Shown piece by piece: positions 1-64,000 of a DNA stretch of 64,000 nt. Source of the stretch: Sulfurovaceae bacterium (GTDB lineage Bacteria; Campylobacterota; Campylobacteria; Campylobacterales; Sulfurovaceae); assembly GCA_028715055.1 (NCBI GenBank), contig JAQTLE010000001.1, positions 372,001 through 436,000 of the forward strand, given 5' to 3'. The notes under the pieces were generated by a model. The model saw nothing but the letters and a program-made list of their open reading frames with translations, was not told the DNA's origin and did not search any database. The position numbers were made by a program, and so were the translations under genes. How positions within the stretch are numbered: position 1 is the stretch's first letter; every line of letters starts with the position of its first letter.

Positions 1-962
1 AACAATGGATCTTCTGCTACGAAAACCGGTAGTTTTATAATGTCTGATAAATATTTATCCAAACCTCGTATTAATGCACCACCACCGGTAAGAACTATAC
101 CGTTTTCTACAATATCACCTGCTAGTTCAGGCGGAGTTTCTTCAAGTACAGCTTTGAGTGCATCTACAATCTCAGCAATAGTATCACTCATTGCAGTTCT
201 CATATGTTCGCTTGTTACTTCTATAGATACCAAGCTGCCTTCTACTTGGTCTCGTCCGTATACCACAGCAGTCAATTCTGTTTCTAACGGTACAGCGGTT
301 CCTATGCGGATTTTTAGATCTTCTGCTACTCTTTCCCCTATTAGGAGATTGTAGTTTTTCTTGATATAATCCATGATAACTTGGTCTAGTTTATCGCCGG
401 CTACTCTGATAGATTTACAAAGTACAAGTCCTCCCATAGAGATCACACCGATCTCTGTTGTTCCTCCACCTATGTCAACTACAAGATTGCCATGCGGTTC
501 TTTTACGGATAGATCGGCCCCGATCGCAGCCGCCATAGGCTCTTCAATGAGATATACAGCTCTTGCACCCGCATTTAATGCAGATTCTTTTACAGCTTTT
601 CTTTCTACCTGAGTAATGCCGTAAGGTACACAAATCATTACTCTTGGGCTAAAAAATCTTTTACGTTTATGTGCTTTTTCTATAAAGTGGCGGATCATCA
701 TTTCTGTTACATGAAAGTCAGCGATAACTCCATCGCGCATCGGTCTGATCGCTTTGATATGAGCTGGAGTTTTGCCGGCCATTTCTTTTGCTTCATGACC
801 GACTGCTAATATTCTTTCTTTTCCGGCATGATCATATTGTACGGTCACGATAGATGGCTCATTTATAACAATCCCTTCTCCTTTTACAAGTACCAACGTA
901 TTTGCTGTACCTAAATCTATAGCTAAATCATTAGAGAACATACCCATTAATTTTTTAAACAT
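1..962 (-). CDS. mreB: Rod shape-determining protein MreB (3' end cut by window edge)
   Basis: Bacterial actin homologue that polymerises at the inner membrane and directs lateral wall synthesis. About 320 residues are present; the family usually has about 340-350, so only the C-terminus is missing beyond base 1. The actin-type phosphate loop 1 (DLGTANT, residues 16-22) and phosphate loop 2 (DIGGGTTE, from residue 163) are both visible. The ATG at 962 has no competing upstream start. It follows clpX on the same strand after about 25 bases, the last visible gene of fabZ-lpxA-clpX-mreB, an order known from Helicobacter. mreC would be expected outside the window. Confidence 0.97.
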   Translation of the reverse strand, partial: MFKKLMGMFSNDLAIDLGTANTLVLVKGEGIVINEPSIVTVQYDHAGKERILAVGHEAKEMAGKTPAHIKAIRPMRDGVIADFHVTEMMIRHFIEKAHKRKRFFSPRVMICVPYGITQVERKAVKESALNAGARAVYLIEEPMAAAIGADLSVKEPHGNLVVDIGGGTTEIGVISMGGLVLCKSIRVAGDKLDQVIMDYIKKNYNLLIGERVAEDLKIRIGTAVPLETELTAVVYGRDQVEGSLVSIEVTSEHMRTAMSDTIAEIVDALKAVLEETPPELAGDIVENGIVLTGGGALIRGLDKYLSDIIKLPVFVAEDPL

Positions 963-986
963 TTTAAATATCCTTTTTAGTTAATT

Positions 987-2207
987 TTAAGCACTTTGCT
1001 TGTGTTTGATATACAAAGGTTTTGATTCTTTGCTTACAGCGCCTGGCGTAATGACAACTTCATAGCCTTCAAGCTCCGGTAATTCATACATACTTTCTAG
1101 TAATAATTCTTCTAAAATCGAGCGAAGTCCTCTAGCACCTGTTTTTCTTTCAATTGCTTTTTGGGCAATAAGATTCAAGGCTTCATCTTCAAAGGTAAGA
1201 GTGACGTTGTCAAGTTCAAAAAGCTGTTTATATTGTTTAATTAAAGCATTTTTAGGCTCAGTTAAAATCCGTACCATATCTTCAACAGTTATTTTTTCCA
1301 AAGTGGCAAAAACATGAAGTCTTCCTATGAGTTCTGGAATCATACCATAACTTACCAAATCATCTGGCTCTACAAGATTCATTATGTCATCTTTGTCCAT
1401 TTTGCTTCGTTTTTCTTGTTCGAAGCCCAAGACATTTGCCCCCTGTCTTCTTCTGATTATTTCATTAAGGCCGTCAAATGCACCACCGCAAATAAATAGA
1501 ATATTTGATGTGTCTATTTGTATAAAATCTTGATTTGGATGTTTTCGTCCACCTTTTGGCGGGATATTAACTATAGAACCTTCTATGATCTTTAGCAATG
1601 CTTGTTGTACACCCTCGCCGGAAACATCTCTAGTGATCGATCTATTCTCGCTCATTCTAGCAATTTTATCTATTTCATCTATGAAGATAATACCTTGTTC
1701 AGTTCTCTGGACATCTCCGTCTGCGGCTTGAAACAATTTGACAAGAATATTTTCAACATCTTCACCGACATAACCCGCTTCTGTCAGGCTGGTAGCATCT
1801 GCTATTGCAATAGGAACATTTAAAAATTTAGCAATACTTTGAGCTAAAAGCGTTTTTCCGCTTCCAGTAGGACCTATCAATAAAATATTAGATTTTGCTA
1901 TTTGCGTATCTTCATCCGCATTGGTTTTTTTAAAAATTCTTTTATAATGATTATAAACAGCCACGGATAATGTTTTTTTAGCATTATCTTGTCCGATCAC
2001 ATAATCATCTAAAAGTAATTTCATTTGCTTCGGAGATAAAAGTTCGCCAGGCATTTCAGGTGTCAAAAATGATTCTTCGGTTTCTCCAAAGAGAATCTTA
2101 TATGCCGAAATTACACAATTTGCACAAATATGCGCATCTTGGCCGGCAATTAACGGGTTCATTTCTGTTTCGTGAGTACCACAAAAATTGCAATATTTAT
2201 TTGGCAT
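987..2207 (-). CDS. clpX: ATP-dependent Clp protease ATP-binding subunit ClpX
   Basis: AAA+ unfoldase that feeds tagged substrates to ClpP in the cytoplasm. The N-terminal zinc-binding domain has Cys6, Cys9, Cys28 and Cys31. The Walker A motif GPTGSGKT is at residues 112-119, followed by Walker B (FIDEIDK) and the sensor 2 region GARGLR. At 406 residues it is close to the usual length. A TTG at 2222 would add five residues, but the ATG at 2207 is preferred because GAAAGGA lies about eight bases upstream. The start overlaps the end of lpxA by 11 bases, suggesting translational coupling. Confidence 0.97.
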
Positions 2208-2988
2208 TTTTGTTCCTTTCAAATGGAATGCCTCGTTTAGAGTTAATAATAAAATTAGTCAAAGCCTTGACCGTTTCTGATGTGCTTGATTCGAACAATT
2301 GTTTTGCAACATCTTGGAGCGGTTTACCTTGTTCAAATAATTCTCTATACGCGTTTTTTAGTTCATCGATATCTTCTCTTGATATATGTCTTCTGAGTCC
2401 TGTAAGGTTGAGTCCTCTTAAAACTGCCCGATTGCCCTCTGCCAGACAAAATGGCGGAATATCCTGTGACAAAGCACTTGCTCCTGCTATCATAGCATAA
2501 TCACCAATATGGACAAATTGATGTATAGGGGTCAACCCTCCTATAACAACATTATTGCCAAGCTCGACATGGCCAGCCAATGTAGCGCCATTTGCAAGTA
2601 TGCAACCATCCCCCATTATAACATCATGCCCTAAATGTACATATCCCATAAGAAGATTATTGTTTCCGACTCTCGTAACGCTTCCGCCGCCTTCAGTACC
2701 GGGGTTGATCAATGTATATTCTCTTATACGATTATAATCGCCGATTATAAGCTCTACTCTCTCTCCGGCATACTTTAAATCCTGCGGGATAGAACCGATA
2801 GTAGCATGTGAAAATATTTGATTGTGTTTGCCTATGGTAGTTATGCCTTCAATGAGTGTATGGGTACCCACAGTAGTGTTATCACCTATGGTTACTTCAG
2901 AACCGATATAGCTATAAGCTCCTATGGTTACATTGTCTCCAATTTTAGCGCCATCTTCTATGATGGCAGTTGGATGGATATTGTTCAT
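2197..2988 (-). CDS. lpxA: UDP-N-acetylglucosamine acyltransferase LpxA
   Basis: Catalyses the first step of lipid A synthesis, moving a hydroxyacyl chain from acyl carrier protein to UDP-GlcNAc. The N-terminal two thirds are left-handed beta-helix hexapeptide repeats (runs of I/V-G-x-x-x). The catalytic His is His121 in GHDVIMG, and a helical C-terminal domain follows from about residue 195. At 263 residues the length is typical. Its start touches the end of fabZ (shared base 2988) and its end overlaps clpX, so the genes form one operon joining fatty-acid and lipid A supply to ClpX and MreB. Confidence 0.97.
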
Positions 2989-3431
2989 TATTTGTCCACG
3001 ATCATTGCTTTTAATTCTGCTTCGCTTACAAGAATATCGTCAACATATGCTTTACCTTCCAGCACCCATATGGCACCTTTGTGCTTGTTGACAGTCATTC
3101 TGTACTCGAGCTTGTCTCCCGGTTTGACCGGAGCTCTAAATTTGGCTCCATCAATACTCATAAAGTATACCACTTTTTGTGCGGCTTCTTCTTCGCTCAT
3201 ATCCATACTTTGAAATGCCAATATGCCGCCGGCTTGCGCCATACCTTCTAGTATCATAACGCCTGGATAAATAGGATGATCCGGGAAATGGCCTTGAAAT
3301 ACCGGTTCGGAAATTGAAATATTTTTATATCCTATGACATACTCATCTTTCTTGAGATCTGTTATGCGATCAACAAGCAAGAATGGATAACGATGTGGTA
3401 GGATCTTTTGAATATCAGTAACGCTTAACAC
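2988..3431 (-). CDS. fabZ: 3-hydroxyacyl-ACP dehydratase FabZ
   Basis: Dehydrates 3-hydroxyacyl-ACP in fatty-acid elongation and competes with LpxA for hydroxyacyl-ACP. The hotdog-fold signature is clear: [12 protein letters not shown] at residues 11-22, the active-site GHFPDHP with His48, and Glu62 in MILEGMAQ. The 147 residues fit the family. Translation most likely starts at the GTG at 3431, preceded by AAGAGG at good spacing. It is the first gene of the fabZ-lpxA-clpX-mreB run. Confidence 0.96.
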
Positions 3432-3511
3432 TTTTAAACCTCTTTTGTAAATTGCATTATTCTACCTCAAATATACTAAAAAACACACTATTGTTAAATT
3501 ATTTTTTATTT

Positions 3512-3539
3512 TTGCAAGCCTATGTTCTTTCATTATACT
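3512..3539 (+). promoter_or_regulatory. Predicted sigma70-type promoter for a small plus-strand transcript
   Basis: TTGCAA (3512-3517) is followed after 16 bases by TATACT (3534-3539). It points rightward, against both flanking genes, into a leader with the short hairpin GCCG/CGGC (3562-3575) and then the 30-codon frame at 3616. No annotated gene on this strand lies within the next 5 kb, so the promoter, if real, serves a small gene or non-coding RNA. Confidence 0.45.
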
Positions 3540-3615
3540 GATATGACATTTTTGTTAAGATGCCGGTTGATCGGCGACATAAAAGCTTCCAAGACAAAAC
3601 GAGGGAGCAAAAATT

Positions 3616-3708
3616 ATGATATTACGAATAAAAAAGATAGCATATTTTAACTATTTATATTCATATTACTTGAAGATATATCGCCCTTTTAAAAGTCATC
3701 TTCCGTAA
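3616..3708 (+). CDS. Possible 30-residue Tyr-rich small protein
   Basis: A 30-codon ATG frame with a strong GAGGGAG ribosome-binding site about eight bases upstream and a plausible promoter at 3512-3539. The peptide is basic and aromatic, with six Tyr, several Lys/Arg and no acidic residue. The last 13 bases overlap the 3' end of the convergent PEBP gene. No family is recognised. It could be a small membrane-active peptide, the coding part of a dual-function RNA, or chance. The promoter-leader-RBS order is the reason to list it. Confidence 0.35.
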   Translation: MILRIKKIAYFNYLYSYYLKIYRPFKSHLP

Positions 3709-4238
3709 TATGAAACTATTGTCGCTTTTTTGATCGTATGAATATTTATCATATGTCCTACAATATCTGGAACAGTATTTTTGTCCAGATCAAGATGGTC
3801 GACATTTAGCGCATAAACGCTAAATACATAACGGTGTGGTTTGTCTCCCTCGGGAGGACAAGCTCCATGATATCCTGTCTTGCCGGAGTTATTAATACTT
3901 TGGATCGCGTTGATCATGTGTGGCTTGGTGATATTGCCAAAATCAGTCGGAAGCGAAGATACTGATGTCGGGATATCAAAAACAACCCAATGCCACCATC
4001 CCTTTCCTGCCCTTGCATCAATATCATATAAAGTTACAGCGAAACTTTTTGTTCCCTTTGGAACATTGTCCCAGTACAGCTCGGGAGAGATATTGAGTCC
4101 GTTACAGCCTGATCCAGAAAATTCTTGAGTCTTGGTCAATTGATCGGATAAATCGTTACTATGAAGAGTAAACTCTCCTGCAGCAACGAAAGCAGTGTTT
4201 GATAGAATGATGCCGGTTAAAAAACTTAATAAATGCAT
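3696..4238 (-). CDS. Exported YbhB/YbcL-type phosphatidylethanolamine-binding-like protein
   Basis: Member of the bacterial PEBP (Raf kinase inhibitor-like) family, whose cellular role is poorly defined. A signal peptide covers about residues 1-20. Family ligand-pocket motifs follow: YDIDARAGKGWWHW (71-84) and the stretch GYHGACPPEGDKPHRYVFSV (122-141). The 180 residues agree with YbhB-like proteins plus a leader. It stands alone, with no operon partner, and its 3' end overlaps a small plus-strand frame. Periplasmic location is inferred from the leader. Confidence 0.88.
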   Translation of the reverse strand: MHLLSFLTGIILSNTAFVAAGEFTLHSNDLSDQLTKTQEFSGSGCNGLNISPELYWDNVPKGTKSFAVTLYDIDARAGKGWWHWVVFDIPTSVSSLPTDFGNITKPHMINAIQSINNSGKTGYHGACPPEGDKPHRYVFSVYALNVDHLDLDKNTVPDIVGHMINIHTIKKATIVSYYGR

Positions 4239-4286
4239 AATAAATCCTTTTGATCATTTGCTATAAATATAGCATTTTGAGAATTT

Positions 4287-5102
4287 TTATCTATATTCCA
4301 ACACCTTTACTGCGCTGCGTATTATTGGTGTTATGGCTGTTTCAAACGTCTTATTAAGATTAAGCGGTTGCATTGTCATTTTGATTCCCATAGTATAGGG
4401 ATAGTATTTTTTGGTTAGCCTATGAAGCTCTTTTTGAAGTGCTTCATAAGATATAAGCTTTAAAGTATCATTGTATTCTGTTTCATGGAGACTTTGGTAT
4501 CCTATCTTGATATCTTCGGTATTAATCTTTTTCAAACGTCGCATGATGACTTTAAATCTCTCTTTTCGTCCCAATTTTTCACTTTGGTTGTAATATTTGA
4601 AATAGTGATCAAAGTAACTGTAATGGTTGACTTCATCTTTATAAATATTGTGGGACAAATGTTCCAAGATAGGCTCATCAAGGCTTTTGGCATACGCTTC
4701 TAATGTCCGATACATTGTAGAAGTTCCGGTCTCTACGATCATTCGCGCAAGCATTTCCAATGCTTTTGTCTGCTGAAATTCATCGATATTGCATAGTGGT
4801 TTATAAAGCTCCAGAAATCTCTCGTATGCTTTTTGCCAAGGGAATTGTGGCCAGACATGTTCTATATATGTTTTTAGTGCTTTTCCATGCTGCACTTCTT
4901 CTTTTTGCCAGTCATCATTGAGCCATTGAACTACTTCTGTATTGTCTTTATAATATTCTGATAAATTTTCAGTATAAGTTTCTGATGTGATTTCAATAAA
5001 CGATGCAATCGCCAGTAGATGTAAGAGAAAATAGTTTTCTTTAATTTTTTCGATATCAATAGCATTATAATCAATATCTTTTTTGTAGTTCCATTTTGCC
5101 AT
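4287..5102 (-). CDS. Ferritin-like diiron protein, acyl-ACP desaturase-like
   Basis: All-helical protein with the four-helix diiron ligand pattern: Glu37 or Glu41, E69-x-x-H72 in KEEVQHG, Glu124, and E157-x-x-H160 in KDEVNHY. The EExxHG motif resembles soluble acyl-ACP desaturases, and 271 residues is close to that family. No ferredoxin or reductase gene is adjacent, so the substrate is unknown; desaturase, oxygenase or iron-oxidation roles are all possible. The ATG at 5102 is chosen over an ATG nine bases upstream (5111) because the AAGG lies too close to the upstream one. It is single-gene on this strand. Confidence 0.7.
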   Translation of the reverse strand: MAKWNYKKDIDYNAIDIEKIKENYFLLHLLAIASFIEITSETYTENLSEYYKDNTEVVQWLNDDWQKEEVQHGKALKTYIEHVWPQFPWQKAYERFLELYKPLCNIDEFQQTKALEMLARMIVETGTSTMYRTLEAYAKSLDEPILEHLSHNIYKDEVNHYSYFDHYFKYYNQSEKLGRKERFKVIMRRLKKINTEDIKIGYQSLHETEYNDTLKLISYEALQKELHRLTKKYYPYTMGIKMTMQPLNLNKTFETAITPIIRSAVKVLEYR

Positions 5103-5272
5103 TATAACCATACCTTTTTAAATACTTTAGATAAAATTATTTTGTTAAAAACAATCCGCATGCCAAAAAAAATCTATAATTAACCATTTTATCACTTCAA
5201 TCAAAAATCTGGCTTAAAGTTCTTAACTTTGAAAAAACTCTCTTTTTGGCATTTCAAATTTAAGTCTCAAAA

Positions 5273-6343
5273 TCAACATAGTATCTCTCTAGTGTCTTGG
5301 TAAACCTTGCTATCGCAAATTATCTCAAATTTTCCATTTAATACTGAGTCTATCACGATAATAGAACTTAAATTGTACGGATTTGCAGTGATATTTTGTC
5401 TTACTTTGATCTCATTTTCAAAAGATGGAGGATAGAACATGAGTTCATTGACGCTATTGTAATTTGTACTAGCTAGCTTATTGTAGTGGCCTAGTGATAT
5501 AAAAATGATCTCATCCCTATCAAAATAACCTACATCTCCATCCCAAGTTATCTTTCCTCTGGAATATCCTTTTTTGAGTGCAGAGTAAGGTAAAAAATGA
5601 GATGGTATGATAATGTTTGCATGAATGACATAACCTCTGAGCAATCTCCAATTTAGAAATCTTTCTTTTCGGATAATATATGTTTTGTTTTGCTCTTCAA
5701 GCTCCCATCTTTTTTCATATACTTGCAGCCTATCTTCTATGGATTCTGGTTGGATCTGTTTGGATATCGGAGAAAATAGCTCATCTGTTAGTTTATCTTG
5801 ATATTCTCTTTGTTTGGTAAGTCCAAAGAGACATCCGCAATAATCCTGGCGGTAAAGTCTATCTTGCTTGGCTAAGATATTTTGTTCTTGTGTGCCTTGT
5901 TTGCTTCTATAATCAGGCGCTATAAATTGCAGCCCGTAGAGTTTTGCCAATGCATCACCGGAGTTTTTGAGTTGAGTTAAGGATTTCTTGGGACTTGTTA
6001 GCAGAGTAGATGTGAAGATCTTTTCTCCGAGTTCATGCGCTTTTTTGGCCGTGACTTCAAAGCGGTTATCAAAACATACGGAGCACCTAGCACCTTTTTC
6101 CGGTTCATTTTCAAGTCCTCGCACCGCTTCAAGCCAACCGGTAGTATCATACTCTCCTTCGATTAATTCAATATCAAGCATATTGCAGCTTCGTTTGACA
6201 TCAAGAAGCCTCAGTTGATATTCACTATATGGATGGATATTAGGATCATAAAAGAACCCGATAAGTTTTTCATCCGGATACTCGTTTCTTAACTTTTGTA
6301 AAAAATAATGGCTATCGACCGCGCAGCATATATGTACGACCAT
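5273..6343 (-). CDS. queH: Epoxyqueuosine reductase QueH
   Basis: Reduces epoxyqueuosine to queuosine in tRNA anticodons, the non-orthologous alternative to QueG. The conserved cysteines are visible: Cys6-Cys7 in HICCA, Cys87 and Cys90 in GARCSVC, and Cys169 and Cys171 in YCGC. They would bind the iron-sulfur cluster and a second metal. The catalytic domain ends near residue 220; about 135 further residues form an extension of unknown role. The gene ends after lpxB begins, with a two-base gap, so the two are probably co-transcribed. Confidence 0.93.
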   Translation of the reverse strand: MVVHICCAVDSHYFLQKLRNEYPDEKLIGFFYDPNIHPYSEYQLRLLDVKRSCNMLDIELIEGEYDTTGWLEAVRGLENEPEKGARCSVCFDNRFEVTAKKAHELGEKIFTSTLLTSPKKSLTQLKNSGDALAKLYGLQFIAPDYRSKQGTQEQNILAKQDRLYRQDYCGCLFGLTKQREYQDKLTDELFSPISKQIQPESIEDRLQVYEKRWELEEQNKTYIIRKERFLNWRLLRGYVIHANIIIPSHFLPYSALKKGYSRGKITWDGDVGYFDRDEIIFISLGHYNKLASTNYNSVNELMFYPPSFENEIKVRQNITANPYNLSSIIVIDSVLNGKFEIICDSKVYQDTREILC

Positions 6344-6345
6344 TT

Positions 6346-7383
6346 TTAGCTTTCCATAAGGATTTTGGCCACATTTTGGCTGCTGCCATGGTCTAGATAA
6401 TCTCTAAGTTCTTTGGCACTTTTAGCAAATATTGCTTTATCAGTTTTATGGTAACTATCGAGCAGATTTTTAACTGTGACATCATTTTGCAATAGCTCAT
6501 CATGAAGAATGGTGCCATTATGTTTTTGCAATATGATATTGGCAAGCCCTATCTGTTTTATTCCTAATAATTTTGTGGCTATAAAATAATCAACAGGTTT
6601 GGCGATATAAGATAGCACAAAAGGAGTGGCGATAAGAGCTGCTTCAAGTGTCGCTGTACCGCTGCATATAAAAGCAAATTCTGATATGGCCAATGCACTA
6701 TGTGTATTTCTGGAAATTTCAAAATCGCTTATATCTCCATACCATTCTTGTATCTTTTCATTGCTTAAATTCGAAGGAATTACCAATAAAGCTTTTTTAT
6801 TGCCTAATGTTTTTCGCACTTCTTTAAAAATAGGCATAAGCCTTTTTACTTCGCTGGCTCTGCTGCCGGGTAAAAATGATATGGTATTTGAATCTTTGTT
6901 TTTATTGGACAGCACGATCTCATCTAGCAAGGGATGTCCTACATATTGCGCTTTGCCGCTTTTGTATTGTTTTATCTCAAATGGTAATATACCAAGGAGT
7001 TTATCGCAGTAAAGTTCAAGTTTTGCAACCCTTTTTGGCCTGCTTGCCCATGTTTGTGGCAGTATATAGTATATGATCTCTTTTTGTGGATATCTTTCTT
7101 TTATTTTTTTAGCCAATGGGAGATTGAAACCAGAGCTGTCCATCAGAAGGACTTTATCACAATTTGCAGCGAGCTCTACTATCTCGTCGGCTGCTTTTAC
7201 GAACCATCTAAATTTCTTGAGTGCGTCCACTACACCCATGATCGCCATTTGTGATATGTCATAAAGAGGAGAGCCTAGATTTTTATCAAATATCCCATCC
7301 ATTTCAATATCGGATGTATGTTTAAGCAACTCTTTTAAGTGCAGGTTCGATGAGGGTTCAAGGGCACTTACAAGCAGTTTCAT
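6346..7383 (-). CDS. lpxB: Lipid-A-disaccharide synthase LpxB
   Basis: Joins UDP-2,3-diacylglucosamine and lipid X to give the lipid A disaccharide at the inner face of the cytoplasmic membrane (GT19). Visible landmarks are the N-terminal MKLLVSALEPSSNLHLKEL, YYILPQTWASRP near residue 106, the LPGSR motif near 170, and the donor-site stretch CSGTATLEAAL near 240. The 345 residues are slightly shorter than the E. coli enzyme but usual for this phylum. It overlaps the upstream lipoprotein gene by four bases and is followed at once by queH. Confidence 0.95.
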   Translation of the reverse strand: MKLLVSALEPSSNLHLKELLKHTSDIEMDGIFDKNLGSPLYDISQMAIMGVVDALKKFRWFVKAADEIVELAANCDKVLLMDSSGFNLPLAKKIKERYPQKEIIYYILPQTWASRPKRVAKLELYCDKLLGILPFEIKQYKSGKAQYVGHPLLDEIVLSNKNKDSNTISFLPGSRASEVKRLMPIFKEVRKTLGNKKALLVIPSNLSNEKIQEWYGDISDFEISRNTHSALAISEFAFICSGTATLEAALIATPFVLSYIAKPVDYFIATKLLGIKQIGLANIILQKHNGTILHDELLQNDVTVKNLLDSYHKTDKAIFAKSAKELRDYLDHGSSQNVAKILMES

Positions 7384-7718
7384 TTATTGTCCTCTTTAAT
7401 AGTTAACATCCACGGAGTGCAAGTGCCTTTTGTAATGACTTCTAGTGTAGCATCATACTTTGAGCCTATTTTTGATCCCGTTGGCAAGCTTGCTTCAAAT
7501 TGTCTGTTTTTTAGAAAATCTTGGTTTTCTTGAAATTTATTTTTGGGGATGAAAGAAAATATGCCCGTATCATTTTCTTTTTTTTCAAGCGTCGCCGTGC
7601 CGTTATATGGGATATATTCGCATGGACCGCCAACCATGGTATCTTTTTGGCAGCCATGCAACAGTATAGCTATAGAAGTAATGAGAAAAAAACTTTTTAT
7701 ATTTTTGGAAGATCCCAC
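7380..7718 (-). CDS. Small lipoprotein, unrecognised family
   Basis: A 112-residue protein with a lipoprotein signal: a hydrophobic stretch at 9-20 followed by the lipobox LLHGC, with lipidation expected at Cys23. The mature part is about 90 residues, probably beta-rich, with two further cysteines (GGPCEY and KGTCTPW) that could form a disulfide. The last four bases overlap the start of lpxB, pointing to co-expression. No family is recognised; the location suggests an envelope role only by association. Confidence 0.75.
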   Translation of the reverse strand: MGSSKNIKSFFLITSIAILLHGCQKDTMVGGPCEYIPYNGTATLEKKENDTGIFSFIPKNKFQENQDFLKNRQFEASLPTGSKIGSKYDATLEVITKGTCTPWMLTIKEDNK

Positions 7719-7822
7719 CGGCTATGATTTCCTTTGATGTATCGTTATTAAGGATTATATCATAATGAGAATTATAGTTGCAATTTCTCTTATCCTATCA
7801 AAGAACAAGAGAGAAAACGTTA

Positions 7823-9277
7823 TTATTTCAGCAAACCGCTCATATCCGCATCAGGCAGATAACTTTTATAGATCTTTTCAAAAGTTCCGTCTTTTTTGAG
7901 CTTGTCCAGTTCGGTTTGCCACGCTTTTATCACGCTTGGCTTGGTATCTTTGGAGATAGCGATATAAAAATATGTTTGGCTGACTGTATAAACAGGCTCA
8001 AGGTCATTCATGCTATATCCGGCACTTTTAGCGATCTCTGGTATGGTCAGATCAGTAAATATTGATAGCTGTACTTTGCCGTTCATGAGCTGTCTTAAAT
8101 TCTCGGCCGGATCTTTCGAGCTGACAAGATTAGTAAAGCCTTTGCTTTTTAGATACTGTTCGGTAAACCAATCGGTAGTTGTTGCGATAGCTTTTACTTT
8201 TTTGGCATCTTCCAAACTGTCTATTTTAATTTTAGAGCCTTTTTTGGCGTAAAGGATCGCGCTGTTTTTGCCAACAGGTCCGATCCACTGAAACAAACCT
8301 TCTCTTTGAGGAGTGCGTTCCGCGCTAAATAGGATTACATTTGGATGCAGTATGGCCATATTGTAGGCATTTTTCCATGAGGTTAGCCTAATGTTATCTT
8401 TGGCTTTCAATCGCAAAGCGATCTGTCTAACAATATCCGTCACAAAACCCGCCGGTTTCCCGTCTTTCATAAAAGTGACAGGAGGATACTCTTCGGTCAC
8501 CATTTGGAATATTCCAGGAGGTATCTCGCCTGGAAGCCATTTGACGTATATCTTGTCAAAACTGCCGTCTCGTTTCATGGCGTCTAGGTTTTTTTGCCAA
8601 CGCGATACGATATTAGAAGACGTATTTTTGGAAAATGCGATATAGGCTAGATCGGTAGATACAGTAAAAGCGCTCACTACAGTATCTGCGTTTAACCCTG
8701 CCTTTTTTAGAATAGTCGGCATAGCAGTATTGTCGCTGACTAGTAGCTGCACGTCTCCACTTAGCAGTTTTTTTAGAGCACTTTCTTCATCCGGGAAACT
8801 TTGCAAATTGGTAAAACCCTCTTTTTTGAGTACTTGTTCCGAGTAGTAGTCAGTAATCGTAGCAATCTTGCTGACTTTCTTGGCATCATCAAGAGTTTTT
8901 ATCACAATATTAGATCCCTTGATGGCATATAGGTTGGTATCCAGAACCGTTACAGGTCCTACCCATTGAAACAGCTCTTTGCGCACAGGAGTCATTACAG
9001 TGGCAAAAAGTACTGTATTTGGCTCTTTAAGAGTTGTGCGATATCCTTCTTCCCAAGGCACTGATCTGATGTCAGCATGTGTATCGGTTCTCTTCATAAG
9101 CTCTTTTACCACTTCTGCCGCTTGACCGGTTACTTTGCCGTCTTTTTTAAAGTTCAACGGAGCATGCTCTTGTGTCAGGATCGTCAAAGCAGCATTATGG
9201 GCGGCATTTTTTTGTGGAGAAGCCATGCATTGCATTGATAAAATAACCATCCATAGGTAAAACGTAAGTCTCATCAT
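7823..9277 (-). CDS. Tandem two-domain extracellular solute-binding protein (family 3)
   Basis: Exported protein with two consecutive SBP_bac_3-type periplasmic binding domains, about residues 27-252 and 256-475. They look like an internal duplication: both contain a FQWVGPV or FQWIGPV motif, a DAKKV.K.IAT segment, a KGFTNL segment and a LDxxKxDGxFxKIY tail. A signal peptide covers residues 1-19 (cleavage after CMA). No membrane permease, ATPase, kinase or cyclase domain is attached, and none is encoded next door. It could deliver a ligand to a transporter or sensor elsewhere. Ligand unknown. The ATG at 9277 is followed by a second ATG. Confidence 0.87.
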   Translation of the reverse strand: MMRLTFYLWMVILSMQCMASPQKNAAHNAALTILTQEHAPLNFKKDGKVTGQAAEVVKELMKRTDTHADIRSVPWEEGYRTTLKEPNTVLFATVMTPVRKELFQWVGPVTVLDTNLYAIKGSNIVIKTLDDAKKVSKIATITDYYSEQVLKKEGFTNLQSFPDEESALKKLLSGDVQLLVSDNTAMPTILKKAGLNADTVVSAFTVSTDLAYIAFSKNTSSNIVSRWQKNLDAMKRDGSFDKIYVKWLPGEIPPGIFQMVTEEYPPVTFMKDGKPAGFVTDIVRQIALRLKAKDNIRLTSWKNAYNMAILHPNVILFSAERTPQREGLFQWIGPVGKNSAILYAKKGSKIKIDSLEDAKKVKAIATTTDWFTEQYLKSKGFTNLVSSKDPAENLRQLMNGKVQLSIFTDLTIPEIAKSAGYSMNDLEPVYTVSQTYFYIAISKDTKPSVIKAWQTELDKLKKDGTFEKIYKSYLPDADMSGLLK

Positions 9278-9538
9278 AGTTTTCCTTTTTTCTGTACATC
9301 AACAGCAGCCAGTTTCCGGAAAAATTGCACTGGAATTTGACTGCAACTCATAAAACTATATAAAAACCAATATAATGAATATCATAACATAAAATTCAAG
9401 GTAAAGTAATATTTTTATTTGCATCTTTTTTAGAAGAGAGTTGGATACGGAGGAGATCTTAAAATAAATTCAAAATGACATAATCTGCTTAAATTCGGTA
9501 TAATTTTCCGACAAATCTACATCAAGGATTATATAATT
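9278..9538. other. Divergent intergenic region between solute-binding protein and L,D-transpeptidase-like gene
   Basis: 261 bases separate two divergent genes. It holds a likely rightward promoter near 9499 and a ribosome-binding site AAGGA at 9524-9528. The rest is A/T-rich with no coding frame, repeat or RNA structure that stands out. Confidence 0.6.
9499..9504 (+). promoter_or_regulatory. Predicted -10 element upstream of L,D-transpeptidase-like gene
   Basis: A perfect TATAAT in the setting GGTATAATTTT, 35 bases upstream of the ATG at 9539. As often in this phylum, no clear -35 hexamer is seen. Confidence 0.45.
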
Positions 9539-10231
9539 ATGAGAACCGCAGTTGTTGTTTTACTTTTTATTTTTAATATTTTTTCTATAGCAGGCAATAT
9601 AGACAAAAAACATACGCAAATGATAGTAGTGGTATCAAATGATTATGATAGTTCAAATGCTACACTGCAAAGATATTCTTTTGTAAATAAAAAATGGCAA
9701 AAAGTCGGTAAACAGATAAATATAAAGATAGGCAAAAACGGCATGGGGTGGGGGCTTGGACTTCATAATATTCCTAAAAATGCAACCGTTATAAAAAAAG
9801 AGGGTGACGGCAAATCACCTATCGGAATTTTTGAGCTTGGAAGCGCATTTGGATATGAACCATATAACGTCAAATATCCATATAGTGTAATGACAGAACA
9901 GAACCATTGTGTAGATGACGGAAAATCTATGTTTTATAACAAAATAATCGACAGCATAAAAGCAGTCAAAGATTACAATAGCTATGAAGCGATGAAATTC
10001 CCTGCAAATTATTATAAATTCGGCATAGTCGTAAAACACAATCCGGATAATGTACCTGGCAAGGGGTCGTGTATATTTATGCACATAAAAGAGATATCGA
10101 CAACAGGATGTGATGCTATGAGTGAAGAGCAGATAAAAGAGATCATCTCTTGGCTTGATAAGAGATCAAATCCTGTTCTTGTTCAAGCACCTAAGAGTGA
10201 AATAAACGGGCTATTAAATCAGTTGAAATAA
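9539..10231 (+). CDS. L,D-transpeptidase (YkuD)-like exported protein
   Basis: Exported protein of 230 residues with a signal peptide at about 1-19. The catalytic half has the YkuD-family pattern: EGDGKSPIGIFELG at 88-101, His182, and the nucleophile Cys191 in HIKEISTTGC. Such enzymes act on peptidoglycan stem peptides in the periplasm as transpeptidases or carboxypeptidases. This one is closer to the stand-alone COG3786 type than to LysM-linked enzymes. It lies 3 kb upstream of a secreted amidase and other peptidoglycan genes, which fits a role in wall turnover, but its reaction is inferred only. Confidence 0.82.
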   Translation: MRTAVVVLLFIFNIFSIAGNIDKKHTQMIVVVSNDYDSSNATLQRYSFVNKKWQKVGKQINIKIGKNGMGWGLGLHNIPKNATVIKKEGDGKSPIGIFELGSAFGYEPYNVKYPYSVMTEQNHCVDDGKSMFYNKIIDSIKAVKDYNSYEAMKFPANYYKFGIVVKHNPDNVPGKGSCIFMHIKEISTTGCDAMSEEQIKEIISWLDKRSNPVLVQAPKSEINGLLNQLK

Positions 10232-10285
10232 AAGTTGATTTGAAGTTATAAAATGTTAAATTGATAAAAATACAAAGGAGTAAAA

Positions 10286-10471
10286 ATGGACATTATTAAG
10301 ATTGAAAAAATATGCAGACCGCTTAGAATATTGGTAGGGCTTGTTCTTATATATCTAGCGTATAGTACAGGTATAGTTTGGCTTTATATCGGTGTGCTTC
10401 CATTGTTTGTCGGCATTATGGGATGGAGACCGTTTTGTAAATTTAGCGGCAAATGTTCATTTAAAGAATAA
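10286..10471 (+). CDS. DUF2892 small membrane protein
   Basis: A 61-residue protein with two hydrophobic segments (about 15-29 and 31-45) and the DUF2892 tail GWRPFCKFSGKC, matching the membrane part of YgaP-like rhodanese proteins. No rhodanese domain is fused here. An AAGGAG ribosome-binding site lies just upstream of the ATG at 10286. Function is unknown for the family. The stop is followed by composite repeat copy 1. Confidence 0.8.
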   Translation: MDIIKIEKICRPLRILVGLVLIYLAYSTGIVWLYIGVLPLFVGIMGWRPFCKFSGKCSFKE

Positions 10472-10477
10472 TAATAC

Positions 10478-10596
10478 TTTGCTACCTTTTTAGTAAAGGT
10501 AGCGCCAAAATCGTCATCCTTGCAATATCGCGGACGGCATATTTCAATGCTAGCCGCTATGAAATATTGCCTGCTTTCAAAGATGCTCGGATGACA
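10478..10596 (+). repeat. Composite palindromic repeat, copy 1
   Basis: Two linked modules. Module A is a hairpin with a 9-base stem GCTACCTTT/AAAGGTAGC (10481-10489 and 10495-10503). Module B is bounded by GTCATCC (10513-10519) and GGATGAC (10589-10595) and encloses an inner hairpin GGCATATTTCA/TGAAATATTGCC (10536-10572). In reverse complement it aligns with the copies at 21.0, 21.8 and 22.0 kb. Neither strand has a T-run after the hairpin, so it is not a classical terminator. It lies between the DUF2892 gene and hemL. Confidence 0.75.
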
Positions 10597-10645
10597 TTTA
10601 TACAGACAATTTATTTCTAACTCCAACTTCTTACTATTTTTAAGT

Positions 10646-10651
10646 TATAAT
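10646..10651 (+). promoter_or_regulatory. Predicted -10 element of hemL
   Basis: TATAAT 34 bases upstream of the hemL ATG, with AAGGA at 10670-10674 as ribosome-binding site. It lies just after repeat copy 1, so hemL probably has its own transcript. Confidence 0.45.
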
Positions 10652-10684
10652 CTAACCAATAATTATTTTAAGGATTTTGTTTTT

Positions 10685-11974
10685 ATGACTTATGAAAAAA
10701 GTATAAATGCCTTCAAGGAGGCTTATAAAGTAATACCTGGCGGAGTAGATTCTCCGGTAAGAGCATTTAACAGCGTTGGCGGAACGCCACCTTTTATAGC
10801 AAAAGGAGAGGGGGCATATCTGATCGACATAGACGATAACCGTTATATCGATTATGTTCAAAGCTGGGGACCGCTTATTTTTGGACATTGCGACAGTGAT
10901 ATAGAAAAAGCTGTTATTGAGGCAGTCAAAAAAGGACTCAGTTTTGGAGCCCCGACTCTAGCTGAAACCCAGTTAGCAAAAGAGATAGTGTCATTATTTG
11001 ACAACATTGACAAAGTCAGATTTGTAAGCTCAGGCACGGAAGCTGTTATGAGTGCGATCAGACTTGCAAGAGGTGTTACAAACAGAGATGATATCGTGAA
11101 ATTTGCAGGATGCTATCATGGACATAGTGATTCGCTTCTTGTGCAAGCCGGAAGCGGACTTGCAACATTTGGCACACCCTCAAGCCCTGGAGTACCTAGC
11201 GACCTTACAAAACATACATTTGTGGCAACATATAATGATATTAATAGCGTTAAAAAGTGTTTTGAAACCGGCAATATAGCTTGTGTTATCATCGAACCGA
11301 TAGCCGGCAATATGGGCTTGGTTCCTGCAGAAGAGAGCTTTTTGAAAGAATTAAGAGCTTTATGTGACAAACATGGCACTTTGCTTATATTTGATGAGGT
11401 GATGAGCGGCTTTAGAGCATCCCTTAAAGGTGCTCAAGGTATCACTAGTGTCATACCCGATATTGTCACTTGGGGCAAGGTGATAGGGGGAGGTATGCCG
11501 GTAGGTGCCTTTGGAGCAAATTCTAAGATAATGTCATATTTGTCTCCTGAGGGGCCGGTATATCAAGCAGGGACACTTAGCGGGAATCCTGTAGCTATGG
11601 CAGCAGGACTCGCATCTTTGAAAAAAATCAAAAGCAATCCTGCAATATACGTATCATTGTCTCAAAAAGCCAAAAGGCTTATGGATGGATTTAGCAAAGC
11701 AGCCGCAAGCGTTGGATTGATAATTGTAACGGATGTACGCGGTTCTATGTTCGGTTTCTTTTTTAGTAAGTCACCTGTTAGAAATTTTGATGATGCCCTC
11801 AAAAATGATACACAGATGTTCGCAAAATTTCACCAAGCGATGCTAGGCCGCGGAATATATCTGGCATGTTCAGCTTATGAGACAGGGTTTATATCTACTG
11901 CGATAACAGATGAGATGATAGAAGAGACCATAAAGGCTGCATATGAGTCTATGGAAGAAATTGTAAAAGGATAA
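10685..11974 (+). CDS. hemL: Glutamate-1-semialdehyde 2,1-aminomutase HemL
   Basis: PLP enzyme converting glutamate-1-semialdehyde to 5-aminolevulinate in the C5 haem pathway. The partner, HemA, is encoded 50 kb away in this window. The N-terminal [13 protein letters not shown] (17-29), the gating-loop region [11 protein letters not shown], and the PLP lysine Lys265 in [16 protein letters not shown] are typical. The 429 residues match the family. It is followed three bases later by the AtpZ-like gene. Confidence 0.97.
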
Positions 11975-11977
11975 AAA

Positions 11978-12271
11978 ATGGCAGAAGAACCAAAATTTAA
12001 AAAGATAGTTGAAGCGGCTGACGGTCTAAGTCTAGGGATATCGATAGTTGTAGCCGTGCTTATTGGTGTCGGTATAGGTTTGGGATTACAAAAACTCACA
12101 GGCGCTGTTTGGACATTATGGATAGGTGTTTTTATTGGTATAGCCGCGGCTGTATTAAATGTCTATAAGGCATATGCAAAACAAAAAAAATCCCTTGATG
12201 AACTTGCCAATGATCCTAGATATACATATCGCAAGCCAACCAAAGAAGAGGATGATGATGAAGAGTATTAA
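11978..12271 (+). CDS. AtpZ/AtpI-family membrane protein
   Basis: Small protein of 97 residues with two membrane segments (about 17-38 and 45-63) and the Gly-rich first helix typical of AtpZ/AtpI, accessory proteins linked to F-type ATP synthase assembly or ion supply. The tail is strongly charged and ends in acidic residues. No atp genes are in the window. It starts three bases after hemL, with AAAGGA inside the hemL end, and overlaps the next gene, so the three are probably co-transcribed. Confidence 0.85.
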   Translation: MAEEPKFKKIVEAADGLSLGISIVVAVLIGVGIGLGLQKLTGAVWTLWIGVFIGIAAAVLNVYKAYAKQKKSLDELANDPRYTYRKPTKEEDDDEEY

Positions 12272-12779
12272 GATCCGTATTCTTAATGCTTTACTCGTCG
12301 TTGATATAGGGATCATAATTTTTTGCATATTGGCCGGCAAAAGAGCTTGGTTTATCAATACCCAGATAGGTTTTTTTAGTTCACTAGCGGTTGTAGTTGC
12401 TTCATTTTACAGCTATCGCAAAATGGTAGAACAAAGCATAGCAAACGGCGCCGTGATATCATCAAATGACGAGTTATTGGAAAAAATAGAAGATCCACAC
12501 GGATTATATGATGAAGAAGAGAGTCAAGAAGCGATACTAGAAGAGACAGTAGAAGAAGATGATAAAAAGATAACCACTCTTGAAGCGCTCAAAAAAAGCA
12601 AAGCTTTCATCTCATTTTATCGACTTGGAGCATATCTGCTATTAGCTCTTGGCTTTTTGTATCTGCATTCGGCAAACATCCTTCATGTTCCTAGTTATCT
12701 ATTTTCTATCATGCTGCCCCCTGCTATCATTGCTATTATGTTATTTTGGCAATCAAAAAATAGCAAGGAATCCATGTGA
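12258..12779 (+). CDS. Conserved membrane protein, unknown function
   Basis: 173 residues with four predicted membrane segments: two near the N-terminus (about 7-27 and 32-50) and two near the C-terminus. A charged acidic stretch of about 60 residues rich in Glu/Asp sits between the pairs. The ATG at 12258 is selected from three consecutive ATGs because GAGG lies six bases upstream. It overlaps the AtpZ-like gene by 14 bases and the amidase gene by four. No family is recognised with confidence. Confidence 0.7.
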   Translation: MKSIKIRILNALLVVDIGIIIFCILAGKRAWFINTQIGFFSSLAVVVASFYSYRKMVEQSIANGAVISSNDELLEKIEDPHGLYDEEESQEAILEETVEEDDKKITTLEALKKSKAFISFYRLGAYLLLALGFLYLHSANILHVPSYLFSIMLPPAIIAIMLFWQSKNSKESM

Positions 12780-13444
12780 GATCGGCAGTTCTATTTCTTG
12801 CACTATTTTTTGCAACCGCTTATGCCTCTCCTAGAATCATAGATAAACCGATCGATTTTTCTGAGGATAGAGTAGAGATGACAAAAGAGTATATTCAAAG
12901 TCATTATGGCTTGGATGTAAAAGATATAACTATAAAACCAAAAATAATAGTGCTTCACTGGACTGCTGAGCCAGATTTTGCCAAATCATTTGGCAGATTG
13001 AAACCGGAAATTCTTCTAAGCGATAGAACAGATATCAAAAAAGGCGGAGCCTTGAATGTATCGGCGCATTTCTTGGTTGATAAGGATGGCACAATATATC
13101 GCTTGATGCCTGACAATCATATGGCTAGACATATTATAGGTTTAAACTACTTTTCGATAGGCATAGAAAATGTAGGCGGCGCTAACAATACAAACCAAGA
13201 CCTCACTCCCGCTCAAGTAGAATCGAATATCTATCTGGTCAGATATCTCAAAGCCAAATATCCGGATATCGAACTTTTGATGGGGCATTATGAGTATGAC
13301 AGGATGAAAAAAACAAAGTATTGGCTTGAAAAGGATGATAGCTATTTCACTCAAAAAAATGATCCCGGAGATATATTTATGAAAGCCGTTAGAGACAGAG
13401 TCAAAGATCTGCATCTAAAAGAACCGCCAAAAGAGTCTAAATGA
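12776..13444 (+). CDS. Secreted N-acetylmuramoyl-L-alanine amidase (Amidase_2)
   Basis: Zinc amidase that cuts the bond between MurNAc (or anhydroMurNAc) and the stem peptide. The Amidase_2 fold is seen with candidate zinc ligands His61 (VLHWTA), His171 (MGHYEYD) and Asp197 (NDPGD) and catalytic Glu131 (IGIENVGG). Residues 1-17 are a signal peptide ending AYA, so it should act in the periplasm, unlike cytoplasmic AmpD. It starts at a GTG within the stop of the preceding gene, with AAGGA upstream, and overlaps the symporter start by four bases. This coupling suggests that it feeds the symporter. Confidence 0.9.
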   Translation: MRSAVLFLALFFATAYASPRIIDKPIDFSEDRVEMTKEYIQSHYGLDVKDITIKPKIIVLHWTAEPDFAKSFGRLKPEILLSDRTDIKKGGALNVSAHFLVDKDGTIYRLMPDNHMARHIIGLNYFSIGIENVGGANNTNQDLTPAQVESNIYLVRYLKAKYPDIELLMGHYEYDRMKKTKYWLEKDDSYFTQKNDPGDIFMKAVRDRVKDLHLKEPPKESK

Positions 13445-14943
13445 ATTCGGCATTCAGCACTATCGACTGGGCGATCTTTGGGGTATATTTTCTTTTAGTT
13501 ATCGTTTCATCCGTTTGGCTGAGCAGAGTAAAGGTCAAAAGCAGCAGAGATTATTTCGTCAGTGAAAAATCCCTCCCGATGTTTGCAGTAGCTATTTCTG
13601 TCCTTGCCACATCACAATCAGCCGCCACATTTTTAGGAGCTCCGGAATCTTCATATAGCAATAATCTCACATTTGTCGGATTCTTCTTTTCAGCTCTTTT
13701 AGCAGTCATTATAGTATCAAAAGTCCTTGTTCCTAGATTTTACGAGATAGGCGCTATCACGGTTTATGAGCTCCTAGAAAAGAGATATAGCCCAAGAGCC
13801 AAAAGAGATGCAGGGATGATGTTCCTAGTCGGCAGACTTTTTGCCAGTGGGGCAAGGCTCTACATAGGCGCACTCGCTGTATCAATGATACTTTTTAGCG
13901 ACATTGCCGCAACTCATATAATATTTGCCATTATTATTCTTATGTCAGGCTCGCTCGGATATGCCTATTTTGGAGGCATTAAGTCCATCATCATAGCTGA
14001 CATCGTTCAGGTTGTCATCTATATAGGTGCTGCGCTATTTATCATCTATCACCTATTTAGTGCTCTTGGCGGAGATTTTGGTCTTATTTATTCTACGCTA
14101 GAAGCAAGCGACAAGCTCAAGATCATTGATTTCTCTCTAAGCGGGAGTTATAACTTTTGGGCGCTTATCAGCGGACTATTGCTACTCAATATCGCAGCGT
14201 ATGGACTCGATCAGGATATGACACAGCGTATCCTTACCTGTAAAGATAAAAACGAAGGGGCAAAGTCGCTTATAGTCTCTATCCTCATCACGATACCTAC
14301 TGCGTTTTTATTTTTAGTTATCGGGTTGCTGCTGTATCTATTTTATCAACATCCGGAGCTTTCAGGTTTCCACAGTGAGATAAACCAAAACTTTGCCGGC
14401 GAAAAGATAGCCATCTTTATGACATATATCCTCAATGAGCTTCCAGACGGCTTCAAAGCGCTTGCTACTATCGGTGTCGTGGCTACTACATTTACAAGTA
14501 CGAGTTCAGTGCTTGGCGCTATGTCATCTGTGGCAGTGACTGATATCTACAAGCCTATGTTTGGGGGCAAAAGTGAAAAGCATTATCTAAAAGCTTCTAG
14601 AGTAGGGGTGCTTGTATCTGCTCTGCTTCTATCGCTTATGGCGATACTCAGCTACTATTGGCAGAGAACCAGCGATATACCGTTGCTTGATTTCGCACTT
14701 GGAGTGATGGTGTTCGCATATGCTGGACTCTTGGGAGTTTACGGTGTTACCCTATTTACCACTAGAGGCAATGAAAATAGTGTGCGATATGCACTCATCG
14801 GTGGATTTATGACAGTTCTGCTATTGCAACCATATATCACAAAAGCTCTTTTTGATTTTGATATTAACTTTTCATTACAGATCATCATAGGGACGATTGT
14901 ATCGTTTGCGATTATGATGATTGGGAAGAACGAGACAGAATAA
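13441..14943 (+). CDS. Sodium:solute symporter (SSS family)
   Basis: Membrane carrier of 500 residues with about 13 hydrophobic helices. The N-terminal signature is typical: SRDYFVSEKSLP near 33-44, then SVLATSQSAATFLGAPES. The family imports sugars, amino acids or other small solutes with sodium. Its ATG overlaps the amidase stop (ATGA), and the anmK-amgK-murU genes follow 4 kb downstream. Import of a wall-derived sugar such as anhydroMurNAc is therefore a reasonable guess, but the sequence alone does not give the substrate. Confidence 0.9.
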   Translation: MNSAFSTIDWAIFGVYFLLVIVSSVWLSRVKVKSSRDYFVSEKSLPMFAVAISVLATSQSAATFLGAPESSYSNNLTFVGFFFSALLAVIIVSKVLVPRFYEIGAITVYELLEKRYSPRAKRDAGMMFLVGRLFASGARLYIGALAVSMILFSDIAATHIIFAIIILMSGSLGYAYFGGIKSIIIADIVQVVIYIGAALFIIYHLFSALGGDFGLIYSTLEASDKLKIIDFSLSGSYNFWALISGLLLLNIAAYGLDQDMTQRILTCKDKNEGAKSLIVSILITIPTAFLFLVIGLLLYLFYQHPELSGFHSEINQNFAGEKIAIFMTYILNELPDGFKALATIGVVATTFTSTSSVLGAMSSVAVTDIYKPMFGGKSEKHYLKASRVGVLVSALLLSLMAILSYYWQRTSDIPLLDFALGVMVFAYAGLLGVYGVTLFTTRGNENSVRYALIGGFMTVLLLQPYITKALFDFDINFSLQIIIGTIVSFAIMMIGKNETE

Positions 14944-14962
14944 ATATGATGTTAAAATCTCA

Positions 14963-15031
14963 TAGTTCCCAAGGTTCCGTGGGAACTCATACTGATGCTA
15001 AATATACACTCCCGCGCAAAGCATGGGAGCG
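14963..15031. repeat. Two-hairpin intergenic repeat element
   Basis: Hairpin 1 has the stem AGTTCCCA/TGGGAACT (14964-14971 and 14980-14987). Hairpin 2 has CTCCC/GGGAG (15009-15013 and 15025-15029) with further pairing inside. About 20 bases of spacer separate them, and an A-run follows at 15032. The paired GTTCCC and GGGAGCG hairpins resemble a class of palindromic repeats common between bacterial genes. A related single hairpin in opposite orientation lies at 18156-18179. It sits between the convergent symporter and SinR-family genes. Confidence 0.7.
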
Positions 15032-15046
15032 AAAAAAAATATCGCA

Positions 15047-15316
15047 TTATTTTACATGTTTATTAATCCAATCCCATGCTTCTTGCGGAAGCCATCCAGA
15101 ATACTCATTAGTTACTTTAATGACCAGTAAATAATCGTTTTTGTCTAGGTGTAATCTGATCCTTTCAGATAATTGATTAGCACTTTCATTAGTATAAATC
15201 AACCATGTTGAATCCAAAAAGTGCCACCAGCTACTAGATTTTTTTAATTCATCATATAAATTATCATAATTCTGACCAGATTTATTTAGGTCATATGAAA
15301 CGCAATAAACACTCAT
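15047..15316 (-). CDS. SinR-family protein with Cas2/VapD-like fold
   Basis: A small protein of 89 residues of the type labelled SinR family in databases, with MSVYCVSYDLNK at the N-terminus, SSWWHFLDSTWLIYT in the middle and WLPQEAWDWI at the end. The pattern of a first strand ending in YDL, then a helix and an SxxxxxxSxWLI strand is what Cas2/VapD-like ferredoxin-fold proteins show. No cas1, other cas gene or repeat array is nearby. A GAGGAG ribosome-binding site precedes the ATG. Nuclease or toxin activity is possible but unproven. Confidence 0.75.
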   Translation of the reverse strand: MSVYCVSYDLNKSGQNYDNLYDELKKSSSWWHFLDSTWLIYTNESANQLSERIRLHLDKNDYLLVIKVTNEYSGWLPQEAWDWINKHVK

Positions 15317-15511
15317 TTTGTTACTCCTCGTAATTTATTATATGGTTTAATTATTAGAACATTAAGTTCGAGCATTACTATTTCCCATAATTAATATATA
15401 TAAAATTTTGTTTTTTTATAAAAAATATGTCAAATTGTAATATAATATTGAATATAAGTATGCGTTTCCATGGTTTCAGTGTGTGGAAATTAGGAGAACA
15501 CGTTTTTGTGC

Positions 15512-15517
15512 TATAAT
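15512..15517 (+). promoter_or_regulatory. Predicted -10 element of the exported metallophosphatase gene
   Basis: TATAAT in the setting GTGCTATAATGAG, 32 bases upstream of the ATG at 15549. Confidence 0.45.
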
Positions 15518-15548
15518 GAGAGTAAGCTTAAAATTAAGGCGGTAGAAG

Positions 15549-16871
15549 ATGAAAATATTACACCGATTATTGATAGTTGTTTCATTGTGTCTGGTTGCAT
15601 TATTTATAAGCCCTACATTGGTTGCTGCTCCAATCCTACCAATTGATCCTTTTACAAACGATAGCAATAAAAGAGATCTTGTTGTCATCATCAGTGATCT
15701 TCATCTTGGTGCTGATCTTGACTATGCCGAACTGAACGACAATAGTAAACCGCTAGAAGATTTTTTGGAGAAAGTGAGAGTTTCACCAAACATCAAAGAA
15801 CTTGTCATCGCCGGGGATCTAGTCGATGAATGGTTCGTGCCGGCAAATATAGATAATTATCGAGGCAAGGATCAGGCATCATTTGTAAAACGCGTCGCTG
15901 CGACCAATAAAGAAGTTTTTGATGCTTTTAATCGGATCATACGCGATGGAAAAATCAGAGTTACCTACACACCAGGCAATCATGATCTTACGGTAACTGC
16001 TCAGCAAATTGAAAGTGTTCTTCCCGGGATCCGTCAGGCACGAGATGATATTCAAGGGCTAGGCACATATTCACCTATCGATATTCCACGCATAGCCATC
16101 GAGCATGGACATCGCTACAATTTTTTCTGTGCGCCAGATCCGATCTCTAACCAATCAGTAGCACCTGGCACCATCATGCCTCCAGGATATTTTTTTACTC
16201 GTATTGCCGCGCTTCATGTCCAGCAGCAATGTAAAACGCCAGGCGATACTATACCGGTCGTTATACCAAATAGTTCTGACGATGAAAGTCAAGACCTGTT
16301 GTATGAATACTGGAAGAACTGGCAATGGACACTTGGCATTTTTCCGATAACTAATAAATTTAATGAAAAAATTATCACTACCAATGTCAATGGATTTACC
16401 GGCAATTATGCAGTAAATGATCTACTGCCATTTCAATCTATCCCTGGAGGCGCTATAGATGTCAATCTCTATAAAGGGATTCAAGATACTTGGAAAGAAA
16501 GACAAAAGATCAATCATGTTGCTATAGATATACCGACAGACCACGCGATCAAATACGTTGCTGATCCAAATGAATTAGATAACCAAGCAGCTATACAGTA
16601 TTTTAAAAATCCTAATTCAAACAAAAGGATAGTGATATTCGGGCATACACATGTCGCGAAGATAATCGCATCTAAAAATTCAGCCGGTAAAAAAACTATT
16701 TATGCGAATTCAGGGACATGGATTGATCATAATCCTAACAATACAACTATGAATTTTCTGGTGATCTCTCCACAAAGTAGCAATCCATCTAGCCAAACCG
16801 CTGTCAAACTTTATAACTTCCAAGGAGAGATCGTGACTCAGATGGCAGAAGAATCATTGAGATTTGAATAA
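15549..16871 (+). CDS. Exported calcineurin-like metallophosphoesterase
   Basis: A signal peptide (about 1-27, ending VAA) is followed by the full set of dinuclear-metal motifs: SDLHLG (Asp50, His52), GDLVDEW (Asp90), GNHD, HGHRYN and GHTH near the C-terminus. The fold is related to the LpxH-like and UDP-diacylglucosamine diphosphatase group, but the leader and 440-residue length make it a periplasmic enzyme with an insert between the GNHD/HGH and GHTH blocks. Substrate is unknown. It is transcribed alone from its own promoter, in a module that differs from its surroundings. Confidence 0.87.
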   Translation: MKILHRLLIVVSLCLVALFISPTLVAAPILPIDPFTNDSNKRDLVVIISDLHLGADLDYAELNDNSKPLEDFLEKVRVSPNIKELVIAGDLVDEWFVPANIDNYRGKDQASFVKRVAATNKEVFDAFNRIIRDGKIRVTYTPGNHDLTVTAQQIESVLPGIRQARDDIQGLGTYSPIDIPRIAIEHGHRYNFFCAPDPISNQSVAPGTIMPPGYFFTRIAALHVQQQCKTPGDTIPVVIPNSSDDESQDLLYEYWKNWQWTLGIFPITNKFNEKIITTNVNGFTGNYAVNDLLPFQSIPGGAIDVNLYKGIQDTWKERQKINHVAIDIPTDHAIKYVADPNELDNQAAIQYFKNPNSNKRIVIFGHTHVAKIIASKNSAGKKTIYANSGTWIDHNPNNTTMNFLVISPQSSNPSSQTAVKLYNFQGEIVTQMAEESLRFE

Positions 16872-17154
16872 TTTACACGATAAGTATAGGGTCAATAAAC
16901 ACCATTGGTTTAGGAATAGCTGATATTTGACAATAAGTCAAATTTCAAATAAAAATATGAAACCGAGAAAAACTTTTGTTCTGTTTGTGATTATGTGTAA
17001 TATGCATAGTTAAAAATAATAAGACATCATATTCGTATTTTTGCTATACTTCAATAAATAGTTAATGCACATTGAAGCAAAAGTATATGTGGCAGTGTTA
17101 GAATTTACCAAACGCAATTCTTTCACCTGATATGATAAATGCAGGAGGTCACAA
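16872..17154. other. Intergenic region with two weak dyads
   Basis: 283 A/T-rich bases. A small hairpin TTTGAC/GTCAAA lies at 16926-16942 and may end the preceding transcript. A longer imperfect dyad pairs the region near 17038-17056 with ATTGAAGCAAAA near 17072-17083, overlapping a possible -10 (TATACT). This could be an operator for the next gene. No coding frame is convincing. Confidence 0.35.
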
Positions 17155-18129
17155 TTGAATGATCGACGCACCAAAAATCTTAAGAAGTTTAATATACGTT
17201 TTTGGCTGATAGGACTATTGTTACTCTCAGGTTTGATATTGACAGTAACTCATTTTGTGGAACTGGAACATTTCACTGAGCTCGTCCGTCGGGCCAAACC
17301 GAAATGGTTGATATTGGCTTTACTACTACAGATAGTTACCTATATCAGCGTATCGGTAGTATGGTATATACCATTGAAGCTAGCAGGGCAAAGACAGTCT
17401 TTATGGTCATTGATACCTCTGGGTGTTGCAAAACTTTTTGTTGAACAGTCAGTGCCAAGTGGCGGTATGAGCGGTACGGCTTTCTTCGTCGCTGCTCTAA
17501 AGAGACGGGGAATCCCTGCTCGTGTATGTATGGCTACATTGCTATTGAGTCTGGTAGCTTATTATAGTGCTTATCTGATTGCTGCGTTAACGACTGTGAT
17601 GTTGTTGTATTTCTATCATAAGCTCAATACGTGGATCGTATTGGTCACATTGGTATTTGCTATTATTGCAGTCGGCATACCTGTCGGGGCTTTATTGCTG
17701 CGAAGCATTGGAAAAAAGAAACTGCCAAATATCTTACTTAAGTTTCCTAAACTCAACGAATTAACGAAGGAAATAGTGAATTCACCCATAAAAATGCTGC
17801 GCAATCCTAGATTGGTTTTGTTTTCCACTCTTTTGCACAGTACGGTTTTTGTACTGGATTCAGCTACACTATGGGTCATGATGAAGGTCGTCGGTGTGGA
17901 TGTCTCTTTTTGGGTGGCTTTTCCTAGTTTTGTTTTTGCTTCCATGGTCGCTACGGTAGGACCGATCCCTCTTGGGCTCGGTACTTTTGAGATCACTTGT
18001 GTCAGTATGCTCCATGTGATGGGAGTACCTATCGAAGCAGCTCTTAGTGCTACATTGCTGTTGCGAGGCTTTACTTTGTGGTTGCCGATGTTGCCTGGTA
18101 TGTGGATGACTAGATGGGCACTTCGGTAA
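17155..18129 (+). CDS. LPG-synthase-type (UPF0104/AglD-like) integral membrane protein
   Basis: 324 residues with about eight membrane segments and the family landmarks EQSVPSGGMSGTAFF near 100-115 and the PIPLGLGTFE loop near the C-terminus. The family covers the flippase part of MprF and related lipid-handling proteins; no synthase domain is fused. Translation starts at TTG 17155, well supported by AGGAGG six bases upstream; no in-frame ATG is available nearby. It looks richer in G+C than the surrounding genes. A role in lipid or lipid-linked substrate transport is inferred. Confidence 0.82.
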   Translation: MNDRRTKNLKKFNIRFWLIGLLLLSGLILTVTHFVELEHFTELVRRAKPKWLILALLLQIVTYISVSVVWYIPLKLAGQRQSLWSLIPLGVAKLFVEQSVPSGGMSGTAFFVAALKRRGIPARVCMATLLLSLVAYYSAYLIAALTTVMLLYFYHKLNTWIVLVTLVFAIIAVGIPVGALLLRSIGKKKLPNILLKFPKLNELTKEIVNSPIKMLRNPRLVLFSTLLHSTVFVLDSATLWVMMKVVGVDVSFWVAFPSFVFASMVATVGPIPLGLGTFEITCVSMLHVMGVPIEAALSATLLLRGFTLWLPMLPGMWMTRWALR

Positions 18130-18155
18130 AAAATCTACATAAATAATCTTTTCTC

Positions 18156-18179
18156 GCTCCCATTGTCCTCAATGGTAGC
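18156..18179. repeat. Hairpin related to the element at 14963
   Basis: Imperfect stem GCTCCCATTG/CAATGGTAGC with a four-base loop. The GCTCCCAT arm is the reverse complement of the ATGGGAGC arm of hairpin 2 at 15023-15030, so it may be a degraded copy in opposite orientation. It lies between two convergent genes. Confidence 0.5.
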
Positions 18180-18213
18180 ATATCCACATTTACTTTCTAC
18201 AATTTTTTACCTG

Positions 18214-18810
18214 TCAAGCTTTTTTATGAAAAATATCTTTATATACGTGATAAAACATAATATTGAACAATCCGCCAAAAAAAGCGGCAACAGTATCTTT
18301 TTGAGAATCCCAGACATCTCCTTGTGTACCTAGAAAGGCAATACCGAGTTCAGGATGAAAAATGATGGCCGCTAACCATTCTAGTATCTCATAAATTGCT
18401 GAAATCGATAGAATAAGAGTGAATGTAAAAAATATGGCGGCTTTAAATGTTTTGATCTTAATGGCAACCAGCTCAAAGAGAGCCCGAAACACCAGCAGAC
18501 CAAATAAAAAATGTACCACACGGTCAAAATGGTTTCTTTCAAAGCCCATCCATTTGGTAACGACATCAAAATATTCCATTTCAGCATAAGTAAAGTGTGA
18601 TCCCAGTGAATGTAAAGAGGCAAATACCAAAAGCATCGCCAGTGCAACTACGCTAAAATGATGTTTAAAATCCATCCATATAACAAAAGGAAAAAATAAA
18701 AATACCAATACATTTTCCAATAGCCAAGCGAGCGGATATTTGGGGTTGATCGCCATAATAATCCACACGATGGTATAGATTCCGTAGATAAGTTTGTGTG
18801 ATTTTGGCAT
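18214..18810 (-). CDS. DUF2238 (YjdF-like) inner membrane protein
   Basis: 198 residues with six membrane segments. Family motifs are present: SLGSHFTYAE near 68-77, NHFDRVVHFLFG near 93-104, YEILEW near 140, and GTQGDVWDSQKD near 160-171. YjdF-like proteins have no established function; the conserved His and Asp residues suggest metal or substrate contact. It is a single gene opposed to its neighbours on both sides. Confidence 0.88.
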   Translation of the reverse strand: MPKSHKLIYGIYTIVWIIMAINPKYPLAWLLENVLVFLFFPFVIWMDFKHHFSVVALAMLLVFASLHSLGSHFTYAEMEYFDVVTKWMGFERNHFDRVVHFLFGLLVFRALFELVAIKIKTFKAAIFFTFTLILSISAIYEILEWLAAIIFHPELGIAFLGTQGDVWDSQKDTVAAFFGGLFNIMFYHVYKDIFHKKA

Positions 18811-18906
18811 CGGGTAAACCTCATTTGTTTATAATGTCATTTTAGCATAACTTCTTATTGAAAAGCTACGAATAAAATGAACCAATTAAAATAATCTCCC
18901 TTACGA

Positions 18907-18912
18907 TATAAT
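18907..18912 (+). promoter_or_regulatory. Predicted -10 element of anmK
   Basis: TATAAT 30 bases upstream of the anmK ATG, followed by AAGG as ribosome-binding site. Confidence 0.45.
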
Positions 18913-18941
18913 AATATCCATATAAATGGATAAGGATATAG

Positions 18942-20063
18942 ATGAGTGAACTCTATATAGGTGTAATGTCAGGTACTTCCTTGGATGGTATAGACATCGC
19001 GCTGTGTCAAATAGATGCAAAGCAATGCACATTAATTGAGGCAGTGGAATATCCTTTCCCAAAAGAGTTAAAAGAACGTGTGCTAGAGATGATCGCCGGG
19101 CAGACAACCTTGCAAGAGGTTGGAGAGCTAGACAGTATGCTAGGGTCACAATTTGCTGGTGCTATCAATGAATTCATCATAAGTCACGATATAGATAAGC
19201 AGAACATCAAGGCTATCGGCGTGCACGGACAGACACTCTGGCATGCACCTAGCGGTAAGTATCCTACCAGTATGCAGCTGGGCGACCCCAATATCATAAA
19301 TGCCCGGTGTGGCATCCCTATCGTAGCGGATTTCAGGCGTAAAGATGTGGCTTGCGGAGGGCAGGGTGCTCCTTTCGCACCTGCATTTCATGCTTTCTTG
19401 TTCGGTAATATTGACCACAAGATAGCTGTCGTCAATATCGGAGGTATGGCAAATATCACAGTCCTTGGCGAAAAGACCATAGGGTATGATACGGGTTGTG
19501 GTAATGTCCTCCTAGATATATGGATAGCCAAACATCAGGGCAAGTCTTATGACAAAGACGGAGTATGGGCGCAAACTGGTAAAGTAGATTATGCTCTACT
19601 CGATGAGATGCTTTCAGATGACTACTTCGAGCAAGAGCACCCCAAAAGTACGGGCAGAGAGAAATTCAATGAGGCATGGTTGGAAGATAAACTTTTACGT
19701 CATTCCGGACTTGATCCGGAATCCAAAGAGATCCTGAAACAAGTTCAGGATGACAAGCAATTACAAGCAAATGTACAAAGAACTCTTTTAGAGCTCACAG
19801 CCATCAGTATCAGCAATGAAGTGCTGAAATTTCACAGAGACATGGTGCTGCTTTGCGGCGGGGGAGCCAAAAACAGCTTCTTAGTCGAACGCATTAGAGC
19901 AATGATGCCAAATGTGGAAGTGCTCGTAGCACAGCATGGAGATATGCTTGAAGCGATGATGATAGCATGGCTGGCATATAAACGTCTGCATAAAGAACCG
20001 GTAGATCTCAAAGATGTCACAGGCGCAAAGGTCAATGCCATTTTGGGAGGTCTGTATGAATGA
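18942..20063 (+). CDS. anmK: Anhydro-N-acetylmuramic acid kinase AnmK, carrying an in-frame palindromic element
   Basis: Opens and phosphorylates 1,6-anhydroMurNAc to MurNAc-6-phosphate in peptidoglycan recycling. Diagnostic motifs are GVMSGTSLDGID (7-18), GVHGQTLWH, VNIGGMAN, YDTGCGN and KSTGRE. Residues 253-271 are encoded by a double-palindrome repeat (19698-19754) that reads through without stop or frameshift. The insert lies between the KSTGRE-to-WLE region and the helix starting VQRTLLELTA, probably a surface loop. All recognised active-site motifs are kept, so the enzyme is likely functional. The end overlaps amgK by eight bases. Confidence 0.95.
   Translation: MSELYIGVMSGTSLDGIDIALCQIDAKQCTLIEAVEYPFPKELKERVLEMIAGQTTLQEVGELDSMLGSQFAGAINEFIISHDIDKQNIKAIGVHGQTLWHAPSGKYPTSMQLGDPNIINARCGIPIVADFRRKDVACGGQGAPFAPAFHAFLFGNIDHKIAVVNIGGMANITVLGEKTIGYDTGCGNVLLDIWIAKHQGKSYDKDGVWAQTGKVDYALLDEMLSDDYFEQEHPKSTGREKFNEAWLEDKLLRHSGLDPESKEILKQVQDDKQLQANVQRTLLELTAISISNEVLKFHRDMVLLCGGGAKNSFLVERIRAMMPNVEVLVAQHGDMLEAMMIAWLAYKRLHKEPVDLKDVTGAKVNAILGGLYE
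19698..19754. repeat. Double-palindrome element inserted in frame in anmK
   Basis: The left half is a hairpin ATTCCGGA/TCCGGAAT (19702-19722); the right half is ATCCTGAA/TTCAGGAT (19731-19752). The outer ends are GTCAT and ATGAC. Translation gives the peptide HSGLDPES...LKQVQDD, which is familiar as a recurring product of palindromic repeats in unrelated bacteria. One decayed half of the same type lies at 28821-28846. Confidence 0.85.
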
Positions 20064-20994
20064 CATAAAAGCCTGGCTAGAAAGCATCGGTTGGGATAAG
20101 TATAGTATCGAAATAGCCTCAAGTGATGCTAGTTTTAGAAGTTATTATAGAGTCAAGAAAGACGGAAATAGCTATGTGCTTATGGATTCGTCTCGTCAAA
20201 AAGAATCACTTGTTCCATTTCTAGATATGCAGCATAGGCTTTTTGGTGCAGGGGTGCGAGTACCGCAAGTTTTGCAAAAAAATCTAGAGCTCGGCTTCTT
20301 GATATTAGAAGATTTCGGCTCTACTCATCTGCTGGATATCTTGAATGCTGACAATCAAGAGAAATATTACAAAAAAGCAATAGAGCAGATAATCCTCATG
20401 CAAAAAACAGACGTTAACGGACTTTCTCCGTATGACAAGGATTTTTTGCTCTTTGAGATGAATCTATGTGATGAGTGGTATCTGCAAAAACATCTAAATA
20501 TCTCTTTGGACAGTGAACAAAAAACAAGATTAGATACTGTGCTTGAAATAATAGCCGATGAGGTTTTATCCCAGCCAAACGGCTATTTTGTTCATCGTGA
20601 TTTTCACTCAAGAAATATTATGATAGATAGTAATGATGATCTTGGAGTCATTGATTTTCAAGATGCCAGAGTTGGAGCGGTTACGTATGATCTAGTTTCA
20701 CTACTCAAAGATTGCTACTATGAGATAAGTGAATCAAAACGCAAAGATTTGGCTTTATACTTTAGAGATAAAGCTGACATAAAAGCGGATGATGAGACAT
20801 TTCTCAGATGGTTTGATATGATGGGGCTTCAAAGACATATCAAGGTGCTTGGAATTTTCGCTAGGCTTTATCACAGAGACGGCAAGGATGGGTATCTGAA
20901 GGATATTCCTTTGACGCTTAAGTATGTGTTGGAGACCGCAGTTAAATATCCGCAGACTGAGCCTTTGTGTGATATACTCAATAATTATAAATAA
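20056..20994 (+). CDS. amgK: MurNAc/GlcNAc 1-kinase AmgK
   Basis: Aminoglycoside-phosphotransferase-fold kinase of 312 residues, matching AmgK of the Pseudomonas MurU pathway, which phosphorylates MurNAc at C1. The N-terminal SSDASFRSYYRVKKDG, the catalytic loop VHRDFHSRNIMI and the metal-binding FQDARVGAVTYDLVSLLKD are the AmgK form of the APH motifs. The start at 20056 is set by GGGAGG upstream and overlaps the anmK stop. Its place between anmK and murU is the best support for this substrate. Other small-molecule kinases of the fold are less likely. Confidence 0.9.
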   Translation: MNDIKAWLESIGWDKYSIEIASSDASFRSYYRVKKDGNSYVLMDSSRQKESLVPFLDMQHRLFGAGVRVPQVLQKNLELGFLILEDFGSTHLLDILNADNQEKYYKKAIEQIILMQKTDVNGLSPYDKDFLLFEMNLCDEWYLQKHLNISLDSEQKTRLDTVLEIIADEVLSQPNGYFVHRDFHSRNIMIDSNDDLGVIDFQDARVGAVTYDLVSLLKDCYYEISESKRKDLALYFRDKADIKADDETFLRWFDMMGLQRHIKVLGIFARLYHRDGKDGYLKDIPLTLKYVLETAVKYPQTEPLCDILNNYK

Positions 20995-20997
20995 TTT

Positions 20998-21103
20998 TGT
21001 CATTCGAATGTTCCTTGAAAGCCGCCCAAATTTTTGCTCTGTAAAAATGGGTGAGCGATTCATGAGAATGACGATTTTTGGGTACTTTTTCTAAAAAAGT
21101 ATC
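20998..21103 (-). repeat. Composite palindromic repeat, copy 2
   Basis: Same architecture as copy 1 in the opposite orientation: TGTCATTCGA on the left, TTGAAAGC inside, GAATGACG at 21066-21073, then the hairpin GGTACTTTTT/AAAAAGTATC (21081-21103). It separates amgK from murU, two genes that would be expected to be co-transcribed. Confidence 0.72.
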
Positions 21104-21134
21104 AAACAAGAAATATATTTTGTAAGGTTTTTTT

Positions 21135-21812
21135 ATGATGAGAAAAGCGATGATATTAGCAGCAGGCAAAGGTGATAGGATGAGGCCTCTCACTGACCAT
21201 ACACCTAAACCACTCCTTGAAGTTGGTGGCAAACCTCTAATAATTTGGCACATAGAAAAACTAGCAAAGGCAGGATTTAAAGAAATAATTATCAATATCG
21301 CCCATTTAGGATACAAGATACCCCAAGCTCTTGGAGACGGCTCCAAATGGGGTGTGAAATTGCTTTATTCTGATGAGCAAAAAGGAGGTGGTTTGGAGAG
21401 TGCCGGCGGCATCGTAAAAGCACTCCCACTTCTTGGCAATGAGCCATTTTTGGTAGTCAATGGCGATGTTTGGTGTGATTATGAGTTTGATAAATCGTTT
21501 GAGTTGGGCGAAGGCATCTTGGCGCATTTGATACTCGTCCCAAATCCGGAACACAACACAAAAGGTGATTTTGATTTGCAAAAAGGATTGGTCACGAGTG
21601 AGGGCAAGGCTAGATATACATTCTCCGGTATAGGATACTATAGTCCAAATCTTTTTAAATGGCTGGAACATGGCAAACGAGCTCTCGGAGAAGTGCTTAG
21701 AGACACCATGAAGCATGATGCAGTTAGTGGCGAACTATACAATGGCATGTGGCGTGATATAGGCACGCCTGAGAGGCTAGAAGAGATAAACAATATTTAT
21801 GCCAATCAATAA
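21135..21812 (+). CDS. murU: MurNAc-1-phosphate uridylyltransferase MurU
   Basis: Nucleotidyltransferase that makes UDP-MurNAc from MurNAc-1-phosphate, bypassing MurA/MurB and so lowering fosfomycin sensitivity in Pseudomonas. The pyrophosphorylase signature MILAAGKGDRMRPLT at 6-20 is followed by TPKPLLEVGGKPLI, the MurU-like LESAGGIVKALPLLG, and the metal-site VNGDVW. The 225 residues match MurU rather than larger sugar nucleotidyltransferases. Two adjacent ATGs (21135, 21138) are possible starts. It is followed by two repeat copies and a convergent gene. Confidence 0.92.
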   Translation: MMRKAMILAAGKGDRMRPLTDHTPKPLLEVGGKPLIIWHIEKLAKAGFKEIIINIAHLGYKIPQALGDGSKWGVKLLYSDEQKGGGLESAGGIVKALPLLGNEPFLVVNGDVWCDYEFDKSFELGEGILAHLILVPNPEHNTKGDFDLQKGLVTSEGKARYTFSGIGYYSPNLFKWLEHGKRALGEVLRDTMKHDAVSGELYNGMWRDIGTPERLEEINNIYANQ

Positions 21813-21829
21813 ATATTTGACTAACGAAC

Positions 21830-21930
21830 AGCCTTGAAAGCTAGATTTTATCAAGGCCGGTTAGCCTCAATAAAATCGTGCGATTTGAGAGCTAGTCGCT
21901 TTTGGTGCTACCTTTATAAAAAGGTAGTAA
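21830..21930 (-). repeat. Composite palindromic repeat, copy 3
   Basis: Contains CCTTGAAAGC, the inner hairpin GATTTTAT/ATAAAATC (21844-21851 and 21870-21877), the linker GCTTTTGGTG and the hairpin CTACCTTT/AAAGGTAG (21908-21927). It is oriented like copy 2 but lacks the clear GTCAYYC left end. Confidence 0.68.
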
Positions 21931-21972
21931 AAAGAAAAACCAAATTAGAAATCAGTAATCCAATCGTTTTCA

Positions 21973-22090
21973 ACTTTTCTTTTTATAAAGAAAAGTAACA
22001 AAAGAAAAGCGTCACCACTCACGAACCGCGACGCTAGATTTTTGCGACATATGCTCAAAATCTTGCTGCTTTTCGAGCGTTCGGGTGACA
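21973..22090 (+). repeat. Composite palindromic repeat, copy 4
   Basis: The hairpin ACTTTTCTTT/AAAGAAAAGT (21973-21996) is on the left and the module bounded by GTCACC (22011-22016) and GGTGAC (22084-22089) on the right, oriented like copy 1. With copy 3 it forms a head-to-head pair whose hairpins are 45 bases apart. The pair fills the 295 bases between the convergent murU and aldo/keto reductase genes. Confidence 0.68.
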
Positions 22091-22107
22091 ATGTTTATAT
22101 ATTATCA

Positions 22108-23124
22108 TTATCCCATCGGATACATTATTTCTTTTTGAATCTCAGCTATTTTGTTCATAGTTTCCGTGCTTAGAGTTATATCCATCGCATTAAACGTTGG
22201 TTTTAATTGTTCCACACTTGTAGCTCCGATAATGGTGGATGCAACAAAATCAAATGATTTGGAGTATGCAACTGCCAGAGTAACAGGATGCGTATCAAGT
22301 TCTTTTGCAAGTTTAAGATATTTAGCAGTTGATGCAAGGCTTTTTTCATTTACAAATCTTGCCGCTTGGGCTCTTAGACGTCCATTGTCATTTTTTACAT
22401 ACGATGCATATCTGCCTTTGTCGACAAATGGTTGATTGTATTTGCCGCTTAGTACGCCGCCTGCCATAGGTGAATATGGTAATAAGGAAATTTGTTCTTT
22501 GCGGCAAACATTAGCCAGTTCATCTAAAAATCTTGGATTATTTAGCGAGAAATTGTTTTGGATACTTTCAAATCTTGCAATCCCAAGCCGTTTTGATGTC
22601 TCATTGGCTTTAGTCAGACCATATGCACTATCGTTGGATGTACCGATGTATCGGACTTTGCCCTCGCGCACCAGTTCATCAAATGCTTTAAGACTCTCTT
22701 CGATAGGCACCACAGTATCTGGCCAATGCATCTGATATAAGTCTATATAGTCAGTTTGAAGTCTTTTTAGACTTCCTTCTATCCCTCTTTTAATATGGAA
22801 ACTGTCAATTGCCGTAAGTCCATGTCTGATAGGCGGTACGAACCAGCCGTTTGCTGCTCCAGCTACTTTGGTAGCTAGTATTATGGAATCTCTTGGTTTG
22901 GTTTTCAGCCATTTGCCTACCCACTCTTCAGTAAGTCCTGCTTGTTTGCCAGTTGGCGGAACAGGATATAGTTCTGCTGTATCAAATAGATTTATGCCTC
23001 TTTCATATGCTGCGTCCATGATCTTGAAAGCTTCTTTTTCATCACACTGTGTGCCAAAAGTCATAGTACCCATAGCTATCGGCGATACCCTAAGACCGCT
23101 TTTGCCTATATATCTATATTGCAT
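22108..23124 (-). CDS. Aldo/keto reductase (Tas-like)
   Basis: NAD(P)H-dependent oxidoreductase of the TIM-barrel AKR superfamily, 338 residues. The catalytic tetrad is visible: Asp48, Tyr53, Lys86 and His133. The TAELYPVPP motif matches the Tas-like branch with a loop after the Tyr. Physiological substrate is unknown. The start overlaps the end of the HAD phosphatase gene by 11 bases, so the two form an operon. Confidence 0.9.
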   Translation of the reverse strand: MQYRYIGKSGLRVSPIAMGTMTFGTQCDEKEAFKIMDAAYERGINLFDTAELYPVPPTGKQAGLTEEWVGKWLKTKPRDSIILATKVAGAANGWFVPPIRHGLTAIDSFHIKRGIEGSLKRLQTDYIDLYQMHWPDTVVPIEESLKAFDELVREGKVRYIGTSNDSAYGLTKANETSKRLGIARFESIQNNFSLNNPRFLDELANVCRKEQISLLPYSPMAGGVLSGKYNQPFVDKGRYASYVKNDNGRLRAQAARFVNEKSLASTAKYLKLAKELDTHPVTLAVAYSKSFDFVASTIIGATSVEQLKPTFNAMDITLSTETMNKIAEIQKEIMYPMG

Positions 23125-23956
23125 TTTTATCCTTTGTGAGAAATTGAGAAAGATATTTTGCTACTGCATCTTCATCATTGGTATGTGGAAGCACTATGGA
23201 GGCTACTGCTTTGACTTCATCGAGAGCATTTTGTACCGCTACACTAGTATTGGCAAGTTTAAACATCTCTATATCATTGACACTGTCACCAAATACCGTC
23301 AAATTTGCTATATCATGACCTAGGTATGAAGTCACAGTTTTTAGAGCATGGGATTTGTCTCCATGCGGATGTAATATGGTCAGGAACCATCCTCCTCCGT
23401 AATTTTCCGGAGAAAGTTTATATTCCAATGTGTCGCCAAAGATACCCTTTAGATGCTCGGTTAGCGGTTCGAGGACTTCATGGGAACCAAAATATACCAC
23501 TTTTAGCACTCTATTCATAGCCCTTATCGGATCTTTGAGGGCTAGTCTAGGATCATTTTTGTAGTTCAATAGGACTTCTGATTGATGCTCATTGAGCACT
23601 TTTGGATACCAAAAAAGCTCCTCTATGCTGTCATCTTCCAATCCTATCACAAATGGATATATATTATATTTCGTGCCTTCATGTATGATAGCATTACTAA
23701 ACTCCCTAGTTAAGAGCTTTAAGTCGATTATCTCTTTATTCGGTGTGACTATCATACTCCCATCCAATAGTATCATAGGAGCATTAAGTTCTAGATCACA
23801 CAAAAACTCTTTGACTTTATGGAAGCTTCTAGCAGTTGCTACGGAGAGTATGGCGTGTTGGTTCAATTCATTCCAAACTTTAGCCGTATATGGGCTGATG
23901 GTCTGGTCGCTCCTAAGCAAAGTGTGGTCTAGATCAGTTATAAATAACGGTTTCAT
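23114..23956 (-). CDS. HAD superfamily phosphatase, Cof (IIB) type
   Basis: 280 residues with HAD motif I FITDLDHTL (Asp8 and Asp10), motif II in SVATAR, the IIB cap, and motif IV FGDSVNDIEMF near the C-terminus. Cof-type enzymes remove phosphate from sugar phosphates and cofactors. The ATG at 23956 is preferred; the open frame continues 25 codons further but gives an implausible hydrophobic leader before the nucleophile. It is co-transcribed with an aldo/keto reductase next to the MurU cluster. A MurNAc-6-phosphate activity is conceivable, but there is no direct support. Confidence 0.88.
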   Translation of the reverse strand: MKPLFITDLDHTLLRSDQTISPYTAKVWNELNQHAILSVATARSFHKVKEFLCDLELNAPMILLDGSMIVTPNKEIIDLKLLTREFSNAIIHEGTKYNIYPFVIGLEDDSIEELFWYPKVLNEHQSEVLLNYKNDPRLALKDPIRAMNRVLKVVYFGSHEVLEPLTEHLKGIFGDTLEYKLSPENYGGGWFLTILHPHGDKSHALKTVTSYLGHDIANLTVFGDSVNDIEMFKLANTSVAVQNALDEVKAVASIVLPHTNDEDAVAKYLSQFLTKDKNAI

Positions 23957-24106
23957 ATATCTCTTTATTTTTTCTGAAGTATAGCAAACTAGATTGAAAA
24001 ACACAACTATGGCTTTGCATAAAATATCCACATGATTTTCAAATTTTTAAGTTTATTTAAGTGGGTTAGAGTAGAATGTATATCTATATAAATCAAAGGA
24101 GTTTTG

Positions 24107-24562
24107 ATGAGGCTACTAGGAAATATTCTTTGGCATATTCCATTTTTAGGTTTTGTTGATGCCGTACTTGTTTATATACTCGGTCTTTTATTGACTATCA
24201 CAGTAGTAGCTGCGCCGCTTGGCCTAGGATTGATGGAATATGGTAAATTTCTTTTTGCTCCTTTTAGCTATGCTATGGTCAGCAAGTCAGATCTAAATAT
24301 AGATCAAAATCCATTATGGCAAGGATACTCTTTCATTATAATGATCATCTATTTGCCAGTTGGTTTGATTCTGGCAATTGTTGGTATATTTCAAGCTATC
24401 GGTTTGGCTTTTACTATAGTTGGTATACCGGTTGCTTTGGTTGTAGTCAAGTCGCTCGGAACGTATCTAAACCCAGTCAATAAAAAATGTGTTGATGTTG
24501 CAGTAGTCCAAGAAATTGATAGACAAAGAGTGCAGGGCGAGATCGATAAATATACTAGATAA
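24107..24562 (+). CDS. YccF-domain membrane protein
   Basis: 151 residues with two YccF-type repeats, each a hydrophobic hairpin with an internal P-F/P-x-G pattern (first about residues 4-50, second about 78-125). The family is an inner membrane component of unknown function. Translation starts at the ATG at 24107 after AAAGGA. It is monocistronic and convergent with the AEC transporter gene. Confidence 0.78.
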   Translation: MRLLGNILWHIPFLGFVDAVLVYILGLLLTITVVAAPLGLGLMEYGKFLFAPFSYAMVSKSDLNIDQNPLWQGYSFIIMIIYLPVGLILAIVGIFQAIGLAFTIVGIPVALVVVKSLGTYLNPVNKKCVDVAVVQEIDRQRVQGEIDKYTR

Positions 24563-24566
24563 TATT

Positions 24567-25451
24567 TTATAAAAACAAGATCAATTGATATAGTAATGGT
24601 ATCGTCGCTAGAGATACAACTATCCCATATCCGACCAATGCAGCACTTAGCCTTGGAGCAAAGCCGGCATGGATAGCCAGCGCTCCAGCGGTGATCATCG
24701 GAGGCATTGAAGCTTCAAGCAGCGTCACAGTAGCTGTCATATTATGTATGTCCAAGATAGCAAATATGCCTATCGCTATCAAAGGTATCAATACCAATTT
24801 CAAGAAAAGTGTTTTGGCAAAAATAACTTTATCATCTCCGAGTTTAAGCTGCATAGAAAAACCTACACTGATCAATGCCAACGGTACCAGGGTATGAGAA
24901 AGTAATTCGATGTATGGTATGATAATTTGTGGCATAGGCCCAGCTATAAAGGAGAATATCAAAAATATAAACGGCGGGAACAGGGCTATTTTTTTTACTA
25001 TGCCAAAGATATTTATCCTATCGCCGCTGAAGTAGCTCACCGCAAAAGCCCCATAAGTCGAGAGCATAAAGAAACTGCCTAATTGGTCATATACTATGGC
25101 GTATTGTATAGCTTCTTTTCCGATGACAGCTTCGAGCATAGGAAAACCAAAAAACGATGTATTGCCAAGAGGAACAAGCAACAGCAGAGCAGCAAGTGTA
25201 TTGCGCGGAAGATGCCTAAAAAAAAGAAAAACCAGCAATACGGATAATGTTAGAACAGACCAAGGCGTGATGACAGCTATCCACAATGAATTATCAAATG
25301 TGATACGTGGCACTTGAAGCAGAATGGTAGCAGGAAAAGATATGTATATGACAAATAGATTTAGACTTTTACCAAAATCTTGAGGAAATTTGGCAAACTT
25401 AAGAGAATACCCGATGATAAGCAAAAATAGAATGAATAATATTTGAACCAT
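24567..25451 (-). CDS. AEC (auxin efflux carrier-like) transporter
   Basis: About 294 residues with ten hydrophobic helices, an N-terminal GYSLKFAKFPQD and a central FGFPMLEA motif, typical of bacterial AEC permeases that move malate, amino acids or unknown organic anions. A GTG at 25469 would add six residues, but the GGGAG there lies too close; the ATG at 25451 is used. The gene follows ygiQ by overlap or immediate contact, so translation is probably coupled. Confidence 0.86.
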   Translation of the reverse strand: MVQILFILFLLIIGYSLKFAKFPQDFGKSLNLFVIYISFPATILLQVPRITFDNSLWIAVITPWSVLTLSVLLVFLFFRHLPRNTLAALLLLVPLGNTSFFGFPMLEAVIGKEAIQYAIVYDQLGSFFMLSTYGAFAVSYFSGDRINIFGIVKKIALFPPFIFLIFSFIAGPMPQIIIPYIELLSHTLVPLALISVGFSMQLKLGDDKVIFAKTLFLKLVLIPLIAIGIFAILDIHNMTATVTLLEASMPPMITAGALAIHAGFAPRLSAALVGYGIVVSLATIPLLYQLILFL

Positions 25452-25452
25452 A

Positions 25453-27183
25453 TTAACTTGAAAAACCACTCCCTAAAAAATTATTTTTGGCTACGATTAT
25501 AGACTTTTGTTTCTCTTTTTTGGCCATATCTTTTTCTACAAATATACTCTTCCTTGTTTTTGGATCAAGTCCTGTATAGTACATCACAGCCGAATAGGTA
25601 CTAGGCGTTGGCGTGAAGACTTGAGCTTGCTCTGGGTTGATGCGAAGCTCTTTGGTGGTGAAGTTTTTTAAGCTTTGCATATCTCGCTCCGTGCAGCCTG
25701 GATGAGCAGCTATAAGATAGTATGTGAGAAATTGCTTTTTGTCTTGTTTTTTGTTGATATCATCAAACATCTTTTTAAATTCAATGAGGCTTTGCTTGCC
25801 TGGTTTACCCATGAGTCTGAGCACATTATCTTCGGTATGCTCTGGCGCTATCTTCATTTGCCCTGATATATGATGGGTTAGCAATTCACGCAGATAAGTC
25901 TGCCCGTGTGCTTTGTCTTTTGCTATGATGTCGTATCTTATCCCTGAAGCTACAAAAGCTTTTTTGATACCTTTTATCTTGCGTATGCTTCTCATCAGGG
26001 AGATTAGTTTAGCATGATTTGGTTTCATTGCCTTGCAAAGTCTATTGTGATCCACGCACCTTTGGTGTTCACAAGTGCCTTGTTTTAACTTTTTATCGCA
26101 CTCATACCCATACATATTCGCACTTGCTCCTCCAAGGTCAGAAATGATGCCCTTGAAATCTTTATCTTGCGTAAAAGCAGTAGCCTCAGCAATTATGGAA
26201 CCTTCACTGCGAGTTCTGATAGTGCGACCTTGATGAACGCCTATCGCACAAAAGTTGCACTCGCCCCAGCATCCATGATGGGTAGTGATAGAATAACCTA
26301 TGGTTTCCATACATTTGACCTTGCCGTATTTTGCATGATAAGGATGAAGTTTTCTAGTATATGGCAGAGCAGAGACTGCGTCCATTTCCGGCTGGCTTAA
26401 ATATCTGCATGGAGGGTTTTGGATGAAGTATCTTGTACCTACTTTTTGACAAAGCCCTTTGGCACTAATAGGATCATTATTGTTGTAAAATACATCAAAG
26501 AGGTCTAGATATTTTTCTTTTTTTTCTAAACATTCTTCGTGTGAAGGCAATGAGATATAATTTTCTTTTGGGGTATTAGATATATAACATACTCCGCGAA
26601 TATTTTTGGCATCAGTGTTATTTTGCAGGGCAGCAGCTAACTCTTGGATAGCTTCTTCACCCATACCATAGATGAGATAATCTGCTTTGCTATCAAAGAG
26701 TATAGGCTTGCGCAGATTATCGCTCCAATAGTCATAATGCGTAACGCGTCGCAAGCTGGCTTCTATGCCGCCTAGAACTATCGGAACTGTGTTTTTGAAA
26801 TATTGACGGATGAGGTTTGTGTAAGCAAGTACTGCGCGATCAGGTCGGCGGTTGTTGATCCCACCTGGAGTATAGTCATCGCTTTTGCGAAATTTTTTGG
26901 CAGCTGTATAATTGGCTACCATTGAATCCACACTACCGCCACTGACTCCCCAAAAGAGCTTAGGTTCTCCAAGTCTTTTGATATCGATATCGCTCTTGAT
27001 ATCAGGTTGGGCAATGATGCCAACTTTTAGTCCCATATTTTCCAATATGCGACCCACAACAGCTACCCCAATAAACGGAGAGTCTACATAAGCATCTCCA
27101 CTAACCAATATCACATCACATTGGTCCCACCCCAAAGTCCTCATCTCTTGTAGTGTAACAGGTAAGAACTTGGTGTGTGTCAT
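25453..27183 (-). CDS. YgiQ-family radical SAM protein
   Basis: 576 residues with an N-terminal B12-binding-like region, the radical SAM cluster motif C305-x3-C309-x2-C312 (GCWGECNFC), and the YgiQ C-terminal domain. The sequence QNPPCRYLSQPEMD before the motif is a YgiQ hallmark. These proteins bind an iron-sulfur cluster; their reaction is not established. It starts seven bases after the helicase gene ends and leads into the AEC gene. Confidence 0.92.
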   Translation of the reverse strand: MTHTKFLPVTLQEMRTLGWDQCDVILVSGDAYVDSPFIGVAVVGRILENMGLKVGIIAQPDIKSDIDIKRLGEPKLFWGVSGGSVDSMVANYTAAKKFRKSDDYTPGGINNRRPDRAVLAYTNLIRQYFKNTVPIVLGGIEASLRRVTHYDYWSDNLRKPILFDSKADYLIYGMGEEAIQELAAALQNNTDAKNIRGVCYISNTPKENYISLPSHEECLEKKEKYLDLFDVFYNNNDPISAKGLCQKVGTRYFIQNPPCRYLSQPEMDAVSALPYTRKLHPYHAKYGKVKCMETIGYSITTHHGCWGECNFCAIGVHQGRTIRTRSEGSIIAEATAFTQDKDFKGIISDLGGASANMYGYECDKKLKQGTCEHQRCVDHNRLCKAMKPNHAKLISLMRSIRKIKGIKKAFVASGIRYDIIAKDKAHGQTYLRELLTHHISGQMKIAPEHTEDNVLRLMGKPGKQSLIEFKKMFDDINKKQDKKQFLTYYLIAAHPGCTERDMQSLKNFTTKELRINPEQAQVFTPTPSTYSAVMYYTGLDPKTRKSIFVEKDMAKKEKQKSIIVAKNNFLGSGFSS

Positions 27184-27189
27184 CTGCTA

Positions 27190-28722
27190 TTAGAGTGAAT
27201 AATCTTTTCTTGGTGGTTTACTACCGCCACCCCCGGATCTATTTGGCTTAGATGAAGATTTTTGGTTGCGATCGCCTCTAGGTCTGTCATCTCTTCTTCT
27301 TTCGCCGTCTCTGCCGCCTCCAGATCTGTTAAATGATGGTTTGCCTCTTCCACCGCCGCTTCTGTTTCTTCTGTTTCTGTCATCTCTTCCTGCCATTGCT
27401 TTTTGGAGAAGTCTTTCTACATCTTCAGCTTTGAAGCCGATTTTTTCTTTGCCTTTGATCTCTTGTTTTTCAAGCATCATAGAAGCAAGCATATGAGCGA
27501 TCGCTACGATATCTATTTCGTGCTGTAGAGTTTTGACAATCTCGATAGCATGCTCGGTGATCTGTGTAGCTGCGATTTGTGCGATCAGCTCATCTTGTTT
27601 GCTAGATTGCACTTCGCTTCTGCTTGGTATCGATTGGGTTACCATTTTTGTACCTACATCTTTTTCGATGCGTTTGATCGTACGAATCTCATTTGGGCTT
27701 ACAAGCGTGATAGCTTCACCGCTTTTACCGCCACGTCCTGTTCTTCCTATTCTGTGTACATAACTCTCGCTATCAAAAGGCATATGGTAGTTAAATACAT
27801 GGCTTACATCATTTACATCAAGCCCGCGCGCTGCTACATCGGTAGCTACGAATATATCTACGCTGCCGCTTTTAAATCCTCTAATAGCAACTTCTCTTTG
27901 TCTTTGTTCCATATCGCCGTGAAGTACGCTTACTTTAAAGCCTTGAGAAGTTAGATGACTTGCAAGACGGTCAACTTCTTTTTTCATACGACAAAATATG
28001 ATACATTTGGTAGGATTTTTATAATCTATCAAACGTACCAATGCATCGTCTCTTTCATGCTCTTCTACCACATAGTAGTGTTGAGCGATAGAAGTGTTTG
28101 TGCTTTCACCTTTAGTAATAGCTACAGTTTTTGGATCTTTGAGTATTTTTTCAGCCAGTTTGCGGATTTGAGGAGGCATAGTAGCCGAGAACATCAAAGT
28201 TTGTCTGTCTTCATTTTGGATGTATTCAAAAATAGCAGTTATCTCGTCCAAAAAGCCCATATCAAGCATTTCATCTGCTTCATCAAGAACTACAAATTTA
28301 GGAGACAGTTTGATCCTGCCGCCTGCTAGTAAGTCTTGAAGCCTACCCGGAGTAGCTACTACTACACTGGCTTGTTTTATTCTTTCTATTTGTTTGTCAT
28401 ATGATGTACCGCCATAAACTGTAGCAGTTTTTAGTCCTGATGATTTACCAAAACGATAAATTTCATCACTTACTTGCATGGCAAGTTCACGGGTAGGGAC
28501 AATGATAAGACCCTCTACTGAGCCGTCACCAGTCATCATGCTTAGCATCGGCAAGCCAAATGCCGCTGTTTTACCTGTACCTGTTTGAGCTTGAGCGATG
28601 ATATCATGTCCGGCTAAGATTAGTGGAATCGCCTCTTTTTGTACAGGGCTTGGCTCAGTAAAACCGGCTTCATCTATGGCTTGTTGTATAGGTTGTTTTA
28701 GATTAAAATCTTTAAATGTCAT
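27190..28722 (-). CDS. DEAD-box RNA helicase with Arg/Gly-rich tail
   Basis: ATP-dependent RNA helicase of 510 residues. Motifs in order: Q motif near 24-28, motif I QTGTGKT at 46-52, PTRELA, TPGRL, DEAD, SAT and the C-terminal HRIGRTGRGG. The last 70 residues are low-complexity Arg/Gly/Ser/Asp, as in CsdA/DeaD or RhlE tails that bind RNA. Likely roles are ribosome assembly, mRNA decay or cold growth, possibly together with RNase Y encoded at 36-37 kb. It is the first gene of a helicase-ygiQ-AEC transcript. Confidence 0.93.
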   Translation of the reverse strand: MTFKDFNLKQPIQQAIDEAGFTEPSPVQKEAIPLILAGHDIIAQAQTGTGKTAAFGLPMLSMMTGDGSVEGLIIVPTRELAMQVSDEIYRFGKSSGLKTATVYGGTSYDKQIERIKQASVVVATPGRLQDLLAGGRIKLSPKFVVLDEADEMLDMGFLDEITAIFEYIQNEDRQTLMFSATMPPQIRKLAEKILKDPKTVAITKGESTNTSIAQHYYVVEEHERDDALVRLIDYKNPTKCIIFCRMKKEVDRLASHLTSQGFKVSVLHGDMEQRQREVAIRGFKSGSVDIFVATDVAARGLDVNDVSHVFNYHMPFDSESYVHRIGRTGRGGKSGEAITLVSPNEIRTIKRIEKDVGTKMVTQSIPSRSEVQSSKQDELIAQIAATQITEHAIEIVKTLQHEIDIVAIAHMLASMMLEKQEIKGKEKIGFKAEDVERLLQKAMAGRDDRNRRNRSGGGRGKPSFNRSGGGRDGERRRDDRPRGDRNQKSSSKPNRSGGGGSKPPRKDYSL

Positions 28723-28820
28723 TTTGTTCTTTCTGTTTGTTTGATTTTCTATAAATATCTAGTTTAAATCATCTGAACTCATTTTATATTGTTTTTAAAT
28801 CTATATTTAATATACACAAT

Positions 28821-28846
28821 CGTCATTCTGAACTTATCTCAGAATC
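28821..28846. repeat. Relic half of the anmK-type palindromic element
   Basis: Hairpin ATTCTGA/TCAGAAT bounded on the left by CGTC. It matches the reverse complement of the right half of the anmK element at about 20 of 25 positions. The expected second half is not recognisable. Confidence 0.6.
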
Positions 28847-29094
28847 TAAAATATCAACCAGATGAATCGATGAAATTTCGTAGAAGTACAACTATTATAT
28901 CACAATATAATTAAAATTACGTGAAAGTATTTTATTAATCTGGTTTCAATTGCTTCGATTGGAGCGCATACATCATTCTCAAATATACTATGCTGTTCCA
29001 TGGAAGACGATGAAAATGAGATTTGTTCGATAATGATCATAACTGTATTATTGTTAAAATGTTATTTTTTCTTTCTAGTAGATTGGTTTTTGTG

Positions 29095-29100
29095 TATAAT
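29095..29100 (+). promoter_or_regulatory. Predicted -10 element of the flavodoxin-fold oxidoreductase gene
   Basis: TATAAT in the setting TGTGTATAATGAT, 29 bases upstream of the ATG at 29129. It falls inside the longer open frame, which supports the downstream start. Confidence 0.45.
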
Positions 29101-29128
29101 GATATATTTGAAAAATAGGGGTTCATGT

Positions 29129-29854
29129 ATGGCATCGAATGATGAGCAGCTCTATAAAAATATACTTGATAATACATTGCGAGCGCTTAAGAAATATAAA
29201 AAAATATTATTTTTAACAACTTCAAATCGTTGGCAAGGAGAAAAAAATAAAGAAAAGCCTAAAAGTACAATACTAGCCTATGAAATCGCAAAACGACTTA
29301 AAAGCGAAAATGTTTCTATTATAGAAGTTCCGCTACTCATGATCTATCCTTGTGAAGGAAATGTATCAACCAAGAGAGGCAATACATGCGGGTTACCTGA
29401 CGCAAAATTAAAAGATCCATCAAAAAACCCTACAGGCCATCATCGTTGTTGGGCAAGCATCAACAATAACGATGATGAACTTTGGAAAATAAGCAAAGAA
29501 TTACTTCAGTCTGATTGTGTGATATTTTTTGGTTCAGTTCGCTGGGGGCAAATGAATAGCATATACCAAAAACTGATCGAACGTCTCACTTGGATAGAAA
29601 ACAGACATACAACACTACAAGAAGAAAATATCATTCAAAATATAGATGCAGGCATCATCATAATATCCCAAAATTGGAATAGCAGACAAGTGCTCGATAC
29701 TCAAAAGAAAGTATTGCAATTTTTTGGATTTAATACCATAAATGATTTAAGTTGGAATTGGCAATATACAGATAATGAAGATGATGAAAGCAATGGGTCC
29801 TATATCGATGCAGCAAAAGAATTTGCAAAGATCTTTTTATTAGATAACAAATAA
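29129..29854 (+). CDS. NAD(P)H-dependent FMN oxidoreductase-like protein (flavodoxin fold)
   Basis: 241 residues beginning with a helical segment, then KKILFLTTSNRWQGE, a beta-strand and phosphate-loop arrangement like NADPH-dependent FMN reductases, and FFGSVRWGQMNSIYQKLIER, the second flavin-contact region. A Cys-containing insert (PCEGNVSTKRGNTCG) is unusual. The ATG at 29129 is chosen because AGGGG lies seven bases upstream and a promoter lies between it and the longer alternatives. It ends one base before the YchJ-like gene. Substrate unknown. Confidence 0.75.
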   Translation: MASNDEQLYKNILDNTLRALKKYKKILFLTTSNRWQGEKNKEKPKSTILAYEIAKRLKSENVSIIEVPLLMIYPCEGNVSTKRGNTCGLPDAKLKDPSKNPTGHHRCWASINNNDDELWKISKELLQSDCVIFFGSVRWGQMNSIYQKLIERLTWIENRHTTLQEENIIQNIDAGIIIISQNWNSRQVLDTQKKVLQFFGFNTINDLSWNWQYTDNEDDESNGSYIDAAKEFAKIFLLDNK

Positions 29855-29855
29855 A

Positions 29856-30281
29856 ATGAAAATATCAGTAAATGCTCAGTGCCCATGCCATAGTGGCAAA
29901 AAATACAAAAGATGTTGCCAGCCTTTTCACAAAGTCGCAAATCCGGGTAATGCGATGCTTTTGATGAGGTCAAGATATAGCGCATACGCATTAAAAAATT
30001 CAAAATATATAATATCTACTACACATCTGAACAATCCGGATTTCACAAACGATATAAAGCAGTGGGAAGAGGGTATACTTGGATTTTGCGACAATACAAA
30101 TTTCGAAGGATTAAAAATTTTGGAATTTATAGACGGAGAGAATGAGGCTTATGTCAAATTCGATGCATTATTAAGCGGTTCGCATTTTATAGAAAAAAGT
30201 CGTTTTTTGAAAGTTGGTAGCAGATGGCTGTATGAAAGTGCGGTATTTGAGCATCCACAAAAGAGTATTGATATCAAATAG
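29856..30281 (+). CDS. YchJ-family SEC-C motif protein
   Basis: 141 residues with an N-terminal zinc-binding SEC-C motif (Cys9, Cys11, Cys20, Cys21 in CPCHSGKKYKRCC) followed by an NTF2-like domain containing LMRSRYSAYAL. E. coli YchJ has a second SEC-C motif at its C-terminus; this one lacks it. The family function is unknown. It is directly downstream of the flavodoxin-fold oxidoreductase and convergent with the DUF167 gene. Confidence 0.87.
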   Translation: MKISVNAQCPCHSGKKYKRCCQPFHKVANPGNAMLLMRSRYSAYALKNSKYIISTTHLNNPDFTNDIKQWEEGILGFCDNTNFEGLKILEFIDGENEAYVKFDALLSGSHFIEKSRFLKVGSRWLYESAVFEHPQKSIDIK

Positions 30282-30284
30282 TTA

Positions 30285-30626
30285 TTAGCCGTCAATTTCT
30301 AGTTTGCATATCTCTTTTTGTATAACGCTTGGCAATTTTTTTGGTTTTTTTATCCTGAGTTGCTTGTTGATATTATATCTGCCGAAAACCACTTCTATAT
30401 CATTTGCCGAAACATTAAACTCTTTTGCAAGATATTTGACCATATGATCGGTAGCTTTACCTCTAATAGGTTTTTCGGTCACACTGATTTGGAGTTGATT
30501 TCCCTTTGGTTTACCTATGTGGTCCCTTTTTGCTGCAGGTGTTCCTAAAACATTCAAAACAAGAATATCACCGTCCAAGCAACAAAAAGAATTTATATTA
30601 AGTGCTTGTTTTTCACTCAACTGCAC
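30285..30626 (-). CDS. DUF167 (YggU-like) protein
   Basis: 113 residues with the family core: TPAAKRDHIG near 29-38, QISVTEKPIRGKATDHMVKYLA near the centre and VVFGRYNINKQLRI near 80-95. YggU-like proteins are small alpha/beta proteins of unknown function. The first ten bases overlap the end of the DUF455 gene, so they are co-transcribed. Confidence 0.88.
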   Translation of the reverse strand: MQLSEKQALNINSFCCLDGDILVLNVLGTPAAKRDHIGKPKGNQLQISVTEKPIRGKATDHMVKYLAKEFNVSANDIEVVFGRYNINKQLRIKKPKKLPSVIQKEICKLEIDG

Positions 30627-31432
30627 TCTTTTGCGCCAAGTTGTTTGATCTCATTACAACTAAAACCTGCTAGTTTTCTTGCCTTTATATTTATATGCGG
30701 ACGATGTTTGTTGGTCAGTTCATATCTGTTTAGTATGTCAAAGTACACTTGTTCATCGATATCTTTTTGCAAGCAAAGATACTTAAACCATTTGTCCCCT
30801 TTGCCAACATGTGTTACTTCTTCATCCAATATGACGTAAAGGGCATCAATGATCCTTTTTACTATAGGATTTTTGCGTTTGTTGTCCAGTTTTTTGATGA
30901 TCTGGGGATTGACATCCAGTCCGGCTGCTTCATAATATCTAGGCACTACTGCCATGCGTTCAAGTGCTGAGCTATCGGTTTGTCTGGATATGTCAAAATA
31001 TCCTTGATGTACATTAAAGTCACCATATTTGTAGCCCAAATCTTCTAAAATCGAGTTTAGCATCTTAAAGTGTAGTATCTCATCTATGGCTACCTCGAGC
31101 CAATCTACCTTAAACTCTTGAGGCATATCATAAAACCTATAAACTGCATCGAGAGCCAGATCAATTGCACTGTATTCTATATGTGTGATTGCATGCACCA
31201 ATCTTGCTAATCCTTCATCTGTATCAAGATGATTTCTTTTTTGGAGGTTTTTTGGATCGACTATATTGCAAATATCATAATATGATGGTTTGCTAAATAC
31301 AATAGGCGAAAAATCTGATGGAGTTTCGATAATGTTTTTGGTACAATACGAAAAACATTTATTGACCAAATCCTCTTTTATTTTTATGTCATCGGTCATA
31401 ATTGCATCGTGAAGGGTTTTTTGAAAATTCAT
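30617..31432 (-). CDS. DUF455 ferritin-like protein
   Basis: 271 residues, mostly helical, with diiron-type ligands: His and Glu in HAITHIEYSAIDLA (near 85-98), IDEILHF (near 117-123), and LDEEVTH near 220. DUF455 proteins are ferritin-like with unclear reaction; some are linked to tRNA modification or fatty-acid oxidation. It is divergent from the MBL-fold gene with a 16-base gap and overlaps DUF167. Confidence 0.87.
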   Translation of the reverse strand: MNFQKTLHDAIMTDDIKIKEDLVNKCFSYCTKNIIETPSDFSPIVFSKPSYYDICNIVDPKNLQKRNHLDTDEGLARLVHAITHIEYSAIDLALDAVYRFYDMPQEFKVDWLEVAIDEILHFKMLNSILEDLGYKYGDFNVHQGYFDISRQTDSSALERMAVVPRYYEAAGLDVNPQIIKKLDNKRKNPIVKRIIDALYVILDEEVTHVGKGDKWFKYLCLQKDIDEQVYFDILNRYELTNKHRPHINIKARKLAGFSCNEIKQLGAKECS

Positions 31433-31448
31433 AGGAGAATTATAATAT

Positions 31449-32054
31449 ATGGAAGTTAAATTTCAGCCAATGGGTCCATATCAAACAAATTGCTATATTG
31501 TAACAATTGATGGCAAAGATTTTATCATAGATCCTGGTGTTGGCGCCTCATCCTGGGTACTCAAAAATGTCAAAAATCCGATTGCTATCCTCAATACACA
31601 TGGACACTTTGATCATGTTTGGAGTAATCAGGCTTTAAAAGAAGCATTGAATATCCCGATTTATATTCCAAAACAAGATGCTTTTATGCTCTCAAGCGAT
31701 CCTTTTGCTCAAGGCACTCCATCGAGTATCGCTGATTTTCAAGTCAAAGAAGACGGAATAGTAGAAATAGGTGGCATCGAGCTCAAGTTTCATCATTTCC
31801 CGGGACATACGCCAGGTTGTAGTGTCATAGAAATAAGCAATGTTTGGTTTAGTGGTGACTTTTTATTTGCTGGATCTATTGGCAGATGGGATTTTCCATA
31901 TTCCAGTGCCAAAGATATGTTAAAAAGCCTAAAAAAAGTATCAGTAATGGATGGTAATTTCAAGATATATCCAGGACACGGAGGAAGCACATCTTTGGCT
32001 AAAGAGATGAAGTATATACCGTATTGGATGGAGCAGGTTAGAAGAACTATATAG
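31449..32054 (+). CDS. MBL-fold metallo-hydrolase (glyoxalase II-like)
   Basis: 201 residues with the zinc motif His51-x-His53-x-Asp55-His56 in THGHFDH, then HFPGHTPGC (third His), FSGDFLF (bridging Asp) and PGHGG near the end. It lacks the glyoxalase II C-terminal helical domain, so it is the small thioesterase or hydrolase type. AGGAG (31433-31437) precedes the ATG. Substrate unknown. The 3' end overlaps the end of the convergent amt gene by eight bases. Confidence 0.9.
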   Translation: MEVKFQPMGPYQTNCYIVTIDGKDFIIDPGVGASSWVLKNVKNPIAILNTHGHFDHVWSNQALKEALNIPIYIPKQDAFMLSSDPFAQGTPSSIADFQVKEDGIVEIGGIELKFHHFPGHTPGCSVIEISNVWFSGDFLFAGSIGRWDFPYSSAKDMLKSLKKVSVMDGNFKIYPGHGGSTSLAKEMKYIPYWMEQVRRTI

Positions 32055-33219
32055 TTCTTCTAAACTCCGGATAAGATTCGATCCCACATTCGCTTGCATC
32101 AAGTCCTTCGAGCTGTGCTTCATCTTCTGCTCTAAATGGCATAAATTTATTTATAGTATAAATAGTAACATAAGAGATACTAAATACCAATGCTCCGATT
32201 ACTGTTATGCCTTTGATTTGGCCTAGAAGTGTGATCGTATCACTACTAGCAAACAATCCAACGGCTAACGTACCCCAGACACCATTTACCAAGTGAACAG
32301 ACAAGGCTCCCACTGGATCGTCGATTCGAATCTTATCAAATAGCGGAACTGCTATTACTACAAGAACACCGCCAATTCCACCAATGATAAGCGAATCTAC
32401 AGTGTTAAATAGGTCTGCACCGGCAGTGATGGCTACAAGCCCGCCTAATGCACCATTTAATATCATAGTGATATCAAAAAGTTTATATCTAAGATATATA
32501 AAAATACCGGCAGAGAGTGCCCCGGCAAGACCAGCTGTATTGGTATTGAAAATAGTTAGTGCTACCGTGTCAGCTGCTTCTTTTGAGGCAATGCTTCCAA
32601 CAGAGCCGCCATTAAAACCAAACCAACCTATCCATAACAATAATGCTCCAAGGGTAACAAGAGGAATATTCGAAGCCGGTATTACTTTAATCTGATCGTT
32701 TACATATCGGCCTTTTCTGGAACCTATGATCAAAATTGCAGCAAGGAGTGCCCAGCCGCCGGTTGAGTGAATAACAGTAGAGCCTGCAAGGTCATGCATA
32801 TTTATATCTAGAAGTGTATCTTTGAATATATCACTACCCCAAGAGATATTTACCATTATAGGATAGATCAACGCACCCATGATAAGAGTAAAAAGTGTTA
32901 GAGGGAATATTTTGGCTCTTTCGCCTACACCACCGCTCATGATGTTGATAGATTTTCCGACAAAAGCCATTTGGAACATTACGAATGCCAAAGGACTCAT
33001 GGTATCGATTTTAATGCCACCAAATGCAATGTTATACCCGATGAGTATAAAAGCTATTGAAGCAATAACATATATCATAACATTTACCGTCAAAACACTA
33101 GTAACATTTTTTGTTCTAACTATTCCTGCTTCAAGCATTGCAAAGCCTGGAACCATCAGAATGATCAGTGTCATTGAAAATATCATGAATAGCGTATTAA
33201 TAATATAAGCATCAACCAT
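32047..33219 (-). CDS. amt: Ammonium transporter Amt
   Basis: Channel-like ammonium carrier of 390 residues with 11 hydrophobic helices. Family signatures include the N-terminal FAMLEAGIVRTKNV, DLAGSTVIHSTGGWALLAA with the first pore His, and HLVNGVWGTLAVGLF with the second. No glnK/PII gene adjoins it here. The mature tail ends in a charged region. It is monocistronic, read from its own promoter and separated from hsrA by about 100 bases. Confidence 0.94.
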   Translation of the reverse strand: MVDAYIINTLFMIFSMTLIILMVPGFAMLEAGIVRTKNVTSVLTVNVMIYVIASIAFILIGYNIAFGGIKIDTMSPLAFVMFQMAFVGKSINIMSGGVGERAKIFPLTLFTLIMGALIYPIMVNISWGSDIFKDTLLDINMHDLAGSTVIHSTGGWALLAAILIIGSRKGRYVNDQIKVIPASNIPLVTLGALLLWIGWFGFNGGSVGSIASKEAADTVALTIFNTNTAGLAGALSAGIFIYLRYKLFDITMILNGALGGLVAITAGADLFNTVDSLIIGGIGGVLVVIAVPLFDKIRIDDPVGALSVHLVNGVWGTLAVGLFASSDTITLLGQIKGITVIGALVFSISYVTIYTINKFMPFRAEDEAQLEGLDASECGIESYPEFRRTI

Positions 33220-33252
33220 ATATAAATTACCTTTAAGAGAATATAAGGTGAA

Positions 33253-33258
33253 ATTATA
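33253..33258 (-). promoter_or_regulatory. Predicted -10 element of amt
   Basis: On the minus strand this reads TATAAT, 34 bases upstream of the amt start, within a GAAAATGATATAATTTC context. Confidence 0.45.
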
Positions 33259-33317
33259 TCATTTTCAACGGAACACTAAAACGCAGTCATTGATTATTTT
33301 TTAGGCAATTTACTTAA

Positions 33318-33977
33318 TTAATAAGCAAATTTATAGCCACGACGACGCACTGTATGTATGACTTGGAATCCTAATATATTTTTGAGACGTTTACGAATTT
33401 GATTGATAGCAACTTCTACTGTGTTATCGCTAACATATTCCGGTTCTTCCCAAAGGGCATTTATGATCTCATCTTTTGAAAATACTCTTTGCTTACGCAG
33501 GGCAAGATATGCCAATATATCAAATGTTTTACCATTAAGAGAGACATTTTTTTGATTATATTCTATTTTTTTATTAGCAATATCAATAACCAATTGTCCT
33601 ATATGTATGGTGGTTCCAAAAAGATGACGCATATTAGCCAGTACTCTGGCTGCGATCAAATCCGGATGTTCGCAATGATGGCAAATAACATCATCTGCTC
33701 CAAGATTAAAAAAGACACCTTGGGTTTTTGGATTTGTAGCCAGAACTATGATCTTCGTTTCATTTTTCTTTCTTTTGACTTCGTTTATGTATCTTTCCAG
33801 TGAAAACTTAACACCTTCGTCTACCACAATAACCAATTCATAATGTCTAAAGTCTGTAAAATTGGTTGCATCATATAAATCTTTTGCGCTATCTACTATG
33901 CAAATGAAATATTTGCTTAGCTCTGATTCAAGTTTTTTAACATAATCATCACTAAAACCTATGGTTAGTATTCTCAT
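33318..33977 (-). CDS. hsrA: HsrA-type orphan response regulator
   Basis: 219 residues: a receiver-like domain (1-118) and an OmpR/PhoB winged-helix domain (about 122-219). The C-terminal ALWEEPEYVSDNTVEVAINQIR and RRRGYKF closely match HP1043/HsrA, an essential regulator in this phylum. The usual phosphate-accepting Asp position is Val52 (Asp53 follows), and the conserved Lys of the KP motif is replaced in ICHHCEHPDL. It should therefore act without phosphorylation. No histidine kinase adjoins it. It follows cmoB on the same strand after 160 bases. Confidence 0.88.
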   Translation of the reverse strand: MRILTIGFSDDYVKKLESELSKYFICIVDSAKDLYDATNFTDFRHYELVIVVDEGVKFSLERYINEVKRKKNETKIIVLATNPKTQGVFFNLGADDVICHHCEHPDLIAARVLANMRHLFGTTIHIGQLVIDIANKKIEYNQKNVSLNGKTFDILAYLALRKQRVFSKDEIINALWEEPEYVSDNTVEVAINQIRKRLKNILGFQVIHTVRRRGYKFAY

Positions 33978-34136
33978 ATACTCTTATAACCTTGTAATTG
34001 CCAAAAAGCGTATCACAATAATAAAAAATATTATGATATAAATTTTGCTTAATTAATTTTGATAGAGTTATACCAAAAAACACCTTATTTAAAAATAAAA
34101 GTAAATTTTTATATTATTTTTGATATTTTAATAGAA

Positions 34137-35039
34137 TTAACTTTTTGTAGCCTTTATGTAGACCCTTTTTGGAGCAGGATAACCTTCTACCGTAAGACGA
34201 GGATTTTGCGGGTCCAGGAAGTCTTCTAGGCTTTGGGAATCTATCCAATCTGTCTTTCTTTGTTCTGTTTTATCGGTGGTTTTTATTGCCAAAACCTCAA
34301 CATTTTCAAAGCCAGCTCTATGGCACCAGTTTTTTAAAGCATTGATAGTGGGAACAAAATACACATTTGGTATTTTTGAGTATCTATCCTTTGGAGTTAG
34401 AGCCATATCTTCCTCTCCGTCTATCATAAAAGTATCCAAAAATAGTTCACCGCCGTTTTCGAGGCCTTTGTAAAGTGATTTTAATGTTGATATAGGATCA
34501 GAACGATGATATAGCACTCCTAGACAGAACAATACATCAAATTTATGTTCGTACATCCCGACATGTTCTACACCCAAAAGTTCGTAAACTATATCACTTT
34601 TTACAAAATGGTTGATAAATGAAAATTGTGTATAGAAAAGTGCTGACGGATCAAATCCTATTAGTTTCTTTGGTTTTTGCTCTAACATTCTAAAAAGATA
34701 ATATCCGTTGTTGCAACCTATGTCCCCAACTACTTTTCCTTCAAGACTAAAATAAGGCTCTAGGAGATTATATTTTATAAAGCTTTGCCATTCTGTATCT
34801 ATAAAAATAGAATTTATCTTAAAAGGCCCTTTTCTCCAAGGTTTCATAGCAAGTGCAAGTTTGTTGATTTGATCTTGTTGATCTTGATTTAATTCTTGTG
34901 TAGTTATTGTTATTATGTCACCAAAACTATTTTTTGTTTCATAATCCGGGAGTTTTTTGATCTCTAACCAAAGAGGGGCTATGTCTTTGAAATTTAGCCA
35001 TTTTTGCCTCTCTTGTCTTATGGACTCGATATTCGTCAT
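34137..35039 (-). CDS. cmoB: tRNA U34 carboxymethyltransferase CmoB
   Basis: Transfers the carboxymethyl group of carboxy-SAM to 5-hydroxyuridine at tRNA position 34. Of 300 residues, the N-terminal part has WRKGPF, which is diagnostic, then the SAM site [14 protein letters not shown] near 100-113 and the [12 protein letters not shown] stretch. The length is a little below the E. coli enzyme. cmoA is not in the window. It starts one base after the cyclophilin gene ends. Confidence 0.94.
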
Positions 35040-35040
35040 C

Positions 35041-35607
35041 TTATTTTACAAATGCCTTTATTATTATTTGTTTAGCATATGGTCTGTCTTCAGCAGACGT
35101 TTTAGCATTTTCAATTCTTTTTACGGTATCTTTTCCGTTTATTACCTCACCAAATATAGTGTATCCGCCATTCAGCCAAGGCGCTGGAGCCGTTGTAATA
35201 AAAAATTGACTGCCGTTAGTATTTTCTCCGGCATTTGCCATTGCAAGTAAAAATGGTTTGTCAAATGTCAGATTAGGAGCATATTCATTTTTGAAATCTT
35301 TGTGCCAGATTGATTCTCCGCCCATTCCGGTACCTGTAGGATCTCCACCTTGTATCATAAAGCCTTTTATTACTCTATGGAAGATTATATTATTATAATA
35401 TCCATTCTTGGCATGAGTCACAAAATTTTTTACAGCCAATGGGGCTGCTTTCGAATAAAGTCTAAGTTCAATATTTCCTGCATTTGTTTGCAATACAACT
35501 ATAGGGTCTTTTGACGGTGTCACTTGGATATTTTTTGCAACTTCTTTGGCGCTTGATATATTTAGCCCAAATATCGCAATAACTGTGGCAATTAGTATTT
35601 TCTTCAT
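35041..35607 (-). CDS. Exported cyclophilin-type peptidyl-prolyl isomerase
   Basis: 188 residues with a signal peptide at about 1-20 (ending SSA) and a cyclophilin domain: [32 protein letters not shown] and [13 protein letters not shown]. It assists folding in the periplasm by Xaa-Pro isomerisation. The ATG at 35607 has a strong GGAGG upstream and overlaps the preceding stop as ATGA; a longer frame of five residues lacks this support. It is in a run with cmoB. Confidence 0.93.
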
Positions 35608-35897
35608 AGGTCCTCCTCGCATTTATCTATATGCAGTTCATGTAATACTTTTGTAAAAAAATCACCGCAAACTCTGCAATCATCTTCTGAACACTCTATT
35701 GAAATAGACTGAATTTGTGGTTCATGTTCAGCAATTCTATCAATAATCATTGGGTTAAGCCCTGTTTCTTTTTTGACAGTTTCTATTGCGCTGAAAATTT
35801 CTTTTTTTACATCTTCGTTATCACCAAAAGTAAGACTTAGCCTTTCGTATTTTTCTTCCATTCTTATATGAGCTTTTATTATATTGCAATTATCCAT
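35604..35897 (-). CDS. Conserved small acidic protein, unknown function
   Basis: 97 residues, acidic, with a helix-rich centre and a C-terminal Cys pattern CSEDDCRVCGDFF followed by a last Cys near the end, which suggests metal binding or redox activity. It ends in an ATGA overlap with the cyclophilin gene and starts 50 bases after rny ends, all on the minus strand. No family is recognised with confidence. Confidence 0.65.
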   Translation of the reverse strand: MDNCNIIKAHIRMEEKYERLSLTFGDNEDVKKEIFSAIETVKKETGLNPMIIDRIAEHEPQIQSISIECSEDDCRVCGDFFTKVLHELHIDKCEEDL

Positions 35898-35947
35898 TTT
35901 TTGCTCCTCTTATTATTGATCTCAAGCTATTGTATCCAATTTCGTAT

Positions 35948-37474
35948 TTATTTTGCATACTGCACTGCTCGCATTTCTCTGATGACATTTACTTTTATTT
36001 CTGCTGGATATTGCACTTTGGTTTCTATTTCTTTTGCAATTTCTTTGCTTAGCATTACGGCTTGATCATCATTTATTTTTTTTGCATTGACGATCACTCG
36101 TATTTCCCTACCTGCATTTATGGCATAGGCTTGTTCTACATATTCTTTTGAAAGAGCGATCTCTTCAAGCTCTTTGACTCTTTTTGTAAAGCTTTCCAAA
36201 ACCTCTCTTCTAGCCCCAGGTCTGGCGGCACTAAGAGCATCGGCAGCGCATACAGCAGCACTTTCAACGCTAAGAGGTTCTTCATTGCCGTGATGAGCAT
36301 AAATAGCATTTATTACTATAGGATGTTCATTGTATCTTCTGCATAATTCTGCTCCAAGCTCTACATGCGAACCGCCAAATTCTTGGGTAAGAGCCTTGCC
36401 GATATCATGCAACAATCCGGCTCTCATGGCAAGCTTTTCATCTCCGCCCATTTCTGCTGCCATAACACTTGCTAGTCTTGCTACTTCAAGTGTATGTCCC
36501 AATGCATTTTGACCGTAGCTGGCACGATATTTTAGTTTACCAATAAGTTTGATCAGCTCTTCATGCATAGGGAAAAGCCCCATATCTATGAGTATGTTTT
36601 TGCCATCTTCATAAATTTTTTGTTCAAATTCTTTGCTTACTTTTTCGTGTATCTCTTCGATACGCGCAGGATGGATTCTTCCGTCTTCTACAAGCAATTC
36701 AATGACCCTAGTTGCAATCGCTCTTCTATAAAGATTAAATCCGCTTACTATAATTACACCAGGAGTTTCATCAATAATGATATCTACGCCCAAAAGTGAT
36801 TCTAGGGCTTTAATATTTCTTCCTTCTTTTCCTATAATTCTACCCTTGTGCTCATCTGTCGGAAGAGTAACAAGATTGATAAGCCTTTCACCGGCAAATT
36901 CTCCGGAATAACGGGTAGTCGCTTGAGCTAATATATAATTTGCTTTTTTTTCTCCTTCTTCTTTGGCAAGATGTTCATATTTTCTTACTATGGAGGCTAT
37001 TTCATTTTGGCTCTTTTTTTCAACTTCTTGCAATATATAATCTTGGGCTTCTTGTCTGGTCATAGAAGCTATTTGTTCCATTTTTTTTAGATTCTCATCT
37101 ATTATCGCTTCTTTTTGTATTTCAAGCTGTTCTATTTTTTTTTCTTTTTGATTTAGATAATTGGAAAATTTATGTAGTTTTTCTTCTGTTTTATTTAGTT
37201 TCTGTATCTCTGTTAAAAGAGTCTTTTCTTTTTCTTCTATGCTTGACATTTTTATTTTTAATGTCTTTTGCAGCTCAAGCTCTTCTTTTTTAATAGCTAC
37301 TTTTGCTTCTTGGAGCAAAAGAGCCGATTCGCTCTCTATAACGCTGGCTTTGGCTTTGGCTTCAGCTTCTAAATATGAAAATCTTTTTGATGCTGTTTTT
37401 GCAAACCATATGTAGGTCATTATAATGCCTGCAAAGACTCCCATCATTAATGTGAGTATAATAGTAGATAACAT
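35948..37474 (-). CDS. rny: Ribonuclease Y
   Basis: Membrane-anchored endoribonuclease that starts mRNA decay. An N-terminal membrane helix (1-24) is followed by a long coiled coil (about 30-195, rich in Glu/Lys/Gln), a KH RNA-binding domain (about 205-270) with the GKEGRN loop, and an HD domain whose metal pair is His356-Asp357 in LLHDIGKA. The 508 residues match the family. It follows the folate cyclo-ligase gene by about 60 bases. Confidence 0.96.
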   Translation of the reverse strand: MLSTIILTLMMGVFAGIIMTYIWFAKTASKRFSYLEAEAKAKASVIESESALLLQEAKVAIKKEELELQKTLKIKMSSIEEKEKTLLTEIQKLNKTEEKLHKFSNYLNQKEKKIEQLEIQKEAIIDENLKKMEQIASMTRQEAQDYILQEVEKKSQNEIASIVRKYEHLAKEEGEKKANYILAQATTRYSGEFAGERLINLVTLPTDEHKGRIIGKEGRNIKALESLLGVDIIIDETPGVIIVSGFNLYRRAIATRVIELLVEDGRIHPARIEEIHEKVSKEFEQKIYEDGKNILIDMGLFPMHEELIKLIGKLKYRASYGQNALGHTLEVARLASVMAAEMGGDEKLAMRAGLLHDIGKALTQEFGGSHVELGAELCRRYNEHPIVINAIYAHHGNEEPLSVESAAVCAADALSAARPGARREVLESFTKRVKELEEIALSKEYVEQAYAINAGREIRVIVNAKKINDDQAVMLSKEIAKEIETKVQYPAEIKVNVIREMRAVQYAK

Positions 37475-37531
37475 CGTATTTCCTTGTGATGCAAAACGTA
37501 ATAAGAAAGAGTGTATGTATATATTTAAACT

Positions 37532-38083
37532 TTACGTTATTATAAAATCAGCTTCGATATCATATTCATTTGTGATACATTCGCTACAAACATACAATTC
37601 TCTTGCAATAAATACTGTGATGCCAATATTTTCTTTTTCTTTTTCAAAAAACCTATCATACATTCCTTTGCCAAAACCGACGCGTCTTTTGGTTATATCG
37701 GTTCCAACAATAGGTACGATGGCTAGATCTATATTTTTTTTTCTAAATTGTTTTGAGTTTTTTGGTTCTTTGATACCGAAACGTTTTTTTGTTAACGGTA
37801 ATCTGTATTTTACCAACCTAAAACTTTTACCTTCCATAAACGGCGCCAAAATAACTTTTTTTTCCATGCGAAGTTTTGTGATAAGAGGTTTTATATCCAC
37901 TTCAATTTCAAGCGGAATATAAAGCATGATAGTTTGCGCTTTTATTATTTTTACAATTTCATAAAGCTTTGCAACTATGTATTTATCTTTGTTTCTGTAT
38001 CTTATGTTTTTGCTGGTTTTTTTTAGTTTGGCAAGGCACTTACATCTAAAATTCTCTTTGGTTTTCTGGTTATTTTTATTCAT
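37532..38083 (-). CDS. 5-formyltetrahydrofolate cyclo-ligase
   Basis: Converts 5-formyl-THF to 5,10-methenyl-THF using ATP. The 183-residue protein has the C-terminal signature RRVGFGKGMYDRFF and the preceding IVPIVGTDI segment. A basic N-terminal tail of about 20 residues rich in Lys/Asn is unusual. It is the first gene of a minus-strand run leading to rny and is divergent from ftsY. Confidence 0.9.
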   Translation of the reverse strand: MNKNNQKTKENFRCKCLAKLKKTSKNIRYRNKDKYIVAKLYEIVKIIKAQTIMLYIPLEIEVDIKPLITKLRMEKKVILAPFMEGKSFRLVKYRLPLTKKRFGIKEPKNSKQFRKKNIDLAIVPIVGTDITKRRVGFGKGMYDRFFEKEKENIGITVFIARELYVCSECITNEYDIEADFIIT

Positions 38084-38229
38084 ATAATTTCTTTGATACT
38101 ATTAAGATATAAGAGTTTTATTATAGCACAAATAGTATAATGAAAATATCTGATTGATTCTCAAATTTTTAGCAAAGAACTAAAGATATTCAAAAGAGTC
38201 GCATAATTTTAAAAGGTATAAAAAAATTA

Positions 38230-39099
38230 ATGTTGAATTTTATAAAAAAAGCACTTGGAAAAACAACAAAAAATATAGAAGAGTTGGTTCCGGACAAACA
38301 AAAAAATATCTCGAAAGAAACTTTTGAAGAGATACTGCTAGAATCTGATGTTAATTATGAATTGGTTGAACAAATCCTTGATAGCTTGCCTTCTACTATC
38401 AATAGAACGCAAGCTTTTAATTCGTTAATAACCGTGTTTCAATATAAAGCAGATTTTAAAAATTATGATGCCAAACCTTTTGTGGAGATGATAATTGGCG
38501 TTAACGGTGCGGGGAAAACGACTACTATAGCAAAACTTGCATATCGTTATCTCTCTCAAGGCAAAAGTGTTATTTTGGGTGCAGGTGATACATTTAGAGC
38601 GGCTGCAATTGAACAATTAAGCCTTTGGGCAAAAAGACTTTCTGTACCTATCATAGCTACAAACCAAGGTCATGATCCGTCTGCTGTAGTATATGATACT
38701 ATTTCTTCGGCAATTGCAAAAAATATAGATCATGTTATTATTGATACTGCCGGAAGGCTTCATACACAAGTAAATCTTGCAGGCGAATTAAAAAAAATGA
38801 TTCGTATCGCCGATAAAGCATTGAGCGGTGCACCACACCGTAAATTGCTTATATTGGATGGAACGCAGGGAAGTTCGTCTATAAACCAAGCAAGAGCTTT
38901 TAATGAAATGGTCGGGATAGACGGAATAATCATCACAAAGCTTGACGGTACAGCCAAAGGAGGCTCTGTGCTAAGTATAGCCAAAGAGTTGCAACTTCCT
39001 ATATTTTTTATCGGTATAGGAGAAAAGCCTGAAGATTTGATAGAATTTAAAGCAAATGAATATATAAATACTATGTTAGATCAGATTTTTGTTCCATAA
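38230..39099 (+). CDS. ftsY: Signal recognition particle receptor FtsY
   Basis: GTPase that docks SRP-ribosome complexes at the membrane. 289 residues, with a short N-terminal region (no long acidic A domain), the helical N domain, and the NG GTPase: G1 GVNGAGKTTT near 94, DTFRAAA, DTAGR, and TKLDGTAKGG. The variant LDGTQGSSS replaces the usual LDATTGQN loop. The ATG at 38230 is the only reasonable start. Confidence 0.95.
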   Translation: MLNFIKKALGKTTKNIEELVPDKQKNISKETFEEILLESDVNYELVEQILDSLPSTINRTQAFNSLITVFQYKADFKNYDAKPFVEMIIGVNGAGKTTTIAKLAYRYLSQGKSVILGAGDTFRAAAIEQLSLWAKRLSVPIIATNQGHDPSAVVYDTISSAIAKNIDHVIIDTAGRLHTQVNLAGELKKMIRIADKALSGAPHRKLLILDGTQGSSSINQARAFNEMVGIDGIIITKLDGTAKGGSVLSIAKELQLPIFFIGIGEKPEDLIEFKANEYINTMLDQIFVP

Positions 39100-39198
39100 C
39101 AAAAATATCTAACAAAATTTATTAAATCGCACAGATTTATTGATTAGAAATATTTTTAATTTTTTAGAAGTTTATATTGTTAATTTAATAAAATAGTG

Positions 39199-39204
39199 TA
39201 TAAT
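39199..39204 (+). promoter_or_regulatory. Predicted -10 element of the DegT aminotransferase operon
   Basis: TATAAT 42 bases upstream of the ATG at 39247, in a GTGTATAATAAA context, with AAGGAATAGG as ribosome-binding region. Confidence 0.45.
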
Positions 39205-39246
39205 AAAAAAATAAGAAATACATAAAATTGCATTAAGGAATAGGAA

Positions 39247-40392
39247 ATGGAATCAGCAGATATTATTTCATTTTATAAACCATTTATAAAAGCAAATAAC
39301 GATTCAAAAATACAAGAAGTTTTGACTTTTAGCCAAACATCTTCAAAAGTAGAAGAATTAGAAAGCATATTTGCCGAAACATTCGGAACTGGTTATGCTT
39401 TGGCCACAATGAGTGGCACTGCAGCATTACATTTGGCTATGTGTGCACTAGATTTAAAAAGAGGCGACAAGGTATTATGTAGTATCAATGCTTTTGTCGA
39501 TATTCCTGAAGTTATTAGACATTTTGATGCAGAACCTATTTTTGTAGATTGCAACAGTGATAATTATATGATTGATCTTGATAAGCTTGAATCGGCACTT
39601 GTAAAACATGAGAATAAAAAGCTTAGAGCAGTTTTAGTAAATCATATGGGCGGTGCTATGCTTGATCTTGATAGATTATATGAGATGGCAAAAAAATACG
39701 ATGTTAAAGTAATTGAAGATGCCACAGATGCTATGGGAAGCAAATATAATGGTAAATATTTGGGATCATGTGGAGCAGATATCACCGTATTTTCATTTGC
39801 ACCTCATATGTATAAAGATATTATTTCCGGAGGGATGTTCACAACTAAAGATGATGAGCTTTTCCAAAGAGCAAAATTGCTTAGAACACATGGTATGATA
39901 CACCAAACCGGAGAAAATGCATCTGAAGTGAATTATCTTTATGATGTGATAGATATAGGTTGGCGTTATGCGATGAACGAAGTAGTGAGCGCAATTTGCC
40001 TAGATAGATTTACCTCTCTGCCTGAGCAAACAGAACGCCGTCGTAAGATAGCTGATATTTATGCATCAAGACTATCCAATACAAAACATATTACTATCAA
40101 AACCGATATGTCTCAAGAAAATATAATACATTTTTATATAGAAATAGATAAAAATAGAGACCATTTTGCGAGAGAGCTTAAGCTTGAAGGTATTGAAATA
40201 GGCCTTCATTATATGCCTTTACATCTAACTGAATATTATAGAAAAAAATACTCTCTTAGAGTTTTTGATTTTCCTGTAGCGCTTGGTATATATCAAAGAA
40301 CGCTTTCATTGCCTCTATATTCCAGTATGAGTGATGCCCAAGTGCAAAAAGTTATAAGTGCAGTCGAAAAAATAGCAAATTCTTATATGTAA
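39247..40392 (+). CDS. DegT/DnrJ/EryC1/StrS-family PLP aminotransferase
   Basis: Sugar aminotransferase of 381 residues. The PLP lysine is Lys190 in FSFAPHMYKDIISGG, with the cofactor Asp158 in VIEDATDAMGSKY and the phosphate-contact SGTAALHLA near 56. The HMYKDIISGG segment differs from the usual H-KN-x-GxGEGG pattern but keeps the Lys and both Gly. It starts the DegT-lpxK-argB run, with lpxK four bases downstream. Lipid A or surface sugar amination is inferred from lpxK only; a 3-keto sugar partner enzyme is not nearby. Confidence 0.9.
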   Translation: MESADIISFYKPFIKANNDSKIQEVLTFSQTSSKVEELESIFAETFGTGYALATMSGTAALHLAMCALDLKRGDKVLCSINAFVDIPEVIRHFDAEPIFVDCNSDNYMIDLDKLESALVKHENKKLRAVLVNHMGGAMLDLDRLYEMAKKYDVKVIEDATDAMGSKYNGKYLGSCGADITVFSFAPHMYKDIISGGMFTTKDDELFQRAKLLRTHGMIHQTGENASEVNYLYDVIDIGWRYAMNEVVSAICLDRFTSLPEQTERRRKIADIYASRLSNTKHITIKTDMSQENIIHFYIEIDKNRDHFARELKLEGIEIGLHYMPLHLTEYYRKKYSLRVFDFPVALGIYQRTLSLPLYSSMSDAQVQKVISAVEKIANSYM

Positions 40393-40396
40393 TGTC

Positions 40397-41308
40397 ATGA
40401 CCAAGTTTTTTGAAACAATTTGGTTCAAAACAAAGTGGTATGATTGGTTTGCTATTATTGTTTTATTGCCTTTGGGAGTAGTATGGGGTATTGTTATGGT
40501 TATACGTCGTGCACTGACAGAACAAAAAGATTTTGGACTGCCGATTGTAAGCATAGGCAATCTTATAGTCGGAGGTACCGGCAAAACACCATTTATAATC
40601 GAATTAGCCTCTCATTTTAACGGTGTTTTTGTAATTTCCAGAGGATATGGAAGGCAAAGCAAAGGACTGATAGAAGTCAGCCATAAGGGCCATGTGCTAG
40701 CTAATGTAAATGAGAGCGGAGACGAAGCTATGCTCATAGCCTCATCTCTACCAAAAGCGAGTGTGATAGTAAGCGAGGATCGCAAAACAGCCATAGCATA
40801 TGCCAAGGAAAGAGGTGCAAAAATAATTTTTCTTGACGATGGATTCAATCAAGTCGGCATTAAAAAATTTGATATTATTTTAGAGCCGTCACGTATTGCA
40901 AATTATCTTCCGTTGCCGGCAGGCCCATTTAGAGAATTTTGGTTTTATTCAAAAAAAGCTGATTTGATCCTCAAAGATGATATTGATTTTACCAGGCGTG
41001 TTACATATGAAGACCTGAAGCAAAGAATGATATTGGTCACTGCTATAGCCAATCCAACGCGGCTAAATAAGTTTTTACCGGAAGGGATAATTGATAAGTA
41101 CTATTTTGAAGATCATGCTTATTTTGATGAAGAAAAACTGAATATATTACTCCGTAAAAACAATGCCGATAGTTTGTTGGTTACCCAAAAAGATGCCGTC
41201 AAGATGAATGATTTTAAGTTGCCTATCTCTAAAATCAAGTTAAAATTAGAATTACAAAAAAGCATTATAAGAAAAGTGGATAGCTATATCAAAGGATACA
41301 AAGTATGA
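40397..41308 (+). CDS. lpxK: Tetraacyldisaccharide 4'-kinase LpxK
   Basis: Phosphorylates the 4' position of the lipid A disaccharide at the inner membrane. An N-terminal membrane segment (about 16-36) precedes the P-loop VGGTGKTP at 58-65, then SRGYGR, the ESGDEA motif and FLDDGFN. The 303 residues are typical. Its end overlaps argB by four bases (ATGA), indicating translational coupling. Confidence 0.95.
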   Translation: MTKFFETIWFKTKWYDWFAIIVLLPLGVVWGIVMVIRRALTEQKDFGLPIVSIGNLIVGGTGKTPFIIELASHFNGVFVISRGYGRQSKGLIEVSHKGHVLANVNESGDEAMLIASSLPKASVIVSEDRKTAIAYAKERGAKIIFLDDGFNQVGIKKFDIILEPSRIANYLPLPAGPFREFWFYSKKADLILKDDIDFTRRVTYEDLKQRMILVTAIANPTRLNKFLPEGIIDKYYFEDHAYFDEEKLNILLRKNNADSLLVTQKDAVKMNDFKLPISKIKLKLELQKSIIRKVDSYIKGYKV

Positions 41309-42156
41309 AAAACAATATTGAAGTGGTAAAAACATTACTAGATGCATTGCCATATATCAAAAAATTTAAAGATCAAAAAATTGTCATCAAATATGGAGGT
41401 GCAGCGCAGACAAGCGATGAGCTTAAGATGCAGTTTGCTCAAGATATTGTTTTGCTTCATTTTGTAGGCCTTAAGCCGATCATAGTTCATGGCGGCGGTA
41501 AGACGATTACGGATCTGTTGTCCCGTTTAGGTATCGGAACCGAGTTTGTTGATGGACAAAGAGTTACCACTAAAGAAGTAATGCGTGTTGTAGAGATGGT
41601 TCTAAGCGGAGAAATAAACAAAGAGATAGTAGCACTACTTAATACTCAAGGGGCAAAAGCAGTAGGAATTTCCGGCAAAGACGGACATTTTTTAGAAGCG
41701 GTTCCAAAAGATTTTGAACGATTTGGATACACAGGAGTTATAGAGCATATCAACCCGTCATTGGTTGATGATATCATAGATGATGGACTTATACCCGTTA
41801 TTGCTCCAATAGCAGGCAGCAATACAGTAGGTCATCCGGGATTTAATATAAATGCCGATCTTGCTGCTAGTAAAATAGCAGTAGCACTTAAAGCAAACAA
41901 AGTACTTTTCTTAACAGATACTGCAGGGGTATTGGATAAAGAAGGCAACCTGTTGACACATTTGAGTGTTGAAAAAACAAATCACCTAAAAGCGGATGGA
42001 ACAATTTATGGCGGCATGGTACCAAAAGTAGATGCTTGCATAGAAGCTTTAAGAGGTGGTGTAAGCAGAGCCCACATTATAGATGGGAGAGTAGAGCATT
42101 CATTACTCTTAGAGATCTTGACAAGTAGTGGTGTAGGTACTTTTATAGAATTGTAG
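41305..42156 (+). CDS. argB: Acetylglutamate kinase ArgB
   Basis: Second step of arginine synthesis, phosphorylating N-acetylglutamate. The amino-acid kinase fold is clear: VIKYGGAA near 27-34, IVHGGGK near 62-68, the arginine-pathway INADLAA near 190-196, and LTDTAGVLD near 213-221. The 283 residues are typical. It overlaps lpxK; the pairing with lipid A genes is probably only operon convenience. Confidence 0.96.
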   Translation: MKNNIEVVKTLLDALPYIKKFKDQKIVIKYGGAAQTSDELKMQFAQDIVLLHFVGLKPIIVHGGGKTITDLLSRLGIGTEFVDGQRVTTKEVMRVVEMVLSGEINKEIVALLNTQGAKAVGISGKDGHFLEAVPKDFERFGYTGVIEHINPSLVDDIIDDGLIPVIAPIAGSNTVGHPGFNINADLAASKIAVALKANKVLFLTDTAGVLDKEGNLLTHLSVEKTNHLKADGTIYGGMVPKVDACIEALRGGVSRAHIIDGRVEHSLLLEILTSSGVGTFIEL

Positions 42157-42175
42157 TTGCTTCTTGAATTTATAG

Positions 42176-42181
42176 TATAAT
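42176..42181 (+). promoter_or_regulatory. Predicted -10 element of ppk2
   Basis: TATAAT 28 bases upstream of the ATG at 42209, in an ATAGTATAATAAG context. Confidence 0.45.
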
Positions 42182-42208
42182 AAGATATTTTGACTATAAG
42201 GTAAAAAA

Positions 42209-42967
42209 ATGAAAACAAAAAAATATGACGAAGAGCTTTATAATTTACAAGTCGAATTGGTAAAATTCCAAAAATGTGTAATAAAAAAAGATTTAAAAGT
42301 GTGTTTGATATTTGAAGGCAGGGATGCTTCCGGCAAGGATGGGACCATAAAAAGATTTATGGAGCATTTGAGCCCAAGGGAAGCTAAAGTTGTTGCATTA
42401 AACAAGCCAAGCGACGTAGAGACAAAATCGTGGTATTTTCAAAGATATGTACCGGATCTGCCAAGTGGCGGCCAGATAGTTTTTTTTAATAGAAGTTGGT
42501 ACAATAGGGCGGGTGTTGAAAAAGTTATGGGCTTTTGTACAAAGAAAGAATATGAACTTTTTATGGAAGAGGTTGGTAATTTTGAAAATCTTTTGACACA
42601 TTCAGGAATTATATTATTCAAATATTATTTGGATATCAGTAAAAAAGAACAGAAAGAAAGATTGGAAAGCAGAAAAAAAGATCCGTTAAAACAGTGGAAA
42701 TTAAGTCCGGTTGACAATCAAGCGCAAAAATATTGGGATGAATATTCCAAGGCAAGAGATGAAATGTTTGAAAATACTTCTTTTGGGTTTGCTCCTTGGT
42801 TCGTTGTCCATAGCGATGATAAAAAAATAGTCAGAATAAATATAATGAAACATTTTTTATCAAATGTGGATTATCCGCATAAAGACGAAAAGTATTTAAA
42901 ATTCGACAATAGTGTTATTTGCCAATATTCACAAGAATGTCACGTAAAAGGATTGATAGCCAAATAA
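42209..42967 (+). CDS. ppk2: Polyphosphate kinase 2 (PPK2)
   Basis: Transfers phosphate between polyphosphate and nucleotides. 252 residues with the P-loop GRDASGKDG at 37-45, the lid region RYVPDLPSGG and the FFNRSWYNRAGVEKVMGF Walker B region, then a KWKLSPVDNQAQKYWDEYSKA segment. One-domain PPK2 length. Whether it favours GDP, ADP or AMP cannot be told from the sequence. It has its own promoter. Confidence 0.94.
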   Translation: MKTKKYDEELYNLQVELVKFQKCVIKKDLKVCLIFEGRDASGKDGTIKRFMEHLSPREAKVVALNKPSDVETKSWYFQRYVPDLPSGGQIVFFNRSWYNRAGVEKVMGFCTKKEYELFMEEVGNFENLLTHSGIILFKYYLDISKKEQKERLESRKKDPLKQWKLSPVDNQAQKYWDEYSKARDEMFENTSFGFAPWFVVHSDDKKIVRINIMKHFLSNVDYPHKDEKYLKFDNSVICQYSQECHVKGLIAK

Positions 42968-43033
42968 TAATATTTATATACTATTCAATTTGTATTAATT
43001 TGTCCAAGATAATAAACTCTTATTTTAAGATGG

Positions 43034-43039
43034 TATAAT
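43034..43039 (+). promoter_or_regulatory. Predicted -10 element of thrC
   Basis: TATAAT 59 bases upstream of the thrC ATG, in a GATGGTATAATTATT context, with AAGGA near 43085 as ribosome-binding site. Confidence 0.4.
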
Positions 43040-43097
43040 TATTTTATAAATATTCTTGAGTATTTGCCAAGAAGAGAAGTAAATAAGGAATTTAAAT

Positions 43098-44564
43098 ATG
43101 AGATTTATCGAGACCCGAGGCAACGATGGTATTAAAGCAAAATACGTAACATTTTCAGAAGCTATTTTATCACCTAGCGCTAGTTTCGGTGGACTTTATG
43201 TGCCAGAACAATTAACTGATTTGAATGAAGATTTTATAAACCAACATTTAAACAGCTCTTATAAAGTATTAGCACTTGATTTTTTAACTAAATGCAATAT
43301 TGACATAGACAATGATACTTTGCAAAAAGCACTTGCACGATATGATGCTTTTGATGATGCCAATAACCCTGTGCCGGTAGTCCAAATAGAAGATGATTGT
43401 TTTGTAAGTGAACTTTATCATGGTCCTACACGCGCTTTTAAAGACATGGCACTGCAACCTTTCGGATATATACTAAGCTCACTTGCAAGCAAGAGAAATG
43501 AAAATTATCTCATAATGGCAGCTACAAGCGGTGATACAGGTCCGGCTACGCTTGAAACTTTTAAAAATCAAGCAAATGTCAAAGTAGCCTGTCTTTATCC
43601 TGACGGCGGCACAAGTGACGTGCAAAGACTTCAAATGGTCACAGAAGATGCTTCAAATCTTTTTGTATTTGGGGTAAAAGGTGATTTTGATGATACACAA
43701 AATGCATTAAAATCACTTTTAGCTTCAGAAGACTTCAATGAAACCTTGCGAGCAAAGAATATTAAATTATCAGCAGCAAATTCTGTTAATTTTGGGCGCA
43801 TAATATTTCAGATTATTTATCATATCCATAGTTATATAGTTTTATTAAGAGATAACAAGATCGCAATGGGCGATAAGATATATCTTGTTGTGCCAAGCGG
43901 TAATTTCGGTAATGCATTGGGAGCATATTATGCTAAAAAAATGGGACTGCCTATAGCCAAGATACTTATTTCTTCAAATCAAAATAATATTTTGACAGAT
44001 TGGATAACAACAGGTGCTTATGATTTGACAACCAGAAACTTAGTGCATACTATATCACCGGCTATGGACATACTAAAAAGCTCAAATGTTGAAAGAATAT
44101 TGTTCGATAAATTTGGTTCAGTTAGAACAAAAGAACTGATGGATGATCTGGCATCAAACGGCAAATACTATCTAACATCTGATGAATTGAAAATTTTGAA
44201 AGAAGATTTTGATGCATCTTTTTCTTCTGATGATGAATGTGAAGCAGTAATTGGAGAGTATGCCAAAAAAGGTTATATAATGGATCCACATACAGCAACT
44301 TGCATAAGAGCTTATAAAACTCTTAGAGAACAAAATTTACCCACAGTAGTATATTCGACAGCAGAATGGACTAAATTTAGCCCTACAGTTTCTAGGGCTT
44401 TGGGACATGAAGTCAAAAATGACATTGATGCTTTAAACTGGATCAAAGATAATGTCGATTTACAAGTTCCAAAAATGATAATAGAATTATTTAGTAAACC
44501 GTTGATACACAATAAAGTTATAGATAAAAATACTATTAAGGAGAATATTTTTAGTATTTTATAG
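43098..44564 (+). CDS. thrC: Threonine synthase ThrC
   Basis: PLP enzyme making threonine from O-phosphohomoserine. 488 residues. The cofactor lysine is Lys115 in HGPTRAFKDMALQPFG; the phosphate cradle is PSGNFGNALGAYYA near 265-278. The N-terminal FIETRG and GGLYVP segments match the bacterial class I enzyme. It is followed 20 bases later by the LysM-3D gene. Confidence 0.96.
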   Translation: MRFIETRGNDGIKAKYVTFSEAILSPSASFGGLYVPEQLTDLNEDFINQHLNSSYKVLALDFLTKCNIDIDNDTLQKALARYDAFDDANNPVPVVQIEDDCFVSELYHGPTRAFKDMALQPFGYILSSLASKRNENYLIMAATSGDTGPATLETFKNQANVKVACLYPDGGTSDVQRLQMVTEDASNLFVFGVKGDFDDTQNALKSLLASEDFNETLRAKNIKLSAANSVNFGRIIFQIIYHIHSYIVLLRDNKIAMGDKIYLVVPSGNFGNALGAYYAKKMGLPIAKILISSNQNNILTDWITTGAYDLTTRNLVHTISPAMDILKSSNVERILFDKFGSVRTKELMDDLASNGKYYLTSDELKILKEDFDASFSSDDECEAVIGEYAKKGYIMDPHTATCIRAYKTLREQNLPTVVYSTAEWTKFSPTVSRALGHEVKNDIDALNWIKDNVDLQVPKMIIELFSKPLIHNKVIDKNTIKENIFSIL

Positions 44565-44584
44565 CAATAATGCGAAGGAGGGTC

Positions 44585-45409
44585 ATGAAAAAAATTATAT
44601 TTTTTATGATGCTTAGTTTTACAACGATTATTTTTGCACAAGAAACAACACAATTGGTCAATGATGCATCAGAGTGCGTAAAATTAAATTTTGAAACACC
44701 AAGATGCAGCCCTTATAATCCAAAAACTACTCATCCAAAGTCGGATGATAATTATACACAGTCAAATAAAAAATCGATTATAAAACCCAAATCCAATATA
44801 GACAATAATAATTATTTGAATTTTGCTTCATTATCTCAAGCTTCAAACAATTATCAAAGTACCTATACTGTTGCAGCAGGCGATACTTTGGGGGTAATTG
44901 CTATAAAATTTGGCGTGGCGCAAGGAGAAATAAAAAGGTTAAATCCATCTATTGATTTTTACGATTTAAAAATAGGCACGCAATTATCAATGCCGCTTCC
45001 TCAAGATAAAATTGATGCGGTTGTAAAAAACAGTTACAAAGAAATGCTAGATGAAATTGCCAAGAAAAATGAAAAGTACAAAATTATAGAAGCACCCCAA
45101 GGTCGCCGGCTTAGGGTTATGGCTTCTGCATATACGTCTCATGTTGCACAATCAGACAGCACTCCATTTGAGGCTGCATGGGGTCATCACCTTACTCCTG
45201 GCATGAAGATTATTGCAGTTTCCAGAGATTTAATTAGTGAATATGGAATTAGCAATGGCACAACAGTATATATTGGCGGATTAGACGGATATTATACGGT
45301 TAGGGATAAAATGAACAAAAGATATACAAGATATATAGATATATATATGGGGGTAGATATACCAAAAGCATTGCATTGGGGTAGAAGAAGTGTTATAATT
45401 TATTGGTAA
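44585..45409 (+). CDS. Exported LysM and 3D-domain protein
   Basis: 274 residues: a signal peptide (about 1-17, ending IFA), a spacer rich in Asn/Ser/Lys, a LysM peptidoglycan-binding domain (about 92-138, from TYTVAAGDTLGVIA), and a C-terminal 3D domain (about 170-274) with MASAYT, GGLDGYY and DIYMG where the acidic Asp residues cluster. 3D domains belong to MltA-like lytic transglycosylases and related wall enzymes. The ATG at 44585 has GAAGGAGGG upstream; a start at 44570 has none. Activity on glycan strands is likely but unproven. Confidence 0.88.
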   Translation: MKKIIFFMMLSFTTIIFAQETTQLVNDASECVKLNFETPRCSPYNPKTTHPKSDDNYTQSNKKSIIKPKSNIDNNNYLNFASLSQASNNYQSTYTVAAGDTLGVIAIKFGVAQGEIKRLNPSIDFYDLKIGTQLSMPLPQDKIDAVVKNSYKEMLDEIAKKNEKYKIIEAPQGRRLRVMASAYTSHVAQSDSTPFEAAWGHHLTPGMKIIAVSRDLISEYGISNGTTVYIGGLDGYYTVRDKMNKRYTRYIDIYMGVDIPKALHWGRRSVIIYW

Positions 45410-47344
45410 TTATTGCAAAGATTCAAATAGCTCCCAAAGTTCCAAATATTTTTCACTTTTTGCATCATATTCGTTTTGAGTATCGATTAACATTTTTGTT
45501 ATTTCATTTAGTCCTTTTTGTTGATAGCAATCAGGATTATTGAGACATTTGTGAAGTTCGTCTATTTTGTGCTCAAGTTCTTCTATCTCTTGAGGCAGTG
45601 TGTCAAATTCTCTTTGTTCTTTGTAGCTGAGTTTGGTTTTTGTTTTCGCTATGACGGGAGTAGCGATTTGCGGAGATTTAAATTCTTTTTCCATCGATTG
45701 GATCTCTCTAAGCTCTTTTTCTATGAGTAGATAATCACTATAAGATTGATGAGATTCCTCTATATTTCCTTTTCCGTCAAGTATAAAAAGTTTTGATGCC
45801 ACCTTGTCCACAAAATATCTATCATGCGAAACAACCAGCAAAGCGCCGCCAAAATTTATGAGCTGCTCTTCTAGAATAGTAATGGTTTGAATATCAAGAT
45901 CATTTGTAGGTTCATCAAGAATAAGACAATCAACCTTTTTTGTAAACAGCAATGCAAGTGCAACGCGATTTTTTTCTCCACCGCTAAGCATACCTATTTT
46001 TTGGTCTAAAAATTCTTTTGGGAATAAAAAGCTTTTTAGATAACCATATACATGCATATTTTTTCCATCAACTTCTATGATATCTCCACCATTAGGGCAA
46101 AAAGTCTCTAGCAAACTTTTTTCGTTATCTAACATATCTCTATGTTGATCAAAATAGCCTATAGCGAAATCACCACTGTCAACCTTGCCTCCCTGCGGTG
46201 TTATTTTGCCAAGCAGAAGCTTTAATAATGTGGATTTGCCAGATCCATTAATTCCCACTATTGCTATTTTGTCATGTTGTAGTATTCGTGTTGTAAAATT
46301 TGTAATTAGAGATTTCTTCGGCAAGCCATATGTCACATTATTAAGATCAAAAAGCATTTTTTTTCTAGATACACTTTCATCGCGATTGAAATGTTTCTTT
46401 TCTCTTTCTAATTCTATGACCATCTTACGAATAAGCGTAGGGTTTTTTTGGGCATTTTCACGAAGTTCAAAGACTCTTTGTTTACGTCCTTGATTTCTTT
46501 TTTCTCTAGCTCTTACGCCTTTGCTGAGCCAAGCTTCTTCTTGTTTAAGAAGTCTTAATAGGTTTTCATGTCCTTTTTGCAAAGAATGAAGTCGTTGTTC
46601 TTTGAGAGTAAGATAGTTTTGGTATCCACCTTGATAGCTTACAAGTTGTTGATTATCTACCTCTACAACTCTGGTAGCTATGGTATCTATGAAATATCTG
46701 TCATGTGATATAAATAAAAGTGTAAATTTTTCTTTTAACAATATTTCTTCTAAGAATTCTACCATATACACGTCTAAGTGGTTTGTCGGTTCATCCAGCA
46801 AAAGCACATCAGGTTTTTTTAGTATTAGTCCAGCCAAAGCAACACGGCGTTGTTCGCCACCAGAGAGAGAATCTACAAGTCTGTTTTCATAATCTTTGAG
46901 CTTGAATTCTTGCAATACCCGCTCTATTTTATCATCCAAATTCCAAGCATTATGATGGTCTAGAAAGTTTGTAAGTTCGGCATGTTTTTTGAGAAGTTCT
47001 TTATTGTCAAAATCGGTTGCCAATTTTTCGCCGATTTTATCATAGGCAAGTTTAGCTTCATATAGTTCTGCCAATTCTAAACTTATTGCTTCTCTGACTG
47101 TAAGATTAGGCTTGAAGAGCGGATGTTGCGATAACATTTCTATTTGCACATTGCCTTGAACTACTCTTTTGCCTTCTGTTGGTTCTTCTGTGCCGGCTAT
47201 TATTTTCATTAAAGTAGATTTGCCACATCCATTTTGACCGACAATAGCTATTCTTTCTCCTTCGTTTAGATGAAAATCAACACTGTCAAGTAGTATTTTG
47301 ATGTTATATTGTTTTTTGATAGCGAAGAGATCTACTAATGCCAC
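45410..47344 (-). CDS. ABC-F ATPase (Uup-like)
   Basis: 644 residues with two ABC ATPase domains and no membrane segment. The first has GQNGCGKST near 36 and LSGGEQRR; the second has GINGSGKST near 367 and LSGGEKNR, each with a DEPTN Walker B. A linker with a Lys/Arg-rich helix lies between them and a coiled coil at the C-terminus. This is the Uup layout; ABC-F proteins act on the ribosome or on DNA stability rather than in transport. It is convergent with the LysM-3D gene, whose last base it abuts. Confidence 0.92.
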   Translation of the reverse strand: MALVDLFAIKKQYNIKILLDSVDFHLNEGERIAIVGQNGCGKSTLMKIIAGTEEPTEGKRVVQGNVQIEMLSQHPLFKPNLTVREAISLELAELYEAKLAYDKIGEKLATDFDNKELLKKHAELTNFLDHHNAWNLDDKIERVLQEFKLKDYENRLVDSLSGGEQRRVALAGLILKKPDVLLLDEPTNHLDVYMVEFLEEILLKEKFTLLFISHDRYFIDTIATRVVEVDNQQLVSYQGGYQNYLTLKEQRLHSLQKGHENLLRLLKQEEAWLSKGVRAREKRNQGRKQRVFELRENAQKNPTLIRKMVIELEREKKHFNRDESVSRKKMLFDLNNVTYGLPKKSLITNFTTRILQHDKIAIVGINGSGKSTLLKLLLGKITPQGGKVDSGDFAIGYFDQHRDMLDNEKSLLETFCPNGGDIIEVDGKNMHVYGYLKSFLFPKEFLDQKIGMLSGGEKNRVALALLFTKKVDCLILDEPTNDLDIQTITILEEQLINFGGALLVVSHDRYFVDKVASKLFILDGKGNIEESHQSYSDYLLIEKELREIQSMEKEFKSPQIATPVIAKTKTKLSYKEQREFDTLPQEIEELEHKIDELHKCLNNPDCYQQKGLNEITKMLIDTQNEYDAKSEKYLELWELFESLQ

Positions 47345-47431
47345 GAACCGTCCTTGGATTTAATTGGCGTATTATACCAAAAAAGCCACTTTAAGCTTAA
47401 CAAGATATATTTCAAATAAAAAAGGCAATAT

Positions 47432-48700
47432 ATGCTTAAAGCATTGATCATATTATTTTCCGTGTATACAGCTATCAAAGTATATGTTTCTGTTATGCAA
47501 ATGGGCTATATCGTTGATGAAAAACACAAAGACGCCGTGCTGATGACAAAAGCAAAATATCTAGAAGCAGCAAATTATGCTATAGCAAAAGAAAAGGTAG
47601 ATCTTACTTCGCATTTAGTGGAGTACCTTCTGTTTATTTGGTGGGCATTGATAGGATTTGGAGCACTGTATGGCTTCTTATCTCAATATATATCAGAATC
47701 TCCATTTTGGGGCAGCATCATATTTTTGGTTGGATATTTTACTATTGAATATATTGTATCCCTGCCGTTAAGTATTTATCAAACTTTTGTGATAGATAAA
47801 CATTTTGGGTTTACTAAGACCACACCAAAACTGTTTATTATAGATCAAATTAAAAGCATTATGCTTTTTTTGACTATAGGAATCGGGATAACGTCACTAT
47901 TGGTGTGGATAATAGAAAATTTTGAGATGTGGTGGCTATATGGATTTGCGGCTATTATGTTTATTTTGCTGATAGCAAATTTTGCATATCCGACTATATT
48001 CGCGCCAATGTTCAACAAATTTACTCCCCTAGAAGACAAAGTGCTGGAAAACAAGATCGAAACACTCATGAAAAATGCCGGCATGAAAGCTAATGGCGTG
48101 TTTGTCATGGATGCCAGCAAAAGAGATAATCGTCTAAATGCATACTTTGGCGGTTTTGGCAAGAGTAAAAGAGTAGTGTTGTTTGATACGCTTTTGGAAA
48201 AGCTTAGTCACGATGAGCTTATAGCTGTTCTAGGGCATGAGCTTGGTCATTATAAACATGGAGATATTTGGAAAAATATTGCACTTATGACAATTCTGTT
48301 TTTTGGAGTATTTTATCTTTTGGGGCATTTACCTGAATCAATCTTTGCGGAACTTCACACAACACCTATCGCAGGAGTAAAAATAGCATTAATAATGCTT
48401 GTATTTCCTCTTTTGGCTTTCATTTGGATGCCAATTATGAGTCTGTTTAGTCGTCACAATGAATATCAAGCTGATAAGTATGGTTCTAGCATAGGCGGCA
48501 AGGAGCACTTAGTGTCAGCCTTGATCAAGTTGGTGGAAGAAAACAAAGCGTTTCCAAAATCTCATCCGTTGTTTATATTTTTTTATTATTCTCATCCTCC
48601 TATTTTAGAACGTCTTAAAGCTTTGGGATTTGATGAATCTAATTATAAGAATGAATCATCATTGCCGCATGACGGTATTTTTTCTTTTATAAAGAATTAG
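47432..48700 (+). CDS. M48-family CAAX-like metalloprotease
   Basis: Integral membrane zinc protease of 422 residues with seven or more hydrophobic helices. The zinc motif is H269ELGH273 in VLGHELGHYKHG, with the third ligand in EYQADKYG near 346-353. The layout matches Ste24/CAAX prenyl protease 1 homologues; bacteria lack CAAX substrates, so quality control of membrane proteins is a likelier role. It is followed two bases later by prmC. Confidence 0.93.
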   Translation: MLKALIILFSVYTAIKVYVSVMQMGYIVDEKHKDAVLMTKAKYLEAANYAIAKEKVDLTSHLVEYLLFIWWALIGFGALYGFLSQYISESPFWGSIIFLVGYFTIEYIVSLPLSIYQTFVIDKHFGFTKTTPKLFIIDQIKSIMLFLTIGIGITSLLVWIIENFEMWWLYGFAAIMFILLIANFAYPTIFAPMFNKFTPLEDKVLENKIETLMKNAGMKANGVFVMDASKRDNRLNAYFGGFGKSKRVVLFDTLLEKLSHDELIAVLGHELGHYKHGDIWKNIALMTILFFGVFYLLGHLPESIFAELHTTPIAGVKIALIMLVFPLLAFIWMPIMSLFSRHNEYQADKYGSSIGGKEHLVSALIKLVEENKAFPKSHPLFIFFYYSHPPILERLKALGFDESNYKNESSLPHDGIFSFIKN

Positions 48701-48702
48701 CA

Positions 48703-49524
48703 GTGACTATAAAAGAAACTCTTAACTTTGCTAGCGAACAATTAAAATCAAGCTGTGAGCGTCCTTTGTTTGAAGCAGAGCTGCTTTTGGCTTATCATTT
48801 GCATAAAGATAGGGTTTATCTTCATGCGCATGAAAATGATGATGTGGTAGAAAATATAGAGATCTTTGAAGCGCTTATAGCAAGAAGAGCATCATATGAG
48901 CCGTATGAATACATTGTCGGCAAAACAAGTTTTTACGATATTGAATTATTTGTAGAACGCGGTGTTTTGATACCGCGTCCGGAAACTGAGTTGTTGATTG
49001 ATGAGGTTTCATCTATTATTGAAAAAGAGAATCTTACATCAATTGCAGAAATAGGAATAGGAAGTGGAGCTATATCGATAGTATTGGCACGTAAATTTCC
49101 ATCTTTAAAGATAATAGCCACAGATATATCCGCAGATGCTCTTAATATAGCCAAAAAAAATATAGAGACATTTAGGTTGTCCGATAGGATCGCTCTGATG
49201 CAAACAAACCTTCTTGACGGTATTGATGCAAAAGTCGATTTGGTAGTAAGTAATCCTCCGTATATTGCTCATGATGCGTTATTGGAATCCAATGTTATAG
49301 ATTATGAACCGCATACCGCACTTTTTGGAGGAGATATAGGCGATGAATTATTAAAACAGATCATTATTCAAGTCCGAGAAAGAAAAATCTCTTACCTCGC
49401 ATGCGAGATGGGGTATGACCAAAAAGCATCGATGGAGCTTTTTTTAACACAACTTGGAGTACAATATACTAGGTTCTACGATGACCTAGCTGGATTAAAC
49501 CGCGGATTTATAATAAAATTTTAA
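48703..49524 (+). CDS. prmC: Release factor glutamine methyltransferase PrmC
   Basis: Methylates the GGQ glutamine of peptide chain release factors. 273 residues: N-terminal helical domain (1-90), then the SAM-dependent fold with IAEIGIGSGAISI near 112-124 and the catalytic NPPY in VVSNPPYIAHD. It starts at GTG 48703. It follows the M48 gene closely and precedes the DUF4149 gene by nine bases. Confidence 0.95.
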   Translation: MTIKETLNFASEQLKSSCERPLFEAELLLAYHLHKDRVYLHAHENDDVVENIEIFEALIARRASYEPYEYIVGKTSFYDIELFVERGVLIPRPETELLIDEVSSIIEKENLTSIAEIGIGSGAISIVLARKFPSLKIIATDISADALNIAKKNIETFRLSDRIALMQTNLLDGIDAKVDLVVSNPPYIAHDALLESNVIDYEPHTALFGGDIGDELLKQIIIQVRERKISYLACEMGYDQKASMELFLTQLGVQYTRFYDDLAGLNRGFIIKF

Positions 49525-49533
49525 AGGATTTGC

Positions 49534-50013
49534 ATGTCACCAATTTTTCGTAACGTTACAATGGCTTATTTGATTTTTTTATCTGCCGTTTTAGGCGCAT
49601 CTTTGTATGCAGGCATAGTGGTCGCTCCTATAACATTCAATACAGAAGCAATATTTGGCTCTCCTGTCTTAAGTCAGTTTCAAGAGGGTATGATAATGAC
49701 CCAAAATTTTATTAAATTATCGTATATGGTAACTTTGTCTGTGATAGCGGTCGTTATATATGAGGGTTATAAGTATAAAATGGGAGAAAGAGATATATTG
49801 ACGTCTATATCATTCTTTTTGGTGGTAGCCACAGGGCTTATGTTTTCATACTACTATTTGCCGGATATAATTCTTATGCAACAAGCAGGTGAAGAGATGA
49901 CAAAAACACAACTTTTTTTGGACACACATAAAGGTTCTGAGATTGATTTTAAGATATATGTATTTGCTTTGCTTCTTCTCTTGATCAGAAATTTCAAAAA
50001 AGCATTACGTTAA
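49534..50013 (+). CDS. DUF4149 membrane protein
   Basis: 159 residues with four membrane segments (about 8-28, 53-73, 85-108 and 140-155), a pattern shared with DUF4149/TMEM205-like proteins. Function unknown. It is in the same-direction run from the M48 protease to apaH. Confidence 0.75.
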   Translation: MSPIFRNVTMAYLIFLSAVLGASLYAGIVVAPITFNTEAIFGSPVLSQFQEGMIMTQNFIKLSYMVTLSVIAVVIYEGYKYKMGERDILTSISFFLVVATGLMFSYYYLPDIILMQQAGEEMTKTQLFLDTHKGSEIDFKIYVFALLLLLIRNFKKALR

Positions 50014-50026
50014 GGAAATAAAAATA

Positions 50027-50512
50027 ATGAGTGAAGCGATAAGGCATCCCTTTTCACCTATAGTGTTTAAAGATACAAAGACGCTGATATTAGGGTCATT
50101 TCCTAGTGTGAAATCGATAGAAAATAATTTTTATTATAATCATCCTCAAAATCAATTTTGGAAAATTCTATCGTCTATAACCTCTTATCCTATAAATAAC
50201 AGAGATCAAAAAATTTGGCTTTTGAAAGAGGCGAAACTTGGGCTTTGGGATATGATAAGTAGTTGTAGCAGGGAAAATTCAGCTGACAGCTCCATAGAAG
50301 ATGAAGAAGTTAATGATATAGCATCATTCATTGAAAAAAATACTTCGATAGAAACAATTGCATTTACAGGCAGAAAATCACAGACATTATTTGAGCTGAA
50401 TTTTGGATATCTGGATATAAATACTTGTTATTTGCCTTCACCATCCAGTGCTTATGCCAAGCTTTCGCTAGAGCAAAAAATAATTGCATATAAAAAGAAT
50501 TTAAAATTATGA
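50027..50512 (+). CDS. DNA-deoxyinosine glycosylase (uracil-DNA glycosylase superfamily)
   Basis: 161 residues with the uracil-DNA-glycosylase-like core: LILGSFPSVKSI near 20-31, FYYNHPQNQFWKIL, GLWDMISSC, and a PSPSSA motif near 146-151. This variant belongs to the family reported to remove hypoxanthine from DNA. The last four bases overlap the apaH ATG. Confidence 0.88.
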   Translation: MSEAIRHPFSPIVFKDTKTLILGSFPSVKSIENNFYYNHPQNQFWKILSSITSYPINNRDQKIWLLKEAKLGLWDMISSCSRENSADSSIEDEEVNDIASFIEKNTSIETIAFTGRKSQTLFELNFGYLDINTCYLPSPSSAYAKLSLEQKIIAYKKNLKL

Positions 50513-51321
50513 TATGGGCAATAGGTGATTTACAGGGATGCTATAAGCCATTTATGAAACTTTTAAAGAAAATAGATTTTGATCCTGATAGAGATAAATT
50601 ATGGTTGGTCGGAGATTTAGTTAATCGTGGCAAAGGTTCCCTTGAGGTTTTAGAATATGTATATGAACACCAAAAAAGTATCCAAATCGTACTTGGAAAT
50701 CATGACATATCACTCATAGCTGCTTATTACGGTATAAAAACAGCAAATCCGACAATTGAACCGATTTTAAATTCACCGCGTGCAAAAGAGTTAACAGATT
50801 GGCTCAGAAATCAGCCATTTTTATATGTAGATAATGAGCTTGGATACTGTATGTCCCATGCGGGTATATCACCATTATTTGATTTAAAAACAGCAAGTAA
50901 ATATGCAAGAAGTCTTGAAAAAAAGCTTGCTAGCGATGATGCAGCCAGGTGGCTTAAAGATATTCTTAAAAAAACAACCAATTATTTAAATTATGGCACC
51001 ACTGATAAAGAGAAAGAAACATTTGCCTTTAGTTCATTTTTGCATATGCGCTATTGTTTTGATGATGGAAGTATTGAAACTAGCGAAAAGGGCACTCCAA
51101 CACAAAATTTAGAAAATAAAGGTCTTAAACCATGGTTTTTGTATCCCGGCAGAAAGTCTATTGAACAAAAAATAATTTTTGGACACTGGTCAGCATTAGG
51201 ATTTTATGAAGATGATAATGTTTTAGCGATTGATACTGGATGTGTGTGGAACGGAAAATTAACAGCTGTTAGGCTTGATGACAGAGCCATCAAGCCGTAT
51301 GCTGTTGAATGTAATAATTAG
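50509..51321 (+). CDS. apaH: Symmetrical bis(5'-nucleosyl)-tetraphosphatase ApaH
   Basis: Hydrolyses Ap4A to ADP. The 270-residue protein has the metallophosphatase motifs in order: GDLQGC at 6-11, GDLVNRG near 36, GNHDIS near 63, and SHAGISP near 110, plus the late GHW and DTGCVWNGKLTA near the end. It overlaps the glycosylase gene by four bases. The 3' end overlaps the end of the convergent YgiC-like gene by four. Confidence 0.95.
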   Translation: MIWAIGDLQGCYKPFMKLLKKIDFDPDRDKLWLVGDLVNRGKGSLEVLEYVYEHQKSIQIVLGNHDISLIAAYYGIKTANPTIEPILNSPRAKELTDWLRNQPFLYVDNELGYCMSHAGISPLFDLKTASKYARSLEKKLASDDAARWLKDILKKTTNYLNYGTTDKEKETFAFSSFLHMRYCFDDGSIETSEKGTPTQNLENKGLKPWFLYPGRKSIEQKIIFGHWSALGFYEDDNVLAIDTGCVWNGKLTAVRLDDRAIKPYAVECNN

Positions 51322-52493
51322 CCTATAATATGTCCTACGAATTTTGAAGAATTGTTTATTATGGCCCCGCCTCGTCTAAATCCTAGCCCGCAAGCCTCAT
51401 ATGCAAAGAAAACCCCGGCTTGGTATGAATTTCCATTATAATCTTGTTCTAATGAAGTAAATGATTGATATAGCATCGGATAATTGCCATATTCACCGTT
51501 TTGCTCTGCTGTAGTTGAGCCGTCTTGTTCGATTATGGAAACATTTCCGCCTTCTCGTCCAAACATAGGTTTTTTTACTTGTTTTTGTCCTTTTAATGGT
51601 TCAAAACTACTTTCTAGTAGAAGTGGATGATTTGGATATAGATCCCAGAGTATTTTCATGATGCCTTTGCTTTGAAAGAGTAGTGTGTATGCCGGATTGA
51701 AAACTATAGCTTGTTGATTGTTTACGATATTGGTTAGTATCATTGCCAAATCAGGAGTTTCAAGCGCTATAATTTCCCAAGGAATGAGTTTAAACCATAG
51801 TTCATATTTTTCATTATTATAAAATATTCCATCATCACTAAATTCAATTTCATCAACAAATGCAAAATCAGTATCAAATCCAGCCTGAGAAGCAATGTGT
51901 TGTAATAATTTTACCGTATTTTCTTCTTCTATATTTCCTTTTATAGAGCTAAATAAAAATTTCCATCCATCGTATTTTATTTCAAAATCTTCTACGCTAT
52001 CTTCAAGAGTAATAATCCTTTTGAAGTTATCTGTTAAAGCTTCGTAGATACCATTAAATTGACTACTTTCTTCTAGATCGTTATATTTCAGCATAGCCCA
52101 TTGCACAATAGCACTTTCAAATAGCGAAGTAGGGGTATCGCTATTAAATTCAAGTAATTTTATAGGTAATCCATTTGTGCCGCCGGCCAGATCAAATCTT
52201 CCGTAAAGATGCCAATGAACATCATTTTCCCATGATCCTTTTATCAGTTCTACTAAGTTAAAAGGGATCCCAATCTCATGGAAAAGATTATTATCTATGA
52301 CGTACCCAGCTGCATTTATGAACATATCATAGAGCTCATTGCCTGCTTCATAAAATGCTTGGGCTTCTTGTTCTGAAATGATCACAAGCTCATTGGCTAT
52401 ATAGCTAGTATTGTCATTATCTGTATGCCATGCAAATCCAAGATTTTCTAGATAGTTATTTTCTAGTGGTTTTATATTTTTTAAATTTATCAT
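51318..52493 (-). CDS. Glutathionylspermidine synthase-like (YgiC family) ligase
   Basis: 391 residues of the glutathionylspermidine synthase C-terminal (ATP-grasp) domain type, with EFNSDTPTSLFE near 122-133, FGREGGNVS near 330-338 and a C-terminal FEACGLGFRRGG motif. It has no amidase domain. YgiC-like proteins form peptide-like bonds with unknown partners. In Campylobacter the gene beside a UPF0323 lipoprotein (Cj0372) is the orthologue. It follows the lipoprotein gene by three bases. Confidence 0.9.
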   Translation of the reverse strand: MINLKNIKPLENNYLENLGFAWHTDNDNTSYIANELVIISEQEAQAFYEAGNELYDMFINAAGYVIDNNLFHEIGIPFNLVELIKGSWENDVHWHLYGRFDLAGGTNGLPIKLLEFNSDTPTSLFESAIVQWAMLKYNDLEESSQFNGIYEALTDNFKRIITLEDSVEDFEIKYDGWKFLFSSIKGNIEEENTVKLLQHIASQAGFDTDFAFVDEIEFSDDGIFYNNEKYELWFKLIPWEIIALETPDLAMILTNIVNNQQAIVFNPAYTLLFQSKGIMKILWDLYPNHPLLLESSFEPLKGQKQVKKPMFGREGGNVSIIEQDGSTTAEQNGEYGNYPMLYQSFTSLEQDYNGNSYQAGVFFAYEACGLGFRRGGAIINNSSKFVGHIIG

Positions 52494-52496
52494 ATA

Positions 52497-53102
52497 TTAA
52501 CCACCAAAGAATCCGCCACTTGTTGACGAACCGCTGCTTTTAGTCCCAAAAAATCCGCTTCTTGAATTGCCTGCAGATGTTGTGCCACCTTTTTTAAAGC
52601 TGTCGACACTTCTTGAGTAAGTAGATGGCGATGAGTATCCGGCTTGACGATTGTGTTGATAGTTTTGATTGTTAAAAAGTTTACTGCCTATCCATGAACC
52701 TATTATTGCTCCAGCAGCACTAGCTAATATTGCTTCGCCTAAACCCATTCCATGTCCTGAGAGTTGTGCATTTTGAGGATTTGTCAGATTTGATGTATTG
52801 TTATCAATCTTTAACTTCTCCTCTTTCATGAGCTTATCCATCTCTTCTTTTGTAAGAACCTTTTCAGTGCCATCAAGCTGTTTTAGTACAATTCGTGTTT
52901 CATCGGACGGAAACTCTTCCTTAACTTTATATTCACCTTTGGACGTTTCTTCTATGATTACAAAAGCACCTTTGGCTTGTTCTTTGGATGCTTGATCGGT
53001 TTGCTCTTGATTGTTGCCACAACCGGTTAAGCCAGAAGCAAGTAAAATACTTAAACCGCTAGCAGTTAATATGGTATTAGAAAATGTTTTAATATATTTC
53101 AT
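52497..53102 (-). CDS. UPF0323-family lipoprotein
   Basis: 201 residues with a lipoprotein leader and lipobox TGCG at about 26-29 (Cys28), a charged region containing EEMDKLMKEEKL, a hydrophobic GLGEAILASAAGAIIGSWIGS segment, and a low-complexity tail of Ser/Gly/Phe ending GFFGG. Campylobacter Cj0371 has the same neighbour and layout. The tail and glycine-zipper-like segment resemble YgiB-type proteins that accompany YgiC. It has its own promoter. Confidence 0.85.
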   Translation of the reverse strand: MKYIKTFSNTILTASGLSILLASGLTGCGNNQEQTDQASKEQAKGAFVIIEETSKGEYKVKEEFPSDETRIVLKQLDGTEKVLTKEEMDKLMKEEKLKIDNNTSNLTNPQNAQLSGHGMGLGEAILASAAGAIIGSWIGSKLFNNQNYQHNRQAGYSSPSTYSRSVDSFKKGGTTSAGNSRSGFFGTKSSGSSTSGGFFGG

Positions 53103-53132
53103 GATGATAATTTCCTTATAAAATAAGGTGAT

Positions 53133-53138
53133 ATTATA
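53133..53138 (-). promoter_or_regulatory. Predicted -10 element of the UPF0323 lipoprotein operon
   Basis: On the minus strand this reads TATAAT, 31 bases upstream of the start, in a TTTTGATATAATATC context. Confidence 0.45.
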
Positions 53139-53182
53139 TCAAAATATCCCCGAGAATAGGGATGGAGATAGAATGAACTTAT

Positions 53183-54343
53183 TTAGTCCATCTGTTTGCG
53201 TAAAAATGTAGGAACTTGATAGATATCATCATCTTCGCTATTGTATCCGCCAACTACAATTTTATTAGCACTTCTAAGGGTGTTTATATTATTTGAAGTA
53301 TTTGCATTAAAAAGCGACTGAGATGTTTGTCTGTCATTTGTTTTTGGTTGAGCATGTGTTTTATCTTCAAAGCCGGTCGCTATAACAGTAATTTTAACTT
53401 CATCCACGGCAAAAGAACTGTCTGTGGTCGTACCAAATATAACGTAAGCATGCTCATCTGCATTTTCTTCAATAACTTCCATGGCTTCAGAAATTTCCAT
53501 CAAAGGATAATCAGGATGGATATAAAAATGGACCAAAATACCAGTAGCCCCATCAATAGATATATTATCTAAAAGCGGTGATTCTATAGCAATTTTAGCT
53601 GCATCATAAGCAGCATTTTTGCCTACGCTTCTACCTGTTCCCATAAGAGCCAAGCCACGGTGATTCATGACGGTTTTAATATCTGCAAAGTCAAGGTTTA
53701 TATCATTTTCGCCATGAGAAATGATGACATTTGAAATACCACCGACTGCTTGAGCTAAAATATCATCAACCATTTTAAAGCTTTCTTTTATTCCCATATT
53801 TTTTTCAACGATAGACAATAACTTTTCGTTTGGTATAACTATAATAGAGTCACTTTCTCTTTTTAGTTCCTCTAATCCTTCTTTTGCAAGAGCCGTTCTT
53901 TTTTTCCCTTCAAATTTAAAAGGACTAGTTACAATAGATACTGTCAAAGCACCTATTTCTTTAGCTACTTGAGCTATGACCGGAGCAGCTCCTGTGCCTG
54001 TGCCGCCACCAAGACCGGCAGAAATAAATACCATATCGGCACCTTTTAGTATGCTTCTGAGTTCTTCATAGCTTTCTAATGCAGCTTCTCTTCCTTTTTC
54101 CGGTATCATGCCAGCACCCTGTCCGCCAGTTGTATTGACACCTAGTTTAATTTTGTATGGAGCTAATGAGTTTTCTAGTGCCTGGCCATCAGTATTTGCA
54201 ACAATAAGATCAATATCTTTAGCACCTTCTCGTATCATATGATTAATCATATTGCCGCCGCCGCCGCCAACACCTATTACTTTGATTTTGGCACCATTTG
54301 TACAATATTTTGTTTCTACTATATCAATCTCAAACGCTTCCAT
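53183..54343 (-). CDS. ftsZ: Cell division protein FtsZ
   Basis: Tubulin-like GTPase forming the division ring. 386 residues: the N-terminal VGVGGGGGNMINHM region, tubulin signature GLGGGTGTGAAPV near 117-129, T7-loop region NLDFADIKTVM near 215-225, a variable linker, and the conserved C-terminal tail VPTFLRKQMD that binds FtsA and other partners. The ATG at 54343 is followed by a short acidic leader. It lies 27 bases after ftsA. Confidence 0.97.
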   Translation of the reverse strand: MEAFEIDIVETKYCTNGAKIKVIGVGGGGGNMINHMIREGAKDIDLIVANTDGQALENSLAPYKIKLGVNTTGGQGAGMIPEKGREAALESYEELRSILKGADMVFISAGLGGGTGTGAAPVIAQVAKEIGALTVSIVTSPFKFEGKKRTALAKEGLEELKRESDSIIVIPNEKLLSIVEKNMGIKESFKMVDDILAQAVGGISNVIISHGENDINLDFADIKTVMNHRGLALMGTGRSVGKNAAYDAAKIAIESPLLDNISIDGATGILVHFYIHPDYPLMEISEAMEVIEENADEHAYVIFGTTTDSSFAVDEVKITVIATGFEDKTHAQPKTNDRQTSQSLFNANTSNNINTLRSANKIVVGGYNSEDDDIYQVPTFLRKQMD

Positions 54344-54370
54344 ACTTTGCTCCTTTTTGTTTGGGTTGGA

Positions 54371-55795
54371 TTAAAATAATTGCTTTAACCATGTAGATAG
54401 CTTATTTATATAACTATTTTGCTTATCAACTCTTGTTAGATCTTCTAAACAAAATGTTTTTACGTTTTGCTCTTCTGATTCTCCATTAAACAAAGAATGC
54501 TCATCATCAACATACTGGGTCTTTTGATTTTTTCTTTGTTCATAAAAATCATCAGCCGCATTATTGTGTATTTTGATATCTTTTAAATCTTCATGTTCAG
54601 TTGTTTTAGAGTGCAACAATTCTTGAGCATAATTTATTTCATACTCTGTGTGATTGCCCGATTTGTATAATAACAACCCTATTACTGATGCATATGCAGG
54701 ATTTTTTAACTCTTCAAACATGCCTTTAATATTTTCAATATTAGGTAGTGATATACGAACAGGCATATTGGAAAAAATAGCTTGAGCCAATTCTCTTGTG
54801 CCTTTTAGGTTAGCCATCCCGCCGGTTAATATGATACCGGAGCCCACCTTTTCTTTTAAGCCGCTTTTATCAAATATTTTTTCCAAGATAGCTAACGTTT
54901 CTTCGACTCTGGCAAAAATAACATCATGAACAATATCCAAAGAAACTATACTTCTATTTTCTTCATTGCCGATAATCGGCAATTCTATAGTATCATTTGA
55001 ACTTTCAGTGAGATTGCCGTGTCTTATTTTGATATTTTCAGCAATATTTAGAGGCGTATGAAGTGCAATTGATAAATCGCTTGTAATATTATTTGAACCG
55101 ATTCCAAAAAAGTCATTGTATCTAATGGCATTACCGGTATAAACAGTTAATGTACTTGTTTGTCCGCCCAAATCCAAAACAACTACGCCTAATTCTTTGT
55201 CATCTTCTTTGATTGTTGAAATTGAAGATGCATATCCATTTAGAACGATATCTTCGATTTCAACCCCCGCAGATTTGACAGCTTTTTTAAGATTAGATAG
55301 ATTTGATTTTTGGGTCATGACAATATTGACTTCAGCTTCCAATCTGCTAGCATTCATACCATATGGATCTTCTACGAAATCTTGATCGTCAACTTTAAAA
55401 TTGTACGGTAATACATGGATAATCTCATATTCATTTGGAATATTTGCATTATAAAGCGCAGTATTCAAAGCGCGATGAATTTCTTTGATACCTATATCTT
55501 TATGAGGTATATTTACTATTCCTGTTGCATTGATGCTTTTTGCATATGCATTAGAAATTGATACAATAGCGTTATTTATGTTATTGCCGGATATACGTCT
55601 TGCATCATTTACGGCTTTTTTTATGACTTTGGAAGCTAATTCTATATTTGTGATAGAACCTTTTTTGACACCTTGTGATTTTACAATCCCGTGACCTAGT
55701 ATTTGCAATTGATCATCGTCTGTTTTTTCTGCGATGATAGCACATATTTTGGTAGATCCAATGTCAATTGCTAATATAGTTTTATTCAAGGCCAA
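54371..55795 (-). CDS. ftsA: Cell division protein FtsA
   Basis: Actin-like protein that ties FtsZ to the membrane. Phosphate loop 1 is AIDIGSTKICAI near 9-20; phosphate 2 is VLDLGGQTS; adenosine motif is LTGGMANLKG near 318-327. The C-terminal amphipathic helix (SYINKLSTWLKQLF, last 14 residues) is the membrane anchor. A variable, acidic linker of about 70 residues precedes it, as in Helicobacter. The start overlaps the PpiD-like gene by 14 bases. Confidence 0.96.
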   Translation of the reverse strand: MALNKTILAIDIGSTKICAIIAEKTDDDQLQILGHGIVKSQGVKKGSITNIELASKVIKKAVNDARRISGNNINNAIVSISNAYAKSINATGIVNIPHKDIGIKEIHRALNTALYNANIPNEYEIIHVLPYNFKVDDQDFVEDPYGMNASRLEAEVNIVMTQKSNLSNLKKAVKSAGVEIEDIVLNGYASSISTIKEDDKELGVVVLDLGGQTSTLTVYTGNAIRYNDFFGIGSNNITSDLSIALHTPLNIAENIKIRHGNLTESSNDTIELPIIGNEENRSIVSLDIVHDVIFARVEETLAILEKIFDKSGLKEKVGSGIILTGGMANLKGTRELAQAIFSNMPVRISLPNIENIKGMFEELKNPAYASVIGLLLYKSGNHTEYEINYAQELLHSKTTEHEDLKDIKIHNNAADDFYEQRKNQKTQYVDDEHSLFNGESEEQNVKTFCLEDLTRVDKQNSYINKLSTWLKQLF

Positions 55796-57260
55796 GTCCT
55801 TTTACATAAACATCAGTTGAAAAATCTTTATCAAGTTTTTTTAGAAGATTTGCCTCTAAAAGTTTTCTTTTCAATTCACTTACGCTTTGATTAATCATCT
55901 GTGCCTCTTTATTGTCTCGAGTAACTACCTTTTGGGCTATAATTTTGTAAACAACAATTTTGTCCGATAGATTTATTATACCTTTTTCTTTTTGAGATGT
56001 AAATAGTTCTTGTAAAAATTGTAAATTTTCTCCGTTATTTAATGACAATGCATTGTCAGTGCCATTTAAAGATACCCATTTGACTGTTTTTCCGCCTGTT
56101 GTATCAAAATTTTTAAGAGTATTTATAGCAAGCGTTTGTAAAGCTTTTTTGCTGGCTTCTTTTGTATAATCCTGCACAAGATTGTTTTTGGCCTCATCAA
56201 ACGTCATTGGTTGCGGATTAATTTTTGAAATAAGTTTTATAGTTGCATATTTGTCTCCAACAGCTCTTGGTTTTAGGATATCGCCATTGTTTAGTTTGTC
56301 GATTTCGTTTATAATTTGTGGTGAAACTTTTTGATCATTTGCAGATAATACGATTTTTTCATTTGCTTGAATTTTGCCTTTTTTATAATCAATATATGCA
56401 CGTTGCGCAGTTTTTTCACCTTTTTGTAAACGAAGTTCTTTTGTGATAAAAGGAATTACTGCTTCAAACGGAAGTTGTTTTCCGTCCTGAGATATAAATT
56501 TGCTTACATTTGTTTTATAAAATGCTTCGAGTTCTTCTTTCGAGATATTAATATTTTCAGTCGGGGTCCATAATATCTCAATAGAATATTTTTTAGGCTG
56601 CATATAGTTTTGTTTATAATTTGACCAATATTGTTGCAGTTTATTATCATCAATAGATACAGAAACATCTTTAGATGTTAAAATGCTATAAGCTATCTGA
56701 TCAGATATGCCAAGGGGCAATGCCACAGCTTTTACCTCAAAAGGAGTCGCATTTGTGTAAAGCAAAGCTGTTAATTTATTGATAATCAATTCATCTTTTA
56801 CCATATTTTCAAAAGTTTGGGCTTTGATATTTTGTGTTTGAAGATATTGTTCATAGATCGCTTTATCAAATTTGCCGTTATTTTTGAAACCCTCAAATGA
56901 CTCAAGGGTTTTTGCAACTTCTTTGTCACTTGCCACAATACCATACTCTTTTGCCAAATTTAATATTTCTGCTTGTGCTTTTAGGATAGCAAAAGTTTGT
57001 TTTTCAATACCTATTTCCTTGGCTTTTTGTTCGTCCAACTTTCCTTGAAGTTGTTGATTGTATTGATTGTATAAATTGCGATATGCCATATCAAATCTAC
57101 TTTGTTCTATTGTAATATCGCCAACCTTGGCTATTTTGCCGCTATTGGAGCCGAGCTTATAACTTCCCCAGCCAACAAATCCGGCACCGATAAAAGCAAT
57201 TGTTGCGATCCATATTGTCCATACTAAATATCTGTTGTGTTTTTGCATCCAACTAATCAT
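55782..57260 (-). CDS. SurA/PpiD-like periplasmic chaperone-isomerase
   Basis: 492 residues with one N-terminal membrane helix (about 12-32), a SurA-N-type helical chaperone domain (about 40-180), and a parvulin-like region (about 225-365) that lacks the clear catalytic motifs of active parvulins. The layout matches PpiD, a membrane-tethered chaperone at the Sec exit. It precedes ftsA and ftsZ with a 14-base overlap. Confidence 0.87.
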   Translation of the reverse strand: MISWMQKHNRYLVWTIWIATIAFIGAGFVGWGSYKLGSNSGKIAKVGDITIEQSRFDMAYRNLYNQYNQQLQGKLDEQKAKEIGIEKQTFAILKAQAEILNLAKEYGIVASDKEVAKTLESFEGFKNNGKFDKAIYEQYLQTQNIKAQTFENMVKDELIINKLTALLYTNATPFEVKAVALPLGISDQIAYSILTSKDVSVSIDDNKLQQYWSNYKQNYMQPKKYSIEILWTPTENINISKEELEAFYKTNVSKFISQDGKQLPFEAVIPFITKELRLQKGEKTAQRAYIDYKKGKIQANEKIVLSANDQKVSPQIINEIDKLNNGDILKPRAVGDKYATIKLISKINPQPMTFDEAKNNLVQDYTKEASKKALQTLAINTLKNFDTTGGKTVKWVSLNGTDNALSLNNGENLQFLQELFTSQKEKGIINLSDKIVVYKIIAQKVVTRDNKEAQMINQSVSELKRKLLEANLLKKLDKDFSTDVYVKGLGLE

Positions 57261-57292
57261 TTATGTTTATCTACCTTCAATTAAAAAATTTG

Positions 57293-57298
57293 TATAAT
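57293..57298 (+). promoter_or_regulatory. Predicted -10 element of bioA
   Basis: TATAAT 44 bases upstream of the GTG start at 57343, in a TTTGTATAATATT context. Confidence 0.4.
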
Positions 57299-57342
57299 AT
57301 TTTAGTCAACTTGTTATTAAGTGCAATTGAAAAGGATGTTTT

Positions 57343-58644
57343 GTGGTAAGTTTAAATCAAGAATTAATGAAAAAAGACCTGGATATTGTATGGCATCCAT
57401 GTACTCAGATGAAAGACCATGAGATATTGCCTATAATTCCGATAAGATCAGCAAAAGGTGTTTACCTTTATGATTTTAATGAGAATAAATATATTGATGC
57501 TATCAGTAGCTGGTGGGTGAATATATTTGGACATTCAAATCCTTATATTAATAATAAAATAAAAGAGCAGCTAGAAACTTTAGAGCATGTTCTTTTAGCT
57601 GGTTTTACTCATGAACCTGCTATTAATTTAGCGCATAAATTGGTAGATATTGTCCCTAATGGTTTAAAAAAAGTATTTTTTGCAGACAATGGTTCTAGTG
57701 CAATTGAAATCGCACTTAAGATGAGCTATCACTATCATTTGAACATGAAACAAAAACGAACTACATTTTTATCTCTTACCAATAGCTATCACGGCGAAAC
57801 AATAGGAGCACTCAGTATAGGAGATGTTTCTTTGTATAAAGAGACTTATGAGCCGTTATTGCTTCAATGTTTGCAAACACCGGTGCCGATCAATAGCAGC
57901 AAACAAGCAGCAATAGATGCACTAAAAAGCTTGGAGTTGATCTTGAAAGATAATGGCAGCAATATATCGGCTATGATTGTTGAGCCATTGGTGCAAGGAG
58001 CTGGAGGCATGCATATGTATCATGCCGATTATTTAGCAGGCGCAAGAATCCTTACGCAAAAATATGGTATCCATTTTATCGCTGATGAGATTATGACAGG
58101 ATTTGGCCGTACAGGTACAATGTTTGCATGTGAGCAAGCATCAATATCCCCGGATTTTATGACATTGTCAAAAGGGCTTACCGGTGGCTACCTTCCATTG
58201 TCAGTTGTCATGACAACAAATGAAATATATAATGCATTTTATTGTGATTATAATGAGCATAAAGCATTTTTGCATTCTCACAGCTATACCGGAAATCCTT
58301 TGGCTTGTAGCGCAGCGCTGGCTACTTTGGAATTATTTGAGTCAAATGATATTTTGGAACAAAATAAGGAAAAAAGTTTGTACATAAAGACAAACCTAGA
58401 GAGATTTAAAAGTCTTCCCAATGTCAAAGAAACAAGAATTTTAGGCATGATAGCTGCTGTTGAATTGCAAGGATATAAGGCAGAAGAAAGAATAGGGCTT
58501 AAGGTTTACGAATTTGCACTTTCTCGGGGAGTTTTACTTAGACCACTAGGAAATGTGGTATATTTTATGCCGCCTTATATTATTTCAACGGAAGAAATAG
58601 ACAACGTTCTAGATACCATGTATGATGCTATAAAAAATATTTAG
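57343..58644 (+). CDS. bioA: Adenosylmethionine-8-amino-7-oxononanoate transaminase BioA
   Basis: PLP aminotransferase of biotin synthesis, making 7,8-diaminopelargonate with SAM as amino donor. 433 residues with VWHPCTQMKDHE near 14-25, SWWVNIFGHSNP near 54-65, DEIMTGFGRTG, and the PLP lysine in LSKGLTGGYLPLS. Translation begins at a GTG with AAAGGA upstream. Other biotin genes are not in the window. It is convergent with the Sel1-like gene. Confidence 0.95.
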   Translation: MVSLNQELMKKDLDIVWHPCTQMKDHEILPIIPIRSAKGVYLYDFNENKYIDAISSWWVNIFGHSNPYINNKIKEQLETLEHVLLAGFTHEPAINLAHKLVDIVPNGLKKVFFADNGSSAIEIALKMSYHYHLNMKQKRTTFLSLTNSYHGETIGALSIGDVSLYKETYEPLLLQCLQTPVPINSSKQAAIDALKSLELILKDNGSNISAMIVEPLVQGAGGMHMYHADYLAGARILTQKYGIHFIADEIMTGFGRTGTMFACEQASISPDFMTLSKGLTGGYLPLSVVMTTNEIYNAFYCDYNEHKAFLHSHSYTGNPLACSAALATLELFESNDILEQNKEKSLYIKTNLERFKSLPNVKETRILGMIAAVELQGYKAEERIGLKVYEFALSRGVLLRPLGNVVYFMPPYIISTEEIDNVLDTMYDAIKNI

Positions 58645-59609
58645 AGTATATTTTCTTCATCTTTAAACAAGAATGAAAAAAAGCCTTTATTTTTTTTTCT
58701 TATTTTGTTATAGAGATTTTTTGCTCTATCTAAATCAAGTTCAATAGCTTGCTTATAGCAATATTCAGCCTGTTTGACATCTTGTTCTGTCCCAACACCA
58801 TATTCATAGAATTGACCAAGGTCGCAAAGAGCTTCTCTGCAATTATTTGATGCCAATTCTTTTATAAGTTCGAAAGCTTTGTTGTTATTTTTTTGAAACA
58901 ATTCACCCTTGTATAATTCTCTAGCAAATAATAATTTTCCCAAATTAGAATCGGTTGCTCCAAATACTATCACCAATTGAGCTGCTTCATCATCAAGTTT
59001 TTTATTTTTGAGTTTTTGAATGTAAGCCAACATATTCAAAATCCCTTTTTCCGTATAGCCTATTTCTGCTATATATTTTATCCATGAATCGACAGACTTA
59101 GGAAAAACATACATTTCTTTGTCCAAATATATTGTTGTCATTTTTTGGATTTTCTCTACAATATCAGGTATCGGAGGATATTGATTGATGTCTTGTTGTT
59201 CTGTTTTATCACTTGTAAATATTTCTTCTGTTTTTTGGAGTTCTTTTTCTGCGGTAATTTCCAAATTGTCTATTTCATTTGGTTTTATATCTTTATTTTT
59301 TGTTTCTTCAGCTATTACATCAGATGGCATTATTGAGCTTGAGATATCTTGAGTAAAATCATCTTCTATGAATGATATTTGCTCTATTTTCGGTTGTGTA
59401 TTTTGTTGTTTATATTCTTTTACATTATACAGATCAATAAGAGCTTGTGCTTGAGCATAATTTTTTTGTCTCAAGAAACTTATGATTTCATTTAGGGCCT
59501 CATCTTCTTCGAAAGGTTCTAGTTTTAGTAATTGGAGTTTAATAGTTTCTGCATCTGTCATAAAGATTGCAAGTTTAATAATTTCTAGTCTTTTTTTAAT
59601 TTGATTCAT
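58641..59609 (-). CDS. Sel1-like repeat / TPR protein
   Basis: 322 residues without a signal peptide. An acidic, poorly ordered middle (about 70-150) is followed by helical repeats; the clearest Sel1 unit is CDLGQFYEYGVGTEQDVKQA near 270, with AEYCYKQAIELD after it. Such repeats usually bind other proteins. The ATG at 59609 is used; a GTG one codon upstream is possible. The gene ends within the bioA stop region. Function unknown. Confidence 0.72.
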   Translation of the reverse strand: MNQIKKRLEIIKLAIFMTDAETIKLQLLKLEPFEEDEALNEIISFLRQKNYAQAQALIDLYNVKEYKQQNTQPKIEQISFIEDDFTQDISSSIMPSDVIAEETKNKDIKPNEIDNLEITAEKELQKTEEIFTSDKTEQQDINQYPPIPDIVEKIQKMTTIYLDKEMYVFPKSVDSWIKYIAEIGYTEKGILNMLAYIQKLKNKKLDDEAAQLVIVFGATDSNLGKLLFARELYKGELFQKNNNKAFELIKELASNNCREALCDLGQFYEYGVGTEQDVKQAEYCYKQAIELDLDRAKNLYNKIRKKNKGFFSFLFKDEENIL

Positions 59610-59828
59610 CACAAATAATTCCTGCCATTGTCAACATTTTGTAATATTATATCAAAAAGAATGTCAAGATTTACAAGTCAATAAAGAAGCTTTTTTATAA
59701 ATTTCATAGTCGGTAATTAAAAAAATGTTTTTAGTTTTTAAAATGTTTTTATTTTAAAAACAGATTTGCTAAGAAGGCTTGGAGTAAAAATTTGTTATTA
59801 TATAAAAAATAAATACAAAGAGTACATT

Positions 59829-60761
59829 GTGTCAATCAAGAGTCCGCATATACCAGTTTTGCTTAATGAAGTGATTAATAGTTTTCGTGATGTAAAAAAC
59901 GGTTATTTTGTTGATTGTACTTTAGGTTACGGCGGCCACAGCAAACATATGTTGGAACATTATCCACAATTAAAACATATAGGTATAGACAGAGATGATG
60001 AAGCATTAGCTTTTTCCAAGCAGCATTTGATGCAATTTAGCGATAGAAGCATTTTATATAAAGGTACTTTTGCAAATATATTTCCCAAACTCCAAGAAAA
60101 ACCTATAGTTGCGGTATTGGCTGATTTTGGAGTATCATCTTTACAATTAGACAAATTGGAGCGAGGTTTTTCGTTTGGAAGCGAAACTCTTGATATGCGC
60201 ATGGATAGTGATGCAAAACTCAGTGCATATGAAGTAGTAAATAATTATAGTTTTTCTAAATTGGAATATATTTTTAAACATTACGGAGAGATAAATCGTT
60301 CTAAAGAATTGGCAAACTCGATAATCGAAGAGCGAGCAAAACAACCTATACAAAGTGCAAAAGCTTTAAGTGAAATTGCATCTAAAATTCTTCCAAAAGG
60401 CGGTAAAATTCATCCCGCGACTTTGGTTTTCCAAGCTATCAGAATAGAAGTAAACAATGAATTGGGCGAAATTGAAGGATTGCTTGATGCATTAGAAGCC
60501 AAACATACAGAAGGTGAAATTGTATCGTTGATCACGTTTCATTCTTTGGAAGACAGATTGGTCAAAAATCGTTTTACCAAATGGAGCAAAGACTGTATTT
60601 GCGATGATATGGCAATGAGATGTACTTGTGGAAAGAAACATTCTCTGGGTTTTATGTTGAACAAAAAACCGATTACCGCAAGTTTAGAAGAGTTGAAGTA
60701 TAATCCCAGAAGCAGAAGTGCCAAGCTTCGCACATTTTGTTTTACCAAATCAAACAATTAG
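59829..60761 (+). CDS. rsmH: 16S rRNA (cytosine(1402)-N(4))-methyltransferase RsmH
   Basis: Methylates N4 of C1402 in 16S rRNA using SAM. The GTG at 59829, with AAAGAG upstream, gives the family start SIKSPHIPVLLNEV and 310 residues, the usual length; the open frame continues upstream to 59766 but carries no conserved sequence. The SAM motif DCTLGYGGHSKHML and the FSFGSETLDMRMD and SFHSLEDRLVK motifs are clear. It is followed by an FtsL-like gene, as in other bacteria. Confidence 0.95.
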   Translation: MSIKSPHIPVLLNEVINSFRDVKNGYFVDCTLGYGGHSKHMLEHYPQLKHIGIDRDDEALAFSKQHLMQFSDRSILYKGTFANIFPKLQEKPIVAVLADFGVSSLQLDKLERGFSFGSETLDMRMDSDAKLSAYEVVNNYSFSKLEYIFKHYGEINRSKELANSIIEERAKQPIQSAKALSEIASKILPKGGKIHPATLVFQAIRIEVNNELGEIEGLLDALEAKHTEGEIVSLITFHSLEDRLVKNRFTKWSKDCICDDMAMRCTCGKKHSLGFMLNKKPITASLEELKYNPRSRSAKLRTFCFTKSNN

Positions 60762-60769
60762 GATTTGCA

Positions 60770-61057
60770 TTGATTACAGAGCCTCGTGAAGAAAATGGTA
60801 TTTCTATAATATTTCTAAAAAAAATATTATTGATTGCAGGCATTGTTTTTTTGCTTTCATTTATAAAAATTTACATTAGCAGCCAAATATATTATACGAG
60901 TAAAGTAGTTAATGACCTACAACAAGATGCGGCAGTATTGAGAGCTGAAAAAATGATGCTTGAGCATAATATAGAGACATTGAGGTTTAAAACAGAGGTT
61001 TTGGATGTTGCAATTAAGAGTTCTTTGGAGCCGCCTCTAGAGGTTAAAGCTAATTAA
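60770..61057 (+). CDS. FtsL-like small bitopic membrane protein
   Basis: 95 residues: a short cytoplasmic part, one membrane helix (about 20-39), then a coiled-coil-like stretch with LQQDAAVLRAEKMMLEHNI. That topology and the position directly after rsmH match FtsL of the division complex. The TTG at 60770 is the probable start since AGGA lies six bases upstream; an ATG at 60737 would overlap the rsmH end. Sequence identity to known FtsL cannot be judged here. Confidence 0.65.
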   Translation: MITEPREENGISIIFLKKILLIAGIVFLLSFIKIYISSQIYYTSKVVNDLQQDAAVLRAEKMMLEHNIETLRFKTEVLDVAIKSSLEPPLEVKAN

Positions 61058-61083
61058 TTGGTTTTTTGTAAATATAACTTTGG

Positions 61084-61089
61084 TATAAT
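61084..61089 (+). promoter_or_regulatory. Predicted -10 element of DUF2018-ispB-hemA-proS
   Basis: TATAAT 25 bases upstream of the ATG at 61114, with AGGAG between as ribosome-binding site. Confidence 0.45.
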
Positions 61090-61113
61090 CATTATATCAG
61101 CAGGAGAAGTGAT

Positions 61114-61395
61114 ATGAATATTTTTAATGAAGAAGATGATTTTTTGGTAACAACACCTAAAGAAAATTATTTTTCAATTTCTAGGCATGCTAATGAAAAT
61201 ATTGTCGAAATGGAATTTGAAAAAATGCTCGAACGTCTAGCAGCCGCAGAAAAGCTTATAGAAGAAAAAGGCTTAGAAGATGAATTCGAACTAACATTAA
61301 GCCATATGCGTGCTATAGGTAAAATGGAATTGGAAGATCGCGTAAACGGACTTTTTTTAGAATTAGCCGGCAATATAGTTACGCAATGTGAATAG
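61114..61395 (+). CDS. DUF2018-family protein (HP0242-like)
   Basis: 93 residues, all-helical, with EMEFEKMLERLAAAEKLIEEKG near the centre and ELAGNIV near the end. The DUF2018 family is limited to the Campylobacterota and includes HP0242, known as a knotted homodimer. Function unknown. It begins a run with ispB, hemA and proS, the order seen around HP0242-HP0238. Confidence 0.82.
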   Translation: MNIFNEEDDFLVTTPKENYFSISRHANENIVEMEFEKMLERLAAAEKLIEEKGLEDEFELTLSHMRAIGKMELEDRVNGLFLELAGNIVTQCE

Positions 61396-61403
61396 GGGAA
61401 AAT

Positions 61404-62300
61404 GTGCTTAGTGCAGTTGAAAGAAAAATAGAACAGTATGTCATTTCTTTGGAGCATCCAGAAATACTGGCATTTTATCATAAGCTTCCGGCCGGCAAAA
61501 GATTACGTGCAAAATTAATTTTATATATCGCAGGGGATAATTTACAATCTGTCAAATTAGCTGCGATAGTGGAGATGATCCACGCTGCAAGTTTACTGCA
61601 TGATGATGTTATAGATGATGCTATGACACGCAGAAACAAACCTTCTTTAAATGCAATTTACGGCAATAAAGTCGCTATTATGTTAGGAGATGTGCTTTAT
61701 TCAAAAGGATTTAATGAATTAAGCATAATGGATGCAAAGATAGCTCAAATCATTTCCGATGCAGTCATCAAATTGAGTATCGGAGAACTTGATGACGTTA
61801 TGATGTCAAAAACATTTAATACCAATAAAGAGCAATATATAAAAATGATTTACGGCAAGACCGCATCTCTAATTGAAGCGAGCGCAAATGCTGCAGCGTT
61901 ATTGGCAGGAAAGCCACAAGATAAGTATCGTATTTATGGAAAAAATTTAGGCTTGGCATTTCAAATGATAGATGATCTCCTCGACGTTGTTTCAGATAGC
62001 GCAACTCTTGGGAAGCCCGCATTACATGACTTTGAAGAAGGCAAAACTACATTGCCGTATATGTATCTTTATGAAGCATTAGATGAACAAGAAAAAATCA
62101 GATTAAAATCTTTGCACGGCAAGGTTTTATCATCAAATGACAGTGCATGGGTACAAGAGCAAATAAAAATATATAATATTCCACAAAAATGTTACAAGGA
62201 AGCCGCATCACTTATAGATGAGGCAATAAAATTAATGCAATCTGAGGGCGAAGCAAAATTGTCTGCAATAGCCAAAGAGATGATAGATAGGGATTTTTGA
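61404..62300 (+). CDS. ispB: Polyprenyl diphosphate synthase (IspB-like)
   Basis: Extends isoprenoid diphosphate chains for the quinone side chain. 298 residues. The two Asp-rich motifs are LLHDDVIDDAMTRRNKPSLN (first) and MIDDLLDVVSD (second, near 190-200). Translation probably starts at GTG 61404, preceded by AGGGGAAAA. The stop overlaps the hemA start by one base (TGATG). Chain length cannot be read from the sequence with certainty. Confidence 0.93.
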   Translation: MLSAVERKIEQYVISLEHPEILAFYHKLPAGKRLRAKLILYIAGDNLQSVKLAAIVEMIHAASLLHDDVIDDAMTRRNKPSLNAIYGNKVAIMLGDVLYSKGFNELSIMDAKIAQIISDAVIKLSIGELDDVMMSKTFNTNKEQYIKMIYGKTASLIEASANAAALLAGKPQDKYRIYGKNLGLAFQMIDDLLDVVSDSATLGKPALHDFEEGKTTLPYMYLYEALDEQEKIRLKSLHGKVLSSNDSAWVQEQIKIYNIPQKCYKEAASLIDEAIKLMQSEGEAKLSAIAKEMIDRDF

Positions 62301-63607
62301 TGTATTATCAAATTATTAGTTTTAATTATAAAAATTGTGATCTAGGAAATAGAGAAAAAATTAGTTTCAAAACAGAAGAAGATAAAAAAGAGATGCTGAC
62401 TCGTCTAGTCGGATTTGATTTTATACATGAAGCATTTATAGTCAGCACATGCAATCGCACAGAGATCGTTACTGCAAATAAAGATAATTTCTCAACTTAT
62501 CATACTATTTTGGGCATCATGAGCGAATACAGCGGCGTAAATTTTCATGAATTAAAAGAAATGATGGAAAGATTCGATGATGAAGATGCAGTCGGACATA
62601 TCTTTAGCGTAGTTTCATCCCTAGATTCATTGGTCGTTGGTGAATCTCAGATAACAGGTCAAGTCAAAGATGCGTTTCGTTTTTCTTACAATAATGCTAC
62701 AGCAGGAAAAAAATTAAATAGACTTTTGTCTTATGCTGTTAAGTGTGCCGCAGAAGTACGAAATGAAACTCAAATTTCTGCCAATCCTATTTCGATCGCA
62801 TCAGTCGCAGTTTCACAGGCTGAAGAAATTTTACAAGATACGATGGCCGGCATGACGGCTATCGTGATAGGGACAGGCGAGATGGGGATATTGACCACTA
62901 AACATCTTTTGCGTTCAGGATGTGATGTTATTTTGCTTGGCAGGGATATCAATAAAGCTAATGACGCCGCTCAGAATCTAGGAGATAATATAAAGGTTGA
63001 TACTATTGAGAATCTAGAAAAATATATTAATCGTTATCGTCTGCTTTTTAGTGCTACATCTTCGCCTGTACCGGTAGTTACAAAAGATTTAATTAGTGAA
63101 TGCGATTTTAGAAGATTATGGTTTGATATAGCCATACCTAGAGATATAGAAGAGACAGAAGATGAAAAGATCACTATTTATAGAATCGATGATTTACAAC
63201 ATATTTCCAATATAAATCATGCCCTTAGACAAGAACAAGCACTCAAAGCAAGCGAAATAGTTTCTCAGTATCAACAAGATTTTTATCGTTGGCTCAAAGC
63301 ATTGTCTATAGAGCCGGTTATCAAGGGGATCAGGGAACATGTTAATGCGGCAATTGAAAAAGAACTTTCAAAAGCTATAAAAAAAGGTTTTGTTCCTAAA
63401 GAACTACATGATAATCTTCATAAATTGGCAGTATCAATGTTTAATCAATTTTTACATAAACCAACTAAAAAGATGAGACAAAGCTCTAAAGAAAAAGAAG
63501 GTGTATATCAAATTGAAGCAATGCAATGTATTTTTGATGTTAACACCGAAGATGTAGACCCAAAACAATATAAAGAACAACAACATACAAAAGGATATAA
63601 AGCGTGA
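62300..63607 (+). CDS. hemA: Glutamyl-tRNA reductase HemA
   Basis: Reduces glutamyl-tRNA to glutamate-1-semialdehyde, the substrate of HemL. 435 residues: the catalytic Cys in VSTCNRTEI near 50-58, the [16 protein letters not shown] motif near 110-125, the nucleotide site IGTGEMG near 192-198, and a C-terminal dimerisation helix. The ATG at 62300 has AGGGA upstream. The stop overlaps the proS start (GTGA). Confidence 0.96.
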
Positions 63608-64000
63608 AGTTTACACAACTACTAATACCTACACTCAAAGAGGTGCCAAATGATGCAACTCTAGCCAGCCACATTTATTTGCTTCGTGGAGGATTTATTC
63701 AAGGCGTAGGAAGTGGACTTTATAACTTCTTACCACTTGGGAAAATAGTACTTGATAATGTTCGCAATATTGTAAAAGAAGAACTTGATGCTGTAGGTGC
63801 GCAAGAAGTAAGTCTGGGATTTGTTACTCCGGCATCATTTTGGATAGATAGCGGCAGATTTGAAAAATACGGTAAAGAACTACTCAGATTTAAAGATCGA
63901 AAAGATAATGAATTTGTACTTGGGCCTACTCATGAAGAGATGATGGTAAACTTGGTTAAACAAACAGTTAAAAGTTACAAACAACTGCCTTTGAATCTTT
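63604..64000 (+). CDS. proS: Prolyl-tRNA synthetase ProS (3' end cut by window edge)
   Basis: Charges tRNA-Pro. The visible 132 residues hold the class II motif-1 region: [20 protein letters not shown] near 22-41, and [10 protein letters not shown] near 114-123, typical of the bacterial type with an editing domain. Translation starts at GTG 63604, overlapping the hemA stop. About 440 residues lie outside the window. Confidence 0.95.

Follow-up and report, generated by a model that had tools for sequence, protein, structure and literature searches.

An AnmK loop in the Sulfurovaceae appears to be a repeated insertion site for palindromic repeat DNA

The window, the whole 64,000-nucleotide stretch of a Sulfurovaceae genome that was analysed (genome G000; 1.76 Mb, 99.97% complete), contains an anhydro-N-acetylmuramic acid kinase gene, anmK, with a short palindromic repeat inside its open reading frame (Table 1). 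The Pfam match covers the full length of the protein (residues 4-372, domain positions 2-365 of 367, 421 bits), and the nearest solved relatives are 3cqy, 8bre and 3qbw. Two more genes follow on the same strand, the first of which has an ATG that overlaps the anmK stop (ATGAATGA). Together, the three genes probably encode the anmK-amgK-murU cell-wall recycling pathway.

Table 1. Genes and repeat features of the anmK region; coordinates are those of the window.
Feature	Position	Strand	Evidence
anmK, anhydro-N-acetylmuramic acid kinase, 373 aa, ORF intact with insert	18942..20063	+	Pfam PF03702, E 3.9e-126
CGTC-tagged REP head-to-head dimer, 57 bp, AnmK residues 253-271	19698..19754	+	fold, repeat model; absent from 88%-identical orthologue (L034, genome G005)
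REP monomer 1	19698..19725	+	repeat model 44.1 bits, E 1.7e-8
Monomer 1 parts	tag CGTC 19698-19701; stem 19702-19709 / 19715-19722; loop CTTGA 19710-19714; tail CCA 19723-19725	+	pairing from fold
REP monomer 2, opposite orientation	19728..19755	-	repeat model 44.3 bits, E 1.6e-8
Monomer 2 parts	tag TGTC 19755-19752; stem 19744-19751 / 19731-19738; loop 19739-19743	-	pairing from fold
APH-family kinase, probably amgK (name from family and position)	20056..20994	+	Pfam PF01636
Nucleotidyltransferase, probably murU (name from family and position)	21135..21812	+	Pfam PF00483
Lone CGTC REP-like monomer, outside long ORFs	28821..28848	+	repeat model 28.6 bits, E 1.7e-4

The 57-nt repeat (CGTCATTCCGGACTTGATCCGGAATCCAAAGAGATCCTGAAACAAGTTCAGGATGAC) is translated in frame into the peptide RHSGLDPESKEILKQVQDD. 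It consists of two similar palindromes in inverted orientation, each with a CGTC or TGTC tag, an 8-bp stem and a 5-nt loop; monomer 2 is identical to monomer 1 at 18 of 28 bases. The element folds at -14.1 kcal/mol, compared with a mean of -5.5 for shuffled sequences (z = -4.2), and none of 200 shuffles was equally stable. A repeat model detects both halves (E ~1.7e-8 in a search space of 214 kb), and no Rfam family reached its gathering score across positions 18900-20100. Sequence, ORF translation and fold bear out what the earlier note had read at 19698-19754, namely a palindromic repeat of two hairpins that adds 19 residues to AnmK and is read through without frameshift.

CGTC REPs were described in 2013 from five phyla, with a Sulfurovum strain among the hosts, and REPs within genes were reported in the same work (Di Nocera et al., PMC3733652). 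The anmK element shares with this superfamily an unpaired tag at one end of each monomer (CGTC in monomer 1, TGTC in monomer 2), stems that start with AT and, at 8 bp with 5-nt loops, lie within the 8-9 bp and 4-5 nt of CGTC REPs, a head-to-head dimer arrangement, a moderate copy number that includes further dimers in the host genome, occasional intragenic copies and the lack of a matching transposase in the genome. It differs in that monomer 2 ends in CTC instead of the CCA found in monomer 1, and most, not all, CGTC REP tails fit CCA (PMC3733652). The Rickettsia elements RPE-4 and RPE-6 are assigned to the same superfamily as CGTC-4 and CGTC-1, respectively (PMC3733652), and because of this assignment the parallel with Rickettsia palindromic elements drawn in the earlier note is apt. 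By its anatomy, the insert resembles intragenic RPE-4 and RPE-6 copies, with GTCAT/ATGAC ends, in-frame entry that leaves protein genes unbroken and the same sites occupied in orthologues, although its host is a Sulfurovum-like member of the Campylobacterota and its presumed kinship with the Rickettsia elements follows the published assignment. Inserts of this kind are already known; the point of interest is that several repeat families recur in one loop.

The element is an inserted multicopy repeat and not native AnmK sequence. An alignment with close relatives, suggested in the earlier note, finds it absent from the 88%-identical AnmK of Sulfurovum sp. UBA5622 (G005), where the loop is short, from the three solved AnmKs and from most orthologues, which have a loop of 22-25 residues like that of the solved enzymes. 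Relative to an empty loop the net gain is 17-18 codons, against 19 encoded by the element, and one or two native loop codons have therefore been lost or altered. The genome search that was likewise suggested yielded approximately 45 monomer matches in G000 with the repeat model. Among 26 sites found by search and read individually, the anmK copy is the only one within a long ORF, the others being intergenic by this ORF criterion. In a related genome, G006, CGTC REPs lie within an HsdM-like ORF (L200 2390-2417) and an ELM1-like ORF (L205 2439-2499). The statement in the earlier note that the same peptide recurs in unrelated bacteria gained nothing from a weak test, a tblastn search of the insert peptide against 72,556 plasmid records, which returned no match.

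AnmK was found in 112 of 175 genomes of the family, and the loop was read in 86 genomes. We identified clear, intact, in-frame inserts between the FNxxW motif and the VQRTL helix in 23 of these 86 genomes, and the inserts derive from four unrelated repeat families: CGTC-type repeats (n = 9; G000, G159, G122, G100, G023, G003, G010, G006, G004), a hairpin with a 7-mer tandem array (n = 8; G151, G136, G142, G129, G138, G152, G158, G112), GTAG dimers (n = 5; G139, G134, G137, G132, G135) and a GGCTTCGACAGGCTCAGCC palindrome (n = 1; G093). CGTC inserts range in size from the single dimer of G000 to clusters of at least three monomers (G159, G100, G006, G004), which suggests that they grow by accretion. 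Judged by eye, G089 (decayed relic GQVQGDEQRQAD) and G097 carry probable relics, as perhaps do G108, G150, G106, G096 and G120.

By repeat-model and BLAST counts, each insert family is multicopy in those genomes whose AnmK contains it, and most of the other genomes tested have few copies or none. The CGTC family has 45 copies in G000 and 57 in G006 but none in G134 and G137, whereas the GTAG family has 34 copies in G134, 62 in G132 and 41 in G135, one in G000 and none in G003, G006 and G138. The hairpin/7-mer family has 9-57 copies in its carriers, three in G134 and none in G000, and the GGCTTCGACAGGCTCAGCC family has 14 in G093, six in G134 and none in G000 and five other genomes. The CGTC repeat is also found in genomes with an empty anmK loop, such as G005 and G008; a genomic repeat therefore does not force an anmK insert. 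Insertion into this loop is thus not a single event in the family, a point that the earlier note lacked. Since the same loop is filled by unrelated repeats, it appears to be a site at which repeat DNA is time and again converted into protein sequence. We found no description of such multi-family recurrence in the AnmK loop in the literature searched, of which coverage was partial.

On trees built without the loop, presence or absence of an insert requires 11 changes among 81 rows and 10 among 37 rows, and at least six of these changes are forced by well-supported branches. By family, the GTAG group is compatible with one origin, whereas the 7-mer group requires two changes and the CGTC group six. 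G000 pairs with insert-free G005 and not with insert-bearing G159 and G122 (support 98/90), and a single insert origin for G000 and G159/G122 was not rejected (AU p = 0.12). Distant CGTC alleles (L010, L051, L052 and L029) have in common the flanking residues KQLQA-N/D 3' of the insert, which possibly reflects recombination between alleles or an old common insertion. Some CGTC inserts may therefore represent one old insertion that was later lost or recombined.

Core dN/dS between pairs of AnmK genes, including pairs with insert-bearing members, is 0.06-0.22 (0.09-0.22 where both genes bear inserts). The gene thus evolves under purifying selection and the enzyme is probably functional, in keeping with the earlier note, which had called the kinase likely functional. 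Within one pair (G134/G137; L056, L058), dS is 0.24 in the insert region and 0.82 in the core, from few sites, a difference that may point to concerted evolution of the repeat or to constraint at the DNA level. A viral scan for AnmK returned a single match, to a 21-residue repeat peptide, and no AnmK.

A comparison with other genes leads us to reject AnmK as the sole gene of this kind. In FolC, the loop before the LxxIAxxKGW segment contains GTAG monomers in 13 of 30 loci (L258-L287), and other FolC loci have different in-frame repeats in the same loop (LRQAQEP type, GTCGAT hairpin). FolC was picked because of its insert in G134, so it shows that the pattern is shared and not how frequent it is. 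By eye, GTAG repeats of G134 also lie in ORFs resembling priA, a DEAD-box helicase, hisH, folC and a UvrD-like gene (L208, L211-L213, L218), and the priA-like ORF has the repeat at the same site in G134 and G135 (L222). AmgK, which adjoins anmK and serves as a partial control, has extra segments in 3 of approximately 41 orthologues read. Near residue 38 of AmgK, the segments added in G159/G122 and in G139 occupy one position but differ from each other (L051, L052, L054), and the G159 segment, which ends in the REP-like peptide EILKQTQDE, looks REP-derived.

No match to Y1_Tnp (PF01797), the one domain searched for in this connection, was found in G000 or G023, both of which carry CGTC inserts. 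This leads us to reject a RAYT as the mover of the window insert in G000 and is consistent with the 2013 study, according to which CGTC REPs have no dedicated transposase (PMC3733652). GTAG REPs mobilised by a RAYT are defined by a GTAG tag and a RAYT gene, and the window insert has neither, with its CGTC/TGTC tags and a genome that lacks a PF01797 match. They are related to the wider pattern in that one family of the AnmK and FolC inserts of related genomes consists of GTAG dimers and Y1_Tnp genes are common across the Sulfurovaceae. On contig G003:C46 (L042, L048), RAYT-like Y1_Tnp ORFs are flanked by repeated GTAG hairpins and form a candidate REP-transposase locus for this genus.

We consider it likely (roughly 80%) that a CGTC REP dimer, a type of small mobile palindrome that is non-autonomous, gave rise to the window insert by landing in a length-tolerant, probably solvent-exposed loop of AnmK through undirected insertion and selection for tolerated in-frame copies. 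The loop lies between the helix FNxAWLEDKL and the helix (D/N)VQRTLLELTA, and we place it probably at the surface because the solved AnmKs, when aligned, simply lack the insert; an AlphaFold2 model from a three-sequence input (pLDDT 40, pTM 0.32) was too poor to place it. REP-type elements would insert across the genome without direction, and selection would remove most insertions that fall in genes. The survivors would be in-frame, stop-free copies in the few loops where approximately 15-45 extra residues are harmless, and further copies may then join the same site and later decay to scars. Three of the six frames of the G000 anmK dimer are stop-free. Among the CGTC dimers read at non-genic sites in G000 and G006, 12 besides this one, only 2 have a length that is a multiple of three, so perhaps one in six insertions would pass in frame, to survive subsequently only in a tolerant loop.

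A different account of the recurrence, which we regard as improbable, is that one or more mobilising enzymes favour some DNA feature located here in anmK, regardless of what the protein tolerates. That all families enter within approximately five codons after FNxxW would fit such a preference, and enzymes of the IS200/IS605 type do use short guide and target sequences (PMC6006769). The four families are unrelated, though, with different tags, slightly different starting codons and no evident common target; moreover, most copies in G000 are intergenic and the FolC loop is equally hot.

We give similarly little probability to a single ancient insertion in the family whose copies have since become unrecognisable through divergence or given way to later repeats, a history of the kind put forward for Rickettsia RPE-4/6/7. 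Inserts are clustered on the tree, the KQLQA-N/D flanks recur in distant CGTC alleles, and an analysis of R. japonica that weighed hot spots against common origin favoured the latter (PMC3767692). Within the CGTC group, a single ancient insertion may have occurred. For all families it is disfavoured by the match between family and genome, as the inserts have different tags, stems and loops, and each corresponds to the repeats of its own genome, which would not be expected from divergence of one copy; most orthologues, furthermore, retain the short loop of the solved AnmKs.

It is very unlikely that the insert inactivates AnmK and that the gene is a young pseudogene still open by chance. AnmK is a recycling enzyme that may be dispensable, and many relatives lack the gene; against this reading, core dN/dS stays low in pairs of which both genes bear inserts, shared inserts remain stop-free in clades of several genomes and anmK overlaps the next gene of a probable pathway. 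That the residues are native to AnmK and merely resemble a repeat is rejected, as only their being in frame speaks for it and they are multicopy in the genome and missing from the nearest orthologue, from most family members and from the solved AnmKs.

Undirected insertion with selection for tolerated copies remains our preferred reading of the window insert. With four unrelated families in one loop across many genomes, each matching its own genome, our data point to a hot spot in the Sulfurovaceae. This occupation of one loop by unrelated families also sets the case apart from the published CGTC REPs, for which recB of two Xanthomonas species is reported to have REPs at approximately one position and further genes in the same functional category to have them at differing positions (PMC3733652). 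For Rickettsia, where common origin was favoured, the question of one origin or a hot spot for palindromes at one orthologous site was left open (PMC3767692), and the AnmK loop opens it to testing, with one small, well-studied enzyme offering numerous natural alleles in the empty, single, multiple and decayed states. A bolder proposal, which we hold to be doubtful, is that such loops are standing docking sites for unrelated palindromes, repeatedly filled, extended and emptied, whose inserts tune the protein or its mRNA. Were this true, repeat DNA would regularly supply these genomes with new protein segments.
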